DNA of 60,755 nucleotides, from positions 1 to 60,755 of the forward strand of contig JACWAJ010000065.1 in assembly GCA_014874355.1 (NCBI GenBank), written 5' to 3'. Source of the DNA: a bacterium (GTDB taxonomy: Bacteria; Chloroflexota; Dormibacteria; Aeolococcales; Aeolococcaceae). This document shows positions 1 through 60,755 of the stretch, one piece after another. Position 1 is the stretch's first letter. Every line of letters begins with the position of its first letter. The notes under the pieces are model-generated. The model did not search any database. It was not told the DNA's origin and worked only from the letters and a program-made list of their open reading frames with translations. The position numbers were made by a program, and so were the translations under genes.

Positions 1-230
1 CGCTTGTCGCACTTGCCGTGCTTGCCGGCATGGTGGCCTGTGGTGGGCAGTCACCCGGTGCGTCGGGGACGCCCACGGCCAAGCCGTCCCCAACCCCCAA
101 ACCGGAGCCTCTTGCCTTGTGCGTTCGCACAGATGGTGGTTTACGTGGCATGATGGCGGCGCGTACCATAGCCGCGTCCGAGTACTGTCCTGCCTACGTT
201 GCAGCCAAGTCTTTAGTTATGACGCCGTGA
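1..230 (+). CDS. Small lipoprotein, 5' end outside window
   Basis: Frame open from the window edge: LVALAVLAGMVACGGQSPGASGTPTAKPSPTPKPEP..., a lipobox-like hydrophobic stretch plus Cys and a Pro/Thr linker; stop TGA 228-230 overlaps the next GTG start. Confidence 0.5.
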   Translation, partial: LVALAVLAGMVACGGQSPGASGTPTAKPSPTPKPEPLALCVRTDGGLRGMMAARTIAASEYCPAYVAAKSLVMTP

Positions 231-952
231 AGATCACCACTCAGAACGACACGCTATTGGAGAGCAGCGCCGACATTGTCGGTTGGGCGGTTGATGCACC
301 GCCTAAGCAGTCGAAGCCGGTGCCCTCGAAACAGGCTCGCGGGTTCCTTGCGGCGGCTTTGGGCGTACCCGTCGAGGCGCTTGCCGGGCTCAGTGACAGC
401 CATGTGGAAGTTGCCGTGTCGCGCTTGCGCAGTCTTGCCGACCAGTGTCGTAGTCTAGCCGCAGAGGTGACTGTCGATGAGTTGACGGGGGTGTTGCGAC
501 GTGGTGCTGGGCTGCTCGCCCTGCAGCGTGAGATCGATCGCGGCTGGCGTTCGCCAGGCCGCGGCACCGTGGTCGTGTTCATCGATGCCGACGGGCTGAA
601 GGCCGTGAACGACACGCGGGGCCATGCTGCCGGCGACAGGTTCTTGCTGGATGTCATCGCAACTTTGCGGGGCCGGCTGCGCTCTTACGACATCATCGCC
701 CGCTACGGTGGTGACGAGTTCTTCTGCGTGCTCATCAATGTCGAGGTGGGATTTGTCGAGCGTCTCATGGAGGAGGTCCAGCAACGTATCCGCCAGCGTA
801 CCTACGGCTTGTCGGTGAGCGTGGGGATGTCGGCCGTGATGCCGGATGACGATGCACAGTCGGTCGTGTCGCGTGCCGATCAGTGCCTCTATGCGGTGCG
901 GCGAACTACGGTGGGCAGTCCTCAGGCGTGCGACGTGCCCTCCCGCCCGTAG
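227..952 (+). CDS. GGDEF domain protein (probable diguanylate cyclase)
   Basis: RYGGDEF motif with an RxxD (RSYD) I-site five residues upstream; GTG start overlaps the preceding stop (GTGA). Confidence 0.88.
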   Translation: MKITTQNDTLLESSADIVGWAVDAPPKQSKPVPSKQARGFLAAALGVPVEALAGLSDSHVEVAVSRLRSLADQCRSLAAEVTVDELTGVLRRGAGLLALQREIDRGWRSPGRGTVVVFIDADGLKAVNDTRGHAAGDRFLLDVIATLRGRLRSYDIIARYGGDEFFCVLINVEVGFVERLMEEVQQRIRQRTYGLSVSVGMSAVMPDDDAQSVVSRADQCLYAVRRTTVGSPQACDVPSRP

Positions 953-1323
953 TCGTCCTCGAGCCGGACGATGTCGTCGATCTCTGGCGACGAGACCTCG
1001 AAGAGGTCGACGTCTTCGACGGCCACGAAACGATGCCGGAAGCCAGGACGGATGTGGGCGCTCATGCCGGCGTCGAGACGGTGGGTCTCAAGTTGACCAT
1101 GGGTGTTCTCGAGGACTAGATCGAGAACACCCGATTGGACGAAGATGCTCTCATCCTTCTCGACGTGGTACTGAAGACTGAGCTGGTGTCCCTGGTTGAC
1201 GTGGATGAGTTTGCCGAGATAACGGTCGGTGATGGCCCAGCGCAGCTCGTAACCCCAGGGCTTGTTGACGCAGCCGGTACCTGCCGCCGAAACGGCGTTC
1301 GAATCCGAGAGGGCGGGCATCAA
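922..1323 (-). CDS. Cupin, mannose-6-phosphate isomerase type II-like
   Basis: KPWGYE...GHQLSLQYHVEKDE...HIRPGFRHRF cupin motifs; operonic with phosphomannomutase and manC. Confidence 0.8.
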   Translation of the reverse strand: MMPALSDSNAVSAAGTGCVNKPWGYELRWAITDRYLGKLIHVNQGHQLSLQYHVEKDESIFVQSGVLDLVLENTHGQLETHRLDAGMSAHIRPGFRHRFVAVEDVDLFEVSSPEIDDIVRLEDDYGREGTSHA

Positions 1324-2804
1324 GCCGTCGCTCCTGCCGGTGGGGCGGTGACTCCAACGCGTTCTTCGAGCGCAGCGAGCAGTTCCTTGACCCTCTGGGG
1401 ATCAGGTGCCTCGCTGTAGATGCGCATCAGCGGCTCGGTACCGCTCATTCGCAGGAGCACCCATGAGCCGTCGTCGAGGTAGAACTTGAAACCGTCGTCG
1501 GTTCGGGTGCGTACCACTTGGCTGCCGGCAATTTGTGACGGCATATCCGACTCCATCGAGGCATAGACGCGGGCTTTGCGCTGCGCATAGCCGTCGCGCT
1601 CGAACCGGATGTCGTGCCGGTCATAGGACCACTTTCCGACCAGCTCGGTGAGGTGTTCGATGACCTTGGACAGCGGCCGCTCGTATGCGATCACCATCTC
1701 CGCCACGATCAAACCCGCCAGGACGCCGTCGCGTTCGGGCAGATGTCCACGGAAGGCAAACCCGCCCGACTCCTCGGCCCCGAAAAGTGCGTTGGTCTCA
1801 GTCATCTTGGTTCCGATGTACTTGAAACCAACCGGTGTCTCGTGGCAGGGCACGCCAAAGCGCTGCGCCAGGAGGTCGAGCATTCCCGTTGACGTCAGCG
1901 AGCGGACCAGATCGCCCCTCTCGCCGCGCTTCTCCAACAAGTACATGGCGAAGAGCGCTGCAACCTCGAGTTGGTTTACAAAGCGACCGCGCTCATCGAT
2001 GACGCCGACGCGGTCGGCATCGCCGTCGTTGGCTATACAGAGATCGTGACCGCCGTTGGCCATCACCGCGAGCGCCTGCGGCATGTAGCGGGCGATGGGC
2101 TCGGGATGCATGCCTCCGAAGCCGGGGTTGCGCTCGGCGTGGAGTTCGTCGACCACCGTGCGGCCTCCCTCCAGTGGGGCGCGCATCAGGCCGCGGCCGG
2201 CGCCGTACATCGCCTCGTGCAGCAACCTCAGGCCGGCTCCCCGGATGCGGGGCAGGTCGACCATTGTGCCGAGCTGGGCGAGGTAGTCGGGGGTCGGGTC
2301 GACCATAGCGATCAAACCGGACTGCTCGGCATCGGGCCAGCTCATGGCGGTGACGGTGTTGTTGTCGAGCGCGGCGTTGGAGTACTTCTCGATCTCGGCG
2401 ACCACCTCGGGTGGGGCGGAGCCTCCGAAGTCGGGCTTGTACTTGAGGCCGTTGAACTCGGAGGGATTGTGGCTGGCGGTGACGACGATGGCGCCGGCCG
2501 CTTTGCGCTGCACGACCGTCCAGCACGCTGACGGGGTTGGCGTGACACGGTCGAGCAGTAGCACCGACCGGCCGTTGGCGGCCAGAACCCGGGCGACCTC
2601 ACGCGCGAAGAGTTCGGCGGAGAACCGCGCGTCGTGGCCTACAACGATGGGGCGGGGGTCATTTGCCAGGTAGCGGGCTACGCCCTGGGCGACGGCGCGA
2701 ACCCGTTCGTATGTGAAATCGTCGGCGATGACGGCGCGCCATCCGTCGGTGCCGAAACTGATTGGGGGATTGGACATGATGGAGCAATTGTGCCGCAGTG
2801 TCAC
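1320..2804 (-). CDS. Phosphomannomutase/phosphoglucomutase family (start probably 2777)
   Basis: ISFGTDGWRA..., VTASHNPSEFNGLK, DGDADRVG, GTEPLMRIYSEA. Confidence 0.92.
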   Translation of the reverse strand: MTLRHNCSIMSNPPISFGTDGWRAVIADDFTYERVRAVAQGVARYLANDPRPIVVGHDARFSAELFAREVARVLAANGRSVLLLDRVTPTPSACWTVVQRKAAGAIVVTASHNPSEFNGLKYKPDFGGSAPPEVVAEIEKYSNAALDNNTVTAMSWPDAEQSGLIAMVDPTPDYLAQLGTMVDLPRIRGAGLRLLHEAMYGAGRGLMRAPLEGGRTVVDELHAERNPGFGGMHPEPIARYMPQALAVMANGGHDLCIANDGDADRVGVIDERGRFVNQLEVAALFAMYLLEKRGERGDLVRSLTSTGMLDLLAQRFGVPCHETPVGFKYIGTKMTETNALFGAEESGGFAFRGHLPERDGVLAGLIVAEMVIAYERPLSKVIEHLTELVGKWSYDRHDIRFERDGYAQRKARVYASMESDMPSQIAGSQVVRTRTDDGFKFYLDDGSWVLLRMSGTEPLMRIYSEAPDPQRVKELLAALEERVGVTAPPAGATA

Positions 2805-3946
2805 ACCAAGTCGCTGCGGCCGTCGGCTTTGAGGCGGTTGACGATCTCCTTGACCGCTTGTGCGCGATCGGTGGGAACGACCAGGACCGCGTCGCCGGTG
2901 TCGACGATGGTGAGGTTGGAGACGCCCACCACGGCCACCAGGCGGCCGCCCCGTGACGAAACCAGGCAGTTATGGCTGTCCAGCGCCATGCCGTCGCCCT
3001 CGATGATGTTTCCCGATGCGTCGGCGTGGCCGCCGTCGCGTCGCGCCGCTGCGAGGTCGCACCAGGTGCCGAGGTCGGACCAGGAGAAAGTGGCCGAAAC
3101 CACGGTCAACTGCGACGTCCGCTCGAACACGAGAGGCTCGACGGCGACACTTTCTAAATTCGCGTAGAGGGCCGCAGCAGCCGGCTCGTCGCCAGTGCGG
3201 CGGGCTTCGACGACGCGACCAAGGGCGGTGTCGAGGCCTGCGTCGGCTTGGCGCAGCTCGTCCAGAAAAGTACGAGCCGGCCAGGCGAAGAGCCCGAGGT
3301 TCCAGAGATGCCGGCCGTCGCTGACAAAGCGTTCGGCTGTGCTCACCTCTGGCTTCTCGTGAAAGCCGAGGGCTACGTGCGCCCCCAGGCCGGCTGCTGC
3401 CTTCGCCAGAGCCGGCTCAGAGTCGGTACGGCCGGCGGGGCGCCACTCGGCTGCCTCCCGCCGCTCACCCAGTTCGATGTAGCCAAGGCCGGTTGCGGGG
3501 TATGTCGGGGTAATGCCCACCGTTGCCAGTCCACCCGTGCGCTCCGCCCAGCCGGCGGCGGCGTAGACCGCGGCTCGGTAGGCTTCGACGTCGCCCACGT
3601 GGTGGTCCGCATGTACCGAGCAGATGACCGCCTGCGGGTCGGCATCGGCAATCCAACGCGTCGCCAGACCCAGCGCCGGTCCGGTGCCTCGTGCCTGTGG
3701 TTCGGCGATGATGTTGGCGGCCGAAAGGCCGAGGCCTGCAACCGCTTCGAGGCACATCTCCGCCTGGCATGCGGCGGTGACGATATGAACCGAGTCCCCG
3801 ATGCCGAGGACTCGTGAAACCGTGTCTCGCAGCAGGCTTTGGCCTGTGGCGCCGAGCAGCAGCAGGTGTTTGGGTACGGCCTGCCGTGACAGCGGCCACA
3901 ATCGAGTACCGCTGCCCCCCGCCAGGACAAGTATGTGCAGGCCCAT
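2801..3946 (-). CDS. manC: Mannose-1-phosphate guanylyltransferase
   Basis: LAGGSGTRLWPLSRQAVPKHLL signature; overlaps the downstream mutase gene. Confidence 0.9.
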   Translation of the reverse strand: MGLHILVLAGGSGTRLWPLSRQAVPKHLLLLGATGQSLLRDTVSRVLGIGDSVHIVTAACQAEMCLEAVAGLGLSAANIIAEPQARGTGPALGLATRWIADADPQAVICSVHADHHVGDVEAYRAAVYAAAGWAERTGGLATVGITPTYPATGLGYIELGERREAAEWRPAGRTDSEPALAKAAAGLGAHVALGFHEKPEVSTAERFVSDGRHLWNLGLFAWPARTFLDELRQADAGLDTALGRVVEARRTGDEPAAAALYANLESVAVEPLVFERTSQLTVVSATFSWSDLGTWCDLAAARRDGGHADASGNIIEGDGMALDSHNCLVSSRGGRLVAVVGVSNLTIVDTGDAVLVVPTDRAQAVKEIVNRLKADGRSDLV

Positions 3947-3955
3947 GGCCTCAGA

Positions 3956-5176
3956 TCATGCCCTAGATACGGCTGCTTGGGTTGTGGGTGAGTGATTCCC
4001 GAGGACAGGCACCGTGAGCATCTGTGTGCTCGCCTCTTCGGCCAGCAACGCCGCTCTGTCGGTGCGTTCCCAGGGGAGATCCAGGTCGCTGCGTCCGAAG
4101 TGACCGAAAGCTGCCACCTGCTGGTAGATCGGTCGGCGCAGTTCGAGCGCGCCGATGATTCCGGCCGGCGAAAGATCGAAGTGGCGGTCGACGAGCCGGA
4201 CGATTTCCGACACAGGGATGGTTTCGGTGCCGAAGGTTTCGACGAAGATCGAAATCGGCTTGACCACGCCGATGGCGTAGGCGAGTTGAATCTCACACTT
4301 GGTGGCGAGCCCCGCGGCAACGAGGTTCTTGGCCACCCATCTCGCGCCATAGGCCGCGCTGCGGTCGACTTTGGTCGGATCCTTGCCGCTGAAAGCGCCG
4401 CCGCCGTGGCGGGCATAGCCGCCGTAGGTGTCGACGATGATCTTGCGGCCGGTGAGCCCGGCATCGCCTTGCGGGCCGCCCACGACAAATCGACCGGTGG
4501 GGTTCACGTAGCGTCGGGTCTGCGCATCGAGCCACTCGGCGGGGATGACCTCGTCGACGACATGCTTCTGGACGTCGTCGAAGATTTGCTCTGGAGAGAC
4601 GTCTTCAGAGTGCTGCACGGAAATCAGAATGGTGTCGACACGCAGCGGTCGTCCGAGGTCGTCGTATTCCACGGTGACCTGGGTCTTGCCGTCGGGCCGG
4701 GCCCAGCGCAAGATGCTCCGGCGCCGCTGCTGGCTGAGGCGTTGCGCCAGCCGGTGTGCCAGTTGGATCGGGGCCGGCATCAGTTCGGGGGTTTCGTCAC
4801 AGGCGAATCCGAACATCATTCCCTGGTCGCCGGCTCCGCCCCGGTTGACTCCCACTGCGATGTCGGGGGACTGCTCATCGATGCAGACGAGCACGCCGCA
4901 GGTTTCGTAGTCAAAGCCGTACTTGGCGCGCGTGTAGCCCACGTCGCGGATGGTCTTACGGACGATCCCCGGCACGTCTACGTAGGCGTCGGTCGAGATC
5001 TCTCCGAAAATGAGCGCGGTGCCGGTTGTCAGCGCCGTTTCACACGCGACGCGCCCGAGTGGATCCTTTTCGAGAACGGCGTCGAGGACGGCGTCTGAGA
5101 TCTGGTCGGCGATCTTGTCGGGATGACCCTCGGTCACCGATTCCGACGTGAAGATACGGCGGTCGTGAGATGCCAT
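3956..5176 (-). CDS. metK: S-adenosylmethionine synthetase
   Basis: [53 protein letters not shown]. Confidence 0.97.
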
Positions 5177-5467
5177 TGTGCGAACTCCTTGCCCCATCGG
5201 CGGCCACCATGACGCCTGTGCGGCACGGCCCACTCCTATCCAGGGTGCCTAGAGAGTACTACTCTCCGGCCAGGGAATGGACATGAATGCACTTGCATAA
5301 GGGGGCGCGGGCGAGACGCGAAAAGGCCGGCGTGAATTCGCGGCCACCACGACTTTGTGGTGATACGGCAGGATTCGTGCAAGCCGAGCCCAGAATGTGT
5401 AGTGTTAGCAATACGTATCACTGACCCGGGCGGCCAAACAGTTCGTCCCGGTGGAGGACTTTGGCAG

Positions 5468-5779
5468 GTGCCCGTAGATCAGACCCTTCGTTGCCGCGAG
5501 TGCGGTGTTGACTTCATTTGGACGGAAGGCGAGCAGGAATTTTTCGCATCCCGTGGCTTGACCAATCCGCCGTCGCGGTGTCCCAGTTGCCGCTCGGCTC
5601 GCCGTGCTTCGGGAAGTGGCGGTGGTGGCGGTGGTGGCGGCTACGCACGTTCGTCGGCTCCACGTCAGATGTATGAGGTTCCTTGCGCAGGCTGTGGCAA
5701 CACCGCACGCGTGCCGTTCCAGCCGCGGGGCGACCGTCCTGTGTACTGCTCTGACTGCTTCCGGCCGAGTGGTCGATGA
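5468..5779 (+). CDS. Zinc-ribbon (four-CxxC) small protein
   Basis: LRCRECG...PSRCPSCR...VPCAGCG...VYCSDCF; GTG start after GGAGG. Confidence 0.7.
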   Translation: MPVDQTLRCRECGVDFIWTEGEQEFFASRGLTNPPSRCPSCRSARRASGSGGGGGGGGYARSSAPRQMYEVPCAGCGNTARVPFQPRGDRPVYCSDCFRPSGR

Positions 5780-6057
5780 CATCTGAGGCGGAGAGTTCCG
5801 TCATCACGATCGGTACGCGGGTCACGTTTCCCTATGGGGGCAGCCGGCGTACTGGGACGGTGTCGGACGTATCTGAGTTGCCCAACCCGTCAGGCGGCAG
5901 TCAGACTGCCTACCTGATCGACGTGGGACAGCGCAAGATCTTCGTCCAAGGCGATGGTGTGACACTTGCCAGCACCGCATCGACATCCGCGTTCGACGCG
6001 GTTGCCGAAGGCGTGGCATATGGGCGCAAGCGTCCGCGTAACCCGAGGCGTCGCTGA
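5776..6057 (+). CDS. Hypothetical basic protein
   Basis: ATGA overlap with preceding gene; followed by a strong terminator. Confidence 0.6.
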   Translation: MTSEAESSVITIGTRVTFPYGGSRRTGTVSDVSELPNPSGGSQTAYLIDVGQRKIFVQGDGVTLASTASTSAFDAVAEGVAYGRKRPRNPRRR

Positions 6058-6062
6058 CGCTC

Positions 6063-6704
6063 TCAATCTGGTTCTGTGGGCCGTCCCTTCGGGGGCGGCC
6101 CTTTTTTTTCGGCACGGTGGCGTCGCCACATGCCACGCCCAATCCATACCACTCCGACCAGCACGACGAGGGCCAGGCCGCCATAGCCGGTCCGGCCGAG
6201 CAGCCGGTCGGCGGCATCGAGATTCTGGCCGACGAGTAGCCCCACGATGCAGACGGTGGCCACCCAGACGCCCCCTCCGGCGGCATTGGCTATGAAAAAG
6301 CGGCCCCACGGCATGCGGTGCATGCCTGCGAGCGGCCCGGCGAAGATGCGCAGTAGTGCCACGAACCGGCCAAAGAAGACCGCCGTCCAGCCGTGGCGCG
6401 CGAAGAACGCCTCGGCGGTGGCAACATGCTCCGGCTTGTAGATACGGCGCAATCGGGGCATTGCCAGGAGGCGCTGGCCACAGCGTCGGCCCACGGAGTA
6501 CCCGATGTTGTCGCCGATCACCGCACCCATCCAACCAAGGCCGGCGACGACCAGTAAGTTCAAATGTCCGGTGCCGGCCAGAACTGCGCCTACCAGGAGC
6601 GCGGTCTCACCGGGGATAGGTATGCCCATGGATTCGACCATGACGCCGAGAAACACGACGACATAGCCGTAGCGGGTGCCAAGTTCCAGCAACCATTCGA
6701 GCAC
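6063..6704 (-). CDS. DedA/SNARE-associated family membrane protein
   Basis: SMGIPIPGETALLVGAVLAG...GDNIGYSVGRRCG...FFARHGWTAVFFGRFVALLRIFAGPLAGM. Confidence 0.92.
   Translation of the reverse strand: MLEWLLELGTRYGYVVVFLGVMVESMGIPIPGETALLVGAVLAGTGHLNLLVVAGLGWMGAVIGDNIGYSVGRRCGQRLLAMPRLRRIYKPEHVATAEAFFARHGWTAVFFGRFVALLRIFAGPLAGMHRMPWGRFFIANAAGGGVWVATVCIVGLLVGQNLDAADRLLGRTGYGGLALVVLVGVVWIGRGMWRRHRAEKKGPPPKGRPTEPD
6078..6109 (+). terminator. Rho-independent terminator
   Basis: GGGCCGTCCC-TTCG-GGGGCGGCCC followed by T8. Confidence 0.88.
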
Positions 6705-6745
6705 GGTGGTCGCAGTCTAGATGCGGTGGCCGGTTCAATGTCCGC

Positions 6746-6945
6746 TGGGGAGAGACCTCTCGAGCGTGGGCTGCGGCCACCGCAATCCGGTCGCTCTTCC
6801 AGTACGAGAGGGCGTTGATCCCGATGGCTAGGACGGCGGCTATCAGGAGACCCGTCGTGTGACCCACGAAGTAGCCGACGACCAGAAAGAGGCCGTCGAG
6901 GAGTCCGAGCAGTGCGGCGGTCTTGACGGTGCTGATGTTGAACAT
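6746..6945 (-). pseudogene. htpX: Truncated HtpX-like M48 protease remnant (N-terminal TM segment only)
   Basis: MFNISTVKTAALLGLLDGLFLVVGYFVGHTTGLLIAAVLAIGINALSYWKSDRIAVAAAHAREVSP matches the HtpX N-terminus; the HExxH domain is absent. Confidence 0.75.
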
Positions 6946-6985
6946 GCGGAGAGCGTACCCCGAAAGGCGGAATTTCGAGAGTCTC

Positions 6986-8542
6986 CTAAGTCGGGAATAC
7001 TCCGTGGTGGCGTGCGATATTTGCGCGGTGGCGCGAGGCATACATGCCGAGCCTTTTCACCAGCTCTTCCCGCAGTTCGGTCGGCGGCACCACCGCGTCG
7101 ACGACCATCTCCGAAGCCAGGTGGAAGATGTCGATGTCTTCGCGATATTCGTCCTGGAGTTGGCGAACGTAAGCCTCGCGTTCTGCCTCGGGCAACTCTT
7201 GAATCTTGTTGTAGTAGACGGCGTTGATTGCGGCTTCGGGGCCCATCACGGCGATCTGCGCCAAGGGCAGGGCCAGTGTGCAGTCGGGCTCGAAGGCGGG
7301 ACCACTCATGGCGTACAGGCCGGCTCCATACGCCTTGCGCAGGATGACGCAGATCCTGGGGACACCTGCCTGCGCCAACGCGGAGATCATCTTGGCGCCG
7401 TGGCGGATGATGCCCTGCCGTTCCACCGCCGTGCCGATCATGAAGCCGGGAACGTCGGCCAGCCACACCAGCGGGATGTTGAACGCATCGCAGCACATCA
7501 CAAACCTGGTTGCCTTGTCGGCGGAGTCGACGAAGAGGACGCCGCCCTTGAAGCGTGGCTGTGACGCCACGATGCCGACTGTACGGCCGTCGATTCGGGC
7601 AAGTCCCGTGACCAGTTCGCGCGCGAACAGTCGCTTGATCTCGAAGAACGAATCCGCATCGATCAGCCCCGCGACAATCTTCATGACGTCATAGCCTCGG
7701 GCCGGCTCGGGGGGGATGACGCTTTCGATGTGGTCAGAGTCCGCTGGGGGAACGGGTGTCGCCGGCGGCGGGGTCTCCTGCCAGTTGGCGGGCATGTATC
7801 CGAGGTACTGTCGTGCCGAATTGATGGCTGCTTCCTCGTCTGGGACGAGGACATCGCCGCAGCCGCTCACCGAGCAGTGCATTCGCGCGCCGCCCATCTC
7901 CTCGAGGCTGACCTTCTCACCGACGACGACCTCCGCCATGCGGGGTGAGCCGAGGTACATCGAGGCATTGCCCTCGACCATGATGACGACGTCGCAGAAC
8001 GAGGGGATGTAGGCACCACCTGCCGCTGACGGCCCGAAGAGCACGCAAACCTGCGGCACCTGTCCGGACAGCCGGACCTGCATGTGGAAGATCCGGCCGG
8101 CATGGCGACGTCCGGGGAACATCGCCACCTGATCGGTGATGCGCGCTCCCGCCGAGTCGACTAGGTAGACGAGGGGGATCTGCAAGCGCTCCGCGGTCTC
8201 CTGGATGCGTACGATCTTCTCAACACAACGTGCCCCCCACGAACCCGCCTTGACGGTGGGGTCGTTGGCCATAACCGCGCAGGGCCGGTTGTGGAGAATT
8301 CCGATGCCGGTGACGACGCCGTCGGCGGGCAGGTCGGGGGCGCCGGAATTCGCGAGCAGGCCGTCTTCAACGAAAGCCGTGCCAGTGTCGAAGAGGCGCG
8401 TGATGCGTTCGCGTACCTCGAACTTGTGCTGTTCTAGGAGCTTGGCCCTGGCCTTGGCGGAGCCGCCGGCGCGCGCACGATCAAGGCGTGTGGCCACCTC
8501 GGCGGCATCATGGCTTGGGATCGGCGGTTTGGAATGGGTCAC
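6986..8542 (-). CDS. Acyl-CoA carboxylase beta (carboxyltransferase) subunit
   Basis: VDSAGARITDQ, GPSAAGGAYIPSFCD, GVLFVDSADKATRFVMCCDAFNIPLVWLADVPGFMIG; GTG start 8542 proposed (ORF opens at 8581). Confidence 0.93.
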   Translation of the reverse strand: MTHSKPPIPSHDAAEVATRLDRARAGGSAKARAKLLEQHKFEVRERITRLFDTGTAFVEDGLLANSGAPDLPADGVVTGIGILHNRPCAVMANDPTVKAGSWGARCVEKIVRIQETAERLQIPLVYLVDSAGARITDQVAMFPGRRHAGRIFHMQVRLSGQVPQVCVLFGPSAAGGAYIPSFCDVVIMVEGNASMYLGSPRMAEVVVGEKVSLEEMGGARMHCSVSGCGDVLVPDEEAAINSARQYLGYMPANWQETPPPATPVPPADSDHIESVIPPEPARGYDVMKIVAGLIDADSFFEIKRLFARELVTGLARIDGRTVGIVASQPRFKGGVLFVDSADKATRFVMCCDAFNIPLVWLADVPGFMIGTAVERQGIIRHGAKMISALAQAGVPRICVILRKAYGAGLYAMSGPAFEPDCTLALPLAQIAVMGPEAAINAVYYNKIQELPEAEREAYVRQLQDEYREDIDIFHLASEMVVDAVVPPTELREELVKRLGMYASRHRANIARHHGVFPT

Positions 8543-8562
8543 CGTGCTCTCCTGGATCCGAC

Positions 8563-9516
8563 TTAGTTGGACCCGGGCCACAGCCCGGCACGGTACAGCT
8601 TACCGGGGAGGTCGTGACCGAGATCGGTGGCGAGTTGCCGGCTCACGGCGCAGTACCGCGACAAGTCGGCACCAATGATGGCGCCGAGTGCCAGCAGCGC
8701 GGCGAGGGCATCCTCGGAACAGACGTTGCCGGTCGAGCGTGGCGCGAAGGGACAGCCTCCGAGACCACCGGCGGAACCGTCGAAACGGTCGATGCCGGCC
8801 TCGTAGGCGGCGACGACGTTGGCAACGCCAAGGCCGCGAGTGTCGTGCAGATGGAGGCTCAACCGGTCCTGAGGCACGACACCTGCGAGGCGCTTACAGA
8901 TGTTGCGGACCGAGGCAGGTGTTGCCACCCCGATGGTGTCGGCAACGCTTACTTCGGATGCGCCAAGGGCCACGATACGGGCGCAAAGGTCGACCACCCG
9001 CTGTGGCTGTACGGGTCCGTCGAAGGGACAACCGAAGGCGACCGAGAGGGCGACGTCCACCCGGCATCCCGATGCGGTTGCGGCGCCCACGAGGGTTTGC
9101 AGTTCAGTCATGGAGGCTTCGACCGTGCGGTTGACGTTGCGCCGGTTGAAGCTGTCGGTGGCACCTACGGTGAACACGACGTTGGTGACGCCATTCTCCA
9201 AAGCTCGTTCCAGGCCCTTGAAATTGGGGATCAGAACTCGCATTTTGGCCTTGTCAGAGCTGTCGAATGCGGCCAGAACCTCGGCGGCGTCGCTCAGTTG
9301 CGGCACCCATTTGGGGGACACGAAAGAGGTCACCTCAACCTGGGGCACGCCGGTCTCGAGCAGGCCGCGAACTAGGCGAATCTTGGCCTGCGTGCCCACG
9401 GGTTCGCTGATGTTCTGCAGCCCGTCGCGTGGCGCAACGTCGGTCCAGATGACTTGGCGCGTACCTTGCGGAGAGCCGGCCGGCCGGCCGGCTGCGGGTT
9501 GTGGCGAGGTGGCTAT
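8563..9516 (-). CDS. Hydroxymethylglutaryl-CoA lyase-like (start unresolved)
   Basis: DVAPRDGLQN, EVTSFVSPKWVPQ, SLHLHDTRGLGVANVVAAYEAGIDRFDGSAGGLGGCPFAPRSTGN; the conserved N-terminus lies upstream of the first canonical start (GTG 9399). Confidence 0.85.
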   Translation of the reverse strand: MATSPQPAAGRPAGSPQGTRQVIWTDVAPRDGLQNISEPVGTQAKIRLVRGLLETGVPQVEVTSFVSPKWVPQLSDAAEVLAAFDSSDKAKMRVLIPNFKGLERALENGVTNVVFTVGATDSFNRRNVNRTVEASMTELQTLVGAATASGCRVDVALSVAFGCPFDGPVQPQRVVDLCARIVALGASEVSVADTIGVATPASVRNICKRLAGVVPQDRLSLHLHDTRGLGVANVVAAYEAGIDRFDGSAGGLGGCPFAPRSTGNVCSEDALAALLALGAIIGADLSRYCAVSRQLATDLGHDLPGKLYRAGLWPGSN

Positions 9517-9519
9517 GAC

Positions 9520-10224
9520 ATGTCCTCTAAAATCGATAGCGTGTCACGTTTCAGTCTACGTCGCTTTGTTGCCGATACCTTCGAAGGTGCAGATATGCGG
9601 CACTTTGACCTTTGCGGCATGGACGAGGTCGGCCGGGGCGCCTTTGCGGGGCCGCTTACGGCCGCTGCAGTGGTGCTGCCGCCGCAGTTTCGGCACCCTC
9701 TCTTGCGCGACAGCAAGCAGCTAACTCCGGCGCAGCGAGAGGCCGTGGAGCCAGTGATTCGAGAGGTCGCCCGCGCTTGCGCGGTGGTCGAGATCAGCGC
9801 TGCCGACATCAACTTGCGCGGTATGGGTTGGGCCAATGTCGAGGTCTTCCGCCGGCTTACCGACATGGTCGTCGCCGACGGCTACTGTTGCGACGGCAAT
9901 CTCCGCATTGCCGCCAGCCGTCCGGTGCACTGCCTTCCCAAAGGGGATTCGCTCGTGCCGGCAATCGCGGCGGCGTCGATCATCGCCAAGGTTCATCGCG
10001 ATGCCGTCATGTGCCACCTCCACAACGCCGTTCCCGACTACGGGTGGGCGCGCAACAAGGGCTACGGCGTGCCGGAGCACCGCGAAGCGATCCGTCGCAT
10101 CGGGGCCCATGCGGAGCATCGCCGGGCCTTCATCGCCTCGACGCTGCAGGGCGAGTTCGATCTGCGTGTCGAGGCGCAAGCGAATCTTCACACCCAGATC
10201 GGGTGTATGGTCGCCTCCGCATGA
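9520..10224 (+). CDS. rnhB: Ribonuclease HII
   Basis: GMDEVGRGAFAGPLTAAAVVL, SKQLTPAQRE, AAASIIAKVHRD, GYGVPEH. Confidence 0.95.
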   Translation: MSSKIDSVSRFSLRRFVADTFEGADMRHFDLCGMDEVGRGAFAGPLTAAAVVLPPQFRHPLLRDSKQLTPAQREAVEPVIREVARACAVVEISAADINLRGMGWANVEVFRRLTDMVVADGYCCDGNLRIAASRPVHCLPKGDSLVPAIAAASIIAKVHRDAVMCHLHNAVPDYGWARNKGYGVPEHREAIRRIGAHAEHRRAFIASTLQGEFDLRVEAQANLHTQIGCMVASA

Positions 10225-11273
10225 AGTCCGACGTCAAAGTCACCGCTCCCCTACAACGCCAGGCGTGGATTGATCGGGTGACGCCGCCGGTGGAGCGGCT
10301 GCGACCGGGCCTGTGGTCGATCCCGGTGCCGATTCCCAACAATCCGGTGCGTTACGTCCTGGTCTACGCTTTCGAAAGCGATGCCGGGGTGACGATTGTC
10401 GACGCCGGCTGGGACACTGAGAGCGCATGGCAAGCGCTGACAGAGGGACTTGCCACTGCGGGCTTTGCCGTCGGCGATGTTCGAGGAGTGCTCGTCACCC
10501 ACCTTCATCCCGATCACTACGGTCTTGCGGGTCGAGTTCGGGAGGCGAGCGGTGCTTGGGTGGCATTGCATTCCGCCGACGCCGAACTCATTCCGGGTCG
10601 CTATGGCGCCGGAATGGACGACGTGATTGGCTCTATGCGAGCGCTAATGAGCGACCATGGCGTTCCCGACTCCATGGTGCGGGAGTTGAGCAATGCCTCC
10701 CTTGGCATCCGCAGCTACGTTGACGCAGTCGGGCCCGACATCCTCCTCGAAGATGGTGCGCATGCAGACGTGCCGGGCTGGGACATCGTGGTAGTGCATA
10801 CGCCGGGTCACTCGCCCGGACACGTGTGCTTCTACGACCGGGATCACCGACTGCTGCTGAGCGGTGACCATGTCTTGCCTCGAATCACGCCCAGCATCAC
10901 GTTCCACACGCAGCAGGTGGCCAACCCGCTGGCCGATTTTCTCGACGCCTTGGCGCGGGTAAGGGACCTTGATGTCGATGACGTTCTGCCGGCACACCAA
11001 TGGCGTTTCGCTCCGTTGCGGGAGCGTGTCGACGAACTTGTGGCCCATCACCACGTGCGCCTCGACAAGACGGTGCGCATTGTTCGCGGGCATCCGGGAG
11101 CGACATGCTGGGAGGTGACGCTGCAGATGTCGTGGTCGCGCCCGTGGATTGAACTCTCGGAATTCATGCGTCGCACTGCTGTGGGGGAGACGCTGGCACA
11201 TCTGGTGCTGCTGGAGAGCCGGGGGGGTGTACGCCGAATCGGTGCCGCACCGGTTCGTTGGGAAGTGGTCTAG
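10221..11273 (+). CDS. MBL-fold metallo-hydrolase
   Basis: VTHLHPDHYGLAG, VVHTPGHSPGHVCFY, LLSGDHVLP; ATGA overlap with rnhB. Confidence 0.9.
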   Translation: MKSDVKVTAPLQRQAWIDRVTPPVERLRPGLWSIPVPIPNNPVRYVLVYAFESDAGVTIVDAGWDTESAWQALTEGLATAGFAVGDVRGVLVTHLHPDHYGLAGRVREASGAWVALHSADAELIPGRYGAGMDDVIGSMRALMSDHGVPDSMVRELSNASLGIRSYVDAVGPDILLEDGAHADVPGWDIVVVHTPGHSPGHVCFYDRDHRLLLSGDHVLPRITPSITFHTQQVANPLADFLDALARVRDLDVDDVLPAHQWRFAPLRERVDELVAHHHVRLDKTVRIVRGHPGATCWEVTLQMSWSRPWIELSEFMRRTAVGETLAHLVLLESRGGVRRIGAAPVRWEVV

Positions 11274-11284
11274 CGTGCCCTGCA

Positions 11285-11794
11285 ATGCCTGTAGAGATCC
11301 GCTGGACCGACCCCATTGCCGACCGCGACGCTCGGGTGGACATTGTTCGGTGTGCCTGGCATGCCGCCTACACGGAGATCTTCAGTACCGCTGAAATCGA
11401 TGCTGCTTTCGACGGTGACATCACCATGGGCGGCGACTGGACGGCGCGGCGGACCGCCGCGGCCGGCACGTTGGTCGCGCAGGCGGACGGGGTTGTCATC
11501 GGGCTGGTCAGCCTCGGCATCCTCGAGTCGGGCATCGGTGAGATAGCCGCCCTGTACTTGCGCCCCGAGTGGCAGGGTCGGGGCGCCGGTCAACAACTCT
11601 GGGACGCCGGCTTGGCGGTGCTTGAACACCGTGGCCTTACGCATCTCGAAGTGTGGACCCTGGCCGGTGCCCTGGCGCGCGGGTTCTACGAGCACCAGGG
11701 TTGCGTCCAGATCGGCGAGGCAGTGGTGTGGCTTGGAACTCACTCGGTTCCTGCAGTCGGCTATGGCCGGGACTTGCGGCCAGAACCGGTCTAG
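11285..11794 (+). CDS. GNAT family N-acetyltransferase
   Basis: EIAALYLRPEWQGRGAGQQLWDAGLAVL. Confidence 0.9.
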   Translation: MPVEIRWTDPIADRDARVDIVRCAWHAAYTEIFSTAEIDAAFDGDITMGGDWTARRTAAAGTLVAQADGVVIGLVSLGILESGIGEIAALYLRPEWQGRGAGQQLWDAGLAVLEHRGLTHLEVWTLAGALARGFYEHQGCVQIGEAVVWLGTHSVPAVGYGRDLRPEPV

Positions 11795-11906
11795 ACGCTG
11801 AGCACCTCCCACCACCCGGGGTGGCCGCGAAACGACTATCGTCACAGGCAGATCGCTTTTCGCATAAGAGGCAAGAGCACGTGGCAGATAGGTTGAGGAA
11901 CTAAGC

Positions 11907-12941
11907 GTGGCGAAGTTGACGTGCGCTTTGGGGCCAGACAATGCGGGCGCGATGCTGCTTGCGGCGTTGCGTGGTGCTGAGAAAAGCGTCGAGGCATCCG
12001 TTTATGAGATAGGTGACGCCTACGTCTGGGCGTTTGTGGAGGCGGCCCGGCGTGGGGTCGTGGTGCGTATGGTGGTCGATCCGCGCAGTGATCCGGAGAT
12101 GCGAAACCGGGCTATGACACTTGGCCGTGCCGGTGTCGACTGCCGGCTGCTGGCGCAGCCCGATTCCCTTGCCCATGCCAAGGTCGTGGTTGTCGATGAC
12201 ACGCGTTGTGCGGTCGGCACGGGGAATCTCAACGGCCGCAATGCACCTTTCCATCAGGAGAAGGGGGTGCCATTGGCGGGTACACGCGAATGGTGGGTCA
12301 TGCTTGACGATGTGCCGACGTTGACCCGCCTGGCGCGGGCTCACGTATTGCGCAACTGGCGTGCCGGAGCGCCGGCGCTCGGTCTGGCGGGAAGCGCTGC
12401 CCTGGCCGCTGCTCCACCGATTCATCCCGTCAAGCCCGAGTATCCCATCCTGGAGATTGAGCTGGCGCCTCGCCGTCTGCGCCTGGCCAGCGGGGGGGCC
12501 GGTGTACGCGCGCTGGAGGAGGAACTGCTCGTTGGCACGCGTCATCGCGCGCTGGTGACAGTTCCCTACGTCGATGTTGCCGCGCCGGCGGTGGCAGCGC
12601 TCATTGGGGCGCTGACGGCGCATGCGCGTCGTGGTTCCGACGTTCGCCTGCTTCTCGGCCGACCACCGCTTTCCAAGTCGGATCTCGTCATGTTGCGCCA
12701 CATCGATGTGCCGATTCGAGTCATGGATTCGGAGCAGGTGGCGACCATCACCACCGGACACGCCAAGGGCATCGTCTGCGACGAGAGTGCCGTCGTCGGC
12801 TCGGCCAACTGGAGTGAAACCGGCCTTTCGAGTAACGATGAAGCGGCGATCGCCATCTCGCATCCTGATGCTGCCGGCTACTACGCTGCCGCCTTCGAAC
12901 GCGACTGGGCGCCGGCTACACCAATGATCGATCGGTGGTAG
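11907..12941 (+). CDS. Phospholipase D-like domain protein
   Basis: Two HxK motifs: HAKVVVVDDTRCAVGTGNLN and HAKGIVCDESAVVGSANWSETGL. Confidence 0.88.
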   Translation: MAKLTCALGPDNAGAMLLAALRGAEKSVEASVYEIGDAYVWAFVEAARRGVVVRMVVDPRSDPEMRNRAMTLGRAGVDCRLLAQPDSLAHAKVVVVDDTRCAVGTGNLNGRNAPFHQEKGVPLAGTREWWVMLDDVPTLTRLARAHVLRNWRAGAPALGLAGSAALAAAPPIHPVKPEYPILEIELAPRRLRLASGGAGVRALEEELLVGTRHRALVTVPYVDVAAPAVAALIGALTAHARRGSDVRLLLGRPPLSKSDLVMLRHIDVPIRVMDSEQVATITTGHAKGIVCDESAVVGSANWSETGLSSNDEAAIAISHPDAAGYYAAAFERDWAPATPMIDRW

Positions 12942-12993
12942 TGCCAGGCTAATCTGCTTGGTCATGCGGTGGTCCGGGTATGCTCACTGAACC

Positions 12994-15540
12994 ATGGATG
13001 AGCCTGAGCCAATAGACGATGTCCGTCTGGACGAAACCGAGACTCCGGGCGAGGTCGCCGCCGAGCAGCCCGACTTCGAAACGCTCCCGCTGGTGCCGCT
13101 TCGCGACAACGTCGTGGTGCCGCTGCAGATGGCGCCGCTTGCGGCTGGACGCCCCCGTTCGGTGGCGGCGCTGGAAGAGGCGGTCGCGGGTGACGGCCGG
13201 GTGGTTCTGGCGGTACAACGGGATGCTTCGGTCGATGATGTCGAGCTGGACGATCTCTGGCCCGTGGCCGTCGTGTCCACGGTGGGGGCGTTTAGGCGCT
13301 TGCCGGTCTCTGGCGTTCAGGCGCTTGTCGAGGGACAGGGTCGGGTTCGCATCCGCCGCCTGATTGCAGGCGAGGCCTGGCGTGCCGAGGTCGAGATCGT
13401 CGGCGTCGACCTGCCGGTCGGTGCCGAGGCCGAGGCGCTGGCCAGTTCGGTGCGGACTCTGTTTGGGGACTATGTGGGTGCGGGCGGACCGGTCTTGCCG
13501 GATGTGGCTGTAGCCATGGCTCGTTCCACAACGCCTTCCTCAATATCTGACCTCGCCTCTGCGGCGCCGGACCTCAGTCCCGATGAACGCGTTGCGCTGC
13601 TCCAGGAAACCGACATCCTGGCGCGCCTCCGTCTACTGGTGCGCCAGCTCGCGAGGCTTGTCGAGGTGGCGCAACTCCGCACCAAGATCCAAGAAGACGT
13701 GCAGCGCACCATGAACAAGGGGCAGCGCGAGCACATCTTGCGCGAGCAGTTGCGGGTCACGCGCAGAGAGCTTGCCGACCTCGAAGGCGGTGACGATGAC
13801 GATGTCGATCTGGGTGGTCGTATCGAGAAAATGGCCATTCCCGAGGCAGTCAAGAAACGACTGCTGAAAGAAGCGGCGCGTCTCGAACAGATCCCATCGG
13901 CGTCGCCGGAGATGGGGATGGTGCGGACCTGGATCGACTGGATTCTGGACCTGCCCTGGGGAGACCCTGCGCCGGAGAACCTCGACATCGAGCACGCCAG
14001 AAGCATCCTCGACGAGGACCACTACGGTCTGCCCAAGGTGAAGGACCGCATTCTCGAATGGCTGGCGGTGCGGCAACGTACGCGTGAGCGCTTCGAGCGT
14101 CAGCGTGCGCAGGTTGAGGCTGCTGCGGAGGGCGATGGCGAACCGGATAAGGCCGTGGTGCCGCCGCGTCCGGTCGTTGTCTTGCAGACGCCAATCCTCT
14201 GTTTGGTGGGGCCACCAGGTGTCGGCAAGACATCGCTGGGGAAGAGTGTCGCGCGTGCACTGGACCGTAAGTTCGTGCGCATGTCACTGGGCGGCATTCG
14301 TGACGAGGCCGAGATTCGCGGTCACCGGCGTACCTATATCGGCGCGCTACCCGGTCGAATCATTCAGTCGATGCGGCAGGCAGGAACTCGCAATCCCGTC
14401 ATCATGCTCGATGAAATTGACAAGGTTGGCACGGACTTCCGGGGTGATCCTTCGGCCGCGCTGCTCGAAGTTCTCGACCCCGAACAAAACTTCGGATTCA
14501 GCGACCATTACATCGAGGTCCCGTACGACCTCTCCGAAGTGCTCTTCGTCACCACTGCCAACGTTGCCGAGACCATCAGCCCGCCGCTTCGCGATCGTAT
14601 GGAGGTGATCCGCATCAACGGGTACACCGATGCGGAAAAACTCGGCATTGCCACACAGCACTTGGTGCCGCGCCAGCTCGATCAGCACGGTCTCGAAGCC
14701 GCCGAGTTGAACATTACCGACGACGCTTTACGCGCCTGCCTGCACGGGTACACCCGCGAAGCCGGGGTGCGCCAACTCAACCGCACCATTGCCGAGATCG
14801 CGCGCAAGGTGCCGCGCAAGCTGGCGCTGGGGACGCCACCGCCGGTGGTTGTCACCGCCCTGGATCTGGTTGAGTACCTGGGACCGCAGCGCTTCGAGAG
14901 TGGCGAGGCGCATGTCGTTGACGAAATCGGCACCGTCACCGGTGTTGTCGTGAGTGAGGTGGGCGGGGACGTGATCACGGTGGAAGCGCTGGCCATTGAG
15001 GGGCGCAACGACCTGGTGCTCACCGGCCAGATTGGCAACGTCATGGAGGAGTCGGCGCAGGCGGCGCTCTCCTGGGCCAAGGTCCATGCGGGTCGCTACG
15101 GTGCACCGCGCAGTTTCTTCGACACCCATGGCGTCCACATCCACGTTCCGGCCGGCGCCATTCCCAAAGATGGTCCATCGGCGGGGATCACGCTGGCGAC
15201 GGCATTGGTCAGTGTGGCCAGCTCACGTGCGGTGCGTCGCGACGTTGCCATGACGGGTGAGGTGACGTTGCGGGGCAACGTCCTGCCGATTGGAGGGCTG
15301 AAGGACAAGCTGCTGGCGGCACATCGTGCGGGGATTGCCACCTTCATCTTGCCGCGGAAGAATGTTCGCGATCTTCACGAGGTGGACAAGGAAATCCTCG
15401 ATGCCATCGAGATTGTTGCGGTGGACACCGTGAACGAAGTTCTCGATGTGGCACTGGTGCCGGCTGAGACCAATCGGACGCAACGCCGTGTCGGCTTCAT
15501 GCTGCCGCTTCCTCCCGAACCTCCGGCAACCTTGCACTAA
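12994..15540 (+). CDS. lon: ATP-dependent protease La
   Basis: GPPGVGKTSLGKSVARAL, SLGGIRDEAEIRGHRRTYIGALPG, PKDGPSAGITLATAL. Confidence 0.98.
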   Translation: MDEPEPIDDVRLDETETPGEVAAEQPDFETLPLVPLRDNVVVPLQMAPLAAGRPRSVAALEEAVAGDGRVVLAVQRDASVDDVELDDLWPVAVVSTVGAFRRLPVSGVQALVEGQGRVRIRRLIAGEAWRAEVEIVGVDLPVGAEAEALASSVRTLFGDYVGAGGPVLPDVAVAMARSTTPSSISDLASAAPDLSPDERVALLQETDILARLRLLVRQLARLVEVAQLRTKIQEDVQRTMNKGQREHILREQLRVTRRELADLEGGDDDDVDLGGRIEKMAIPEAVKKRLLKEAARLEQIPSASPEMGMVRTWIDWILDLPWGDPAPENLDIEHARSILDEDHYGLPKVKDRILEWLAVRQRTRERFERQRAQVEAAAEGDGEPDKAVVPPRPVVVLQTPILCLVGPPGVGKTSLGKSVARALDRKFVRMSLGGIRDEAEIRGHRRTYIGALPGRIIQSMRQAGTRNPVIMLDEIDKVGTDFRGDPSAALLEVLDPEQNFGFSDHYIEVPYDLSEVLFVTTANVAETISPPLRDRMEVIRINGYTDAEKLGIATQHLVPRQLDQHGLEAAELNITDDALRACLHGYTREAGVRQLNRTIAEIARKVPRKLALGTPPPVVVTALDLVEYLGPQRFESGEAHVVDEIGTVTGVVVSEVGGDVITVEALAIEGRNDLVLTGQIGNVMEESAQAALSWAKVHAGRYGAPRSFFDTHGVHIHVPAGAIPKDGPSAGITLATALVSVASSRAVRRDVAMTGEVTLRGNVLPIGGLKDKLLAAHRAGIATFILPRKNVRDLHEVDKEILDAIEIVAVDTVNEVLDVALVPAETNRTQRRVGFMLPLPPEPPATLH

Positions 15541-15554
15541 GAAGCTCCGCCAGT

Positions 15555-16220
15555 ATGCCAGAGAATATTTCCGATCTCGTGCAACTGTCGATAGTGGTCG
15601 ACCCGCTTTGGGGCCAGAACTGCTATGTGTTGCTGCGTCGCGACACCCACGCGGTTCTCGTGATTGATCCGGGCTTGCAACACGGCGATGTCATCCGTCT
15701 CCTCGATGATCAAAGCCTCACGTGTTCGCGTGTTCTCATCACCCACGGGCACCCCGATCACGTGAGTGGGGTGCCGGCTTTGCTTCAGGCACAGTCTTGC
15801 TCTGCTGCCATTCATCCCGCCGATCGTCCGTTACTTGACTTGGTTCGCATGTTTCCCGGTGTGGCGCCCGATAGTCCTCCTGTCGTCTGCGAGGAGGACT
15901 TGACTCCAGGTGAGCGGATCGAGTGGCAGGGGCTCTCTGTCGACGTTCTGCATACGCCAGGGCACACGCCGGGTTCGGTCTGCTTCCTGATTCACGGTGA
16001 CACCGAGGGGGGGCGGCTACTGTCGGGGGACACGCTTTTTAGACGGAGTGTCGGTCGCACCGACCTTCCCGGGGGATCGTGGCCAACGCTTGCGTTCTCC
16101 ATCGAGAAGACGCTGTACACGCTGCCACCTGACACCGTTGTCTATCCCGGTCATGGTGCGCCCACGAGCGTTGGCGAAGAGATGCTTGAGAATCCTTTCA
16201 TCGCGCTCTCGAACCGCTGA
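15555..16220 (+). CDS. MBL-fold hydrolase (glyoxalase II-like)
   Basis: ITHGHPDHVSGVPAL, HTPGHTPGSVCFL, YPGHGAPTSVGEE. Confidence 0.9.
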   Translation: MPENISDLVQLSIVVDPLWGQNCYVLLRRDTHAVLVIDPGLQHGDVIRLLDDQSLTCSRVLITHGHPDHVSGVPALLQAQSCSAAIHPADRPLLDLVRMFPGVAPDSPPVVCEEDLTPGERIEWQGLSVDVLHTPGHTPGSVCFLIHGDTEGGRLLSGDTLFRRSVGRTDLPGGSWPTLAFSIEKTLYTLPPDTVVYPGHGAPTSVGEEMLENPFIALSNR

Positions 16221-16233
16221 TCGATCCACTCTT

Positions 16234-16809
16234 CTAGTCGGTGCGGCCGAGGCGACCGAGTAGTTCGTGGAGGACTGCGCCGGTCACGCCCCATATGACC
16301 CGGTCGCCGGCGGTGTAAAAGTGGACGTCGTGGTCTTGGCCCTTGTGGTTGAGGCGGCGCGTTTCATGGGTTGCGGTCATCAGGTCGGCAAGGCCGATGC
16401 GAAACGATCCGGCCACTTCCACCGGGTCGATGCGAACTTCCCATTGCTTGCGCGGCAAACCGACGATCGGCGTCAGCCAGGCGTCGGACACCGCGGTGAC
16501 CATGGGGGTCAGCGCGCCTAGTATCTCGACATTGTCCGGGTCGAGTCCCACCTCCTCCTGCGCTTCGCGTAGCGCGGTGGCGGTGGGGGTGGCGTCCCCC
16601 GGCTCGAAGCGTCCTCCGGGGAAGGCGATCTGTCCGGGATGGTGGCGCATGTTGGCCGCCCGTCGCACAAAGAGCAGCGGCAGCGATGGATGGCCGGGGT
16701 CGACGAGAAGCAGGACCGCCGCCGGGCGTTGGCTCACGTCTGGTGAAGGAATCGGGATCTGAGGAGACACGGAACTGCGCAGACGGCCGAGTAGGGGGGT
16801 GGCAAACAT
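16234..16809 (-). CDS. NUDIX hydrolase (CoA pyrophosphatase-like)
   Basis: HPGQIAFPGGRFEPGDATPTATALREAQEEVGL. Confidence 0.92.
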   Translation of the reverse strand: MFATPLLGRLRSSVSPQIPIPSPDVSQRPAAVLLLVDPGHPSLPLLFVRRAANMRHHPGQIAFPGGRFEPGDATPTATALREAQEEVGLDPDNVEILGALTPMVTAVSDAWLTPIVGLPRKQWEVRIDPVEVAGSFRIGLADLMTATHETRRLNHKGQDHDVHFYTAGDRVIWGVTGAVLHELLGRLGRTD

Positions 16810-16900
16810 CTCTTATCCAGAGACTACCGCGGCGGCGAATCTTTCACGAACCTGTACGGTCTCACCTGAATTTGCGGACGGATCGTTGGTGGAGGTAGGT

Positions 16901-17326
16901 ATGACCCAGTCGAGACCTAGCGTCATCGTCTACACCGATGGCGCCTGCTCGGGAAATCCGGGCAAGGGTGCCTGGGCCTATCGCCTGGAGTGGCCCGACG
17001 GCAAAGTCGACGAGGTGGCCGGGGCCAGCGCACAGACCACCAACAATCGCGAAGAACTCAAGGCGGTGCGTGAGGCGCTGAAGGCGGTACATGGGCGCAT
17101 TGGTGCCGGCGATTGGAAGATCGTGATTCGCACCGACTCGCTTGGAGTGATCAACTGGCTAACCCGCCGTTGGAAGCGCAACAAGAATCTCGACCTCTTC
17201 TCCGAACTCGATTCCTTAGTCGACGCCCGGGTTGTTTTCGAACACGTGCGCGGCCACAGCGGCAACGCCGGCAACGAGCGGGTCGACAGCCTGGCTGTGG
17301 CGGCGACACTCGCTTTGCGAAGCTGA
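16901..17326 (+). CDS. rnhA: Ribonuclease HI
   Basis: VIVYTDGACSGNPGKGAWAY, TTNNREELKAV, RTDSLGVI, VRGHSGNAGNERVDSLA. Confidence 0.95.
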   Translation: MTQSRPSVIVYTDGACSGNPGKGAWAYRLEWPDGKVDEVAGASAQTTNNREELKAVREALKAVHGRIGAGDWKIVIRTDSLGVINWLTRRWKRNKNLDLFSELDSLVDARVVFEHVRGHSGNAGNERVDSLAVAATLALRS

Positions 17327-17377
17327 ACAGGGCGTGACCGGTAGAGGTCCAGTCGCCGCCGGGGATGGAAAAGGAGT

Positions 17378-17760
17378 GCAAGTTGGCCTGTAAGCCGGGT
17401 TCTGTCCTCACCGCCTAGGCGGTGAGGGACGGCCATCCATCTAGGACGTCGATTGCCCGACGCCTCGTGCGGTCTGACCCGGGGATGGGACGAGCCGCCC
17501 TGGACACCGAAGTGTCCGCTCCCCTGTTCGACCTTGCTCCGGGCGGGGTTTGCCTGGCCGGCCGGTCACCCGGCCGCCGGGGGGCTCTTACCCCACCATT
17601 TCACCGTTGCCACAGCAGGGGTTGCCCCGTTGCCATGGCTGTGTAATTTCTGTGGCACTCTCCTTCGGGTCACCCCGACTGGGTGTTACCCAGCGCCCTT
17701 GCTCTTTGGAGCCCGGACTTTCCTCAGGCGTTGCCGCCCGCGACCGTCCAGCCAACTTGC
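17378..17760 (-). ncRNA. rnpB: RNase P RNA
   Basis: On minus strand: P1 GCAAGTTGGC...GCCAACTTGC, GAGGAAAGTCCGGGCTCC near the 5' end, ACAGAACCCGGCTTACAGGCC near the 3' end. Confidence 0.96.
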
Positions 17761-17795
17761 TTTTGCCATGGTAGCCCACTGGTGCAAAACACGTT

Positions 17796-18527
17796 CTAGA
17801 ACGTGTGGTCGGCGAGTTGCAGGGTGAACGTGGTGCTGGCGCCGCGAGTCACCGAACCGGTAATGAATACCGTTGGCGGCGGAGTGTCGAGATGGATAGA
17901 GATCGAGCCTGGTGCAGCAGTCTGGGTGCCGAGAGGATGGCCGTCCGGGTCGGTGACGATCAACTGCACGTCGGTGGGGCTCGACCAGACGAGGGTGGAG
18001 TGAAGTGCCTGGCCGGGCTTGATGCTGACATGCCATGTGCATGCGCCTGGCGACACGGTTCCGTTGGGGCAGACGGTCCCTACGGCGCTGGTCCCGGCGG
18101 CGAGACTGCCTGTCAGCGACACGGGAGCCGCTCCAGACACGAGGTTGATCGTGCCGTCCGGGCTAATTTGGACGCTGGGAGTTGGGGGGGCCTGGCCCCC
18201 CAACGCGAGAGAGTTGCCGGCTGCGGAAGCGGGTCCGGCTGCCGAGGGCCCCCCGCCGCCAAACAGGCGCGAGGTGATCGAGCCAATTGCGTTATGCACG
18301 GCGGGTTGCATGGCCAAGAGCCCACCCGCCGTGGCCAAAAGCAGAAAGGCGGCGCCGACGACGATTGCGTCCATCCATTGCCGTGACGACACCTTGCGGG
18401 CTTTCCTGGTGGCCGCGGAGGGCACGCTCTCATCGAGGAAGCATTCGTACCCGAAGCTGTAGTGGCGTTGGAAGATGGCGCGCTTCAGCCGGTTCGTGGC
18501 ACCTGGCTTTATAACCTCAGTCGACAC
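17796..18527 (-). CDS. Single-TM, probably extracytoplasmic hypothetical protein
   Basis: One TM helix (WMDAIVVGAAFLLLATAGGLLAM) followed by a Ser/Gly/Pro-rich beta-like domain. Confidence 0.7.
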   Translation of the reverse strand: MSTEVIKPGATNRLKRAIFQRHYSFGYECFLDESVPSAATRKARKVSSRQWMDAIVVGAAFLLLATAGGLLAMQPAVHNAIGSITSRLFGGGGPSAAGPASAAGNSLALGGQAPPTPSVQISPDGTINLVSGAAPVSLTGSLAAGTSAVGTVCPNGTVSPGACTWHVSIKPGQALHSTLVWSSPTDVQLIVTDPDGHPLGTQTAAPGSISIHLDTPPPTVFITGSVTRGASTTFTLQLADHTF

Positions 18528-18703
18528 GCGGTCGTTTTACGAGGCCCCAGTGTGAATAGGGGAACCAGCCCTCCGTCGAGGCTTCTGCCGAGTTCTAGGT
18601 CGTCCATGGGTTCTCCCTTTGCCAGCCTGACATTTAGATACTCGGATGGCGGAAGGGACATACCACGGACAGTGTGAAAAGGCCTCGCGTACATTTGTTC
18701 TGA

Positions 18704-18732
18704 TTGACGTTGTGAACTCAGACTGCTACCCT
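18704..18732 (+). promoter_or_regulatory. Sigma70-type promoter of the mraZ/dcw operon
   Basis: TTGACG - 17 nt - TACCCT. Confidence 0.7.
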
Positions 18733-18742
18733 TCGCCAACGG

Positions 18743-18767
18743 AGTGGAGGTAAGTGGTGAAAAGTGG
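18743..18767 (+). promoter_or_regulatory. MraZ operator: three AGTGG boxes at exact 10-bp spacing
   Basis: AGTGG at 18743, 18753 and 18763, just downstream of the proposed -10 and upstream of mraZ. Confidence 0.8.
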
Positions 18768-18825
18768 GGATCAATATGACGGCCCAGTTCTGGTCCGGCA
18801 GCGTGCCGGTACCGGGGGCTGAAGC

Positions 18826-19269
18826 ATGTTCCTCGGTCAGTACCGCCACCAACTCGATAGCAAGGGACGTGTTGCTGTTCCAGCCCAGTTTCGTAAGGGT
18901 CTGGGGCGGGGCAGTGTCATCGCCTTTGGTCCGGAACGCCGTCTTGTGATTTGGCCTACAGAGGAGTGGTTGGAGGTGACACAGCGCTACCGCCGCACCG
19001 GGGCGACCCCGGCCGAGGAGCGCGAGTACATCCGCCAGCTCTACGCCAATGCGCGCGAAGTCGAACTTGACGGCCAGGGCCGCCTCCTGCTCACCTCCGA
19101 CCAGCGAGCTTTCGCGGAGGTCGCAGACCGTGCGGTGTTCATTGGCGGAGGCAACTGCGTCGAGGTTGTGGGGGAGGGCATCTGGGATGCCGAAACCGCC
19201 GCTCTCAGCCCCGAGGCGTTCACCGCGCTACACGATCGTGTCAACCAGTCTCCGGTGACCACGGCATGA
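18826..19269 (+). CDS. mraZ: Transcriptional regulator MraZ
   Basis: MFLGQYRHQLDSKGRVAVPAQFR; second AbrB-like repeat ELDGQGRLLLTSDQRAFA. Confidence 0.97.
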   Translation: MFLGQYRHQLDSKGRVAVPAQFRKGLGRGSVIAFGPERRLVIWPTEEWLEVTQRYRRTGATPAEEREYIRQLYANAREVELDGQGRLLLTSDQRAFAEVADRAVFIGGGNCVEVVGEGIWDAETAALSPEAFTALHDRVNQSPVTTA

Positions 19270-19299
19270 TCCGCTGCCACTTGACTTTTTACCCCTTCC

Positions 19300-20298
19300 A
19301 TGACGACCGTGGCGGTCATGGGAAACAGTGCTTCCGCCACGCCCGGTACTCCAGAACCTAGCGCTCTGGAACACCGGCCGGTCCTTCTACACCCGCTAAT
19401 AGACAGCCTGCAGCCCAAGCCGGGACAGGTGGCCGTCGACGGTACTTTTGGTGCCGGAGGCATGACCGCTGCGCTCCTCGAGCGTGTAACTCCCGGTGGG
19501 CGCGTCATCGCCATCGACCGCGATCCGGCAGCGGTGGCGCGTGGGCGCGCTCGGTTTGCCCAGGCCGGTGCCGCAGTGACCCTTGTGGCCGGCAACTTCG
19601 CCGACCTGGACCAGATCGTTCACGGCATGGGGCTCGACGCCGTTGACATCGTCGTGCTCGACCTCGGCATTTCCTCGCTCCAACTGGACGATCTCGCTCG
19701 CGGCTTCAGCTTCCGGTTCGACTCGCCGCTGGACATGCGGATGGACCCAACCGGGGACTCGGAGACCGCCGCGGATATCGTGAACGGGTGGGACGAGGGC
19801 GGCCTTGCCTCACTGCTTCGCGATTACGGCGGAGAGCGCTTTGCCCGGCGTATTGCCGCCGCCATCGTCCGCCGGCGCAGCGTTGCACCGTTGCATAGCA
19901 CAGCGGAACTTACCGAACTGGTCGCCGCTGCGATTCCGCGGCGGTTCTGGCCCAAGCGGATTCATCCGGCGACCAGAACCTTCCAGGCACTTCGAATCGA
20001 GGTCAACCAGGAGTTGAAGAACCTCGAACTAGGGATGCAGGCAGTCATTTCGATTCTCCGGCCCGGTGGGCGTCTTGGGGTCATCGCTTTTCACTCTCTT
20101 GAGGACACCCTTGTCAAGAACTCACTCCACGTCGCAGCAAAGAACTGTATTTGTCCCCCCCAACAGCCCCTCTGCACCTGCGCCCATCGGGCCTCACTCC
20201 ACCTTCCCAGCCGCAAGGCCATCAAGCCGGATGCGGCGGAGCTTGCCGACAACCCCAGGGCGCGATCCGCGCACCTTCGAATCGCCGAAAAGCTCTGA
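19300..20298 (+). CDS. rsmH: 16S rRNA (cytosine1402-N4)-methyltransferase
   Basis: HRPVLLHPLIDSL, VDGTFGAGGMTAALL, DLGISSLQLDDLARGFSF, RTFQALRIEVNQEL. Confidence 0.97.
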   Translation: MTTVAVMGNSASATPGTPEPSALEHRPVLLHPLIDSLQPKPGQVAVDGTFGAGGMTAALLERVTPGGRVIAIDRDPAAVARGRARFAQAGAAVTLVAGNFADLDQIVHGMGLDAVDIVVLDLGISSLQLDDLARGFSFRFDSPLDMRMDPTGDSETAADIVNGWDEGGLASLLRDYGGERFARRIAAAIVRRRSVAPLHSTAELTELVAAAIPRRFWPKRIHPATRTFQALRIEVNQELKNLELGMQAVISILRPGGRLGVIAFHSLEDTLVKNSLHVAAKNCICPPQQPLCTCAHRASLHLPSRKAIKPDAAELADNPRARSAHLRIAEKL

Positions 20299-20351
20299 CA
20301 CCTATCGCAGCACTCGTACCACCAAACGTTATTGCACTGGAGAGAACGGTA

Positions 20352-20864
20352 GTGTTCCGCAGCCTCTTGCACCTACGCCATCGCAACGCCACCCGTCGGG
20401 GTGGCGATCATGCGATCTCGGATCTTACGGCCGTGCCCATCGAGCCGGTTCAGATCCGACGGAGCCGCACGCGGCGCGGCGGTCCGCGCACGCCGCTGCC
20501 ACTGGTGGGCCTCATCGCCATCGCAGCAGGCGTTGGCGTGGCTTATGTCGCCCAGGTCGCGCATGCGACGCAGGCGACGTACGAAGCGTCCCAGTTGCAG
20601 CGGGACGAGTCGCAACTGCGCACGGAAGCATCGCGTCTCGACGATCAACTGGCGCGGCTGCATGCCACGGAGCGTGTGGTTGCCGCGGCGCAACAACTTG
20701 GCATGCGTCCTGCCGGGCAATGGGCATATGTAGCGAGCCAGAAGGTCGTGGTCATCGAGGTTCCGAATCCCAAGCCTGCCACCCAGGTTGCATCCGGTGA
20801 TCCGCTGCAGCACTTCATTGCGGTTATCGGAGGCGCCTTCGGCGTCGAGGCTTCGAATCCGTGA
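20352..20864 (+). CDS. ftsL: FtsL-like division protein (GTG start)
   Basis: Position between rsmH and ftsI; one TM plus coiled coil. Confidence 0.7.
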   Translation: MFRSLLHLRHRNATRRGGDHAISDLTAVPIEPVQIRRSRTRRGGPRTPLPLVGLIAIAAGVGVAYVAQVAHATQATYEASQLQRDESQLRTEASRLDDQLARLHATERVVAAAQQLGMRPAGQWAYVASQKVVVIEVPNPKPATQVASGDPLQHFIAVIGGAFGVEASNP

Positions 20865-22669
20865 CGCCACGGCGGCCGTCCTTCGAACGTGGCGGTGCGG
20901 TGTCGGCGCGCCACATGGATGTGCGTACGGGCGCTCGCCGTGCCCGGGGATGGTTCGTAGGCGAACCGCCGAGCTTCCGTGGTCGGGCGTTCTGGCTGTG
21001 GTTGGCCTTCGTCTCGGTCGGCATCATTCTTGCGGGGCGTCTGGTCGACGTCCAGATCCGCCAAGGCAAACAGCTTGCTTCGGCTGCGGCGCAGATGCAC
21101 CAAATTTCGGTCGCGCTGAGCGCTCATCGTGGTCGCATTTTCGACGCCAACGGCAACATTCTGGCCAGCGATGTGGCGGTCTATGACATCTACGCCGACC
21201 CCAGCCTCATATCCAGCAGTGATCGTGCCGGGGTTGCCGCCCAGCTGGCTCCGGTTCTCAACATGGGACCAGGCCTGATCAGCGATCTCCTCGGCAAGGC
21301 CACGCACTTCGTCTACCTGTCCAAGGGCGTGTCCGCGGATGTGCGCAGCCGGCTCGAGGCCCTGCGCATTGATGGGGTGGGGGCCATAGAACGCGACAAA
21401 CGGGTATACGAACCCTCACCAATTACGCCCAATACCTTCGCTGAGCCCCTGCTGGGCTATGTCGATGGCGAGGGAAATGGCAGCTACGGTGTCGAACAGT
21501 ACTACAACAAGGCCCTCAAGGGTGTCGATGGCAGCGAATCCACGCTGCGCGACATGGCCGGCAACTCCATCGTGCTGAGCCAGCAGACGCACAAGGACGC
21601 TCGCGACGGATCTGATCTCCACTTGGGCCTCGACTCGCGCATTCAGTACTGGGCCGAACAGGCGCTCGCCAAAGGTGTGGCCTATGCGGAGGCTGAGTCG
21701 GGAGAGGTTCTCGTCATGGACACCAAGAGTGGTGTCGTTCGGGCTTGGGCACAGGATCCCGCCTACAACGCCAACGATTTCGCTCATGCCAATGTCGCCG
21801 ACTTCCGCGACCAATCGATTGCAGATCTGTATGAGCCAGGATCGACGATGAAGGTGATCACCTTCGCCGGTGGATTGAATGGTCAGGTGATCGCGCCCAC
21901 GACCACTCTCGACGAACAACCCCAAACGATTGATGGCTACACGATCCATGACTGGGACAACAAGGCGCATGGTTTGATCACCATGCAGGATGTGCTCGAT
22001 CAGTCTCTCAACAACGGCGCCATCCGGGTGATGCAGTTGCTGGGGCATGACGCCTTCTACAAGAACTTGCTGGCCTTCGGCGTGGGCTCGCCAACGGGAA
22101 TCGACCTTGCCGGCGAACAGAATCAGCCCTTGGAGCCGCAGTCGCAGTGGAGCGACATCGACTATGCCACCGCCTCGTTCGGACAACATGTCTCGATGAC
22201 GCCCGTGGAGATGCTGGCTGCTATCAACGCTGTCGGAAATGGCGGCGTCTGGGTGCAGCCCCATGTCGTGCAGGCCGTTGTCGATCCGGCCACCGGCAAG
22301 TCGACGCCGGTTGTGGCCACAACGCGGCGGGTCATGACGCCTGAATCTGCGAACACGCTGGCGACCATGATGACCGGCGTTGTGGACCACAAGAACGCTG
22401 AGGGATTCCTGGCACGGATTCCGGGATTCCAAGGCCAGATAGCCGGCAAGACGGGCACCGCCGACGAGCCCACCAACGGTCAGTACGAGGGTTCGCTGAT
22501 CGTCTCCTTCGGGGCGTTCATGCCCGTCAGCAATCCGCAGTTCACGATGCTCGTGGTGTTGCGATACCCGCACGAGACCAAGGTTCCCCGGTTCGGTGCC
22601 TTTCTGGCGGCTCCGGTGTGGAAGGACATCGCCCAGGTGATCGTCGACCAGTGGCGCATCTTGCCGTGA
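20861..22669 (+). CDS. ftsI: Penicillin-binding protein, FtsI/PBP2-type transpeptidase
   Basis: ADLYEPGSTMK, SLNNGAI, GKTGTADEP. Confidence 0.95.
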   Translation: MTPRRPSFERGGAVSARHMDVRTGARRARGWFVGEPPSFRGRAFWLWLAFVSVGIILAGRLVDVQIRQGKQLASAAAQMHQISVALSAHRGRIFDANGNILASDVAVYDIYADPSLISSSDRAGVAAQLAPVLNMGPGLISDLLGKATHFVYLSKGVSADVRSRLEALRIDGVGAIERDKRVYEPSPITPNTFAEPLLGYVDGEGNGSYGVEQYYNKALKGVDGSESTLRDMAGNSIVLSQQTHKDARDGSDLHLGLDSRIQYWAEQALAKGVAYAEAESGEVLVMDTKSGVVRAWAQDPAYNANDFAHANVADFRDQSIADLYEPGSTMKVITFAGGLNGQVIAPTTTLDEQPQTIDGYTIHDWDNKAHGLITMQDVLDQSLNNGAIRVMQLLGHDAFYKNLLAFGVGSPTGIDLAGEQNQPLEPQSQWSDIDYATASFGQHVSMTPVEMLAAINAVGNGGVWVQPHVVQAVVDPATGKSTPVVATTRRVMTPESANTLATMMTGVVDHKNAEGFLARIPGFQGQIAGKTGTADEPTNGQYEGSLIVSFGAFMPVSNPQFTMLVVLRYPHETKVPRFGAFLAAPVWKDIAQVIVDQWRILP

Positions 22670-22685
22670 CCCGGGAGGAAGGCTG

Positions 22686-23645
22686 ATGCTTCACGCGGCG
22701 CTGGCGCTGGGCTTTGGTCTTGTGCTCACGTTGGTGCTGTATCCGGCATTTCTCAGTCAACTCGTGAGTTTTCGCGCTGGCCAGCGAATTCAGGAGTATG
22801 GGCCCGCGAGTCATGCCACCAAGGTGGGCACACCCACGATGGGCGGCTTGCTCTTCTGCGTGGTCATCGCTGCGGCGTGGCTGCTCTTCGATCGCAGCCG
22901 GGCCGGGTTCGTTCTTGCCTTCGCATTTGGTGGCGGTGCCGCCCTGGGCCTGGTCGATGACGTGGCCAATGTTCGCGGCCAGGGCGCGCTGGGCCTGCTC
23001 GGCCGCCAGAAACTCCTGCTGCAAGCGGTCATAGGGGTTCTCGTCGGGATGGGACTGAATCAGATTGGGGCGACGCATCAAATCCTCCCGTGGTTGGGCG
23101 CCCCCGATCTTGGTGTCGCCATCGTGCCTCTGGCCGCACTGGTCGTTGTATGTGCCAGCAATGCCGTCAACATCACCGATGGCGTCGACGGACTTGCCGC
23201 CACGTGTTGTGCCGTTGCCTTCGGCGCTCTTCTGTTCATTGCGCTTGGCGTCCACAACCTCCCCGCCATAGTCATTTCAGCTACGACGCTGGGTGCGCTC
23301 GGAGGATTTCTCGTATTCAACTGGTTCCCGGCGCGCGTCTTCATGGGTGATACCGGGTCGCTGGCGCTCGGTTGTGCTCTGGTGGCCGTCAGCGCCGAAC
23401 TCCATCTGCTCTGGCTGCTGCCGCTGCTGGGGATAGTCTTCGTCGTCGAGACCCTCAGCGTCATCGTCAACGTGACCGCGATCAGGAAGTTCCATCGCCG
23501 GATCTTGCGTTCCAGTCCAATTCACCATCACTTCGAGGCTTTGGGGTTTCGCGAGCCGGTGATCGTCGCCGGATTTGGTTTTGTGGCGCTGCTGGCTGCG
23601 GTCGCGACCGCGCTCTACGCTCACCATCTCGGTGGCCTGGTATGA
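22686..23645 (+). CDS. mraY: Phospho-MurNAc-pentapeptide transferase
   Basis: GTPTMGGLLF, NITDGVDGLA, FMGDTGSLALG, PIHHHFEALGF. Confidence 0.97.
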   Translation: MLHAALALGFGLVLTLVLYPAFLSQLVSFRAGQRIQEYGPASHATKVGTPTMGGLLFCVVIAAAWLLFDRSRAGFVLAFAFGGGAALGLVDDVANVRGQGALGLLGRQKLLLQAVIGVLVGMGLNQIGATHQILPWLGAPDLGVAIVPLAALVVVCASNAVNITDGVDGLAATCCAVAFGALLFIALGVHNLPAIVISATTLGALGGFLVFNWFPARVFMGDTGSLALGCALVAVSAELHLLWLLPLLGIVFVVETLSVIVNVTAIRKFHRRILRSSPIHHHFEALGFREPVIVAGFGFVALLAAVATALYAHHLGGLV

Positions 23646-25003
23646 ACGAACGGGCGGTTGTCATAGGGCTTGGCAGGAGTGGCCTCGCGTGTGCCCGGTT
23701 TCTTCACGCCGAGGGCTTTCACGTCACAGTTGTAGATCGTGCGGACACTGCTGATCTACGTGTCGTGGCGGCCACATTGCCTCCTGATGTTGATGTCAGA
23801 CTTGGCGGTTACACAGCGGACGTTGGCCTTGGTGCCGCGCTTATCTGTCCGTCACCTGGGGTCCGGTGGGATTCACCAGAGCTGGAGCGAGCTCGCGACG
23901 CCGGTGTTCGCGTGCGCAGCGAGATAGACCTGTTTCTGGAACGCTGCCCGGCGCCGGTTGTTGCCATCACCGGGACCAACGGCAAGACCACGACAACTGC
24001 GCTGACCGCCGCTGTGATAGCGGTTTCCGGCGTGCGGGTGCATTGCGGCGGCAACATTGGCAACACCGTCTTGGACAGGATTGGTGACATTGCCGCAGAC
24101 GATGTTGTCGTACTCGAGCTCTCGTCTTTCCAAATCGAATCGCTGAGCCAGGCCAACTGTGATACCGGATGTGTACTGAACATCACACCCGACCACCTTG
24201 ACCGGCATACCACGCTCACGCACTACGCTGACCTCAAGGCTCGGTTGGTCGAGGGCGCCAAGCGGTGTGTCGTGCTAAATCACGACGACGCCATCACCCG
24301 TGCCATGGCGGCCAGAGCCGGTGCTGCGGTGAGCTTCTTTGGCTACGATCTCGCGGGTCACGACGGATCCTCCGTGGTCGGCGACAGTATTGTCAGCGTT
24401 GACTCCGGCCATGTCGACGCCTTCATGTCGGTGGCAGACGTGCCGCTTTTGGGGGCGCACAACATTGCCAACGTCCTGGCCGCAGTGTGCATGGGACGTG
24501 CCGCCGGCGTGGAACTCGAACAAATTGCCGAGGCGGTGCGAGGCTTCACCCCGGTAGTGCACAGGCTGCAGCCGGTGCGCGACGAGGATGGCATCCTGTG
24601 GGTCAACGACAGCAAGGCGACCAACGTGGATGCCGCGCAAAAGGCGCTGGATGCTTTTGGCAAGCGGCCGATTGTTTGGATTGGGGGGGGATCGAGTAAG
24701 GGCGTGGGGCCAGACGCTCTGGCCGATACGGTTACTGCTCATGCCCGGGTGGCCGTGCTCTGCGGGGCGACGGGGCCAGAACTCGACGCTGCGCTGGCGG
24801 TTCGCGGTTTTACCGAGCGCCACTTGGTGGCCGATCTCACCGCAGCGGTGCAGCGGGCGCGCGAGGTTGCTCGCCCTGGCGATGTCGTTCTGCTGGCGCC
24901 TGGATACGCCAGCTTCGACCAGTTCCACGACTTCGAAGAACGTGGTCGGGTCTTTACGGCGCTGGCCAATGGCACTTGTGAGCCGACCGTTGAGGAAGTG
25001 TGA
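23642..25003 (+). CDS. murD: UDP-MurNAc-L-alanine--D-glutamate ligase
   Basis: ITGTNGKTTTTAL, ELSSFQIESL, NITPDHLDRH, VNDSKATNVDAAQKAL. Confidence 0.96.
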   Translation: MNERAVVIGLGRSGLACARFLHAEGFHVTVVDRADTADLRVVAATLPPDVDVRLGGYTADVGLGAALICPSPGVRWDSPELERARDAGVRVRSEIDLFLERCPAPVVAITGTNGKTTTTALTAAVIAVSGVRVHCGGNIGNTVLDRIGDIAADDVVVLELSSFQIESLSQANCDTGCVLNITPDHLDRHTTLTHYADLKARLVEGAKRCVVLNHDDAITRAMAARAGAAVSFFGYDLAGHDGSSVVGDSIVSVDSGHVDAFMSVADVPLLGAHNIANVLAAVCMGRAAGVELEQIAEAVRGFTPVVHRLQPVRDEDGILWVNDSKATNVDAAQKALDAFGKRPIVWIGGGSSKGVGPDALADTVTAHARVAVLCGATGPELDAALAVRGFTERHLVADLTAAVQRAREVARPGDVVLLAPGYASFDQFHDFEERGRVFTALANGTCEPTVEEV

Positions 25004-26307
25004 TGCCGACAACTGCCCAGGCGTTCCAGCGAGAATCCGAGTCGATGAAAGCTGAGTCTTTGATGCGGCGTCTGCGCCGCCGTGGTCGCGTGACCCTTGT
25101 CGACGAGCGGGTCGAGAAGGCAGGGGGCATCGATGGCTGGCTATTGACCGTTCTGGCGGCGCTTTGTGCCTTTGGCCTCGTCATGGTCTATTCGGCATCG
25201 GAGGCACTCGGCTACATCCGGACTCTCAATGCCAACTACTTTTTCGAGCGCCAGGCGGGAGCTTTGGCGCTGGGACTTCTCGGCCTCATCGTGGCGTCGC
25301 GCTTCGACTACCACCGCTGGCGTAAGTTCACCAAACCGCTCGTGATCGCGACCTTGGTACTTCTGGTCCTCGTGCTGGTGCCGCATCTCGGGACCAGTCG
25401 TAATGGAGCGCAGCGTTGGTTCTCCATTGGTCCCCTATCGGTGCAGCCCTCCGCGGTGGCGGCGGTCGTCGCCGTCGTGGCGCTGGCGCGCTGGCTCAGC
25501 GATCGCGGGCCGCAGGTGCGTGGCTGGCGTGGGGTGCGCGACTACAGCGTGGTCGTGGGTGGGCTGCTGCTTCTGATACTGCTCGAGAAAGACCTGGGTA
25601 CGGCCATCGTGGCCGGATGCGTGGCTTTGGCGATGCTGGCACTGGCCGGTGGTCGCAAGCGTCATCTGGTCGCGCTACTGGGGTTTGCCTCCGTCGCCGG
25701 CTGGATGCTCATCCAGGTGGAGTCCTATCGTGCGGCCCGCCTGGCCAGCTTCACCAATCCCTTCGCGGATCCGCTCAACACCGGTTACCAACCTGTCCAG
25801 GCACTCTACGCGCTGGGTTCCGGCGGGTTGACGGGCGTGGGGTTGGGCAACTCGATCGAGAAGTACAACTGGCTGCCGGAGGCCCATTCCGACTTCATCT
25901 TCGCCATCATCGGGGAGGAACTCGGCCTCATCGGAACCCTTTGCGTGATTGCTGCGTTTCTATTCCTGGGCTGGCGTGGCATCCGTGCTTCGCTGCGTGC
26001 TCCCGACAGCTATGGCGCTCTGCTCGCCGGAGGAATCACTGCGTGGGTCTGTATCCAGGCGTTCATCAATATCGCTGCTGTCACCAATGTCATCCCCACC
26101 ACGGGGATACCGCTACCCTTCATCAGTTACGGTGGCACGTCACTGGCGATGACGCTGGTGGCAATGGGGATACTGTGCAATGTCTCGGCACAGGGTCGCC
26201 GGCAGGGAGAAATGCGGCGTGCGTACGTTGATCGCTGGCGGAGGAACGGGGGGGCACCTGACTCCCGCACTGGCACTTGCACAGGCGCTGCAACACAGCG
26301 AAGCTGA
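25003..26307 (+). CDS. ftsW: Lipid II polymerase FtsW (SEDS family)
   Basis: Multi-TM; LPEAHSDFIFAIIGEELGL, IPLPFISYGGTSL. Confidence 0.95.
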   Translation: MPTTAQAFQRESESMKAESLMRRLRRRGRVTLVDERVEKAGGIDGWLLTVLAALCAFGLVMVYSASEALGYIRTLNANYFFERQAGALALGLLGLIVASRFDYHRWRKFTKPLVIATLVLLVLVLVPHLGTSRNGAQRWFSIGPLSVQPSAVAAVVAVVALARWLSDRGPQVRGWRGVRDYSVVVGGLLLLILLEKDLGTAIVAGCVALAMLALAGGRKRHLVALLGFASVAGWMLIQVESYRAARLASFTNPFADPLNTGYQPVQALYALGSGGLTGVGLGNSIEKYNWLPEAHSDFIFAIIGEELGLIGTLCVIAAFLFLGWRGIRASLRAPDSYGALLAGGITAWVCIQAFINIAAVTNVIPTTGIPLPFISYGGTSLAMTLVAMGILCNVSAQGRRQGEMRRAYVDRWRRNGGAPDSRTGTCTGAATQRS

Positions 26308-27331
26308 AGCTCAGGTTCTGCTCGTCAGCCGTCGTGGAGGCGTTGCCGAGGACTTGGTTCATGCCGTCCATGTGCCGCTGGAGGCCATTCCGATCAGCGG
26401 TCTGGATCTCGGCAACGCCCGCTCCATGGTTGCCTTCGCCAGCCGGCTGCCGGGCGGTCTGCTACATGCGCGCAGATTGATCCGACGCTTCGCGCCCGAT
26501 GTGGTGGTGGGTGCGGCGGGATACGTGTCCGTTCCAGTCGTTGCCGCGGCACGGATGGCGAAGATTCCGGTCGTCCTACTCGAACAGAACGCCTTGCCCG
26601 GCAGGGCGACGCGGCTGTTCGCTGGAGGAGCTCATGTGGTCGCGGCGTCATTTGCCGGTACGGCCAAGTCCCTGCCCAAAGCTCGTGTCGTTCATACCGG
26701 CAATCCCATCCGGGCGGAGGTGGAGGCAATACCGCGCAGGCCGCTTGGCGAGCGCTGCCGTCAGGTTCTGGTAATGGGGGGCAGCCAGGGGGCACGGCGG
26801 CTCAACGAGGCTGTGCTGGCCGGTCTTCGCGAACTCCTTGAATCTGACTCCGAGATTGCGGTTACGCACCAGACCGGAGCGCTGGACGAGGCGCGTGTGA
26901 CACGCTTTCGCCTTGCCCTGCCGGTGGAGTTGCAGGCCCGCTATCACGTTGCGGCGTTCTTCTCCGATATAGCCTCCGAAGAAGCGGCGGCCGATCTGAT
27001 CGTCATGCGGGCGGGTGGATCGTCGCTGGCCGAGGCCTCTGCCCTGGGACGTCCCATGGTGCTCGTGCCCTACCCTCACGCAGGTGGTCACCAGCAATAC
27101 AACGCCGCCCCCTACGTCGACATGAATGCCGCCGTGTCGGTGGACGATGCGGAGTTCTCGGGCAATCGCTTTGTCGCCGAGGTTCGCCGGATGATCGTCG
27201 ACCGGGCCCGTTGGCACGCGATGGCCAGGGCGTCATCGGCGATGGGCCGGCCGGATGCTGCTGCGCGCGTTGTCGAGTTGGTCGGCGAGGCCGCCACATG
27301 GCGCCAGTTCAAGGACAGGGTGCATTCATGA
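26219..27331 (+). CDS. murG: UDP-GlcNAc--MurNAc-(pentapeptide) pyrophosphoryl-undecaprenol GlcNAc transferase
   Basis: VRTLIAGGGTGGHLTPALALAQAL, VVGAAGYVSVPVVAAARMAKIPVVLLEQNALPG, MGGSQGARRLN. Confidence 0.96.
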   Translation: MRTLIAGGGTGGHLTPALALAQALQHSEAEAQVLLVSRRGGVAEDLVHAVHVPLEAIPISGLDLGNARSMVAFASRLPGGLLHARRLIRRFAPDVVVGAAGYVSVPVVAAARMAKIPVVLLEQNALPGRATRLFAGGAHVVAASFAGTAKSLPKARVVHTGNPIRAEVEAIPRRPLGERCRQVLVMGGSQGARRLNEAVLAGLRELLESDSEIAVTHQTGALDEARVTRFRLALPVELQARYHVAAFFSDIASEEAAADLIVMRAGGSSLAEASALGRPMVLVPYPHAGGHQQYNAAPYVDMNAAVSVDDAEFSGNRFVAEVRRMIVDRARWHAMARASSAMGRPDAAARVVELVGEAATWRQFKDRVHS

Positions 27332-28746
27332 CGGAGACGGTGGGGAGCCAGTTGCCGCAGCACGTCCACTTCCTGGGTGTCTGCGGCTATGCCGTAAGCG
27401 GAGCCGCGCTGCTTGCCAAGCAGATCGGCTGCATGGTTACCGGCAGCGACGATTGCGCCTATCCGCCGACAACCGATATCCTGACTGGGGCGGGTATACC
27501 CTGGGTCGACGGGAGCGATCCTGTCAATCTGGACCGCTGGGGGCTGCCCGACCTGGTCGTGGTGGGTAACCAGACCCGGCCTGGCAATCCCGAGTGGCAG
27601 GCGGTGCGCTCGCGGAGCATCCCCTACACGAGTGAGATCGAGTTCTTCGCACAACTCACCCAAGATCGTGTACGGCTCTCGGTGTGCGGTACCCACGGCA
27701 AGACGACAACCACGGCTTTACTGGCACACATGCTGGCTGTCGCAGGCCTGGATCCGGGCCTGAGGCTGGGTTCGACCTCGCTCGATCTCGGTGCCAGCGC
27801 ACGTCTGGGCAAAGGGCCGTTTGTGTTCGAAGGCGACGAATACACCACCGCCCCCTGGGATCCTCGGCCCAAATTCCTACACACCCGACCCCAGGCCGCC
27901 TGTGTAACGCGGCTCGAACTCGACCATCCCGACATCTACGCATCGCTAGATGCCTATCGTGAGCCCTTCGTGGAGCTGGCGAAATCCATGCCGGTGGACG
28001 GTCTGCTCGCGGTGTGTGCCGACGATTCCGAAGCGGTGGCCCTGGCGCCATCCGCCACCTGCCGTGTGGTGACCTACGGCGAATCACCAAGTGCCGGCTG
28101 GCGCATCTCCCATCTGCGCGATGTGGCCGGCGTGCAGCACTTCCACCTGAACGGAGAGGGGGCGGAACTCGAGGTGGCCCTCACCTTTCCGGGCCGCCAC
28201 AATGCGGCCAATGCTTGTGCCGCGCTGCTGCTGGCGGCATACGCCGGCGCATCTCTGCCGGACTGTCTTTTGGCATGCACCACCTTCCGCGGACCGGCGC
28301 GTCGCTTCCAGATCCTGGGTGAGGTTGGGGGATGCGCCGTGGTTGACGACTATGCCCATCATCCGACCGAGTGCCACGCCGCCATCGATGCGGCGCGGCA
28401 GCGCTATGCCGGGCGGCGTCTCATCGCCGTCCACACGCCGCACACGTATTCGCGCACGCTCACGCTGCTCGACGACTACGCCGATGTGTTCGAAGGCGCT
28501 GACGTGCTCCTCCTCGGTCCTATCGAGGCGGCCCGAGAACGTGGTCAGGAGGTCACGGTCACCAGTGAGGATGTGGCCGCGAGGGTGCGTCATGTGCCCC
28601 AAATTCAAGTTGTCGATACCAGTCAAGCGGCCATCGACCTGATCGGTGAAATCGTTCGAGACGGCGACGTCGTGCTGGTGCTGTCTTTGGGTGGGTTCGA
28701 CAAGATCGCATCGCGCATCCACGCGGCACTTAGGGCTCGTACCTGA
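27328..28746 (+). CDS. Mur ligase in the murC position with Mpl-type sequence features
   Basis: VHFLGVCGYAVSG, VTGSDDCAYPPTTDIL, VVVGNQTRPGNPEWQAV, VCGTHGKTTTTALL, FEGDEYTTAPWDPRPKFLHTRPQ. Confidence 0.9.
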   Translation: MTETVGSQLPQHVHFLGVCGYAVSGAALLAKQIGCMVTGSDDCAYPPTTDILTGAGIPWVDGSDPVNLDRWGLPDLVVVGNQTRPGNPEWQAVRSRSIPYTSEIEFFAQLTQDRVRLSVCGTHGKTTTTALLAHMLAVAGLDPGLRLGSTSLDLGASARLGKGPFVFEGDEYTTAPWDPRPKFLHTRPQAACVTRLELDHPDIYASLDAYREPFVELAKSMPVDGLLAVCADDSEAVALAPSATCRVVTYGESPSAGWRISHLRDVAGVQHFHLNGEGAELEVALTFPGRHNAANACAALLLAAYAGASLPDCLLACTTFRGPARRFQILGEVGGCAVVDDYAHHPTECHAAIDAARQRYAGRRLIAVHTPHTYSRTLTLLDDYADVFEGADVLLLGPIEAARERGQEVTVTSEDVAARVRHVPQIQVVDTSQAAIDLIGEIVRDGDVVLVLSLGGFDKIASRIHAALRART

Positions 28747-28911
28747 ATAACATGGCACATCTCCATCCACCGATCCTCGCCGAATGCCAGCGTCAGCTTC
28801 TGCGCTTCTCGTTCAGGTACCTACCGGTACCATCACTGCGATGCTCGTTCGCTTCCTTGGCCTCGGCGGTCTCGGCGGCGGATCTGCACTATGTTATTCA
28901 GGTACGAGCCC
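28733..28911. mobile_element. MITE-like element: perfect TIRs, TA at both outer ends
   Basis: TAGGGCTCGTACCTGAATAACAT at 28731-28753 is the exact reverse complement of 28891-28913. Confidence 0.75.
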
Positions 28912-28923
28912 TAGGCAACCGGC

Positions 28924-29868
28924 ATGCCTGAACCGGGTGGGATTGCAAGTTGGCCGGGGGCGCGCGCGGATGAACCGCTGGCGAGGCATTCGCAGTACGG
29001 CATAGGCGGGCCTGCAGACTGGTTCGTCAAGGTGGACGACGCGATGGCACTCGGCGATCTGCTCCGTCTGGCGAATGCGGCCGGACTGCCTGTCACTCCG
29101 ATCGGGGCGGGCAGTAACACGCTCATCCTTGATGGTGGCATCCGGGGCGTGGTGGTCGAAATCACCGACAAGGCGATGCGCGTCATCGACGATACGGTGA
29201 TCGAGCTTCGAGCCGGCTGCATGCTGCCTCGAGTGGCCCTGGACTGTGCTCGGCTGGGCCTTGCCGGGCTCGAGTTCGGCATTGGCATTCCGGGAACGTG
29301 TGGTGCCAGCATTCGTGGTAACGCCGGTGCCTTTGGTCGTGAGATCAAGGATGTTCTGCTGGAGTGCTCCGCGCTGGATGTGCAGGGTGCGATGCGTACG
29401 TTTTCGGCTTTGGAATGTCAGTTTGCTTATCGCACCTCGATCTTCAAACAGTCGCTCACAGACAGCATCGTCGTTGCGGCGCGTTTTGGCGTGACACCCA
29501 ACACCGCCTATGCCGTGCGGCGGCGTACCGCCGCCATCCAGGCACACCGCAAATCAACCCAGCCTTATGGTATTCGGAGTCTCGGTTCGGTTTTCACCAA
29601 CCCTCCGGGTGATCATGCCGGGCGCCTCGTAGAGGCGGTGGGGTTAAAGGGCGCTCGTCGCGGCGGGGCAGAGATATCGACCGTTCATGCCAATTTTATT
29701 GTCAACGTGGATCGAGCCACCGCACGAGACGTTCTTGACCTGGTGGAACTGGCTCACGACCGGGTGCTGGCGGACTTCGGCGTCGATCTTGTGCGCGAAA
29801 TCGTTGTCATGGGCGAGGATAAGGCGCGGTCGGAACCGTCGGTGACGAAGCGGAGGAGTGGCGGGTGA
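28924..29868 (+). CDS. murB: UDP-N-acetylenolpyruvoylglucosamine reductase
   Basis: HSQYGIGGPADWFVKV, IGAGSNTLILDGGIRG, GIPGTCGASIRGNAGAFG, IRSLGSVFTNPPG, AEISTVHANFIVN. Confidence 0.95.
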   Translation: MPEPGGIASWPGARADEPLARHSQYGIGGPADWFVKVDDAMALGDLLRLANAAGLPVTPIGAGSNTLILDGGIRGVVVEITDKAMRVIDDTVIELRAGCMLPRVALDCARLGLAGLEFGIGIPGTCGASIRGNAGAFGREIKDVLLECSALDVQGAMRTFSALECQFAYRTSIFKQSLTDSIVVAARFGVTPNTAYAVRRRTAAIQAHRKSTQPYGIRSLGSVFTNPPGDHAGRLVEAVGLKGARRGGAEISTVHANFIVNVDRATARDVLDLVELAHDRVLADFGVDLVREIVVMGEDKARSEPSVTKRRSGG

Positions 29869-31055
29869 GGCGTGTCGGTGTGGTTTTCGGCGGGCAGTCG
29901 GTTGAGCACGAAGTGTCGGTGATCACCGCCATGCAGGTGATGGCGGCATTGCCCGCGGCCGGTTACGTCGCCGTGCCGCTTTACATCGCCAAGTCGGGCA
30001 CCTGGTATACGGGTGACCTGTTGAACCGTCTCGATGCATTCCGGGATTTCGACCGGGTGCTGCGGGGTGCAATGGCGGTTACACCGCGGATTGACGGCGC
30101 GCATCCCGGCCGGCTCGATGTGGTGGGCGGTCGGCGCGGCATCTTGGGGCGTGGTTCCGCTGCCGAGATAAGCGTCGACGTGGTGCTGCCGCTAGTGCAT
30201 GGTTCTCATGGCGAGGACGGCACTCTGGCGGGGCTTTGCGAACTCTGGGGAGTGCCCTATGCCGGCTGTGGCGTGGCCGCTGCGGCGCTGTCCATGGACA
30301 AGTCGCTGGCCAAGCGCATATTCCGCGCAGCCGGTCTTCCCGTTCTCGATGACATGGTGGTTGAACGCCAGCATTGGCTCCAAGATTCCCCTGCCGCCGT
30401 CTCTAAGATCGAGCATTGCTTCGGCTATCCGGTCTTCGTCAAACCGGCAACTCTCGGTTCGTCGATTGGCGTTTCCCCCGCCGGATCTGCCCGCGAGCTG
30501 CGCGACGCCATCGACCTCGCCCTTGCTTACTCCGACCGGGTGCTGGTCGAGCCTCAAATGCAAGATATCGTGGAGATCAACTGTGCCGTGCTGGGAAGCG
30601 GTGACACCGTTCGCGCTTCAGCCCTGGAGCAACCTGTGGTCAGCGGGGTGCTCACCTATGCGGAAAAGTACGCAGGCGGGAAGAAGGCGGCAAATGCCGG
30701 CATGAAGGGCGCTCGGCGGATCGTCCCGGCACCGATCGACGTTGCGCTGGCCGGCCGCATAAGCCGGCTGGCCAAGGACGCATTTCACGCCATCGGGGCG
30801 GCGGGTGTCGCTCGAGTCGACTTCCTGGTCTCACCTGAGCGCGGTGAGGTCATCCTCAACGAGATCAACACAGTCCCGGGATCGCTGGCCTTCTATCTCT
30901 GGGAGGAGTCGGGACTTCCCTTTGCCGAGCTGCTGAACTCGCTCATCGACCTGGCGTTTGCCGCAGATGCAGAGAGATCGGGCACCACCTATTCGATCGA
31001 TTCGTGGTTGCTTGCGGGTGGGATCGGCGGGGTCAAGACGGGGGGCTCCGCCTGA
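29865..31055 (+). CDS. ddl: D-alanine--D-alanine ligase
   Basis: VVFGGQSVEHEVSVITA, FVKPATLGSSIGVS, VILNEINTVPGS. Confidence 0.95.
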   Translation: MRRVGVVFGGQSVEHEVSVITAMQVMAALPAAGYVAVPLYIAKSGTWYTGDLLNRLDAFRDFDRVLRGAMAVTPRIDGAHPGRLDVVGGRRGILGRGSAAEISVDVVLPLVHGSHGEDGTLAGLCELWGVPYAGCGVAAAALSMDKSLAKRIFRAAGLPVLDDMVVERQHWLQDSPAAVSKIEHCFGYPVFVKPATLGSSIGVSPAGSARELRDAIDLALAYSDRVLVEPQMQDIVEINCAVLGSGDTVRASALEQPVVSGVLTYAEKYAGGKKAANAGMKGARRIVPAPIDVALAGRISRLAKDAFHAIGAAGVARVDFLVSPERGEVILNEINTVPGSLAFYLWEESGLPFAELLNSLIDLAFAADAERSGTTYSIDSWLLAGGIGGVKTGGSA

Positions 31056-31060
31056 GTGCG

Positions 31061-31846
31061 ATGACTAACCTTCTCGACATCGTCACCGAGGTGCCGCCGG
31101 CCCACGTCTTGCTGGCGGGGGAGGGGCCGCCGGTGCTGTGTCTCCACGGCTGGGGCGCCAGTGCCGGATTGTTCGTGCCTCTGAGCCGCGAACTTGACGA
31201 TCGGTTCTTCCTGATCGCCCCCGATTTCCCGGGATTTGGCGCGACGCCCGTGCCTGAGCGACCTTGGAGCGTTGACGATTACGTCGTCTGGACACTCGCG
31301 CTTCTCGACCGTCTGGGACTCGTCCGTGTCGACATAGTTGCCCATTCGTTTGGGGCACGGGTGGCCATCAAACTCGCGGCAGCGCATCCTGAACGGGTTG
31401 GGCGCATGGTGCTCACAGGTGCGGCAGGGGTGCGCCCCAAGCGCGGTATCGGCTACTACTTGCGCGTGCGTACTTTCAAGTTGCTGAAGCGCGTGCGTTC
31501 CGCACATATGACCCTGAGGTGGGTACGAGATTGGGCCTGCCGTCGAGTCGAGCGCAGCGGTTCGCGCGACTACCAGGCTGCCGGCGGGGTGATGCGGGGA
31601 ACTTTCGTCAGCGTCGTCAATGAGGACCTTGTCGAGTGGCTGCCCAAGGTGACGGCATCCACCTTGCTGGTCTGGGGCGACCGCGACGACGAAACCCCGC
31701 TCCGTGATGGCCGTCTCATGGAGCAACGCATCCCCGACGCGGGTCTGGTGATATTCGAGGGACGGAGCCATTACGCCTACATCGAGGAGGCGGCGCGTTT
31801 CGCGCACATAGTGGCCACGTTCTTGAGCGGCGAGGCCGCAGCATGA
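31061..31846 (+). CDS. Alpha/beta hydrolase
   Basis: VLCLHGWGASAGLF, VDIVAHSFGARVAIKLA nucleophile elbow; overlaps the next Mur-ligase gene. Confidence 0.9.
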   Translation: MTNLLDIVTEVPPAHVLLAGEGPPVLCLHGWGASAGLFVPLSRELDDRFFLIAPDFPGFGATPVPERPWSVDDYVVWTLALLDRLGLVRVDIVAHSFGARVAIKLAAAHPERVGRMVLTGAAGVRPKRGIGYYLRVRTFKLLKRVRSAHMTLRWVRDWACRRVERSGSRDYQAAGGVMRGTFVSVVNEDLVEWLPKVTASTLLVWGDRDDETPLRDGRLMEQRIPDAGLVIFEGRSHYAYIEEAARFAHIVATFLSGEAAA

Positions 31847-33462
31847 TCGGTGGCGTCGGAATTGCGATGGTGGCGTTGCTGTGGCTTCTGGCCATAACCC
31901 GTATCTCCGTTGTGGCGTCGCGAATGTTCCAGATCGAGGAATACGAGGCGCTCCGGCTCTGGAGATGGGCCAATGTGCGCGCCTGGAACTGGCATCGCGC
32001 GCTCGCCGTTGCGAGCGCTGCCGCTCTAGTCCTGGCAGGGGTTGCGGTACTGCGCAACGAATCCTATTGGGTCATCGCCGAGGGCCTCACGGGCACCGCG
32101 CTGCTCAACCTCTTGTGGCGCTGGCTGCCGCCCAAGAAGGCGCTGGTGTGGACGCCACGCATGCGCCGCCTATTCGCGACGACGGTGGTACTGGCGGTCG
32201 TCCTGACCGCCGCCGTCGCCATCCTGGCGCTTCGCAGTCCGGTGGTCGTGGGGGCGGTGGCCGTATGGGTCGGGATCTTCATGGCGAGCACCATCCCCGT
32301 CTTTCTGTTCGTAATTGCCAACTGGCTGATGGCTCCCGTCGAGGCCGGGGTGCGGTGCGGCTTTATCCGCCGTGCCCGCCGCCGCCTTGCCGCGGTCGAT
32401 CCGGTTGTCGTAGCGGTGGCGGGGAGTTGGGGCAAGACGTCGACCAAGCACATCCTCGCCCAGCTATTGCCCGCAGCTGCTTTCGCACTGCCCACGCCGC
32501 GGAGTTTCAACACCCTGATGGGGGTCACCCGCACCGTCAACGAGAATCTCGCGGATTCGCACAAGACGTTCATCGTGGAGATGGACGCTTACGCTCCGGG
32601 CGAGATCGCCTCCATTTGCGATCTGGTGCACCCGCGGCTTGCGATCGTGACCGCGGTGGGTCCGCAGCACCTCGAGCGTTTCGGCAGTATCGAGCGAATT
32701 GCAGACGCGCTGTACGAGACCGTCGCTGCGCTTCCCCCCGAGGGTGTCGCGATCATCTATGCGGGGGATCCCAGTTGTGCCGCACTGGCACTGCGCGCGG
32801 TCGGGGAGAAGCGCCGGGTCGTCACCTACGCCATGGAGGGCGAGGGCGTCAACGCCGACATCTCCGCGACCGACGTCCGGGTCGATGGTGGGGGTTCTCA
32901 CTTCATGTGGCGCTGGGGGGCGGAGCAACTGGAGACAAGGGTGGACGTGCCACTGCTGGGGCGTCATCAGGTGCTCAATGTCAGCGCCGCGTTGGCGGCT
33001 GTGCACCTGCTCGGCTTCGATGCGATCGCGGCGGTGTCATCTGCGGCACGGTTGCAACCTGTCGAGCACCGGCTGCAACCGGTTCCCAGTGGCCACGGAG
33101 TTGTCGTCATTGACGATTCCTACAACGCCAATCCCGTTGGCGTCCACAACGGCCTGGACGTCTTATCCGCGCTTGGCGAAGGCAAGAGGATCCTTGTGAC
33201 ACCGGGACTGGTTGAACTAGGCGCCGAGGAAGATGCCGAGAACCGGCGCTACGGTGAGCACGCGGCCCGTGTTTGCGATCACGTGATCGTCGTACGCGCC
33301 AAGACCACTGAGGCGTTACTGGCGGGCCTTGGCGCCGGGGGTATCGACGCGAAGGCCGTCCATGTGGTGGCATCGCTGGCCGAGGCCACCACGGTCATAG
33401 GTTCGCTTGCCCGTCGCGGAGACGTGGTTCTCTTCGCCAACGATCTTCCCGACACGTACTAA
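31843..33462 (+). CDS. MurF-like Mur ligase with N-terminal multi-TM domain
   Basis: About 4-5 hydrophobic helices in the first ~180 aa, then VAVAGSWGKTSTKHIL, RSFNTLMGVTRTVNENL, VVIDDSYNANPVGVHNGLDVL. Confidence 0.9.
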   Translation: MIGGVGIAMVALLWLLAITRISVVASRMFQIEEYEALRLWRWANVRAWNWHRALAVASAAALVLAGVAVLRNESYWVIAEGLTGTALLNLLWRWLPPKKALVWTPRMRRLFATTVVLAVVLTAAVAILALRSPVVVGAVAVWVGIFMASTIPVFLFVIANWLMAPVEAGVRCGFIRRARRRLAAVDPVVVAVAGSWGKTSTKHILAQLLPAAAFALPTPRSFNTLMGVTRTVNENLADSHKTFIVEMDAYAPGEIASICDLVHPRLAIVTAVGPQHLERFGSIERIADALYETVAALPPEGVAIIYAGDPSCAALALRAVGEKRRVVTYAMEGEGVNADISATDVRVDGGGSHFMWRWGAEQLETRVDVPLLGRHQVLNVSAALAAVHLLGFDAIAAVSSAARLQPVEHRLQPVPSGHGVVVIDDSYNANPVGVHNGLDVLSALGEGKRILVTPGLVELGAEEDAENRRYGEHAARVCDHVIVVRAKTTEALLAGLGAGGIDAKAVHVVASLAEATTVIGSLARRGDVVLFANDLPDTY

Positions 33463-33558
33463 GGCTCACGCTTTGCATGATTCTCGGGCATAATCAGGTG
33501 ACGGTCGTCAGCCCACTCCATAACGTCTTCTCAACGTCGGTGAATTGTCATTTCTCGT

Positions 33559-34683
33559 ATGGCCATCACGTCGCAGCGTTCTACCGCTAGCGCTGAGCGC
33601 GTCCAGCATCGTGCCAGGGTTCGCGCTCAGGCGGCGTCACTTGTCGACATCCCGAGTCGGCGGCGCGACTTTCGCACACCTTCAAGCCTCAACTTGCGTT
33701 CCACGTCGCGAAGGCGGCTCCATGCGCCGCAACCGCGTTGGCGGGTCGGCGAAGGTCACGGCAATTCGCGTCGTGGTGTGACCGTAGGGCTCCTTGTGCT
33801 CCAGGTTATTGGGTTGGTGCTGCTGCTGGTGCTGCCTGGCTTCCAGGTTCGCAACGTCAGCATTGCGGGAAGCCGCCTACTGACGCGAGAGGCGGTACTC
33901 GATGCGGCTTTGGTGCCTTCGCACAGCATCTTCACCGTCGATGGTGGTGCGATCCGTCAGCGTCTTATTGGCCTTCCGTGGATACGCAGTGCGACCGTCA
34001 CCACCGAGTTGCCCAATACCGTGAGTATTCACATCGTCGAGTGGTCGCCCAGTCTGCGGTTGCATCGCAATGGACATGACACGCTTGTCGCCGACTCTGG
34101 TGCCACCGTGGATACTTCGGCGGGGCGGCCGGACGTGGTGTCGAAAATCCCCGTCCTGGTTGATGAACGTACGGGTAAGACTGCGACTCTCGACCCCGCT
34201 CTCGTTCAGATGCTCGATGCCACGAGCAGTCGCTTCCCGGCGGTGTTTGGTTGCTCGGTTGCAGCCTATGAGTGGCGTGCTGACGGCATGCTCGTCATCT
34301 GGACGTCCACGGGATGGTCGGCGGTGCTAGGGCATATGGATGCCAGCGGCGAGGTGGCCGCCATTCCCGATCAACTGAGCTCGCTGGCCGCGCTCAAGGC
34401 TCATCTCAACTTCACCGCGCCGGGTTTTGGCTATGTCAATCTGGAAAATCCGGAGGCACCGGCAGTTGGCGGCACGCCGGGCTTGCCGCCAACTATCAAG
34501 GACGCTCTGACGTTGAGCGTTCCCAAACCTGCGTCGCCGTCAACACCGTCGGGGTCGACTGCTCAACCGGGTGGGCCCAAGGCGCCTGCGCCCACGCCAG
34601 TGCCCGCACCCACGCCGCCTCCCACACCTGCACCGACAGCGGCCCCGACACCCTACGTTTTCAACGTCCAGCTCTCACACTGA
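33559..34683 (+). CDS. ftsQ: FtsQ/DivIB-like POTRA protein with Pro-rich C-terminal tail
   Basis: TM helix then FQVRNVSIAGSRLLTREAVL...GLPWIRSATVTTELPNTVSIHIVEWSP; tail (APTPVPAPTPPPTPAPTAAPTP). Confidence 0.85.
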   Translation: MAITSQRSTASAERVQHRARVRAQAASLVDIPSRRRDFRTPSSLNLRSTSRRRLHAPQPRWRVGEGHGNSRRGVTVGLLVLQVIGLVLLLVLPGFQVRNVSIAGSRLLTREAVLDAALVPSHSIFTVDGGAIRQRLIGLPWIRSATVTTELPNTVSIHIVEWSPSLRLHRNGHDTLVADSGATVDTSAGRPDVVSKIPVLVDERTGKTATLDPALVQMLDATSSRFPAVFGCSVAAYEWRADGMLVIWTSTGWSAVLGHMDASGEVAAIPDQLSSLAALKAHLNFTAPGFGYVNLENPEAPAVGGTPGLPPTIKDALTLSVPKPASPSTPSGSTAQPGGPKAPAPTPVPAPTPPPTPAPTAAPTPYVFNVQLSH

Positions 34684-34730
34684 GGCCGAGAACTGCTGCC
34701 GAAAGGGCTGGCGTTGGCCATAGATTCGGC

Positions 34731-34756
34731 GGCGATATTTAGGGGCGATATTTAGG
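34731..34756 (+). repeat. Perfect tandem 13-bp repeat GGCGATATTTAGG x2
   Basis: Direct reading; upstream of the coiled-coil ORF. Confidence 0.85.
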
Positions 34757-34808
34757 CGGGCGCAACTTTGTCCGTTTCACGTCCGCGTTAGTCGGTTACC
34801 GTTTCGAC

Positions 34809-35441
34809 ATGGCAGAAAACACACCAAACACCGACAAGACCCCGGATACTCCGCTGGGCGGTTCGTCCAACCTCAGCTTTCACACCCGTCGCGTCGTCGC
34901 CGAAGGTAACGTCAAGGGACGTTGGGCGGGGTTTCGCGCCAGGCGTCGTGCCCGTATCGCGGAGTACAACGAGAAGCAGGCACTTCGGTATGCCAAGAAG
35001 GCAGGCGCAGCCACCGATGCGGCCGGGAAACTTCGTGCCGAGCAGGCTGAACTGGCCCGTCGTGCCGATGCGGCCCGCCAGTTAGAGCTGGTTGAGCAGC
35101 AGGCTGCGTCTGAGCGTCGTGCCGCCCAGATTGCTGAACTTGCCCGCTTTGACGCTGTGAGCCGCACACTCAAAGCCAAGCACTCCGTGGAGAGCACTGC
35201 CGCGGCCATCAAGATCGAGCAGGCCGAGAGGGCTCTGGTTGAGGCCAGGCAGGCTGCCGAGGCGGTTGAGCAGGAGCATGCCCAGGCCAATCTCCATCAC
35301 CAGGAGGCCAAGGCCAGCACCCGCATCGATCACCGCACTGCCAATAAGGCGGCGGCGGATGCCCTCAAGCGGGACGTGACCAAAATCGTTCGCGAGGGCA
35401 AGGGCCCCTGGAAGCACGTGGGCGGGGGCCGGGGACTCTAG
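34809..35441 (+). CDS. Ala/Glu/Arg-rich coiled-coil hypothetical protein
   Basis: Long heptad-like charged region; own terminator downstream. Confidence 0.75.
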   Translation: MAENTPNTDKTPDTPLGGSSNLSFHTRRVVAEGNVKGRWAGFRARRRARIAEYNEKQALRYAKKAGAATDAAGKLRAEQAELARRADAARQLELVEQQAASERRAAQIAELARFDAVSRTLKAKHSVESTAAAIKIEQAERALVEARQAAEAVEQEHAQANLHHQEAKASTRIDHRTANKAAADALKRDVTKIVREGKGPWKHVGGGRGL

Positions 35442-35461
35442 CCCGGCTGTCTCTGTAACTC

Positions 35462-35497
35462 AAAGCGGCTCCTCGTGAAAGCGGGGGGCCGCTTTTA
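35462..35497 (+). terminator. Hairpin AAAGCGGC...GCCGCTTTT
   Basis: Perfect terminal stem followed by T run. Confidence 0.8.
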
Positions 35498-35515
35498 TCT
35501 ATGTAGACGTGATGT

Positions 35516-36400
35516 CTACTTGTGCTCCCACGGCTTGGCTACGCGCAGTGCCGAGAGGATGGCGCGGGTGGCCGGTGAGCGGTTGAGCGTGTAGAAGTGG
35601 ATGCCTGGCGCTCCGCCGGCAAGCAACTCCTGACATTGCAATGTCGCCCACGCGACGCCAAGTTGGACGACGGCCTCGGCGTCGTTGCGGCGCTCATCCA
35701 GTGCTGTGAGCAGAGCCGCGGGGATGGTGACCCCGATTTTGGATGTGAACCTTTTGATCTGCTCAACATTGGTGACGGGCATGATCCCCGGAATGATGGG
35801 AACGCTGATTCCGGCGGCACGCGATCGGGCCACGAAGTCGAAGTACAGGCGGTTGTCGAAAAAGAGTTGAGTGATGAGGAACCCGGCACCTTGGACCACC
35901 TTGAGCCGGGTGAAGGCAAGATCGCTCTCCAGGTCAGGCGACTCGATATGGCCTTCGGGGTAACAAGCGGCGCCGATACAAAAAGCGTACTTGGCGGAAA
36001 TCAGCGCGGCCAGTTCGCTGCCGTGACGCAGGCCGTCGTTGGAGTTGTGGAACCCGGAGGCGCCGTCGGGTGGGTCTCCCCGCAACGCCAGAACATTGTC
36101 GATATGGGCATCTTGAAGCTCATCGAGCACGCTGCATAGTTCCTGGCGACTGGCACCTACACATGTCAGGTGTGCCATCGGCTCGATGCCAAGATCACCC
36201 CTGAGCCGCTTGACCAGTTCCACTGTGCGGGTCCGGGTGCTGCCGTTGGCGCCGTAGGTCACCGAGACAAAGCTCGGATCGAGACTTTTGAGTTGTGCGA
36301 TGGCGCTAAACAGGCTTTCCAGAGCTGCTTCGTTGCGTGGCGGGAAGAACTCGAAGGAGAAGCTGGGAATCCTCTGAGAGAGGATCTCGACGATGCGCAT
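35516..36400 (-). CDS. metF: Methylenetetrahydrofolate reductase
   Basis: FSFEFFPPRNEAALESL, PSFVSVTYGANGSTR, LALRGDPP, GAGFLITQLFFDNRLYFDFV. Confidence 0.95.
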   Translation of the reverse strand: MRIVEILSQRIPSFSFEFFPPRNEAALESLFSAIAQLKSLDPSFVSVTYGANGSTRTRTVELVKRLRGDLGIEPMAHLTCVGASRQELCSVLDELQDAHIDNVLALRGDPPDGASGFHNSNDGLRHGSELAALISAKYAFCIGAACYPEGHIESPDLESDLAFTRLKVVQGAGFLITQLFFDNRLYFDFVARSRAAGISVPIIPGIMPVTNVEQIKRFTSKIGVTIPAALLTALDERRNDAEAVVQLGVAWATLQCQELLAGGAPGIHFYTLNRSPATRAILSALRVAKPWEHK

Positions 36401-36425
36401 GTGCTGCATGGTAGGTTGCGTGTCC

Positions 36426-37475
36426 ATGCGAGCGGTGTTTGCGAAGACGTTTGGCGGCGACGACCCGGTTGGCAACCTGCGGATCGGTGATGTGGCCGAC
36501 CCCGTGCCGGCGCCGGGGGAGGTGAGGGTTCGTGTGACTGCGGCCACGCTGAATCACCATGACCTGTGGACACTCAAGGGCGTGGGCTCGCGGTCGTTTC
36601 CCGGGTCTCAGGTGCTCGGTATGGATGCTGCGGGAGTGGTCGACAGCTACGGCGATGGGGCCCGCGCTGGCACTGTGCCTGTCGGCGACCGCGTCGTGCT
36701 CTATCCGGTGTTCGGATGTGGTGCTTGTGATGCCTGTCTGGCCGGCGACCAGTTGCTATGTCCGCGGATTGGCCTGCTGAGTGAGCCGCCGCGTGGGGGC
36801 ACGCTGGCGGAGTATGTGGTGGTTCCCGTTCAAAGTCTGGTGGCGCTACCCGATTCCATTGACGACGTGGTTGCCGCGTGCCTGCCCACCGCCTACCTGA
36901 CGGCCTACCGGATGCTGTTCCAGTGTGCCGGACTGCGTCCGGGCCAGAGCGTTTTGGTTCAGGGGGCGAGCGGTGGTGTGGCCACCGCAGCCATTCTCCT
37001 GGCTCGCGTTCATGGCATCACCGTCTTTGCCACGTCGAGGACCGAGGCCAAGCGCAGTGCCGCTCTCGAACTTGGCGCCACCGCTGCCTTCGACCCGGCT
37101 GATCGGGCTGCGGTCAAACAACTCATCGCGGCAACCGGGGGCGGAGTAGACGCTGTGGTTGAAACCGTCGGCGATCCAACCTGGGATTTCAGCCTTCGCG
37201 CCGTCCGTCCCGGAGGCACGATTGTCGTCGTCGGCGTCACCGGAGGGGCCAACCCTGCGGCGCAACTCAATCGTGTCTTCTGGCGCCATATCACGATTGC
37301 CGGTTCGAGCATGGGCACCCGCTCTGAACTCGTGCGCCTCGTCGCCCTCTGTGCCAACGGAACACTGTCACCCCTCGTCGATTCGGTTACCGACTTCGAC
37401 GGCGTGGCCGATGCCATGCAGAAGATGGCCGACGGCAAACACTTTGGCAAACTGGTGATACGCGTTTCGGGATGA
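36426..37475 (+). CDS. Zinc-type alcohol dehydrogenase/quinone oxidoreductase family
   Basis: LNHHDLWTLKG, FGCGACDACLAGDQLLC structural-Zn motif, GASGGVATAAILLA. Confidence 0.92.
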   Translation: MRAVFAKTFGGDDPVGNLRIGDVADPVPAPGEVRVRVTAATLNHHDLWTLKGVGSRSFPGSQVLGMDAAGVVDSYGDGARAGTVPVGDRVVLYPVFGCGACDACLAGDQLLCPRIGLLSEPPRGGTLAEYVVVPVQSLVALPDSIDDVVAACLPTAYLTAYRMLFQCAGLRPGQSVLVQGASGGVATAAILLARVHGITVFATSRTEAKRSAALELGATAAFDPADRAAVKQLIAATGGGVDAVVETVGDPTWDFSLRAVRPGGTIVVVGVTGGANPAAQLNRVFWRHITIAGSSMGTRSELVRLVALCANGTLSPLVDSVTDFDGVADAMQKMADGKHFGKLVIRVSG

Positions 37476-37491
37476 GCCCCAGCCGCAGCTA

Positions 37492-37670
37492 AGCCTGGAT
37501 CCACCGTGAAACCGAAGCAGACCGCCACTCGGGCGAGTCCAGGGCAAGGCGCCGCCGAGCACGAGAGGGAGTGCATCTGAATGATGCATGACCAAACGCG
37601 CGCAGAAGGCAACGCAGCCATGGACCGGCTAATTGAGCGAGATGCGAGGGGCTCACGGTGGATCCAGGCT
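37492..37670. repeat. 179-bp element with 18-bp perfect terminal inverted repeats
   Basis: AGCCTGGATCCACCGTGA (37492-37509) and its reverse complement (37653-37670). Confidence 0.7.
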
Positions 37671-37681
37671 AAAGCGCGGGA

Positions 37682-37888
37682 TTACTCCGGGGGGAACACC
37701 GACCGACCCGAGTCGGCTGCATGCTGTTGCGGATCGTATGCCGGCAGCGGGGTATAGCCTCTGCTCTCCAGCGCGTGTGCTTGGCGCTCTGTGGGCCGCT
37801 TGTTCGTCTGGATGTCACGGAAGTGAACCATCCAGATCGTGAGGGCAGCTTCAACCTCCGGGCTGTAGCCTTGGCTTCTCCCATGCAT
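37682..37888 (-). CDS. Possible 68-aa hypothetical protein
   Basis: Open frame MHGRSQGYSPEVEAALTIWMVHFRDIQTNKRPTERQAHALESRGYTPLPAY...; no clear RBS. Confidence 0.3.
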   Translation of the reverse strand: MHGRSQGYSPEVEAALTIWMVHFRDIQTNKRPTERQAHALESRGYTPLPAYDPQQHAADSGRSVFPPE

Positions 37889-37990
37889 GTCTGCAGACTA
37901 GGGTGTGGGAGCGGACACAGCACGGACAATCTCAGCTTGGCAGCAGTCTTGTGATGGGGCTGTCACGACTTGTCATTTCGTTCTTTACAG

Positions 37991-38092
37991 GTCGGGAGCC
38001 TGGTGCTACGGTGTGCAGGCGCGAGCGGCCCGACAGGGGCTGCGGCAGCAGGGTCTCGTCAGTAAGGTGCAGAGGCGAGGCCCTGTTTTTTT
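37991..38092 (+). ncRNA. Candidate structured RNA ending in a terminator
   Basis: GTCGGG/CCCGAC closing stem (37991-38034) enclosing GCCTG/CAGGC, then the terminator hairpin. Confidence 0.4.
38049..38092 (+). terminator. Rho-independent terminator
   Basis: CAGGGTCTCG...CGAGGCCCTG followed by T7. Confidence 0.8.
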
Positions 38093-38259
38093 GGGTTACG
38101 CTGCGGCTCAGCCCCCATATCTGGTGGTCTGGCCATGCCTACAGTTGACCACCCCCTTGATGTTGTGGCATTCTACAACGTCATACCCATGATATTGGGT
38201 GTCCCTGTCAGACTTGCCCTTTCTTGAGGGTCTGTCTCCGTCTATACTCGGAGATCGAT

Positions 38260-39501
38260 GTGACCCGTCCCCGCCGCGTCTTTGCTCTCGATTTAGGAAC
38301 GACCAAGGTTTGTTGTGCCGTCGCCGAAGCTGACGGCACGGGTCTGCGCGTTCTGGGAGTTGGTGCGGCGCCTTCGCGCGGGGTTCGCAAGGGGGCGATC
38401 ATCGATATCGATCGTGCTACCGAAGCGGTCGCCGAGGCCGTGGAAGCGGCCGAAAGGATGTCGGGAATCGCCATCGACTCCGTGGTGGTAGGGCTGGCCG
38501 GCGGTCACATAACGTCACAGAACAGCCGCGGCGTCGTCGCCGTCACCGCCGGCCATCGCGAGGTGCGCGGCCAGGATGTGAATCGTGCCATCGATGCCGC
38601 CAGGGCCGTCAGTGTGCCGTCGGACCGCAAGATCCTTCACGTCCTCCCTCAGCAGTTCACCATCGACGGCCAGGAGGGGGTTCGTGATGCTGTCGGCATG
38701 ACCGGCAGCCGGTTGGAGGTCGACGCCCACATCATCACCGGCGCCAACACCGCCATTGCCAACATCGTCAAGGTCGTCCACGAGGCAGGGCTCGATGTGG
38801 ACGATCTCGTGCTCCAGGTTCTTGCCTCGGCGGAGGCGGTGGTCTCGGAGGACGAGTTGGAGCGGGGTGTGGTTGTGGCCGATGTTGGCGGTGGCACAAC
38901 CGATGTGGCCGTATTTAGAGGTGGTGCCATTCTGCATACCGCAGTGGTGCCTGTCGGCGGCAGCAACGTGACGGCCGACCTTGCGGTTGGGCTGCGCTGT
39001 GACCTCGACACGGCCGAAGCCATCAAACGCCAGTTCGGCCATTGCCTGCAGTTGACGCTTCCCTCCGATGCTCAGGTGACGCTGAAGCCGATGGGCTATG
39101 AAGAGCCGATCGACGTGCCTCAGCGTTATCTCGCCGAGGTTATCGGCCCGCGTGGGCGGGAGATGGCCGGGCTTATCAGCGCCGAGATCGACAAGGCCGG
39201 TCCCGCCGGCCTATTTCCCGGTGGCATAGTGCTTACCGGCGGGGGTGCGCTGCTTCGCGGTTTTGCCGAGGTGATCCAGCAGGTTACCGACCTGCCCACC
39301 CGCGTAGCCGCACCTGAGAGTGTCTCGGGGATGAACGACGAGATTAGCGGTCCGCATCATGCGACCGTGGTGGGTCTGCTCCATTGGGGGGCTCGTATCA
39401 ACCTGAAGGGCCGTGGCATTCGCAATGGCAGCCACGGAGAAAACAGCAATGGCCACAACAATAGTGGCCGCTTAGGGCGGTGGTTGCGTGAACTTTTCTG
39501 A
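38260..39501 (+). CDS. ftsA: Cell division protein FtsA (GTG start)
   Basis: [45 protein letters not shown]. Confidence 0.95.
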
Positions 39502-40738
39502 TCAGAATAGGATGGCGGATTCCGGCGCCAAGTCCGGAACGTCGAGCACAACGGCGGGTGTCCGCCGGTTTATGAGCAGCGATCCAGCACGGGGCGGCAC
39601 TTCCCGTTCCAACATCAACCAGGAGAATATGATGACCGGACTCGATAGGACGTTGGAAGGCAACGCGCGGATCAAAGTCGTCGGCGTCGGTGGTGGCGGC
39701 AGCAATGCCGTAAACCGGATGATCGCGAGCCGCCTCAAGGGCGTCGAGTTCGTCGCCGTCAACACTGACCATCAGGCGTTGCAGGGGTCGGGTGCCCACA
39801 AGAAGATCCGTATCGGCACGAAGCTGACGCGTGGCCTTGGGGCCGGCGGCGACCCGACCAAGGGTTCCGCGGCGGTCGAGGAGTCGCGTGAGGAACTCTC
39901 CAAGCTGCTTGCCGACTGCGACATGGTCTTTGTCACCGCTGGCATGGGTGGCGGTACGGGCACCGGTGCGGCACCGCTGATCGCCGAGATTGCTCGCGAC
40001 CAGGGCGCGCTCACCATCGGTGTGGTAACCAAACCGTTCCGCTTCGAGGGTTTGCGCCGGCAGAAGAACGCAGAGGAGGGGATTGCCAATCTCCAGACTC
40101 GCGTTGACACGCTTATCACGATTCCCAACGAGCGCCTCATGCAGGTCGTCGAGAAGAAGACGCCCATGATCGAGGCGTTCAAGATTGCCGACGACGTTTT
40201 GCGTCAGGGCGTTCAGGGCATCAGCGATCTCATCGTCCAGCCCGGCCTCATCAACCTCGACTTTGCCGACGTCAAGACGATCATGTCGGGACAGGGCGCG
40301 GCCCTCATGGGTATCGGCTTTGGCGATGGCGACACCCGGGCTGCGGATGCCGCCCGCGACGCGGTTGCCAGTCCGCTGTTGGAAACCACCATCGCCGGCG
40401 CCAAGGGGATTCTCCTCAACATCACGGGTGGCCCTGATCTGACCCTCTACGAAGTCAACGAGGCGGCGCAACTGGTTAGCGAGTCGGCAGATCCCGACTC
40501 CCACATCATCTTCGGTACCGTCATCGACGATTCCATGAAGGGTGAGGTCAAGATCACCGTCATCGCCACGGGGTTCACCGGCAACATCGATGTACTGGGT
40601 ACGCTCGCATACGAGCCGGCGGCCCGGCCGGTAAGCGAGCGCAATATCTTTGTGGGCACAGGCAATAAGTCGACGGGCTCGCAAAGCTACAACGCCGACG
40701 ACCTCGACATCCCCGCGTTTCTGCGCGATCGTCGATAG
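39488..40738 (+). CDS. ftsZ: Cell division protein FtsZ (start ambiguous, could be as late as 39635)
   Basis: [33 protein letters not shown]-terminal tail [13 protein letters not shown]. Confidence 0.97.
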
Positions 40739-40760
40739 CCGCCCCGGGTCTGTAAAAGTG

Positions 40761-40793
40761 GTGCCTGAGAGCGGCTAGTCCGCTCTCAGGCAC
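40761..40793 (+). terminator. 14-bp perfect hairpin between ftsZ and nrdR (terminator or attenuator; weak U tract)
   Basis: GTGCCTGAGAGCGG-CTAGT-CCGCTCTCAGGCAC. Confidence 0.6.
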
Positions 40794-40809
40794 TCTTGCC
40801 CAATACGCC

Positions 40810-41361
40810 ATGAAATGTCCGTTCTGCGCTCATCACGACTCGAAGGTCGTGGACTCTCGCGACTCCGAGACTCGTGAAACGATACGGCGGCGGCGTGAGT
40901 GCCTAAATTGCCATAAGCGTTTCACCACTTACGAACGTGTGGAAGCGGTGGCCCTGTACGTCGTGAAGAAAGATGGGCGCCGTGAGGAATTCAACCACAG
41001 CAAACTGCTTTCCGGCCTGGTGCTGGCCTCGAAAAAGCGCGACATCGCACCGTCACGGCTCGAGGCGCTGGTCGAGGTCATCGAGAACGATCTGCGCTCG
41101 CGCAATGTCACCGAGGTTCCCGCTCGCGAAATTGGGCAGATTGCGATGGGCCTGCTGCGTGAGATCGACGAGATTGCCTATGTTCGCTTTGCTTCGGTAT
41201 ACCGTTCGTTCAAGGACGTTGAACAAATGCGCGCCAGCCTCGAGGAGATGCTCAACCGTCCCCCGGGAACGCGAGCCGAACCGGCGAGGCGCAAGCGCCG
41301 TCAGGGCAGGGTGGATCCGCGCGAGTTGGCCTTGGACCTGGCAGACCCCGACGGCAAGTGA
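40810..41361 (+). CDS. nrdR: Transcriptional repressor NrdR
   Basis: MKCPFCAHHDSKVVDSRDSETRETIRRRRECLNCHKRFTTYERVE. Confidence 0.97.
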   Translation: MKCPFCAHHDSKVVDSRDSETRETIRRRRECLNCHKRFTTYERVEAVALYVVKKDGRREEFNHSKLLSGLVLASKKRDIAPSRLEALVEVIENDLRSRNVTEVPAREIGQIAMGLLREIDEIAYVRFASVYRSFKDVEQMRASLEEMLNRPPGTRAEPARRKRRQGRVDPRELALDLADPDGK

Positions 41362-41873
41362 GCGTGACGACCGAGGTTGCCGCCTCAGTCGAGCGTGTCC
41401 GTAACCGAATCGCCGCCGCCTGCGCGCGCGGACCGCGACCCAGCATCCGTGCGAATCGTTGCGGTCACCAAGGGATTTGGGGTCGATGCCGTCGAGGCGG
41501 TACTTGCAGCCGGCACCGAGGATCTCGACGCGAGCTTGCATCTGACCCGATTGAGGTTCTTATCCAGGTTGACTACACCGGTGCGCCTGGTCGAAGCGGG
41601 GTGGGTGAGCTTGCGGCCTTCCCGCTGGCGCATGCCGTCGCTGCGATGGACGGCGTCCAACTCATGAGGCTGATGACGATAGCACCGAAAGGTGACCTTG
41701 CCGTGGCTCGTAGCTGTTTTCGCAGCCTTCGTCAGCTACGCAACGCCATCGAACATCGCATCGAGCGCTCGCTTCCTGAACTCAGCATGGGCATGAGTGA
41801 CGATTTCGAGGTTGCAGTGGAGGAGGGTGCGACAATGGTGCGGCTGGGGAGGGTGTTGTTCGGCGAGCGGTGA
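41358..41873 (+). pseudogene. yggS: Degenerate YggS/PROSC PLP-homeostasis protein
   Basis: Homology split over two frames (VTTEVAASVERVRNRIAAACAR / DRDPASVRIVAVTKGFGVDAVEAVLAAGTEDL / DPIEVLIQVDYTGAPGRSGV...LMTIAP...LSMGMSDDFEVAVEEGATMVRLGRVLFGER); middle GENY...HFIGxLQ.NK segment missing. Confidence 0.8.
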
Positions 41874-41961
41874 GGGGACTTGGGCCTATCCGCAGAGGTG
41901 TGGGCTGTGATCGCAGCATTGCGTCCTGATGGCTGGGACGACCGCTATCCTGTCAGATCCC

Positions 41962-44865
41962 ATGTCACGCTTTTCTCCCGTCTCCAGCCGCGCCAAGTTC
42001 GCTGACGGCGAACTCCAGATCCTCGAGTTCTGGCGTGCCAACGAGGTCTTCCGGCGGGGGATGGAGCAGCGCTCGGATGCCGAGCCATTTGTCTTCTACG
42101 AGGGTCCGCCTACGGCCAACGGCGTTCCGGGCATCCATCATGTTCTGGCTCGCTCGTTCAAGGATCTCTTTCTTCGCTACAAGCAGATGTGTGGGTTCTA
42201 CGTGGAGCGCAAGGCGGGTTGGGATACCCACGGACTTCCCGTCGAGTTGGAGGTCGAGAAGCGCCTCAAGATCTCCGGCAAGCGCCAGATCGAGGATCTG
42301 GGTGTGGCCAAGTTCAACGAGCTTTGCAAGGCATCGGTCGGCAAGTACGTCGACGAGTGGGAGCGGGTCACTGAGCGGATGGGCTTTTGGCTCGACATGG
42401 AGCACCCGTACCGCACCTACGACGGCACGTACATCGAATCGGTGTGGTGGTCCCTCAAGCAACTCTGGGACAAGGGACTTCTGTACCGGGAGTATCGGGT
42501 CACGCCCTACTGCCCACGGTGTCAGACCACCCTGTCGTCACACGAGTTGTCGCTGGGCTACCGCGACGACACCAAAGACCCTTCCATCTACGTTAAGTTC
42601 CTGGTCGACGACGATCCCGACGGTCGGACCTATCTGCTGGCGTGGACCACCACACCGTGGACTTTGCCTGGGAACGTTGCCCTGGCGGTGCATCCAGACG
42701 AGACTTACGTAGAGGTCGAACAGGCTGGCGAACGCCTGATCTTGGCCAAAGCCCGGCTTTCAGTTCTCGAAGGCGACTACGTGGTGAGCCGGGAGTTTCC
42801 CGGTTCCACGTTGGTCGGTCGTTCCTATAAGCCGCTCTTCGCCGACATGCCCCCAGAGGGCCGGGCTTTTGTCGTCCTATCCGCGCCCGAGCTCGTGAAC
42901 ATGGAAGATGGCACCGGCATTGTTCACACCGCCGCCGCCTATGGCGAGGCCGACTTGGAACTCTGCCGGCGGGAAGGCGTGGCGGTGCGCCATGTGGTCG
43001 GCCTCGACGGACACTTTCTCGACGCGCAAACGCGTTACCACGGCATCTTCGTCAAGGACGCCGACCCGCAGATCATCTTGGATTTGGCCGAGGCGGGCAA
43101 CCTCTACAAGTCCGGCACCATCACGCACACCTATCCCTTCTGCTGGCGTTGCGATACGCCGCTGCTGTATTACGCGCTCGACTCGTGGTTCATCCGTACC
43201 AGCGCGGTCAAAGACCGGCTCATTCACCACAACCGTGGCGTCAACTGGCAGCCGGCGCATATTCGCGACGGTCGCATGGGCGATTGGCTGGATAACCTCG
43301 TCGACTGGAATCTGTCGCGAAGCCGCTACTGGGGGACGCCGGTGCCGATCTGGACTTGCGAAAGCTGCGGCGACAGCGTGTGCATCGGCAGTGCGGCCGA
43401 GGTCGGTTTAACCGTGCATGACGACCTCCACAAGCCCAATATCGATGCGATAACGCTCAAATGCGACAAGTGTCGGGGTGCTATGCGTCGGGTGCCAGAT
43501 GTCATCGATTGCTGGTACGACAGTGGCGCCATGCCCTTTGCTCAGTTGCACTATCCGTTCGAGAATGAGGCGGCATTCGAACGCAACACTCCCGCAGATT
43601 TCATCTGCGAGGCGATGGACCAGACACGCGGCTGGTTCTTTTCGCTGCTCGCCATCAATACGCTGCTCTTTGACAAGCCGGCCTACAAGAACGTGGTATG
43701 TCTCGGTCTTGTTCTAGACAAGCATGGCAAGAAGATGTCAAAGCGGACGGGCAACATCGTCATTCCCGATGAGGTGTTCAACGAATTCGGTGCCGACGCC
43801 ACGCGCTGGCACTTCTACAGCTCCGTATCCGCCGGGGGGGAGTACCGTGCGGGACGCGAGTTGGTTCAGGATGTCGTGCGCCGGTTCATGCTCACGCTCT
43901 GGAACACATACTCTTTCTTCGTCACCTACGCGGAGTTGGACGGTTTTGATCCCGCTGCGCCGGCCCCCGCCATTGCCGCCCGACCTGCGCTGGACCGCTG
44001 GTGTATGGCACGTCTGGCCGCGACGGTTGTGGCGGTGCGAGATGCGCTGGAGCGCTATGACGCCACCGACGCCACTCGGGCGATCGAAGGGTTCGTCGAA
44101 GACCTGTCCAAATGGTATGTGCGGCGTGGTCGCCGCCGGTTCTGGAAGGCCACCGGCCTAGATGACAGTGACAAGCAGGCGGCCTATGCCACTCTCTTTG
44201 ACGCGTTGCTGACCCTGTCGAAGTTGCTGGCGCCGTTCATGCCGTTCCTGGCTGAGCGGATGTACCGCAACCTGGTGGGCTTCGAAGGGGGCGAGCTTCC
44301 GCTGCCGGGCGCCGCCGATTCCGTCCACCTTTGCGACTTCCCCTCGGCGGAAGAGGCTTCCCTCGACGCCGAGATCATTGCCGAGATGGCGCGGTTGCGC
44401 CGTCTGGTCGAAGACGGGCTCGCGGGTCGCGAGACCGCCAAGATCAATGTGCGCCAGCCGTTGGCCTCAGCCACGATTGCCGGTGCCCATTTCGATCCCG
44501 AGCTTGAAGAAATCTTCTGTGACGAACTCAACGTCAAGACCGTTGGCTATACAGCGCGGGTGGGCCAGTTCGAGAGCGTAAGTCTCGATACGTTCATCAC
44601 CGATGAACTACGTCTGGAAGGCGTGGTTCGCGAGTTGAGCCGCAAGGTCAACGACCTGCGCAAGCGTGCCGAGTTGGCACTCGATGACCGCATAGTCCTG
44701 CAGATCGATGCCGACGGCGACATCCGCCGTGCGGTCGACTTTCACGGTGACCACCTCAAATGTGAGATCCTCGCCACCGCCATCCTATGGGGGCGTGGCG
44801 ATACGGTTGCCGAGTGGGAGGGAGAGTTGTGCGGTGTACGGTGCTGGCTGGGGGTGGCTCGCTGA
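41962..44865 (+). CDS. ileS: Isoleucyl-tRNA synthetase (IleS2-like)
   Basis: YEGPPTANGVPGIHHVLARSFKDLF, KAGWDTHGLPVELEVEK, GKKMSKRTGNI. Confidence 0.97.
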   Translation: MSRFSPVSSRAKFADGELQILEFWRANEVFRRGMEQRSDAEPFVFYEGPPTANGVPGIHHVLARSFKDLFLRYKQMCGFYVERKAGWDTHGLPVELEVEKRLKISGKRQIEDLGVAKFNELCKASVGKYVDEWERVTERMGFWLDMEHPYRTYDGTYIESVWWSLKQLWDKGLLYREYRVTPYCPRCQTTLSSHELSLGYRDDTKDPSIYVKFLVDDDPDGRTYLLAWTTTPWTLPGNVALAVHPDETYVEVEQAGERLILAKARLSVLEGDYVVSREFPGSTLVGRSYKPLFADMPPEGRAFVVLSAPELVNMEDGTGIVHTAAAYGEADLELCRREGVAVRHVVGLDGHFLDAQTRYHGIFVKDADPQIILDLAEAGNLYKSGTITHTYPFCWRCDTPLLYYALDSWFIRTSAVKDRLIHHNRGVNWQPAHIRDGRMGDWLDNLVDWNLSRSRYWGTPVPIWTCESCGDSVCIGSAAEVGLTVHDDLHKPNIDAITLKCDKCRGAMRRVPDVIDCWYDSGAMPFAQLHYPFENEAAFERNTPADFICEAMDQTRGWFFSLLAINTLLFDKPAYKNVVCLGLVLDKHGKKMSKRTGNIVIPDEVFNEFGADATRWHFYSSVSAGGEYRAGRELVQDVVRRFMLTLWNTYSFFVTYAELDGFDPAAPAPAIAARPALDRWCMARLAATVVAVRDALERYDATDATRAIEGFVEDLSKWYVRRGRRRFWKATGLDDSDKQAAYATLFDALLTLSKLLAPFMPFLAERMYRNLVGFEGGELPLPGAADSVHLCDFPSAEEASLDAEIIAEMARLRRLVEDGLAGRETAKINVRQPLASATIAGAHFDPELEEIFCDELNVKTVGYTARVGQFESVSLDTFITDELRLEGVVRELSRKVNDLRKRAELALDDRIVLQIDADGDIRRAVDFHGDHLKCEILATAILWGRGDTVAEWEGELCGVRCWLGVAR

Positions 44866-45353
44866 GCGCGCCTGTGGCGGTGTCCGGCACGTTTAGGCTC
44901 CGATCGTTTGCGGTCATGATCCTGAGTGCTGTCGTGGTTGTCGTCGCCGACCATTTGACCAAGTGGTGGGTGGCGACCAGCCTGCCGCTTGATGGAGAGT
45001 GGCCGATGGGGGCGCCGTTTGTCATCCGTCACGTCGAGAACCGTGGTGCCGCTTTCAGTCTGCTGCCCCAAGCGCAGTGGCTCTTTCTCGCCGTTGCCGC
45101 CGTGGTTTGCGTCTACATTCTGTTTGCGGGGCACCGGTTTGGCAGCAGCCTCTATCGTCAAACGGTGCTGGGTGTCATTCTCGGAGGAGCGGCATCCAAT
45201 GCCATCGATCGTCTCAGTCAGGAGTATGTGGTGGATTTCATCGACATGCGGCATTGGCCGGTATTCAATATCGCCGACATTGCCATCTGCTGCGGCATCG
45301 CACTGGCGGTTTTCACCTTTCGTCCTGCTGGCGATGCCAGAAATCAAGGATGA
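44829..45353 (+). CDS. lspA: Prolipoprotein signal peptidase
   Basis: VADHLTKWWVA, HVENRGAAFSLL, GGAASNAIDRL, VVDFIDM, FNIADIAI; start near GGGAGGGAGAGTTGTG proposed. Confidence 0.93.
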   Translation: MRCTVLAGGGSLSAPVAVSGTFRLRSFAVMILSAVVVVVADHLTKWWVATSLPLDGEWPMGAPFVIRHVENRGAAFSLLPQAQWLFLAVAAVVCVYILFAGHRFGSSLYRQTVLGVILGGAASNAIDRLSQEYVVDFIDMRHWPVFNIADIAICCGIALAVFTFRPAGDARNQG

Positions 45354-46276
45354 GCCAAGTGAACCTGGTGACCACTCCATCGCGTCTTGACCTCTGGCTC
45401 GCTTCGAGCCGGAGCATTACCCGGCATGCCGCCCAAGTTCTCATCGAGTCGGGAAGGGTGAGTGTCAATGGCCGGTCCGGTCGGGCAGGACACCGTATGC
45501 GGGATGCCGACGTTGTCGAAGTGGACGGGGCTCCAGACGCGCTTGAGGCCACCCCGGACCCTGGTGGTGTCGGGCCACTCGTCCACCTCAGCGTTGTTTT
45601 CGAGGACGACTGGCTCGCCGTCATCGACAAGCCGGCTGGACTGGTGGTCCATCCTGCCCCAGGCCATGCCGACGGTACGCTGGCGGATGGTCTGCGCCAG
45701 CGCGGGACGACGTGGTCGCTGCTCGGCGGTGCCGAACGGCCCGGAATCGTCCACCGTCTCGACCGCGACACCTCGGGGCTACTTGTCGTCGCCAAAACCG
45801 AGGCGGCGCATCGAGCGCTTGCGGCCCAGCTCGCCGACCGCTCGTTGGGACGCCGCTACTGGGCCATGGTCCATGGCCGGGTTGCAGAGGACACAGCTAG
45901 GATTGAAGCCCCGATTGGGCGCGATCCGCGCGAGCGCAAGCGGATGGCGGTTGTCGACAACGGTCGCGATGCCGTCACCGAATTTGTGGTTCTCGAACGC
46001 TTCGCCGCTCATACCACGCTGGACGTGGGGCTGTGGACCGGACGTACCCACCAGATCCGCGTTCATCTGGCGCATATCGGCAAGCCGGTGGTTGGCGATC
46101 CCCTCTATGGCCGTCGAGGCGATCGCCTGATCGAGCCGGCGGCGCCTCGACTGGCACTTCACGCCAACCGATTGCGTTTTTTGCACCCCGTTGACGGCAA
46201 ACCCCGACAGTTCGAATCCTCGCTGCCACAAGAGCTGGTGGATCTGCTGCGTCGCGTTCGGGAGGCGAAGCTGTGA
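45350..46276 (+). CDS. rluD: RluD-like 23S rRNA pseudouridine synthase
   Basis: DKPAGLVVHPAPGH, GIVHRLDRDTSGLLVVAKT, GRTHQIRVHLAHIG. Confidence 0.94.
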   Translation: MSQVNLVTTPSRLDLWLASSRSITRHAAQVLIESGRVSVNGRSGRAGHRMRDADVVEVDGAPDALEATPDPGGVGPLVHLSVVFEDDWLAVIDKPAGLVVHPAPGHADGTLADGLRQRGTTWSLLGGAERPGIVHRLDRDTSGLLVVAKTEAAHRALAAQLADRSLGRRYWAMVHGRVAEDTARIEAPIGRDPRERKRMAVVDNGRDAVTEFVVLERFAAHTTLDVGLWTGRTHQIRVHLAHIGKPVVGDPLYGRRGDRLIEPAAPRLALHANRLRFLHPVDGKPRQFESSLPQELVDLLRRVREAKL

Positions 46277-46863
46277 GTGCGGCATCCGGGCGGCTCATCG
46301 TCCTCTCCGGTCCCAGCGGCGTTGGCAAAGACACCGTCCTGCGCGAACTCTTCCGGCTCGACCCCACGTTGCGATACTCGGTGTCATATACGACTCGAGC
46401 GCCACGGCCGGGTGAGGTCGATGGCGAGTCGTACTCTTTCGTCGACGAGCCCACCTTCCGTGCCATGGTGGCGCGAGATGAGTTCCTGGAATGGGCGGAG
46501 GTTCACGGTCATCTCTATGGCACGTCGAAACGGCGCCTCGAGGCGGGACTGGCGCGTTCCGAGGAGATCGTTCTCAAGTTAGACGTTCAAGGTGCGGCCA
46601 GGGTGCGGCGCCGTGTCGCTCGCGAAGCGATCTTCATCTTCCTACTGCCGCCGAGTAATGCCGAGTTGCGCCGCCGGCTTACGGAACGGGCGACGGAGGA
46701 TGCGGCTGCGAGGCAGCTTCGTGTCGACAATGCGGTGGCCGAGCTGGCCGAGGCGGAGAAGTACGATCATTGCATCGTGAACGAGTCGGTTGAGAAGACC
46801 AGCCGGTGCATCCTCGATATCATCAAGGCGAGCCGGTTCGATTTCGTGACGGAGAGGTCTTAG
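46273..46863 (+). CDS. gmk: Guanylate kinase
   Basis: LIVLSGPSGVGKDTVLREL, SYTTRAPRPGEVDGESYSFV. Confidence 0.96.
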   Translation: MSAASGRLIVLSGPSGVGKDTVLRELFRLDPTLRYSVSYTTRAPRPGEVDGESYSFVDEPTFRAMVARDEFLEWAEVHGHLYGTSKRRLEAGLARSEEIVLKLDVQGAARVRRRVAREAIFIFLLPPSNAELRRRLTERATEDAAARQLRVDNAVAELAEAEKYDHCIVNESVEKTSRCILDIIKASRFDFVTERS

Positions 46864-46871
46864 GGCCCTTA

Positions 46872-47441
46872 ATGTCTGACGCCTTGAACGGTCGACACGT
46901 TCTTGTGGGTGTGGGCGGTTCGATCGCCGCCTTCAAGAGTTGCCTCGTTGTGACCGAGTTGCGCAATCGTGGTGCGGAGGTGCGCGTTGCCATGACCGGC
47001 GGCGCCCAGCGCTTCGTCACGCCACTTACATTGCAGAGTCTCAGCGGCCATCCGGTGGTGGCCTCGTTGTGGGCCGGCGAACCCGTCGGTGCATCCCCTG
47101 AGCACGGCATGATCCACCTGTCGCTGGCAGAGTGGACTGAGATACAGGTTGTGGTGGCGGCGCCGGCCAACCTCATTGCGAGGCTTGCCTTGGGGTTTGC
47201 CGATGACGCCGTAACCGCCACGGCGCTGGCGTGCTCGGCGCCGCTGATAGTCGCTCCGGCGATGGAGACGGCGATGTGGCGGCATCCAGCGGTCGAGGCG
47301 AACGTCGCAATGCTGCAGAGTCGGGGCACTCGTTTCGTGGGCCCGATTGGCGGACGCCTGGCGTCCGGCATTGAGGGCGAGGGCCGCATGGCAGAGGCTG
47401 AGGCGATCGTCGCCACCATCGAGTCGACCCTTGCCAGCTGA
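46872..47441 (+). CDS. coaC: Phosphopantothenoylcysteine decarboxylase (CoaC half)
   Basis: VLVGVGGSIAAFKS, MIHLSLAEW, AAPANLIARLALGFADD, APAMETAMWRHP. Confidence 0.92.
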   Translation: MSDALNGRHVLVGVGGSIAAFKSCLVVTELRNRGAEVRVAMTGGAQRFVTPLTLQSLSGHPVVASLWAGEPVGASPEHGMIHLSLAEWTEIQVVVAAPANLIARLALGFADDAVTATALACSAPLIVAPAMETAMWRHPAVEANVAMLQSRGTRFVGPIGGRLASGIEGEGRMAEAEAIVATIESTLAS

Positions 47442-48126
47442 TCTGCGCGGTCGGCGAGTTGTCGTCACCGCAGGGGGCACTCGCGAGCCCATCGATCCAG
47501 TGCGCTATATCACCAATCGCAGCAGTGGCAAGATGGGCAATGCCCTGGCTCGAGCTGCACGTGATGCGGGCGCCGCCGTGTTCCTGGTCACGGCGGCCCG
47601 AGTGCCAATCCATATTCGCGATATCCGTACCGTCAAAGTGGACACCGCCGCTGAAATGCACGCCCGCGTACGCGAGTGCCTGGCACCGGGTGCCGTGCTC
47701 ATCATGGCGGCAGCCGTGGCCGACTACCGCGCGGTCGAGGTCTCATCCGGCAAGCTGAAGAAGTCGGAGAGTGGTGTGACTTTGGAACTCGAACCCACGG
47801 TCGATATTCTCGCCACTCTGGCGAGCGATTTGTTGCGTGACGAACTCTTTGTCGTCGGCTTTGCGGCCGAGACCGAAGATCACGTTGCCAACGGTTATGC
47901 CAAACTCGTCGCCAAGCGGATGGACATCTGCGTTGTCAACGATGTCTCGTCACCGGGCATTGGAATTGGAGCCGATGACAACGCCGTGACCATCGTCGAT
48001 CGCGACGGGATTGTTGCAGAGGTGCCTCGAGCCCCTAAGTTCGAGGTTGCCCAGCGAATCTTGGAATACGTTGCCGCACGGCTACCCCGGGTGCATGCGG
48101 GAGCGACAGAAGGGAACGAACTCTAA
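47431..48126 (+). CDS. coaB: Phosphopantothenate--cysteine ligase (CoaB half; proposed TTG start)
   Basis: VVVTAGGTREPIDPVRYITNRSSGKMG, MAAAVADYRA, KLKKSE. Confidence 0.92.
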   Translation: MPADLRGRRVVVTAGGTREPIDPVRYITNRSSGKMGNALARAARDAGAAVFLVTAARVPIHIRDIRTVKVDTAAEMHARVRECLAPGAVLIMAAAVADYRAVEVSSGKLKKSESGVTLELEPTVDILATLASDLLRDELFVVGFAAETEDHVANGYAKLVAKRMDICVVNDVSSPGIGIGADDNAVTIVDRDGIVAEVPRAPKFEVAQRILEYVAARLPRVHAGATEGNEL

Positions 48127-48127
48127 C

Positions 48128-50143
48128 GTGCGTTTCGTTCAGGTCGTGCCCGACGTTCGATCGGTGCTGCCGAGCGACACCTTCTCCTACACGGTTCCTG
48201 CGGAGTACGTGGAGCGTGCCGTCATTGGGGCGAGGGTGGAAGTCCCCTTCGGAGCGAGGAACGTCACCGGGGTTATCGTCGGCACCAACGACGACGTGAC
48301 GCGTTCCGATGCCAAGCCGGTCATCTCGGTCTTCGACGAGCCTCCGTTGCTGGAACCGTACCGGGTCGAACTGGCTCGGTTCATTGCGATGCGCTATTGC
48401 GCTCCGCTGGGCGAGGTTGTCAAGGCCATGGTCCCGCGAGGTGTGCGTGCGGCCCGGCCGGGTGGGCGCAAGCGCCAACCGCGGACGGTATCCCGAGCGG
48501 TCGATGCAACGCGTGCGACTACCGATGACCGCGAGTTGCCGCCGCGTCTGACACCGGCTCAATCGGTCGCGGTGCAACCGCTTCTCGCCGCCATTGCCGA
48601 CCACGCCTATCGTGGCGTTCTGCTCCACGGGGTAACCGGGTCGGGTAAGACCGAGGTCTACCTGACAGCCATCGCGGCGGTACTGGAAGCCCGGCGCCAG
48701 GCGATCGTCATGGTTCCCGAGATTGCGCTCACACCGCAGACGATCCACCGGTTTGCGGCGCGCTTTCCAGGGCGCATCGCCGTCATGCACTCGGCCTTGA
48801 CCGACTCGGCGCGAGCCTTGGCGTGGCGGCGCATTCGGAATGGCGATCTCGATATCGTAATCGGTTCGCGCAGTGCCATCTTTGCGCCGCTGCCACGGCT
48901 GGGGCTGATCGTGGTCGACGAGGAGGACGCCCATGCCTACAAACAGGACCGGGTGCCTCGATACCAGGTGGTGGACGTGGCGCTGGAGCTCGGTCGCCTG
49001 TGCCAGGTCCCCGTCGTCCTTGGCAGTGCCACGCCGCGGATAGAAACCTTCTTTGCGGCGCATACCGGGCGGCTCGAACTGGCAACCCTGCCAGAGCGTG
49101 TCAGCGGCCGGGCGCTGCCTCCAATCGAGGTCGTCGACCTGCGCGAGGAACTGCGTGCCGGTAACTTCACCCCGCTGTCGCAGACGCTCGACGCTGCGCT
49201 GCGTGAGTGTCACGCCGCCGGCGGCCAGTCGATCCTCTTTCTCAATCGGCGTGGGACGGCAACTGTCATCATGTGCCGGAGTTGTGGCGAGACACTCCAA
49301 TGCGATGCGTGCTCGGTTTCCATGGTCTATCACGCCGCGCGTAGGCGGTGTGACTGCCACTACTGTGGGGCGACGCGAGCTCTGCCCGAGAAATGTCCGG
49401 CATGCGGTTCCAAGGCGATCCGTCAGTTGGGCACGGGCACAGAAAGGCTCGAGTCCGAAATGCGTGAACGCTTTCCAACGCTGCGGCTACTGCGGATGGA
49501 TCGTGACACCACGGCTTCACGCGATGCCCATTTCACAATTTACGATGCCTTTCGCAATGGTGAAGCGGACTGCCTCATAGGCACGCAGATGGTGGCCAAG
49601 GGCTGGGATCTTGGCAATGTTCGTCTGGTGGGCATCGTCAACGCCGACACGGCGCTGCACTTCCCCGACTACCGCAGCGGTGAGGTGACGTTCTCATTGC
49701 TCACGCAGGTGGCAGGGCGGACGGGTCGTGGTTACGAGCTGGCGCGGGTCGTCTTACAGACCTATAGCCCCGGGCACTACTCGGTGCGCCATGCGATCAC
49801 CCACGACTATCTGGGCTTTGCACATGAGGAGATCCGCCTGCGCAAAGCTCTGGGGTTTCCTCCGTACTCGAGGCTGGTCACATGCACCTTCAGTCACAAG
49901 GACGATGCTGTGTGTGAGGCTGAAGCCCGCGAATTGGTGCGAAAACTCTCTGATACACTCGATATTGGTGTCGGGCTCGTCGTTCTCGGTCCGACTCCGG
50001 CCTTGCTTCACCGCCTCCGCGGGGATTACCGCTGGCAGTTCACGGTGAGGGGGATCCACATAGAGACGGCGTTTCCCCATCTTCCCAGCGGCAGGGGACG
50101 CGGCGGCGGATCCTGGAGCATCGACGTCGACCCCACACCATGA
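48128..50143 (+). CDS. priA: Primosomal protein N' (PriA-type)
   Basis: LLHGVTGSGKTEVYL, VPEIALTPQ, Zn-binding Cys cluster CRSCGETLQCDAC...CHYCG...CPACG. Confidence 0.95.
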   Translation: MRFVQVVPDVRSVLPSDTFSYTVPAEYVERAVIGARVEVPFGARNVTGVIVGTNDDVTRSDAKPVISVFDEPPLLEPYRVELARFIAMRYCAPLGEVVKAMVPRGVRAARPGGRKRQPRTVSRAVDATRATTDDRELPPRLTPAQSVAVQPLLAAIADHAYRGVLLHGVTGSGKTEVYLTAIAAVLEARRQAIVMVPEIALTPQTIHRFAARFPGRIAVMHSALTDSARALAWRRIRNGDLDIVIGSRSAIFAPLPRLGLIVVDEEDAHAYKQDRVPRYQVVDVALELGRLCQVPVVLGSATPRIETFFAAHTGRLELATLPERVSGRALPPIEVVDLREELRAGNFTPLSQTLDAALRECHAAGGQSILFLNRRGTATVIMCRSCGETLQCDACSVSMVYHAARRRCDCHYCGATRALPEKCPACGSKAIRQLGTGTERLESEMRERFPTLRLLRMDRDTTASRDAHFTIYDAFRNGEADCLIGTQMVAKGWDLGNVRLVGIVNADTALHFPDYRSGEVTFSLLTQVAGRTGRGYELARVVLQTYSPGHYSVRHAITHDYLGFAHEEIRLRKALGFPPYSRLVTCTFSHKDDAVCEAEARELVRKLSDTLDIGVGLVVLGPTPALLHRLRGDYRWQFTVRGIHIETAFPHLPSGRGRGGGSWSIDVDPTP

Positions 50144-50664
50144 GGAGCAGTTCCGTGGCCGTCCTTCCCGTTGTCGTTGTCGCCGACAACAACCCCGTTC
50201 TGACCACCAAGGCGTCGCACGTTCCTAAAGTCGACGGTCAGATACGCCGTCTCATGGAGGACATGATCGAGACCATGCGCGCCAACCATGGTGTCGGCCT
50301 TGCCGCACCGCAGATTGGTATCAGCCTTCGGGTGATCGTTCTCGAGGTGGACGGGCGTGTTCATCAACTGGCCAACCCCGAGTTGGTTCGCTGCCAGGGA
50401 GAGCAGATCGGTTACGAAGGCTGCCTCTCGGTTCCGGGTCTCGTCGGCGAGGTGGCGCGTTGTGAGCGTGTCGTTGCCAAGGGTCTGAATCGCAATGGCA
50501 AGGAGATCCGGGTCAAGGGCGACGATTTGCTGGCGCGGGCGATCCAGCACGAAATCGACCATCTCGACGGGGTTCTGTTCACCACCAAGGTGACTCCGGG
50601 GACACTTCGAGAGGCATCTCTAGACGAGGTAGCTGATGACGTCGCCGGCGAGGTGACGATCTGA
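50140..50664 (+). CDS. def: Peptide deformylase
   Basis: GVGLAAPQIG, EGCLSVPG, QHEIDHLDG. Confidence 0.96.
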   Translation: MRSSSVAVLPVVVVADNNPVLTTKASHVPKVDGQIRRLMEDMIETMRANHGVGLAAPQIGISLRVIVLEVDGRVHQLANPELVRCQGEQIGYEGCLSVPGLVGEVARCERVVAKGLNRNGKEIRVKGDDLLARAIQHEIDHLDGVLFTTKVTPGTLREASLDEVADDVAGEVTI

Positions 50665-50669
50665 CCCGT

Positions 50670-51578
50670 TTGCGCGCCGTCTTTGCGGGGACGGCCGAAT
50701 TCTCCGTTCCATCATTGCGGGTGACTGCAGACCGCTGTGACGTTGTCGCCGTCGTCACCCAGCCCGATCGTCTCGGTAGTCGCGGGCGCCCGGCTCCGCG
50801 CCCGGTTGCTGACTGCGCCAGGGACTTGGGCCTGCCGGTGCTCCATCTGGCAAGGGTTCGCGACGCTACGGCCATCGCTGAGATCCTGGCCTACGCCGCC
50901 GATGTGCTGGTGGTAGCCGCTTACGGGCAGATCCTTCCAGTCGAACTTATGCAAGGCCATCGTCTAGGTGGCGTGAACGTCCATGCCTCGCTGCTGCCGC
51001 GCTGGCGTGGAGCGGCACCAATTGCGGCAGCCATTCTTCACGGCGATGTCGAGACAGGGGTTTCGATCATGCGCATCGAGGAGGGGCTCGACACCGGGGC
51101 GGTCTATGCGACGCGGGCGATTCCCATCCCGGAACGGGCTACGACACTGCAGTTGGGTGCCGAACTCGCCAGCCTCGGCTCCACGCTACTGGGTGAGATT
51201 CTGGATGAACTGGCCAAGGGTGATCTCGTGCATCCAGAGGTTCAGGATGACACGCAGGCCACCTATGCGCCGCGGCTTGGGCGCGATGACGGTCGGGTTG
51301 ACTGGCGGCAGTGCACAGCATCGGATGTGGACCGTATGGTTCGAGCACTCAACCCCTGGCCCGGTGTCACGGCGCTCCTTGCGGCGCGTGAGGTGCGGAT
51401 CTGTGCCGGCGAGGTGTTGGGGGGTGCCAAGAGTCCCGAGAGTCCCGGTGCCATCCTGCTCAAGGGTCACGATTGCGTCGATGTGGCCACGGCTTCCGGG
51501 GTCTTTCGGATCAGCGAAGTTCAGCCACCGGGCGCCCGGCGCATGACTGCCGCCGCCTACCTGCGCGGTCTGCGTTAG
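50670..51578 (+). CDS. fmt: Methionyl-tRNA formyltransferase
   Basis: VFAGTAEFSVPSLR, VNVHASLLPRWRGAAPI, ETGVSIMRIEEGLDTGAV. Confidence 0.96.
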   Translation: MRAVFAGTAEFSVPSLRVTADRCDVVAVVTQPDRLGSRGRPAPRPVADCARDLGLPVLHLARVRDATAIAEILAYAADVLVVAAYGQILPVELMQGHRLGGVNVHASLLPRWRGAAPIAAAILHGDVETGVSIMRIEEGLDTGAVYATRAIPIPERATTLQLGAELASLGSTLLGEILDELAKGDLVHPEVQDDTQATYAPRLGRDDGRVDWRQCTASDVDRMVRALNPWPGVTALLAAREVRICAGEVLGGAKSPESPGAILLKGHDCVDVATASGVFRISEVQPPGARRMTAAAYLRGLR

Positions 51579-52000
51579 ACGGGTTGGCGCGGGGGGATCT
51601 GGAACTCCAGGCGCGACCAGGGGTTGATGACGATGACGACCTCGTCGTCAACGTTATCGAGTAGTGCCGCGCCATTGACCTGAAGGACCGACAGCTGCTG
51701 CCAATCGGGGTTGCGCAGCAATGCTTCGCGCATGATGTCCGGTCGCGTGAAGACCGGCAACATGACCTTCTCGACGCCGCTGGGGTCGTCGATGGTGAAG
51801 TGGAGCAGATCAGATTCGCTGCCGTGACCGGCTACCGAGGTGTCACCCGCGGGATGCCCGAGAGCGTAGATGTCGGTCTTGCCGAATTGATCCTTAACCG
51901 TGGCTGTGGCATCGGCCTGGTCGCCACGGAGTGCAATGAGGACTTCGAGGGGCTGCATGGATGGTGAAACCTCCTGGGCGGACAGAACGTAGACCGGCAT
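51575..52000 (-). CDS. SseB-like domain hypothetical protein
   Basis: MLPVFTRPDIMREAL...VNGAALLDNV...VVIVINPWSRLEFQIPP resembles SseB N-terminal domain. Confidence 0.6.
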   Translation of the reverse strand: MPVYVLSAQEVSPSMQPLEVLIALRGDQADATATVKDQFGKTDIYALGHPAGDTSVAGHGSESDLLHFTIDDPSGVEKVMLPVFTRPDIMREALLRNPDWQQLSVLQVNGAALLDNVDDEVVIVINPWSRLEFQIPPRQPV

Positions 52001-52079
52001 AGTGCAGCATAGTGAAAGAGGATCCACTTAGGATCTGTTTGGGCGCGCTTAAAGTGCCCGACACTGCTATACAGGACGG

Positions 52080-52562
52080 GTGGACACATCCAAGAAGAGA
52101 TCGAAGCCCGACGACGGAACCCTGGCGCGCAACCGTCAGGCGTTCCACGAGTACTCGATTCTTGAGACATTCGAGGCGGGTATTGAACTGGTGGGTACCG
52201 AGGTCAAAGCCCTGCGTGCTGGGCGCGGTCATCTTCGCGAGGGCTACGTGCGGGTCGAAAACGGCCAGGCTTGGCTGGTCCAGGTCAACATTGCCGAGTA
52301 TTCGGCGGGAAATCGTGCCAACCATGAACCGCAGCGCCGGCGGCGGTTGCTACTCCATAGTCGCGAGATAGAGTACCTCGACGCGAAGGTTCGTCAGGAT
52401 GGGCTGACACTGGTCCCTCTAAGGCTATATTTCAATCACAATCGCGTCAAACTGGAGTTGGCTGTGGCTCGAGGCAAGAAGCTCTGGGACAAGCGTCAGG
52501 CTCTGGCTCAGCGTGAGGCCCAGCGTGACGCTGAGCGCGCCATGCGGGCGCAGCGGCGATGA
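52080..52562 (+). CDS. smpB: SsrA-binding protein
   Basis: ARNRQAFHEYSILETFEAGIELVGTEVKALRAGR, LARGKKLWDKRQ. Confidence 0.97.
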   Translation: MDTSKKRSKPDDGTLARNRQAFHEYSILETFEAGIELVGTEVKALRAGRGHLREGYVRVENGQAWLVQVNIAEYSAGNRANHEPQRRRRLLLHSREIEYLDAKVRQDGLTLVPLRLYFNHNRVKLELAVARGKKLWDKRQALAQREAQRDAERAMRAQRR

Positions 52563-53203
52563 ACGGTGCTGTCGAGATACCGCAGAACGCCTTGGCCTTG
52601 AAGCAGCGGCGATCCTACGGGGCAACAGTGCCGTGGCGTCAGGTGCTGGCTCTCACTTGCGCGAGTACACGGTGCCGACCCACGGCCTCTATCCTCATCA
52701 ATGGAATTGGGACTCGGCCATCTGCGCCATTGGGTGGTTCCAGCTCGATGTCGATCGTGCCTGGCGAGAACTCGAAAGCCTGCTGGCGGCACAGGACGGC
52801 GATGGCATGGTGGCGCACATCGCTTTCAATCCGACACGGCAACCTCATACCAGCCGGGCCCTGAGTGGTGGGGTGAGCGGTGTGGCGCCGACTTGCGCAA
52901 GATCTCTCCTGCATCACCCCGCCGCCCGTGGCCGCCAGCGCGCTCTTGCGGCTTCTCGATGCTGGTGGAGATGTCGAGCGTGCCCGGCCGCTGCTAGTCC
53001 TCTTGCAGCGTTGGCACGACTGGTTTCTGTCGGTGCGCGATCCCGAGCACCGCGATGAACCGGTGATCGTCCACCCCTGGGAAACGGGCCGTGACAATGC
53101 GGTGGAGTGGGATGCGGCACTGGACAGGGCGCCTGAAGCTAGCGGCGAGTTCAAACGCGTCGACACCGCATTCGTCAACGCCGCGCAGCGTCCGACTCCT
53201 TAG
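52559..53203 (+). pseudogene. Frameshifted, C-terminally truncated MGH1-like six-hairpin glycosidase
   Basis: Homologous stretches in successive frames: YTVPTHGLYPHQWNWDSAICAIGWFQLDVDRAWRELESLLAAQDGDGMVAHIAFNPT / PGPEWWG / PPPVAASALLRLLDAG...IVHPWETGRDNAVEWDAAL...VDTAFVNAAQRPT. Confidence 0.75.
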
Positions 53204-54347
53204 GGAGTATCTCGGAGGCGAGGTGGTCAATCGCTTCGCGGAGTGCGCGCAGTCCGTCGCCCGCGCGTGCCGAGATGCGGATCGCGCCGGTCCCGGCGGT
53301 CCTTTCGAGTTCCCACACGATGTCGTCAATATCGACACCGTCCACCAGGTCGCACTTGGACGCCACCAGCAGGATGGGCTGGTCGCATTCCATCTGTGTG
53401 AGCGTCTCAAGGACGGTGCTGAGTTGTTCGCAAGCATCAGGATGAGAAACGTCGACGATGACGGCAAGCAGATGTGCTTCGCGTACCTCTTCCAGTGTCG
53501 CTGCAAAGGCATCGACCAGTTCTGTCGGCAGCGCCTGGATGAAACCGACCGTGTCGGTGAGGATGACGGAGTGCCCCGACGGCAACTCAAGCCGCCGCGA
53601 CGTTGGATCCAGCGTTGCGAAGAGCAGGTTGTCGGCGAGGACGTGAGAGTGGGTCAGGGCGTTCAGCAATGTTGACTTGCCGGCGTTGGTGTAGCCGACT
53701 AGCGCCACCGATGCCATCGGCACACCAGTGCGGGCCTTGCGCCGGGTCGCGCGCGAGCGTTGCACTTGTACGACGCGGAGGCGAAGCTTCTTGAGCTTCT
53801 GGCGGATCAGCCGGCGGTCCACCTCGATCTGCGTCTCGCCGGGGCCGCCGCGGAGACCGACCCCGCCGCGCTGGCGTTCGAGGTGGGACCAGCCGCCGGC
53901 CAGGCGGGGGAGTAGGTGTTCGAGCTGGGCCATCTCGACCTGGAGCCGGCCTTCGGCGCTGGTGGCGCGGCGAGCGAATATGGCCAGGATGACCTCGGTG
54001 CGATCGAGGACATCCGTGCCCCAAGCTTCTTGGAGATTGCGCTGCTGGCGAGGCGTGAGTTCGTCATTGACGAGGACTCCGGGTGAGTCGAGTTCGGCAA
54101 TGCGTGTAGCCAGCCGATCGACCGCGCCGCGGCCGAACAAGGTTGCTGGGTGCGGCTCGCGCAGGCGCACCATGTCGCGTTCCAGAACTCGGGTCTGCAA
54201 TGTGCGGGCCAATTCCTCGAGCTCGTCGAGTTGGATCTCGGCCTGTTCACGGTCGGCCTGACTCTGGTACGTGCCTACGAGGATGACATCGTGGAGACTC
54301 TGTCCAATACCGGATGCTGCTCCAGAGAGGCCGTTGTGGGTCGGCAT
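53175..54347 (-). CDS. hflX: GTPase HflX
   Basis: LEELARTLQTRVLERD, GGPGETQIEVDRRLI, LVGYTNAGKSTLLNALT, DTVGFIQALPTELV. Confidence 0.96.
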   Translation of the reverse strand: MPTHNGLSGAASGIGQSLHDVILVGTYQSQADREQAEIQLDELEELARTLQTRVLERDMVRLREPHPATLFGRGAVDRLATRIAELDSPGVLVNDELTPRQQRNLQEAWGTDVLDRTEVILAIFARRATSAEGRLQVEMAQLEHLLPRLAGGWSHLERQRGGVGLRGGPGETQIEVDRRLIRQKLKKLRLRVVQVQRSRATRRKARTGVPMASVALVGYTNAGKSTLLNALTHSHVLADNLLFATLDPTSRRLELPSGHSVILTDTVGFIQALPTELVDAFAATLEEVREAHLLAVIVDVSHPDACEQLSTVLETLTQMECDQPILLVASKCDLVDGVDIDDIVWELERTAGTGAIRISARAGDGLRALREAIDHLASEILPKESDAARR

Positions 54348-54431
54348 GTCTCAAGCGTACCGCTGGAGTGTAACTCGGGTACGATGGGGGCATGGTCAGC
54401 TCCTAGGAGCACAGTCACCACGGACGATCAT

Positions 54432-54805
54432 GGGGGCGTATGGTTTCGACGGGGTCGTGGGTCACACGATGGCGAACCGAGCCCCGGGCTCGTAAAACCG
54501 GGAAAAATATAAGTGCGGATAGAACTGCACTTCCTATGGCTGCCTAACAGCACCTAGGAAATACGCCCAGGGCAATGCTCTGGCGTCGACCGCTCTCTCG
54601 ACTGCGGGGGGCGGAGCCGACGTTAATACCAGTGGTCTTGCCGCTCGGTGGCGCTTCAGCGCCGGGCGGGACATTCACTGAGGCTGGCCGGAGCGGAGCC
54701 TGGTCCCAGGGCGCCACGCCGGTGAGATCAATACCGGGACTACGTTCGTAGATGTCGTGCGGAACGCGGCTTCGGACCCGGGTTCGATACCCGGCGCCTC
54801 CACCA
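54432..54805 (+). ncRNA. ssrA: tmRNA
   Basis: GGGGGCG...CGCCTCCACCA acceptor, GGTTCGATACCC T-arm; tag reading frame GCG GAT AGA ACT GCA CTT CCT ATG GCT GCC TAA. Confidence 0.96.
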
Positions 54806-54870
54806 CCTGCCCGAAGATCCAAGTGTGGCAAGCCATAGTGTTCCAAGGATATCCATAGTATGCTGGGAGC

Positions 54871-55134
54871 ATGAAGATCATGAAGATACGACGATCGGGC
54901 AACAGCAACGTGGTGGCACTGCCGCACGATCTGGAGCAATTGGGCTACGCCCCAGGTGTCTCCGTCCTTGTCGATGCACTGCCTGATGGCGAACTTCGCA
55001 TCATCCCCGCGACACATCTCAGGGAACTAATCTGTGAGACAGGGAGACGTGTGATCGCCGAGAACCGGGAGGCACTGGACATCCTTGCGGAGCACGACCG
55101 TGGAGCCGGATCCGCTGTCGCTCAGGCCCAGTAG
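54871..55134 (+). CDS. AbrB/MazE-type antitoxin-like protein
   Basis: MKIRRSGNSNVVALPHDLEQLGYAPGVSVLVDALPDGELRI swapped-hairpin fold. Confidence 0.75.
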   Translation: MKIMKIRRSGNSNVVALPHDLEQLGYAPGVSVLVDALPDGELRIIPATHLRELICETGRRVIAENREALDILAEHDRGAGSAVAQAQ

Positions 55135-55396
55135 AGGGCGTTTTGTGGACAACGGGGGAGATGAAGGGACGGTCTACCTTGGGGTTGACGATGTCCTTGA
55201 TCTTTACGCTGGCATCCTGGGCTGCACCCATGAGGCGGCCGGCGATCGGCTTCGCAGCACTGAAGGTCTGGAGGGAACTCTGGCGCGGCCTCTCCACTAT
55301 GCGCACTACACCCAGGCCGATATGGCCATGTAGGCTGCGATCCTTGCCCACGGGATTGCTGAGGGCCAGCTCTTTGTCCCCCGCCGCCTGTTATAA
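55085..55396 (+). pseudogene. Doc-type (Fic family) toxin remnant lacking the active-site motif
   Basis: VYLGVDDVLDLYAGILGCTHEAAGDRLRSTEGLEGTLARPLHYAHYTQADMAM-TAG-AAILAHGIAEGQLFV then divergence. Confidence 0.75.
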
Positions 55397-55543
55397 GGAT
55401 GCCGCCAAGGACAAGGTGTCGAGCTACATGCGCAACAACATGTGGTCGAACTGGGCGGAGGCCCACAGCCAGGCGGGCATTCTGGAGGCGCTCGCCGCCG
55501 ATGCGGGCGGGAGTCGCGCGTTCGGCGCTTTCTCGGTCGTGCG

Positions 55544-55945
55544 GTGGTGGCGGGTGGAACGGTCACGGGGAACTGCCTCTATCCGAACAAGGCGTATGTG
55601 GTGGTTGTCACCGCGGCTACGGCTGCTTTCCTGACGGTGGGCGTCGTCAGCCCGGATACGGTCGGCATCGCGTCGGCTGCCGTGGGGCCGTGCACCGCTA
55701 CTGTGCACAACCCGGATGGCACCAGCCAGGACTTCACCACTCCGGCGGGGCAGGAGGATCGGTCTCTCACCCTGGGGGCGGTCAAACACAACCCGGCGCT
55801 GGGCAACGTTTTCGTCTTCTCGGCCACCGCGTTTGTCGAGACCGAGGATCCGGAGTCCGGCGCATTGCTCGATGCGGGGTGCCATGTCACCACCGCAAAC
55901 AGTCCGGCTACGCAAAGTGCCGCTGCTCCCGCCCAGCCTGCGTAG
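55544..55945 (+). CDS. Possible secreted hypothetical protein
   Basis: Hydrophobic signal-like AYVVVVTAATAAFLTVGVV then VGPCTATVHNPDGTSQDF...AGCHVTTANS, two Cys. Confidence 0.5.
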   Translation: MVAGGTVTGNCLYPNKAYVVVVTAATAAFLTVGVVSPDTVGIASAAVGPCTATVHNPDGTSQDFTTPAGQEDRSLTLGAVKHNPALGNVFVFSATAFVETEDPESGALLDAGCHVTTANSPATQSAAAPAQPA

Positions 55946-55991
55946 CGGAGATTTCGTCGGTGCTGCTCGATCTGCCTCCGTTGACGGCGGG

Positions 55992-56096
55992 TCATTTACT
56001 TGGGCCTCGTCCGTGGCCGCCGTGCATGCCGCGCATCATTAGAACCATCATCACCGGGCATGCCAAGCTGATGAGAACTGGCCACAGGGCTTGCAT
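55992..56096 (-). CDS. 34-aa Met/His-rich membrane micropeptide (not in ORF track)
   Basis: MQALWPVLISLACPVMMVLMMRGMHGGHGRGPSK*; strong AGGAGG RBS 8 nt upstream of ATG. Confidence 0.7.
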   Translation of the reverse strand: MQALWPVLISLACPVMMVLMMRGMHGGHGRGPSK

Positions 56097-56147
56097 TGTT
56101 GTCACCTCCTGAGGGGGAGACGTCGGTGTTTCCCCGCCCCGCACTAT

Positions 56148-56164
56148 ATACCCCCATGGGGTAT
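56148..56164. promoter_or_regulatory. CsoR-like operator ATACCCC-CAT-GGGGTAT
   Basis: Perfect 7+7 palindrome overlapping a minus-strand -10-like TATAGT, upstream of the micropeptide. Confidence 0.6.
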
Positions 56165-56218
56165 GTGTGTGGCCGGTTGTCGTTGGATGGGGATTGCACC
56201 CCGGACCGACCGCTGTGG

Positions 56219-56530
56219 TCAGGTCGGGTGGTTCGAGAGTTGGAGCAGAGCGTCGAAGTCATCGCTTGCCGATGCCTTGTTCCGCTTCTTCAAGCCGCAC
56301 CGAGTGCAGCGGTGGAGAATCGTGTATTCCCCGCCCTTGGTTTCGACCCCTACGGGTTCCATCTGCCCCTGGCAGGTTGCCTGACGATCGCCAGGATTCA
56401 CGTCGACATGTTTACTCCAGAGGCAATGGGAGCAGTGGTTGGTGTACCCGCTTCCCTTCACCTGGAGACCACACCGCTCGCATGTGAAGTCCTCTTTGGT
56501 CCGTTGGAATCGCTTTGTGTCGATGCTCAT
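56219..56530 (-). CDS. RNHCP domain zinc-ribbon protein
   Basis: KRFQRTKEDFTCERCGLQVKGSGYTNHCSHCLWSKHVDVNPGDR...RCTRCGLKKRNKA. Confidence 0.88.
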   Translation of the reverse strand: MSIDTKRFQRTKEDFTCERCGLQVKGSGYTNHCSHCLWSKHVDVNPGDRQATCQGQMEPVGVETKGGEYTILHRCTRCGLKKRNKASASDDFDALLQLSNHPT

Positions 56531-56593
56531 ACTCGACCGCCTTGCAGGGATGTCAGTGCGTTACCAATGGCCGGGTACCTTACTCTTAGCTGC

Positions 56594-57109
56594 ATGGTGG
56601 TAAGTCACGATCGTCCCGTCCGAACTCCACGCCGTCGTCGACATGGGTTCGGGCGCTTTTTCAAGCGCTGGACAGTTCCGGTCGTCGGGGCTGTGACCCC
56701 TGCGATGCTCATCGTCGTCAACATCGCCGCGTTCATCATTCATAACCTGCAGGCGTTTAGGCTCATCGTTGCCATCCTGGCCTTCATCAGCGGTCTGATG
56801 CTCAACTCCTGGATGGCGGTTCGCGCTCTCCAGTATCTTCACAAGCGCCATCCGGACAGCGGGCTGGCGGAAGAGAGCAATCAGGAGCTTGTGATAGTTG
56901 GGGGCATGGGGATCGTCATCCTCATCTCCGCGATCACAGCGTGGTTCTGCTACCAGGGGCTTGCCAGCGACCGGGAACTGCCCAACCCCTTGACCTTCAT
57001 CGTGGGGGTGGCTTCCATCGTCTTCCCGGTTGTCTTGCGTGCGCTCTTCACCCGTGCCATTGGCCCGACCAGTGTTGCCACAACTCCCGATCCGGCGCGC
57101 CTTGTTTGA
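56594..57109 (+). CDS. Multi-TM hypothetical membrane protein
   Basis: About four hydrophobic segments; ATG 56594 proposed within a longer frame. Confidence 0.6.
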   Translation: MVVSHDRPVRTPRRRRHGFGRFFKRWTVPVVGAVTPAMLIVVNIAAFIIHNLQAFRLIVAILAFISGLMLNSWMAVRALQYLHKRHPDSGLAEESNQELVIVGGMGIVILISAITAWFCYQGLASDRELPNPLTFIVGVASIVFPVVLRALFTRAIGPTSVATTPDPARLV

Positions 57110-58510
57110 GCTGAGCCGGCTGATTCAGGGCGGCATGGGGATTGGTGTTTCCGGCTGGCCACTGGCGCGGGCCGTAGCCAGCCGCGGTCATCTCGGGGTT
57201 GTGTCCGGAACGGCCATTGACGCTGTGCTGGTGCGACGCCTGCAGGACGGCGACCCTGCTGGGGAATTGCGCCGTGCCATGGCGCACTTCCCGGTTTCCG
57301 CGATTGCGGAAGCGGTGCTGGAACGCTACTTCATTCCCGGGGGGCGCGACCCCAAGGCTCCATATCGGGCACTCACGATGCACTCTCATCGGGAGCAGCA
57401 CGCGGTCCAGGACCTGCTGGTGCTGGCATCGTTTGTCGAGGTCTGGCTCGCGAGGGAAGGTCACGGCGGTGCGGTTGGGATCAACCTGCTCACCAAGGTG
57501 CAGATTCCTACGGTGCCATCACTTTTCGGGGCGATGCTGGCCAGTGTGGACTGCGTCCTCATGGGCGCGGGGATTCCACGCGATATCCCCGGGATTCTCG
57601 ATACGCTGGCTGACGGGCGTGGTGTCGAGACGCAGCTCGAGCTGTCCGGTACGGGTGTGGCTGCACCGATCTTGCGTTTCGATCCCACTCGTTTCACAAC
57701 AGGGGACGCGCTCGTGCGTCCGGCCTTTTTGGCGATCGTCTCCTCGCACGTTCTGGCGACGGTGTTGAGCCGAAAGGCGACAGGGACGGTCGATGGGTTT
57801 GTGGTCGAGGCGCCGAGCGCAGGCGGGCACAACGCTCCTCCTCGCGGCCGGCCTGCGGTCTTCGACGCGATCGGACAACCCATCTACGGCGAGCGAGACA
57901 GCGTCGATCTCGCGGCGCTGGCAGCCCTTGGCCTGCCATTTTGGCTCGCGGGCGGAGTAGATACACCCGAACTATTGCGGTCGGCAATCGAAGCCGGTGC
58001 CACCGGCGCACAAGTTGGCACGCTCTTTGCCTTCTGTCGCGAGTCGGGGATGGAGCCGGCCTTACGCCACCAGGTGATCGACCTCGTGCGTTGTGGGGGG
58101 GTACACGTGCTCACGTCTTCACGGGCTTCGTCGACGGGATATCCCTTCAAGGTGGCGTCGGTCCCGGGCACGTTGTCCGAGGCGAGCGTATACGCGGCTC
58201 GCGAGCGAATATGCGATCTCGGTTACTTGCGTGAGGCCTACGTCAAGCCCAACGGCTCGATTGGCTACCGTTGCGCTGCCGAACCGCTGGACACGTACTT
58301 GGCCAAGGGCGGATCACTCGAAGACACCATGGGGCGCACCTGCTTGTGCAACGGACTGGCCGCGACCATCGGTTTAGGACAAGTGCGGCCGGGCGGTGCG
58401 ATCGAGCCCCCGATTGTCACCAGCGGGGATGGCTTGGCTGCCATAGCACGCGTACTCGGCGACCGAGAGGACTACTCGGCCGCCGATGTCATCGCGTACT
58501 TGACAGCGCC

Positions 58511-58514
<4 letters not shown>
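57102..58514 (+). CDS. Nitronate monooxygenase-like flavoprotein (TTG start proposed)
   Basis: [59 protein letters not shown]. Confidence 0.88.
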
Positions 58515-60409
<1,895 letters not shown>

Positions 60410-60579
60410 GAGGTGATGCCCTCCCTAAGGGTTGGTTACGAGATTATCTTGCCCATCTGGGCGGGTTCTCCGGTGGTGTGCCCAGCACTCCTGCGATACC
60501 CGCGTAGGCTTGGATGCTAAACGTCTCGCCTGACAGTCTGTCCTGTGCCACGCTTTCTGGGGCAGGTGTGAGTGCCCGG

Positions 60580-60607
60580 GGTTCTCGTTCAAGGTGATGC
60601 GAGAACC
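60580..60607. repeat. Inverted repeat GGTTCTCG-N12-CGAGAACC upstream of dnaK
   Basis: Direct reading; function unknown. Confidence 0.4.
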
Positions 60608-60755
60608 TCTCGTCGCGGTACCTGTGGTGTGAGCCAGTCCACTTAGATGCGAGACAGTGGGCCGGAGCGGAGAGGCAGCTTGTGTTGGGGTCCACGAGCG
60701 AACTATCCAGGGCTTCTGGAGCGCTGCTGGAGGCATGGGCTTTCGCCTTCAGATC

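Follow-up and report, generated by a model that had tools for sequence, protein, structure and literature searches.

The stretch of DNA analysed here (the window, 60,755 nucleotides) carries at 27328-28746 (+) an open reading frame for a 472-residue Mur ligase. As judged from its sequence and surroundings, this protein is probably the only UDP-MurNAc:L-alanine ligase of its host, i. e. the enzyme with MurC function, and would stem not from canonical MurC but from an insert-bearing lineage which is sister or ancestral to the recycling ligase Mpl. All three Mur-ligase Pfam domains are present. The gene follows murG and precedes murB in a complete dcw cluster spanning mraZ to ftsZ, and its start codon shares bases with the stop of murG (ATGA at 27328-27331). 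The host is one of a group of uncultured soil bacteria; its genome (1.45 Mb, 98.8% complete) has Ca. Dormiibacterota/Aeolococcus as its named relatives. The features of the locus are as follows.

20861-22669 (+), ftsI (open reading frame; same gene order in relatives)
22686-23645 (+), mraY (TIGR00445, 232 bits, above cut-off)
23642-25003 (+), murD, the D-Glu ligase, which requires UDP-MurNAc-L-Ala as substrate (TIGR01087, 374 bits, above cut-off)
25000-26307 (+), ftsW (open reading frame; gene order in relatives)
26219-27331 (+), murG, start approximate (TIGR01133, 243 bits, slightly under the cut-off of 250)
27328-28746 (+), predicted insert-bearing MurC, 472 aa, the genome's sole MurC/Mpl-family gene (open reading frame, NCBIfam, Pfam, genome search)
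27361-27663 (+), N-terminal UDP-MurNAc-binding domain, Mpl-like, with GVCGYAV, YPP and GNQTRPGN (PF01225, residues 12-112)
27682-28236 (+), central ATP-binding domain with GTHGKTTT, EGDEY and DHPD (PF08245, residues 119-303)
27853-27873 (+), 7-residue insert PWDPRPK, residues 176-182, counterpart of the Mpl motif (S/T)AFFDKRSK (alignment)
28300-28683 (+), C-terminal amino-acid-binding domain, MurC-like (PF02875, residues 325-452)
28345-28365 (+), DDYAHHP, with Y342 and H344 at the positions of the L-Ala contacts Y346 and H348 of H. influenzae MurC (alignment; contacts from PMC3060825)
28438-28455 (+), PHTYSR, with H372, T373 and R376 at the positions of MurC H376, R377 and R380; Mpl has EPRSNT here (alignment)
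28924-29868 (+), murB (NF010480, 300 bits, above cut-off)
29865-31055 (+), ddl, D-Ala-D-Ala ligase (NF002528, 305 bits, above cut-off)
31843-33462 (+), MurF-like ligase with a hydrophobic N-terminus and without a PF01225 domain (profile searches, sequence)

Neither of the two NCBIfam cut-offs for the family was reached by the window protein. With murC (TIGR01082) it scored 321.4 bits against a curated cut-off of 335.1 and was 14 bits short, and with mpl (TIGR01081) it scored 260.4 bits against 388.7 and was far short. The murC cut-off was passed by one homologue from the Dormibacteria family f3 (342 bits) and by the Doudnabacteria protein L081 from the Patescibacteria (348 bits).

The initial annotation had called the product an Mpl-type ligase on the basis of motifs quoted from this gene. 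Every one of these motifs was found, and for the N-terminal and central motifs, to which the insert can be added, the description was apt. It overlooked the C-terminal domain, which is of the MurC type (DDYAHHPTE and PHTYSRT vs DDFAHHPTA and EPRSNT in Mpl). The same division appeared in the per-domain identities, which were taken from a 116-row subset of our 217 MurC/Mpl-family proteins. The N-terminal domain of the window protein is closer to Mpl (mean identity ~38% vs ~29% to MurC), the central domain is about equally similar to both, and the C-terminal domain is closer to MurC (39% to Chloroflexota MurC vs 28-29% to Mpl).

The insert lies at the place of the motif (S/T)AFFDKRSK, which was described with the Mpl structure as missing from other Mur ligases (Das et al. 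2011, PMC3060825). The window protein has TAPWDPRPK here, of equal length and identical at 5/9 motif positions. All 27 Dormibacteria rows of families f1-f3, all 27 Mpl rows and all 17 selected Patescibacteria rows (CPR_ins) contain the 7-residue insert, vs 0/36 aligned rows of canonical MurC; thus the likeness to Mpl goes beyond chance. Its D and K are almost invariant among the insert-bearing rows, and the full insert was not found in MurD, MurE or MurF in the outgroup alignment.

The amino acid pocket gives the opposite picture. L-Ala is contacted in H. influenzae MurC by Y346, H348, H376, R377 and R380 (PMC3060825), and at these positions, which derive from a MurC complex of another phylum than the window organism's, the window protein has Y, H, H, T and R. 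All Chloroflexota MurC rows likewise have T as the fourth residue, and the second position is common to MurC and Mpl. Taken together, all 27 Dormibacteria rows and all 17 insert-bearing Patescibacteria rows have the MurC and not the Mpl type at the five positions. The Mpl-specific C-terminal residues were absent from the window protein in the alignment: F374, E402, R404, S405, N406, T407 and N484 of P. arcticus Mpl are replaced by Y, T, H, T, Y, S and L.

Trees were calculated for the full protein, for the N-terminal and central part and for the C-terminal part, with the insert columns dropped where relevant; they sample four phyla only. In all three the Dormibacteria family fell between canonical MurC and Mpl, adjoined by some Patescibacteria ligases, and the two partial trees share the order canonical MurC, Dormibacteria/Patescibacteria, Mpl. 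When the trees were rooted with MurD, or with MurD, MurE and MurF together, and the insert columns were removed, the insert-bearing rows formed one clade with a support of 100/97 and 100/96, respectively. Inside this clade several Patescibacteria branches split off one after another before Mpl (100/100) and the Dormibacteria, i. e. Mpl is nested among Patescibacteria and Dormibacteria ligases. The Dormibacteria group with the Patescibacteria proteins L240-L243 (96/87 and 99/94), and their sister relation to Mpl has moderate support (83/92 and 89/90). Placement of the Dormibacteria inside canonical MurC was rejected under the model used (AU p = 0.0031); a clade of Dormibacteria and Mpl was not rejected by the AU test (p = 0.108). 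The window protein is therefore outside canonical MurC and in an insert-bearing clade that includes Mpl. As the outgroup is distant, which calls for a warning about long branches, the unrooted grouping is firmer than the direction of change (a single gain of the insert, with Mpl as the derived form).

In the 98.8%-complete genome the only genes with a PF01225 domain are the window gene and murE, the latter scoring above a DAP-type equivalog cut-off. A second, canonical murC, for which the initial annotation had proposed to search, was not found in this genome. Genes for de novo synthesis are present with murD, murE, ddl, murB, murG, mraY and the MurF-like gene. Together they point to a stepwise route that needs UDP-MurNAc-L-Ala, and only the window gene can supply it. 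The tripeptide for recycling is supplied by LdcA and AmpG. LdcA (Peptidase_S66) was not found in the host genome and was absent from 31 of the 41 genomes searched, and no AmpG above the cut-off was found in any of these 41. Attachment of a tripeptide to UDP-MurNAc is disfavoured by the absence of LdcA and AmpG and by the MurC-type pocket. The initial annotation had left a choice between an Mpl-like enzyme serving as MurC and preformed peptides being attached to UDP-MurNAc. The second option is not supported, given the presence of MurD, MurE, Ddl and a MurF-like protein and the lack of LdcA and AmpG. The first is supported in a phylogenetic sense, as the sole MurC candidate falls into the insert-bearing clade with Mpl, and the proposed phylogeny of MurC versus Mpl gave no robust placement inside canonical MurC.

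The MurF-like gene at 31843-33462 is the only one of its kind in the genome. Its product has no N-terminal UDP-MurNAc-binding domain (PF01225) and begins with ~180 residues of strongly hydrophobic character, which suggests a membrane-anchored MurF. This N-truncated hydrophobic type occurs in most relatives, whereas 8/41 have a full-length MurF of the soluble type instead. ddl and the MurF-like gene flank an alpha/beta hydrolase gene (31004-31846, +) that overlaps each of them and is also found in L049.

Different readings of these data have to be weighed. One is that the gene encodes a true Mpl, a recycling tripeptide ligase in the murC slot, with UDP-MurNAc-L-Ala made by another enzyme or route. 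The Mpl-like N-terminal and central motifs, the insert and the grouping with Mpl rather than with canonical MurC speak for it. Yet no second MurC was found in the genome or in the 103 Dormibacteria genomes with a match, the C-terminal pocket is of the MurC type, the mpl score is 260 vs a cut-off of 389, LdcA is missing from the genome and AmpG from the relatives; hence we regard this reading as very improbable. Just as hard to credit is an ordinary canonical MurC with a convergent or superficial likeness to Mpl, albeit murC is the top NCBIfam score (321 bits), the f3 homologue exceeds the murC cut-off (342 vs 335) and MurC entries are the best structural matches. This is contradicted by the AU test and by the insert-bearing clade, which is supported even with the insert columns removed.

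The identity gradient, with an N-terminal domain closer to Mpl and a C-terminal domain closer to MurC, also raised the possibility of a recombinant gene with N-terminal and central domains from Mpl and a C-terminal domain from MurC. However, both domain trees gave the same intermediate position with the same Patescibacteria neighbours, and the same pattern recurs in several Patescibacteria groups. Since the separate domain trees agree, the lineage would be intermediate and not recombinant, and the recombination origin, which we consider most unlikely, was discarded. Finally, the enzyme could be an ancestor-like generalist with a dual function, using L-Ala for synthesis and the tripeptide for recycling. 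The tree position between MurC and Mpl fits such a role, as does the finding that E. coli Mpl weakly accepts L-Ala and rescues murC(Ts) when overexpressed (PMC3060825). Against it stand the missing tripeptide supply via LdcA and AmpG and the absence of the Mpl-specific E402, R404, S405, N406, T407 and N484, and we think it unlikely. A sole MurC from the insert-bearing lineage is thus the reading that we prefer.

The AlphaFold model of the window protein (mean pLDDT 88.9) matched MurC crystal structures best (TM 0.87). Full-length Mpl gave a lower value of 0.70, but this structure (3hn7) was solved with the C-terminal domain rotated; the two-domain Mpl 3eag and its MurC counterpart 6cau fit the model equally well. 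Because Mpl was solved in a different domain arrangement, the fold comparison does not discriminate between MurC and Mpl.

Within the Dormibacteria, 103 of 110 genomes gave a strong match and have one MurC/Mpl-family gene each, which is split into two fragments in three of them. The window-type enzyme occurs in families f1, f2 and f3 (30 + 15 + 18 = 63 genomes), whose full-length matches show 45-69% identity. In family f4 (40 genomes) the type is a different one, only 33-39% identical to the window protein; it exceeded the murC cut-off in those genomes where it was scored, and none of the four sequences read has the insert, i. e. it is a canonical MurC. None of the 103 genomes with a match contains both types, and a search of 151 Chloroflexota genomes gave no Mpl above the TIGR01081 cut-off. 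As far as the contigs reach, gene order is alike in the inspected loci of f3 (two genomes) and f4 (four genomes): ftsI-murF-mraY-murD-ftsW-murG-X-murB-ddl-ftsQ, where X is either MurC type. The presence of the two MurC types in the same murG-X-murB slot of these dcw clusters (L196-L201), within one class, suggests that one type replaced the other in place, in either direction.

Compared with the known families, the window protein shares with MurC (TIGR01082) the fold, the catalytic motifs, the C-terminal L-Ala contacts, the murG-murC-murB slot and the status as sole copy; it differs in the central insert, in the Mpl-type N-terminal motifs, in its position outside the canonical clade and in its score 14 bits under the cut-off. 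With Mpl it has in common the insert at the (S/T)AFFDKRSK position, the YPP and GN motifs, EGDEY and a sister or near-sister position in the rooted trees. Unlike Mpl, it has a MurC-type C-terminal pocket, scores far under the mpl cut-off, does not occur alongside a separate MurC and is not accompanied by a detectable LdcA/AmpG tripeptide supply. Its closest counterparts are insert-bearing Patescibacteria ligases (Doudnabacteria L081/L083; L238; L240-L243; L250/L253; L246/L259), which likewise combine the insert with a MurC-type C-terminal domain and of which the Doudnabacteria copies also lie between murG and murB. However, they are only ~30-35% identical to the window protein and do not form one group but occur on several branches of the clade. 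Patescibacteria have been placed near Chloroflexota/Dormibacterota, and a common ancestry with Dormibacteria is thought likely (PMC12329446).

Some further members of the family were encountered. Five alphaproteobacterial MurC/Mpl-like proteins with the insert (L091, L093, L095, L098, L100) have an altered C-terminal motif, which in L091 from Aquisalinus reads EGFGSSYEK in place of DDYAHHPTE; L091 accompanies a normal MurC as an additional copy and lies outside the dcw cluster. Patescibacteria ligases of the MurC/Mpl family with an odd C-terminal domain (L244, L245, L249, L252, L255; DDIAHSPTK, EPNTGN) group with these alphaproteobacterial paralogues. In the phylum of Aquisalinus, G286, G238, G302, G314 and G326 (L227-L231) have an Mpl above the cut-off and very few other Mur-ligase matches; possibly these genomes are incomplete.

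A likely mechanism is that the window enzyme binds UDP-MurNAc and ATP via its Mpl-like N-terminal and central domains, forms the acyl phosphate and accepts L-Ala in the C-terminal pocket with the MurC contact residues, yielding UDP-MurNAc-L-Ala for MurD. The loop with the insert would help to position UDP-MurNAc and the domain interface, and tripeptide specificity would not follow from it alone. Mpl would then have evolved within the insert-bearing clade through changes to the C-terminal domain (HTYSR to RSNT, DDY to DDF), and our comparisons suggest that this recycling enzyme was derived from ligases of the window kind. There is a small chance that Mpl descends from insert-bearing MurCs like those of Patescibacteria and Dormibacteria and that, in addition, the Dormibacteria enzyme is still a generalist which joins L-Ala as well as murein peptides to UDP-MurNAc. 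In the open-licence literature we found no paper describing a MurC/Mpl intermediate.

The insert thought to be unique to Mpl thus occurs in ligases which, judging from copy number and gene context, act as MurC. Hence the insert alone cannot mark a tripeptide ligase, and caution is advisable before such genes are annotated as mpl. In the Dormibacteria, two MurC types alternate at a single dcw slot inside one class. As a bridge between MurC and Mpl, the family suggests a path from a biosynthetic to a recycling ligase in which the insert came first and the C-terminal remodelling later. With the insert-bearing ligases at hand, the origin of Mpl becomes testable.

Follow-up and report, generated by a model that had tools for sequence, protein, structure and literature searches.

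A 34-aa DUF2933 membrane peptide below a CsoR-type operator: a candidate copper-responsive unit in a Chloroflexota genome

In the window, that is, the whole 60,755-nt stretch of DNA analyzed herein, a short minus-strand unit very probably encodes a copper-induced copper-handling peptide. Regulation of the peptide, through a palindrome that would act as a repressing CsoR operator, is strongly supported by the sequence, and we infer the biochemical function. Overall, we consider it probable that the unit is repressed by CsoR and released by Cu(I), and that its product, a 34-aa membrane peptide of the DUF2933 family, binds Cu(I) and either buffers the ion for a permease encoded elsewhere or passes it on to that permease. 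The features of the unit are as follows.

56148..56164, no strand: CsoR-type operator, type 2, ATACCCCCATGGGGTAT (ATACCCC-CAT-GGGGTAT), exact match
56143..56148, minus strand: -10 box TATAGT, from the sequence, abutting the right half of the operator with one base in common
56105..56110, minus strand: Shine-Dalgarno sequence AGGAGG, from the sequence, 8 nt before the ATG at 56096
55992..56096, minus strand: 34-aa peptide MQALWPVLISLACPVMMVLMMRGMHGGHGRGPSK, DUF2933 (PF11666), from the Pfam match, the shared core motif and helix prediction
55579..55995, minus strand: 138-aa ORF of doubtful status, a possible second gene of the unit, with an ATGA overlap with the stop of the peptide

The operator is a perfect ATACCCC-N3-GGGGTAT palindrome, in which a TAC-X9-GTA dyad flanks the G tracts. 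An earlier note on this DNA had described an overlap between the palindrome and a minus-strand TATAGT, and the coordinates bear this out (56148-56164 versus 56143-56148, one shared base). Its reading of AGGAGG-N8-ATG followed by a 34-aa peptide was likewise correct, with the Shine-Dalgarno sequence at 56105-56110, the ATG at 56096, and the end of the peptide at 55992. Over the promoter, the minus strand reads ATACCCCATGGGGGTAT-ATAGTG ... TCAGGAGG-TGACAACA-ATG, and a promoter sequence search recognized no -35 box upstream of TATAGT. In Streptomyces, type 2 CsoR operators have the consensus ATATACCCCTNAGGGGTATAT and obey the TAC-X9-GTA rule (PMC3902906). The dyad, the C/G tracts and the TA flanks are present at both sites of the genome studied here, whereas the predicted site of the peptide has the spacer CAT instead of T-N-A.

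When up to one mismatch was allowed in the 17-bp pattern, 0.01 matches were expected per shuffled window and one was found, which was exact; for a 15-bp form with two mismatches allowed, 1.19 matches were expected in the window, which is not significant. Across the genome (1.45 Mb, Chloroflexota, 98.8% complete, 76 contigs), the exact 17-bp operator occurred in two copies, versus 0.0005 expected from an order-3 Markov model fitted to the genome, and the reversed control pattern with up to one mismatch gave no match. A search with two mismatches returned 23 genome matches versus 52 for the reversed control, indicating no signal; 17-bp sites were therefore accepted as operators only when exact or with a single mismatch. 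One exact copy lies before the peptide and the other before a permease-csoR operon, and the search for other copies proposed in the earlier note thus yielded exactly one more. That a coincidental palindrome happens to precede a hydrophobic non-gene, as the shortness and the neutral codon-usage score of the ORF would allow, is extremely improbable in view of the expected number of exact operators per genome, the significant DUF2933 score of the peptide and the copper linkage of its homologues.

A search for csoR homologues revealed a single CsoR-family gene in the genome (PF02583, 81.7 bits, C53:24902-25141), and it is this gene's own operon that carries the only other exact operator. When the protein was aligned with the solved copper CsoRs 4m1p and 4adz, both RYC, which holds the ligand Cys, and HxxxC were conserved, identifying it by sequence as a Cu(I)-type CsoR with a Cys-His-Cys copper triad. 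The non-copper members of the CsoR family (RcnR, FrmR and CstR) were ruled out as the identity of the sensor, since Cys-His-Cys is preserved in the protein, which matches CsoR structures and RicR best. Its score with the RicR model, however, is 64 bits versus a cut-off of 175.

The second exact operator, ACTATACCCCTCAGGGGTATAGTGACAGTGTGATCGGG, stands directly before the permease gene, which begins ~1.3 kb upstream of csoR; the whole unit spans G000:C53:23495-25141 (L011 6496-8157). There, too, a -10 box TATAGT abuts the operator, and the two promoters have nearly the same operator/-10 layout. With a likely GTG start just after the -10 box, the permease-csoR transcript may be leaderless. The permease combines ArsP_1 (E 4e-56) with a weak C-terminal YHS domain below the Pfam cut-off. 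It is related to the SO_0444 Cu/Zn efflux family, a member of which is copper-induced in Nitratiruptor (PMC10092412). However, its match to the exporter model NF033936 (71.5 bits, E 6.7e-20) falls well short of the 300-bit equivalog cut-off, and it differs from that family in carrying the C-terminal YHS domain.

Across the class, 110 genomes were searched for ATACCCC-N3-GGGGTAT with at most one mismatch, which gave 68 sites, versus 9 for the reversed control. In some operator loci, for example L102-L106, csoR lies directly at the operator, and in 25 of the 29 operator loci other than the window the ArsP_1-YHS permease was present within the fetched stretch. The excess of sites and the recurrence of the permease make it very probable that the operator is genuinely regulatory in the class, with the permease as its main target.

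In the genome studied here, the detectable CsoR regulon consists of two predicted units, permease-csoR and the peptide. No HMA domain was matched at E <= 0.001 in the whole genome and no P-type ATPase was found above the cut-off, so that copper defense in this assembly (98.8% complete, in 76 contigs) seems to be reduced to CsoR, the permease and the peptide. A further copper gene might conceivably have fallen into a gap between the contigs, and a sub-threshold, apparently truncated P-type ATPase-like ORF is located at C51:47445-47726 (L013).

The arrangement can be compared with that of RicR in Mycobacterium tuberculosis, a CsoR paralogue controlling MymT, the socAB small ORFs and the permease Rv2963 (PMC10141476, PMC10470581). 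In both cases a CsoR-type repressor stands over very small proteins, encoded as separate units, together with a permease, and the absence of the window peptide from ORF lists recalls that of socAB from the reference annotation. Where gene lists impose a minimum length, such members of copper regulons are missed. The likeness concerns organization, with five loci there versus two sites and a single CsoR here. MymT is a cytosolic metallothionein, whereas the window peptide, a membrane helix, has a single Cys and not the several of a small soluble Cu metallothionein of the MymT type. Nor does it have the HMA domain of a CopZ-type chaperone, its sole domain match being DUF2933.

The match of the peptide to the Pfam DUF2933 model scores 33.5 bits versus a gathering threshold of 21 (E 4.7e-8), and no NCBIfam model matches it. 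Positions 21-48 of the 52 in the model are covered; a match to the whole model is typical of the long members of the family and is not demanded by the cut-off. Because a close relative (G019) also matches only positions 23-48, the partial match lowers the completeness of the peptide and not its membership. The Pfam match therefore places the peptide not as an orphan but as a very short member of DUF2933.

Ten members, including the window peptide, were aligned on CP and share A-C-P-L-M-M-x-L-M-M-R-G-M-H-G-G-H, in which C, P, M(+4), L, M, M and G are invariant. As in other DUF2933 proteins, the CP-x-M-M-x-L-M-M core of the peptide is followed by a Gly/His-rich stretch. The earlier note had pointed out a membrane segment with CP and MM and a His/Met/Gly tail, in agreement with what we found: one predicted transmembrane helix bears C13-P14-x-M-M-x-x-M-M and is followed by the tail GMHGGHGRGPSK. 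AlphaFold2 placed the helix at residues 4-26 (mean pLDDT 75), and hydropathy reaches 2.16 over residues 3-21. According to the positive-inside rule, the positive charges at the C-terminal end indicate that the tail is most likely on the cytoplasmic side.

The reading frame also appears in the ORF list, as a 50-aa version that uses an in-frame upstream GTG at 56144. This start falls within the -10 box, so the 50-aa version was rejected, and translation likely begins with the ATG at 56096. A tblastn search of plasmids with the 34-aa peptide, which is a short query, gave no match. Judged by its sequence, the peptide is a genuine, easily missed small gene and an unusually short member of a known, uncharacterized family.

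The closest relatives are 75-93 aa long and have a C-terminal helical tail, which the window peptide does not have; the first hydrophobic segment of long DUF2933 members is also missing from it. When a profile of the relatives' tail was run on the three frames downstream, nothing was found. Loss of the tail by frameshift was rejected on this ground, and the LE/LR-like spacing with which the 138-aa ORF opens was put down to chance. The difference in length could nevertheless mark a decaying remnant, a DUF2933 gene that has lost its tail and its operon and has kept its promoter by chance, and the small genome, the flanking ORFs of doubtful coding quality and the truncated P-type ATPase-like ORF elsewhere would suit such a history. 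Decay is quite unlikely, however, given that the operator, the -10 box and the Shine-Dalgarno sequence are intact, that all invariant core residues are kept, and that no trace of a lost tail is seen downstream in any frame.

The earlier note had regarded the peptide as standalone. It does have its own operator, but the 138-aa ORF overlaps its stop (ATGA) and its homologues elsewhere lie inside copA-csoR operons, so that this claim stood only in part. The 138-aa ORF has no Pfam domain and a weak coding signal, and it was rejected as a real conserved gene because no convincing homologue was found in 61 genomes. Its stop/start overlap with the peptide, as well as the basic stretch and the hydrophobic segment at its beginning, could mean that the palindrome regulates this ORF and that the peptide is only a translation-coupling leader. 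Set against its poor coding signal and its want of a domain or a convincing homologue, and against the membership of the peptide itself in a copper-associated family, this is very unlikely.

The earlier note had let its case depend on conservation of the peptide in relatives, and such conservation was found in the form of DUF2933 homologues, many of them in copper operons. They occur in the same bacterial family, other Chloroflexota, assemblies of Actinomycetes and Thermoleophilia, and Alicyclobacillus. The distribution is patchy (Pfam detects the family in 5 of 110 genomes of the class, and a profile built from close relatives in 8 of 110), indicating an accessory family. In G019, which belongs to the same bacterial family, the operator, a P-type ATPase, the peptide and csoR follow one another in one direction (L067). 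In a UBA5177 Chloroflexi assembly (G149, L061/L121), the peptide lies within a csoR-copA cluster, and ~90 nt before its start there is an operator-like site of its own, TACCGGCCGGGGGTA; similar sites precede csoR and two further genes. The order in one Actinomycetes locus (L119) is csoR-copA-peptide; in another (L120), the peptide is opposite csoR-copA, with the operator-like palindrome CTACCCCACCCTACCTGGGGTGGGGTAG between them. By sequence reading, a multicopper-oxidase-like protein adjoins the peptide in Alicyclobacillus (L118), and a BlaI/CopY-like regulator and an M56-like peptidase adjoin it in G089. A P-type ATPase was present in the fetched stretch at 12 of 30 DUF2933 loci, although the query does not prove copper specificity. 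Copper-gene neighborhoods are thus shared among the relatives, whereas the window peptide is not adjacent to copA and is linked to copper genes through the shared operator only.

Copper and silver resistance loci with DUF2933 proteins are known from many bacteria. Published gene tables give the order copA-cupredoxin-DUF2933 in Alteromonas and others (PMC8478169), and DUF2933 is described beside pcoG in a passage on a Salmonella copper island (PMC12582456). The literature passages on copper loci that name the family describe no function for it.

On the 9-kb contig L061, five CsoR-like sites were noted (167-181, 282-296, 4691-4705, 7735-7749 and 7872-7886). Two of them are of the diverged type TACCCCGCCCCGGTA, and the operators of this lineage seem to follow a dialect of their own.

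In the mechanism that we propose, CsoR, encoded elsewhere beside the ArsP_1-YHS permease, would bind the palindrome at the -10 box and block transcription. Cu(I) bound to the Cys-His-Cys site of CsoR would release the repressor and lead to induction. The induced product would be translated as the 34-aa one-pass DUF2933 peptide and inserted into the membrane, where Cys13, Met16/17, Met20/21 and Met24, spaced about one turn apart on the helix, would bind Cu(I) together with the His/Met/Gly tail. The peptide would then most likely buffer Cu(I) for the co-regulated permease or hand Cu(I) to it.

A CsoR-regulated peptide could instead regulate or stabilize a membrane transporter, the permease here and CopA elsewhere, with no copper binding at all. 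One-helix size is also seen in other pump modulators, homologues adjoin transporter genes, and the C-terminal helical tail of many relatives suggests protein-protein contact. Nevertheless, the window copy does not have this tail helix, and most of the residues invariant across the ten sequences are Cys or Met, both of them Cu(I) ligands; we therefore regard a purely modulatory role as rather unlikely. Copper handling by the peptide remains the preferred reading.

A stronger version of it, which we put forward tentatively as a possibility with the odds against it, is that the peptide and the ArsP_1-YHS permease make up the entire CsoR regulon and that the peptide, embedded in the membrane, supplies the permease as a Cu(I) chaperone or subunit of minimal size. 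If true, this would give DUF2933 a function and define a two-part copper export without a P-type ATPase. In a genome poor in copper genes, this 34-aa member has its own CsoR operator and has retained just the helix and the His/Met/Gly tail; it hints at what the working core of DUF2933 may be and offers a very small test object for the function of the family.

Around the unit, an RNHCP-domain protein (PF12647, 103.9 bits) is encoded at 56219-56530 on the minus strand, directly upstream of the copper-type promoter and on the same strand. A 167-aa ORF without a Pfam match (55442-55945, plus strand) is antisense to the 138-aa ORF. Farther away, a tmRNA gene with the tag ADRTALPMAA (54432-54805, plus strand) is followed by a region of ~2 kb in which the coding quality of the ORFs is doubtful and which is possibly an integration hot spot. 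One of the ORFs near it, of 87 aa (54871-55134, plus strand), has a weak likeness to MazE/AbrB-type antitoxins, scoring 14.2 bits against a Pfam cut-off of 24.7.
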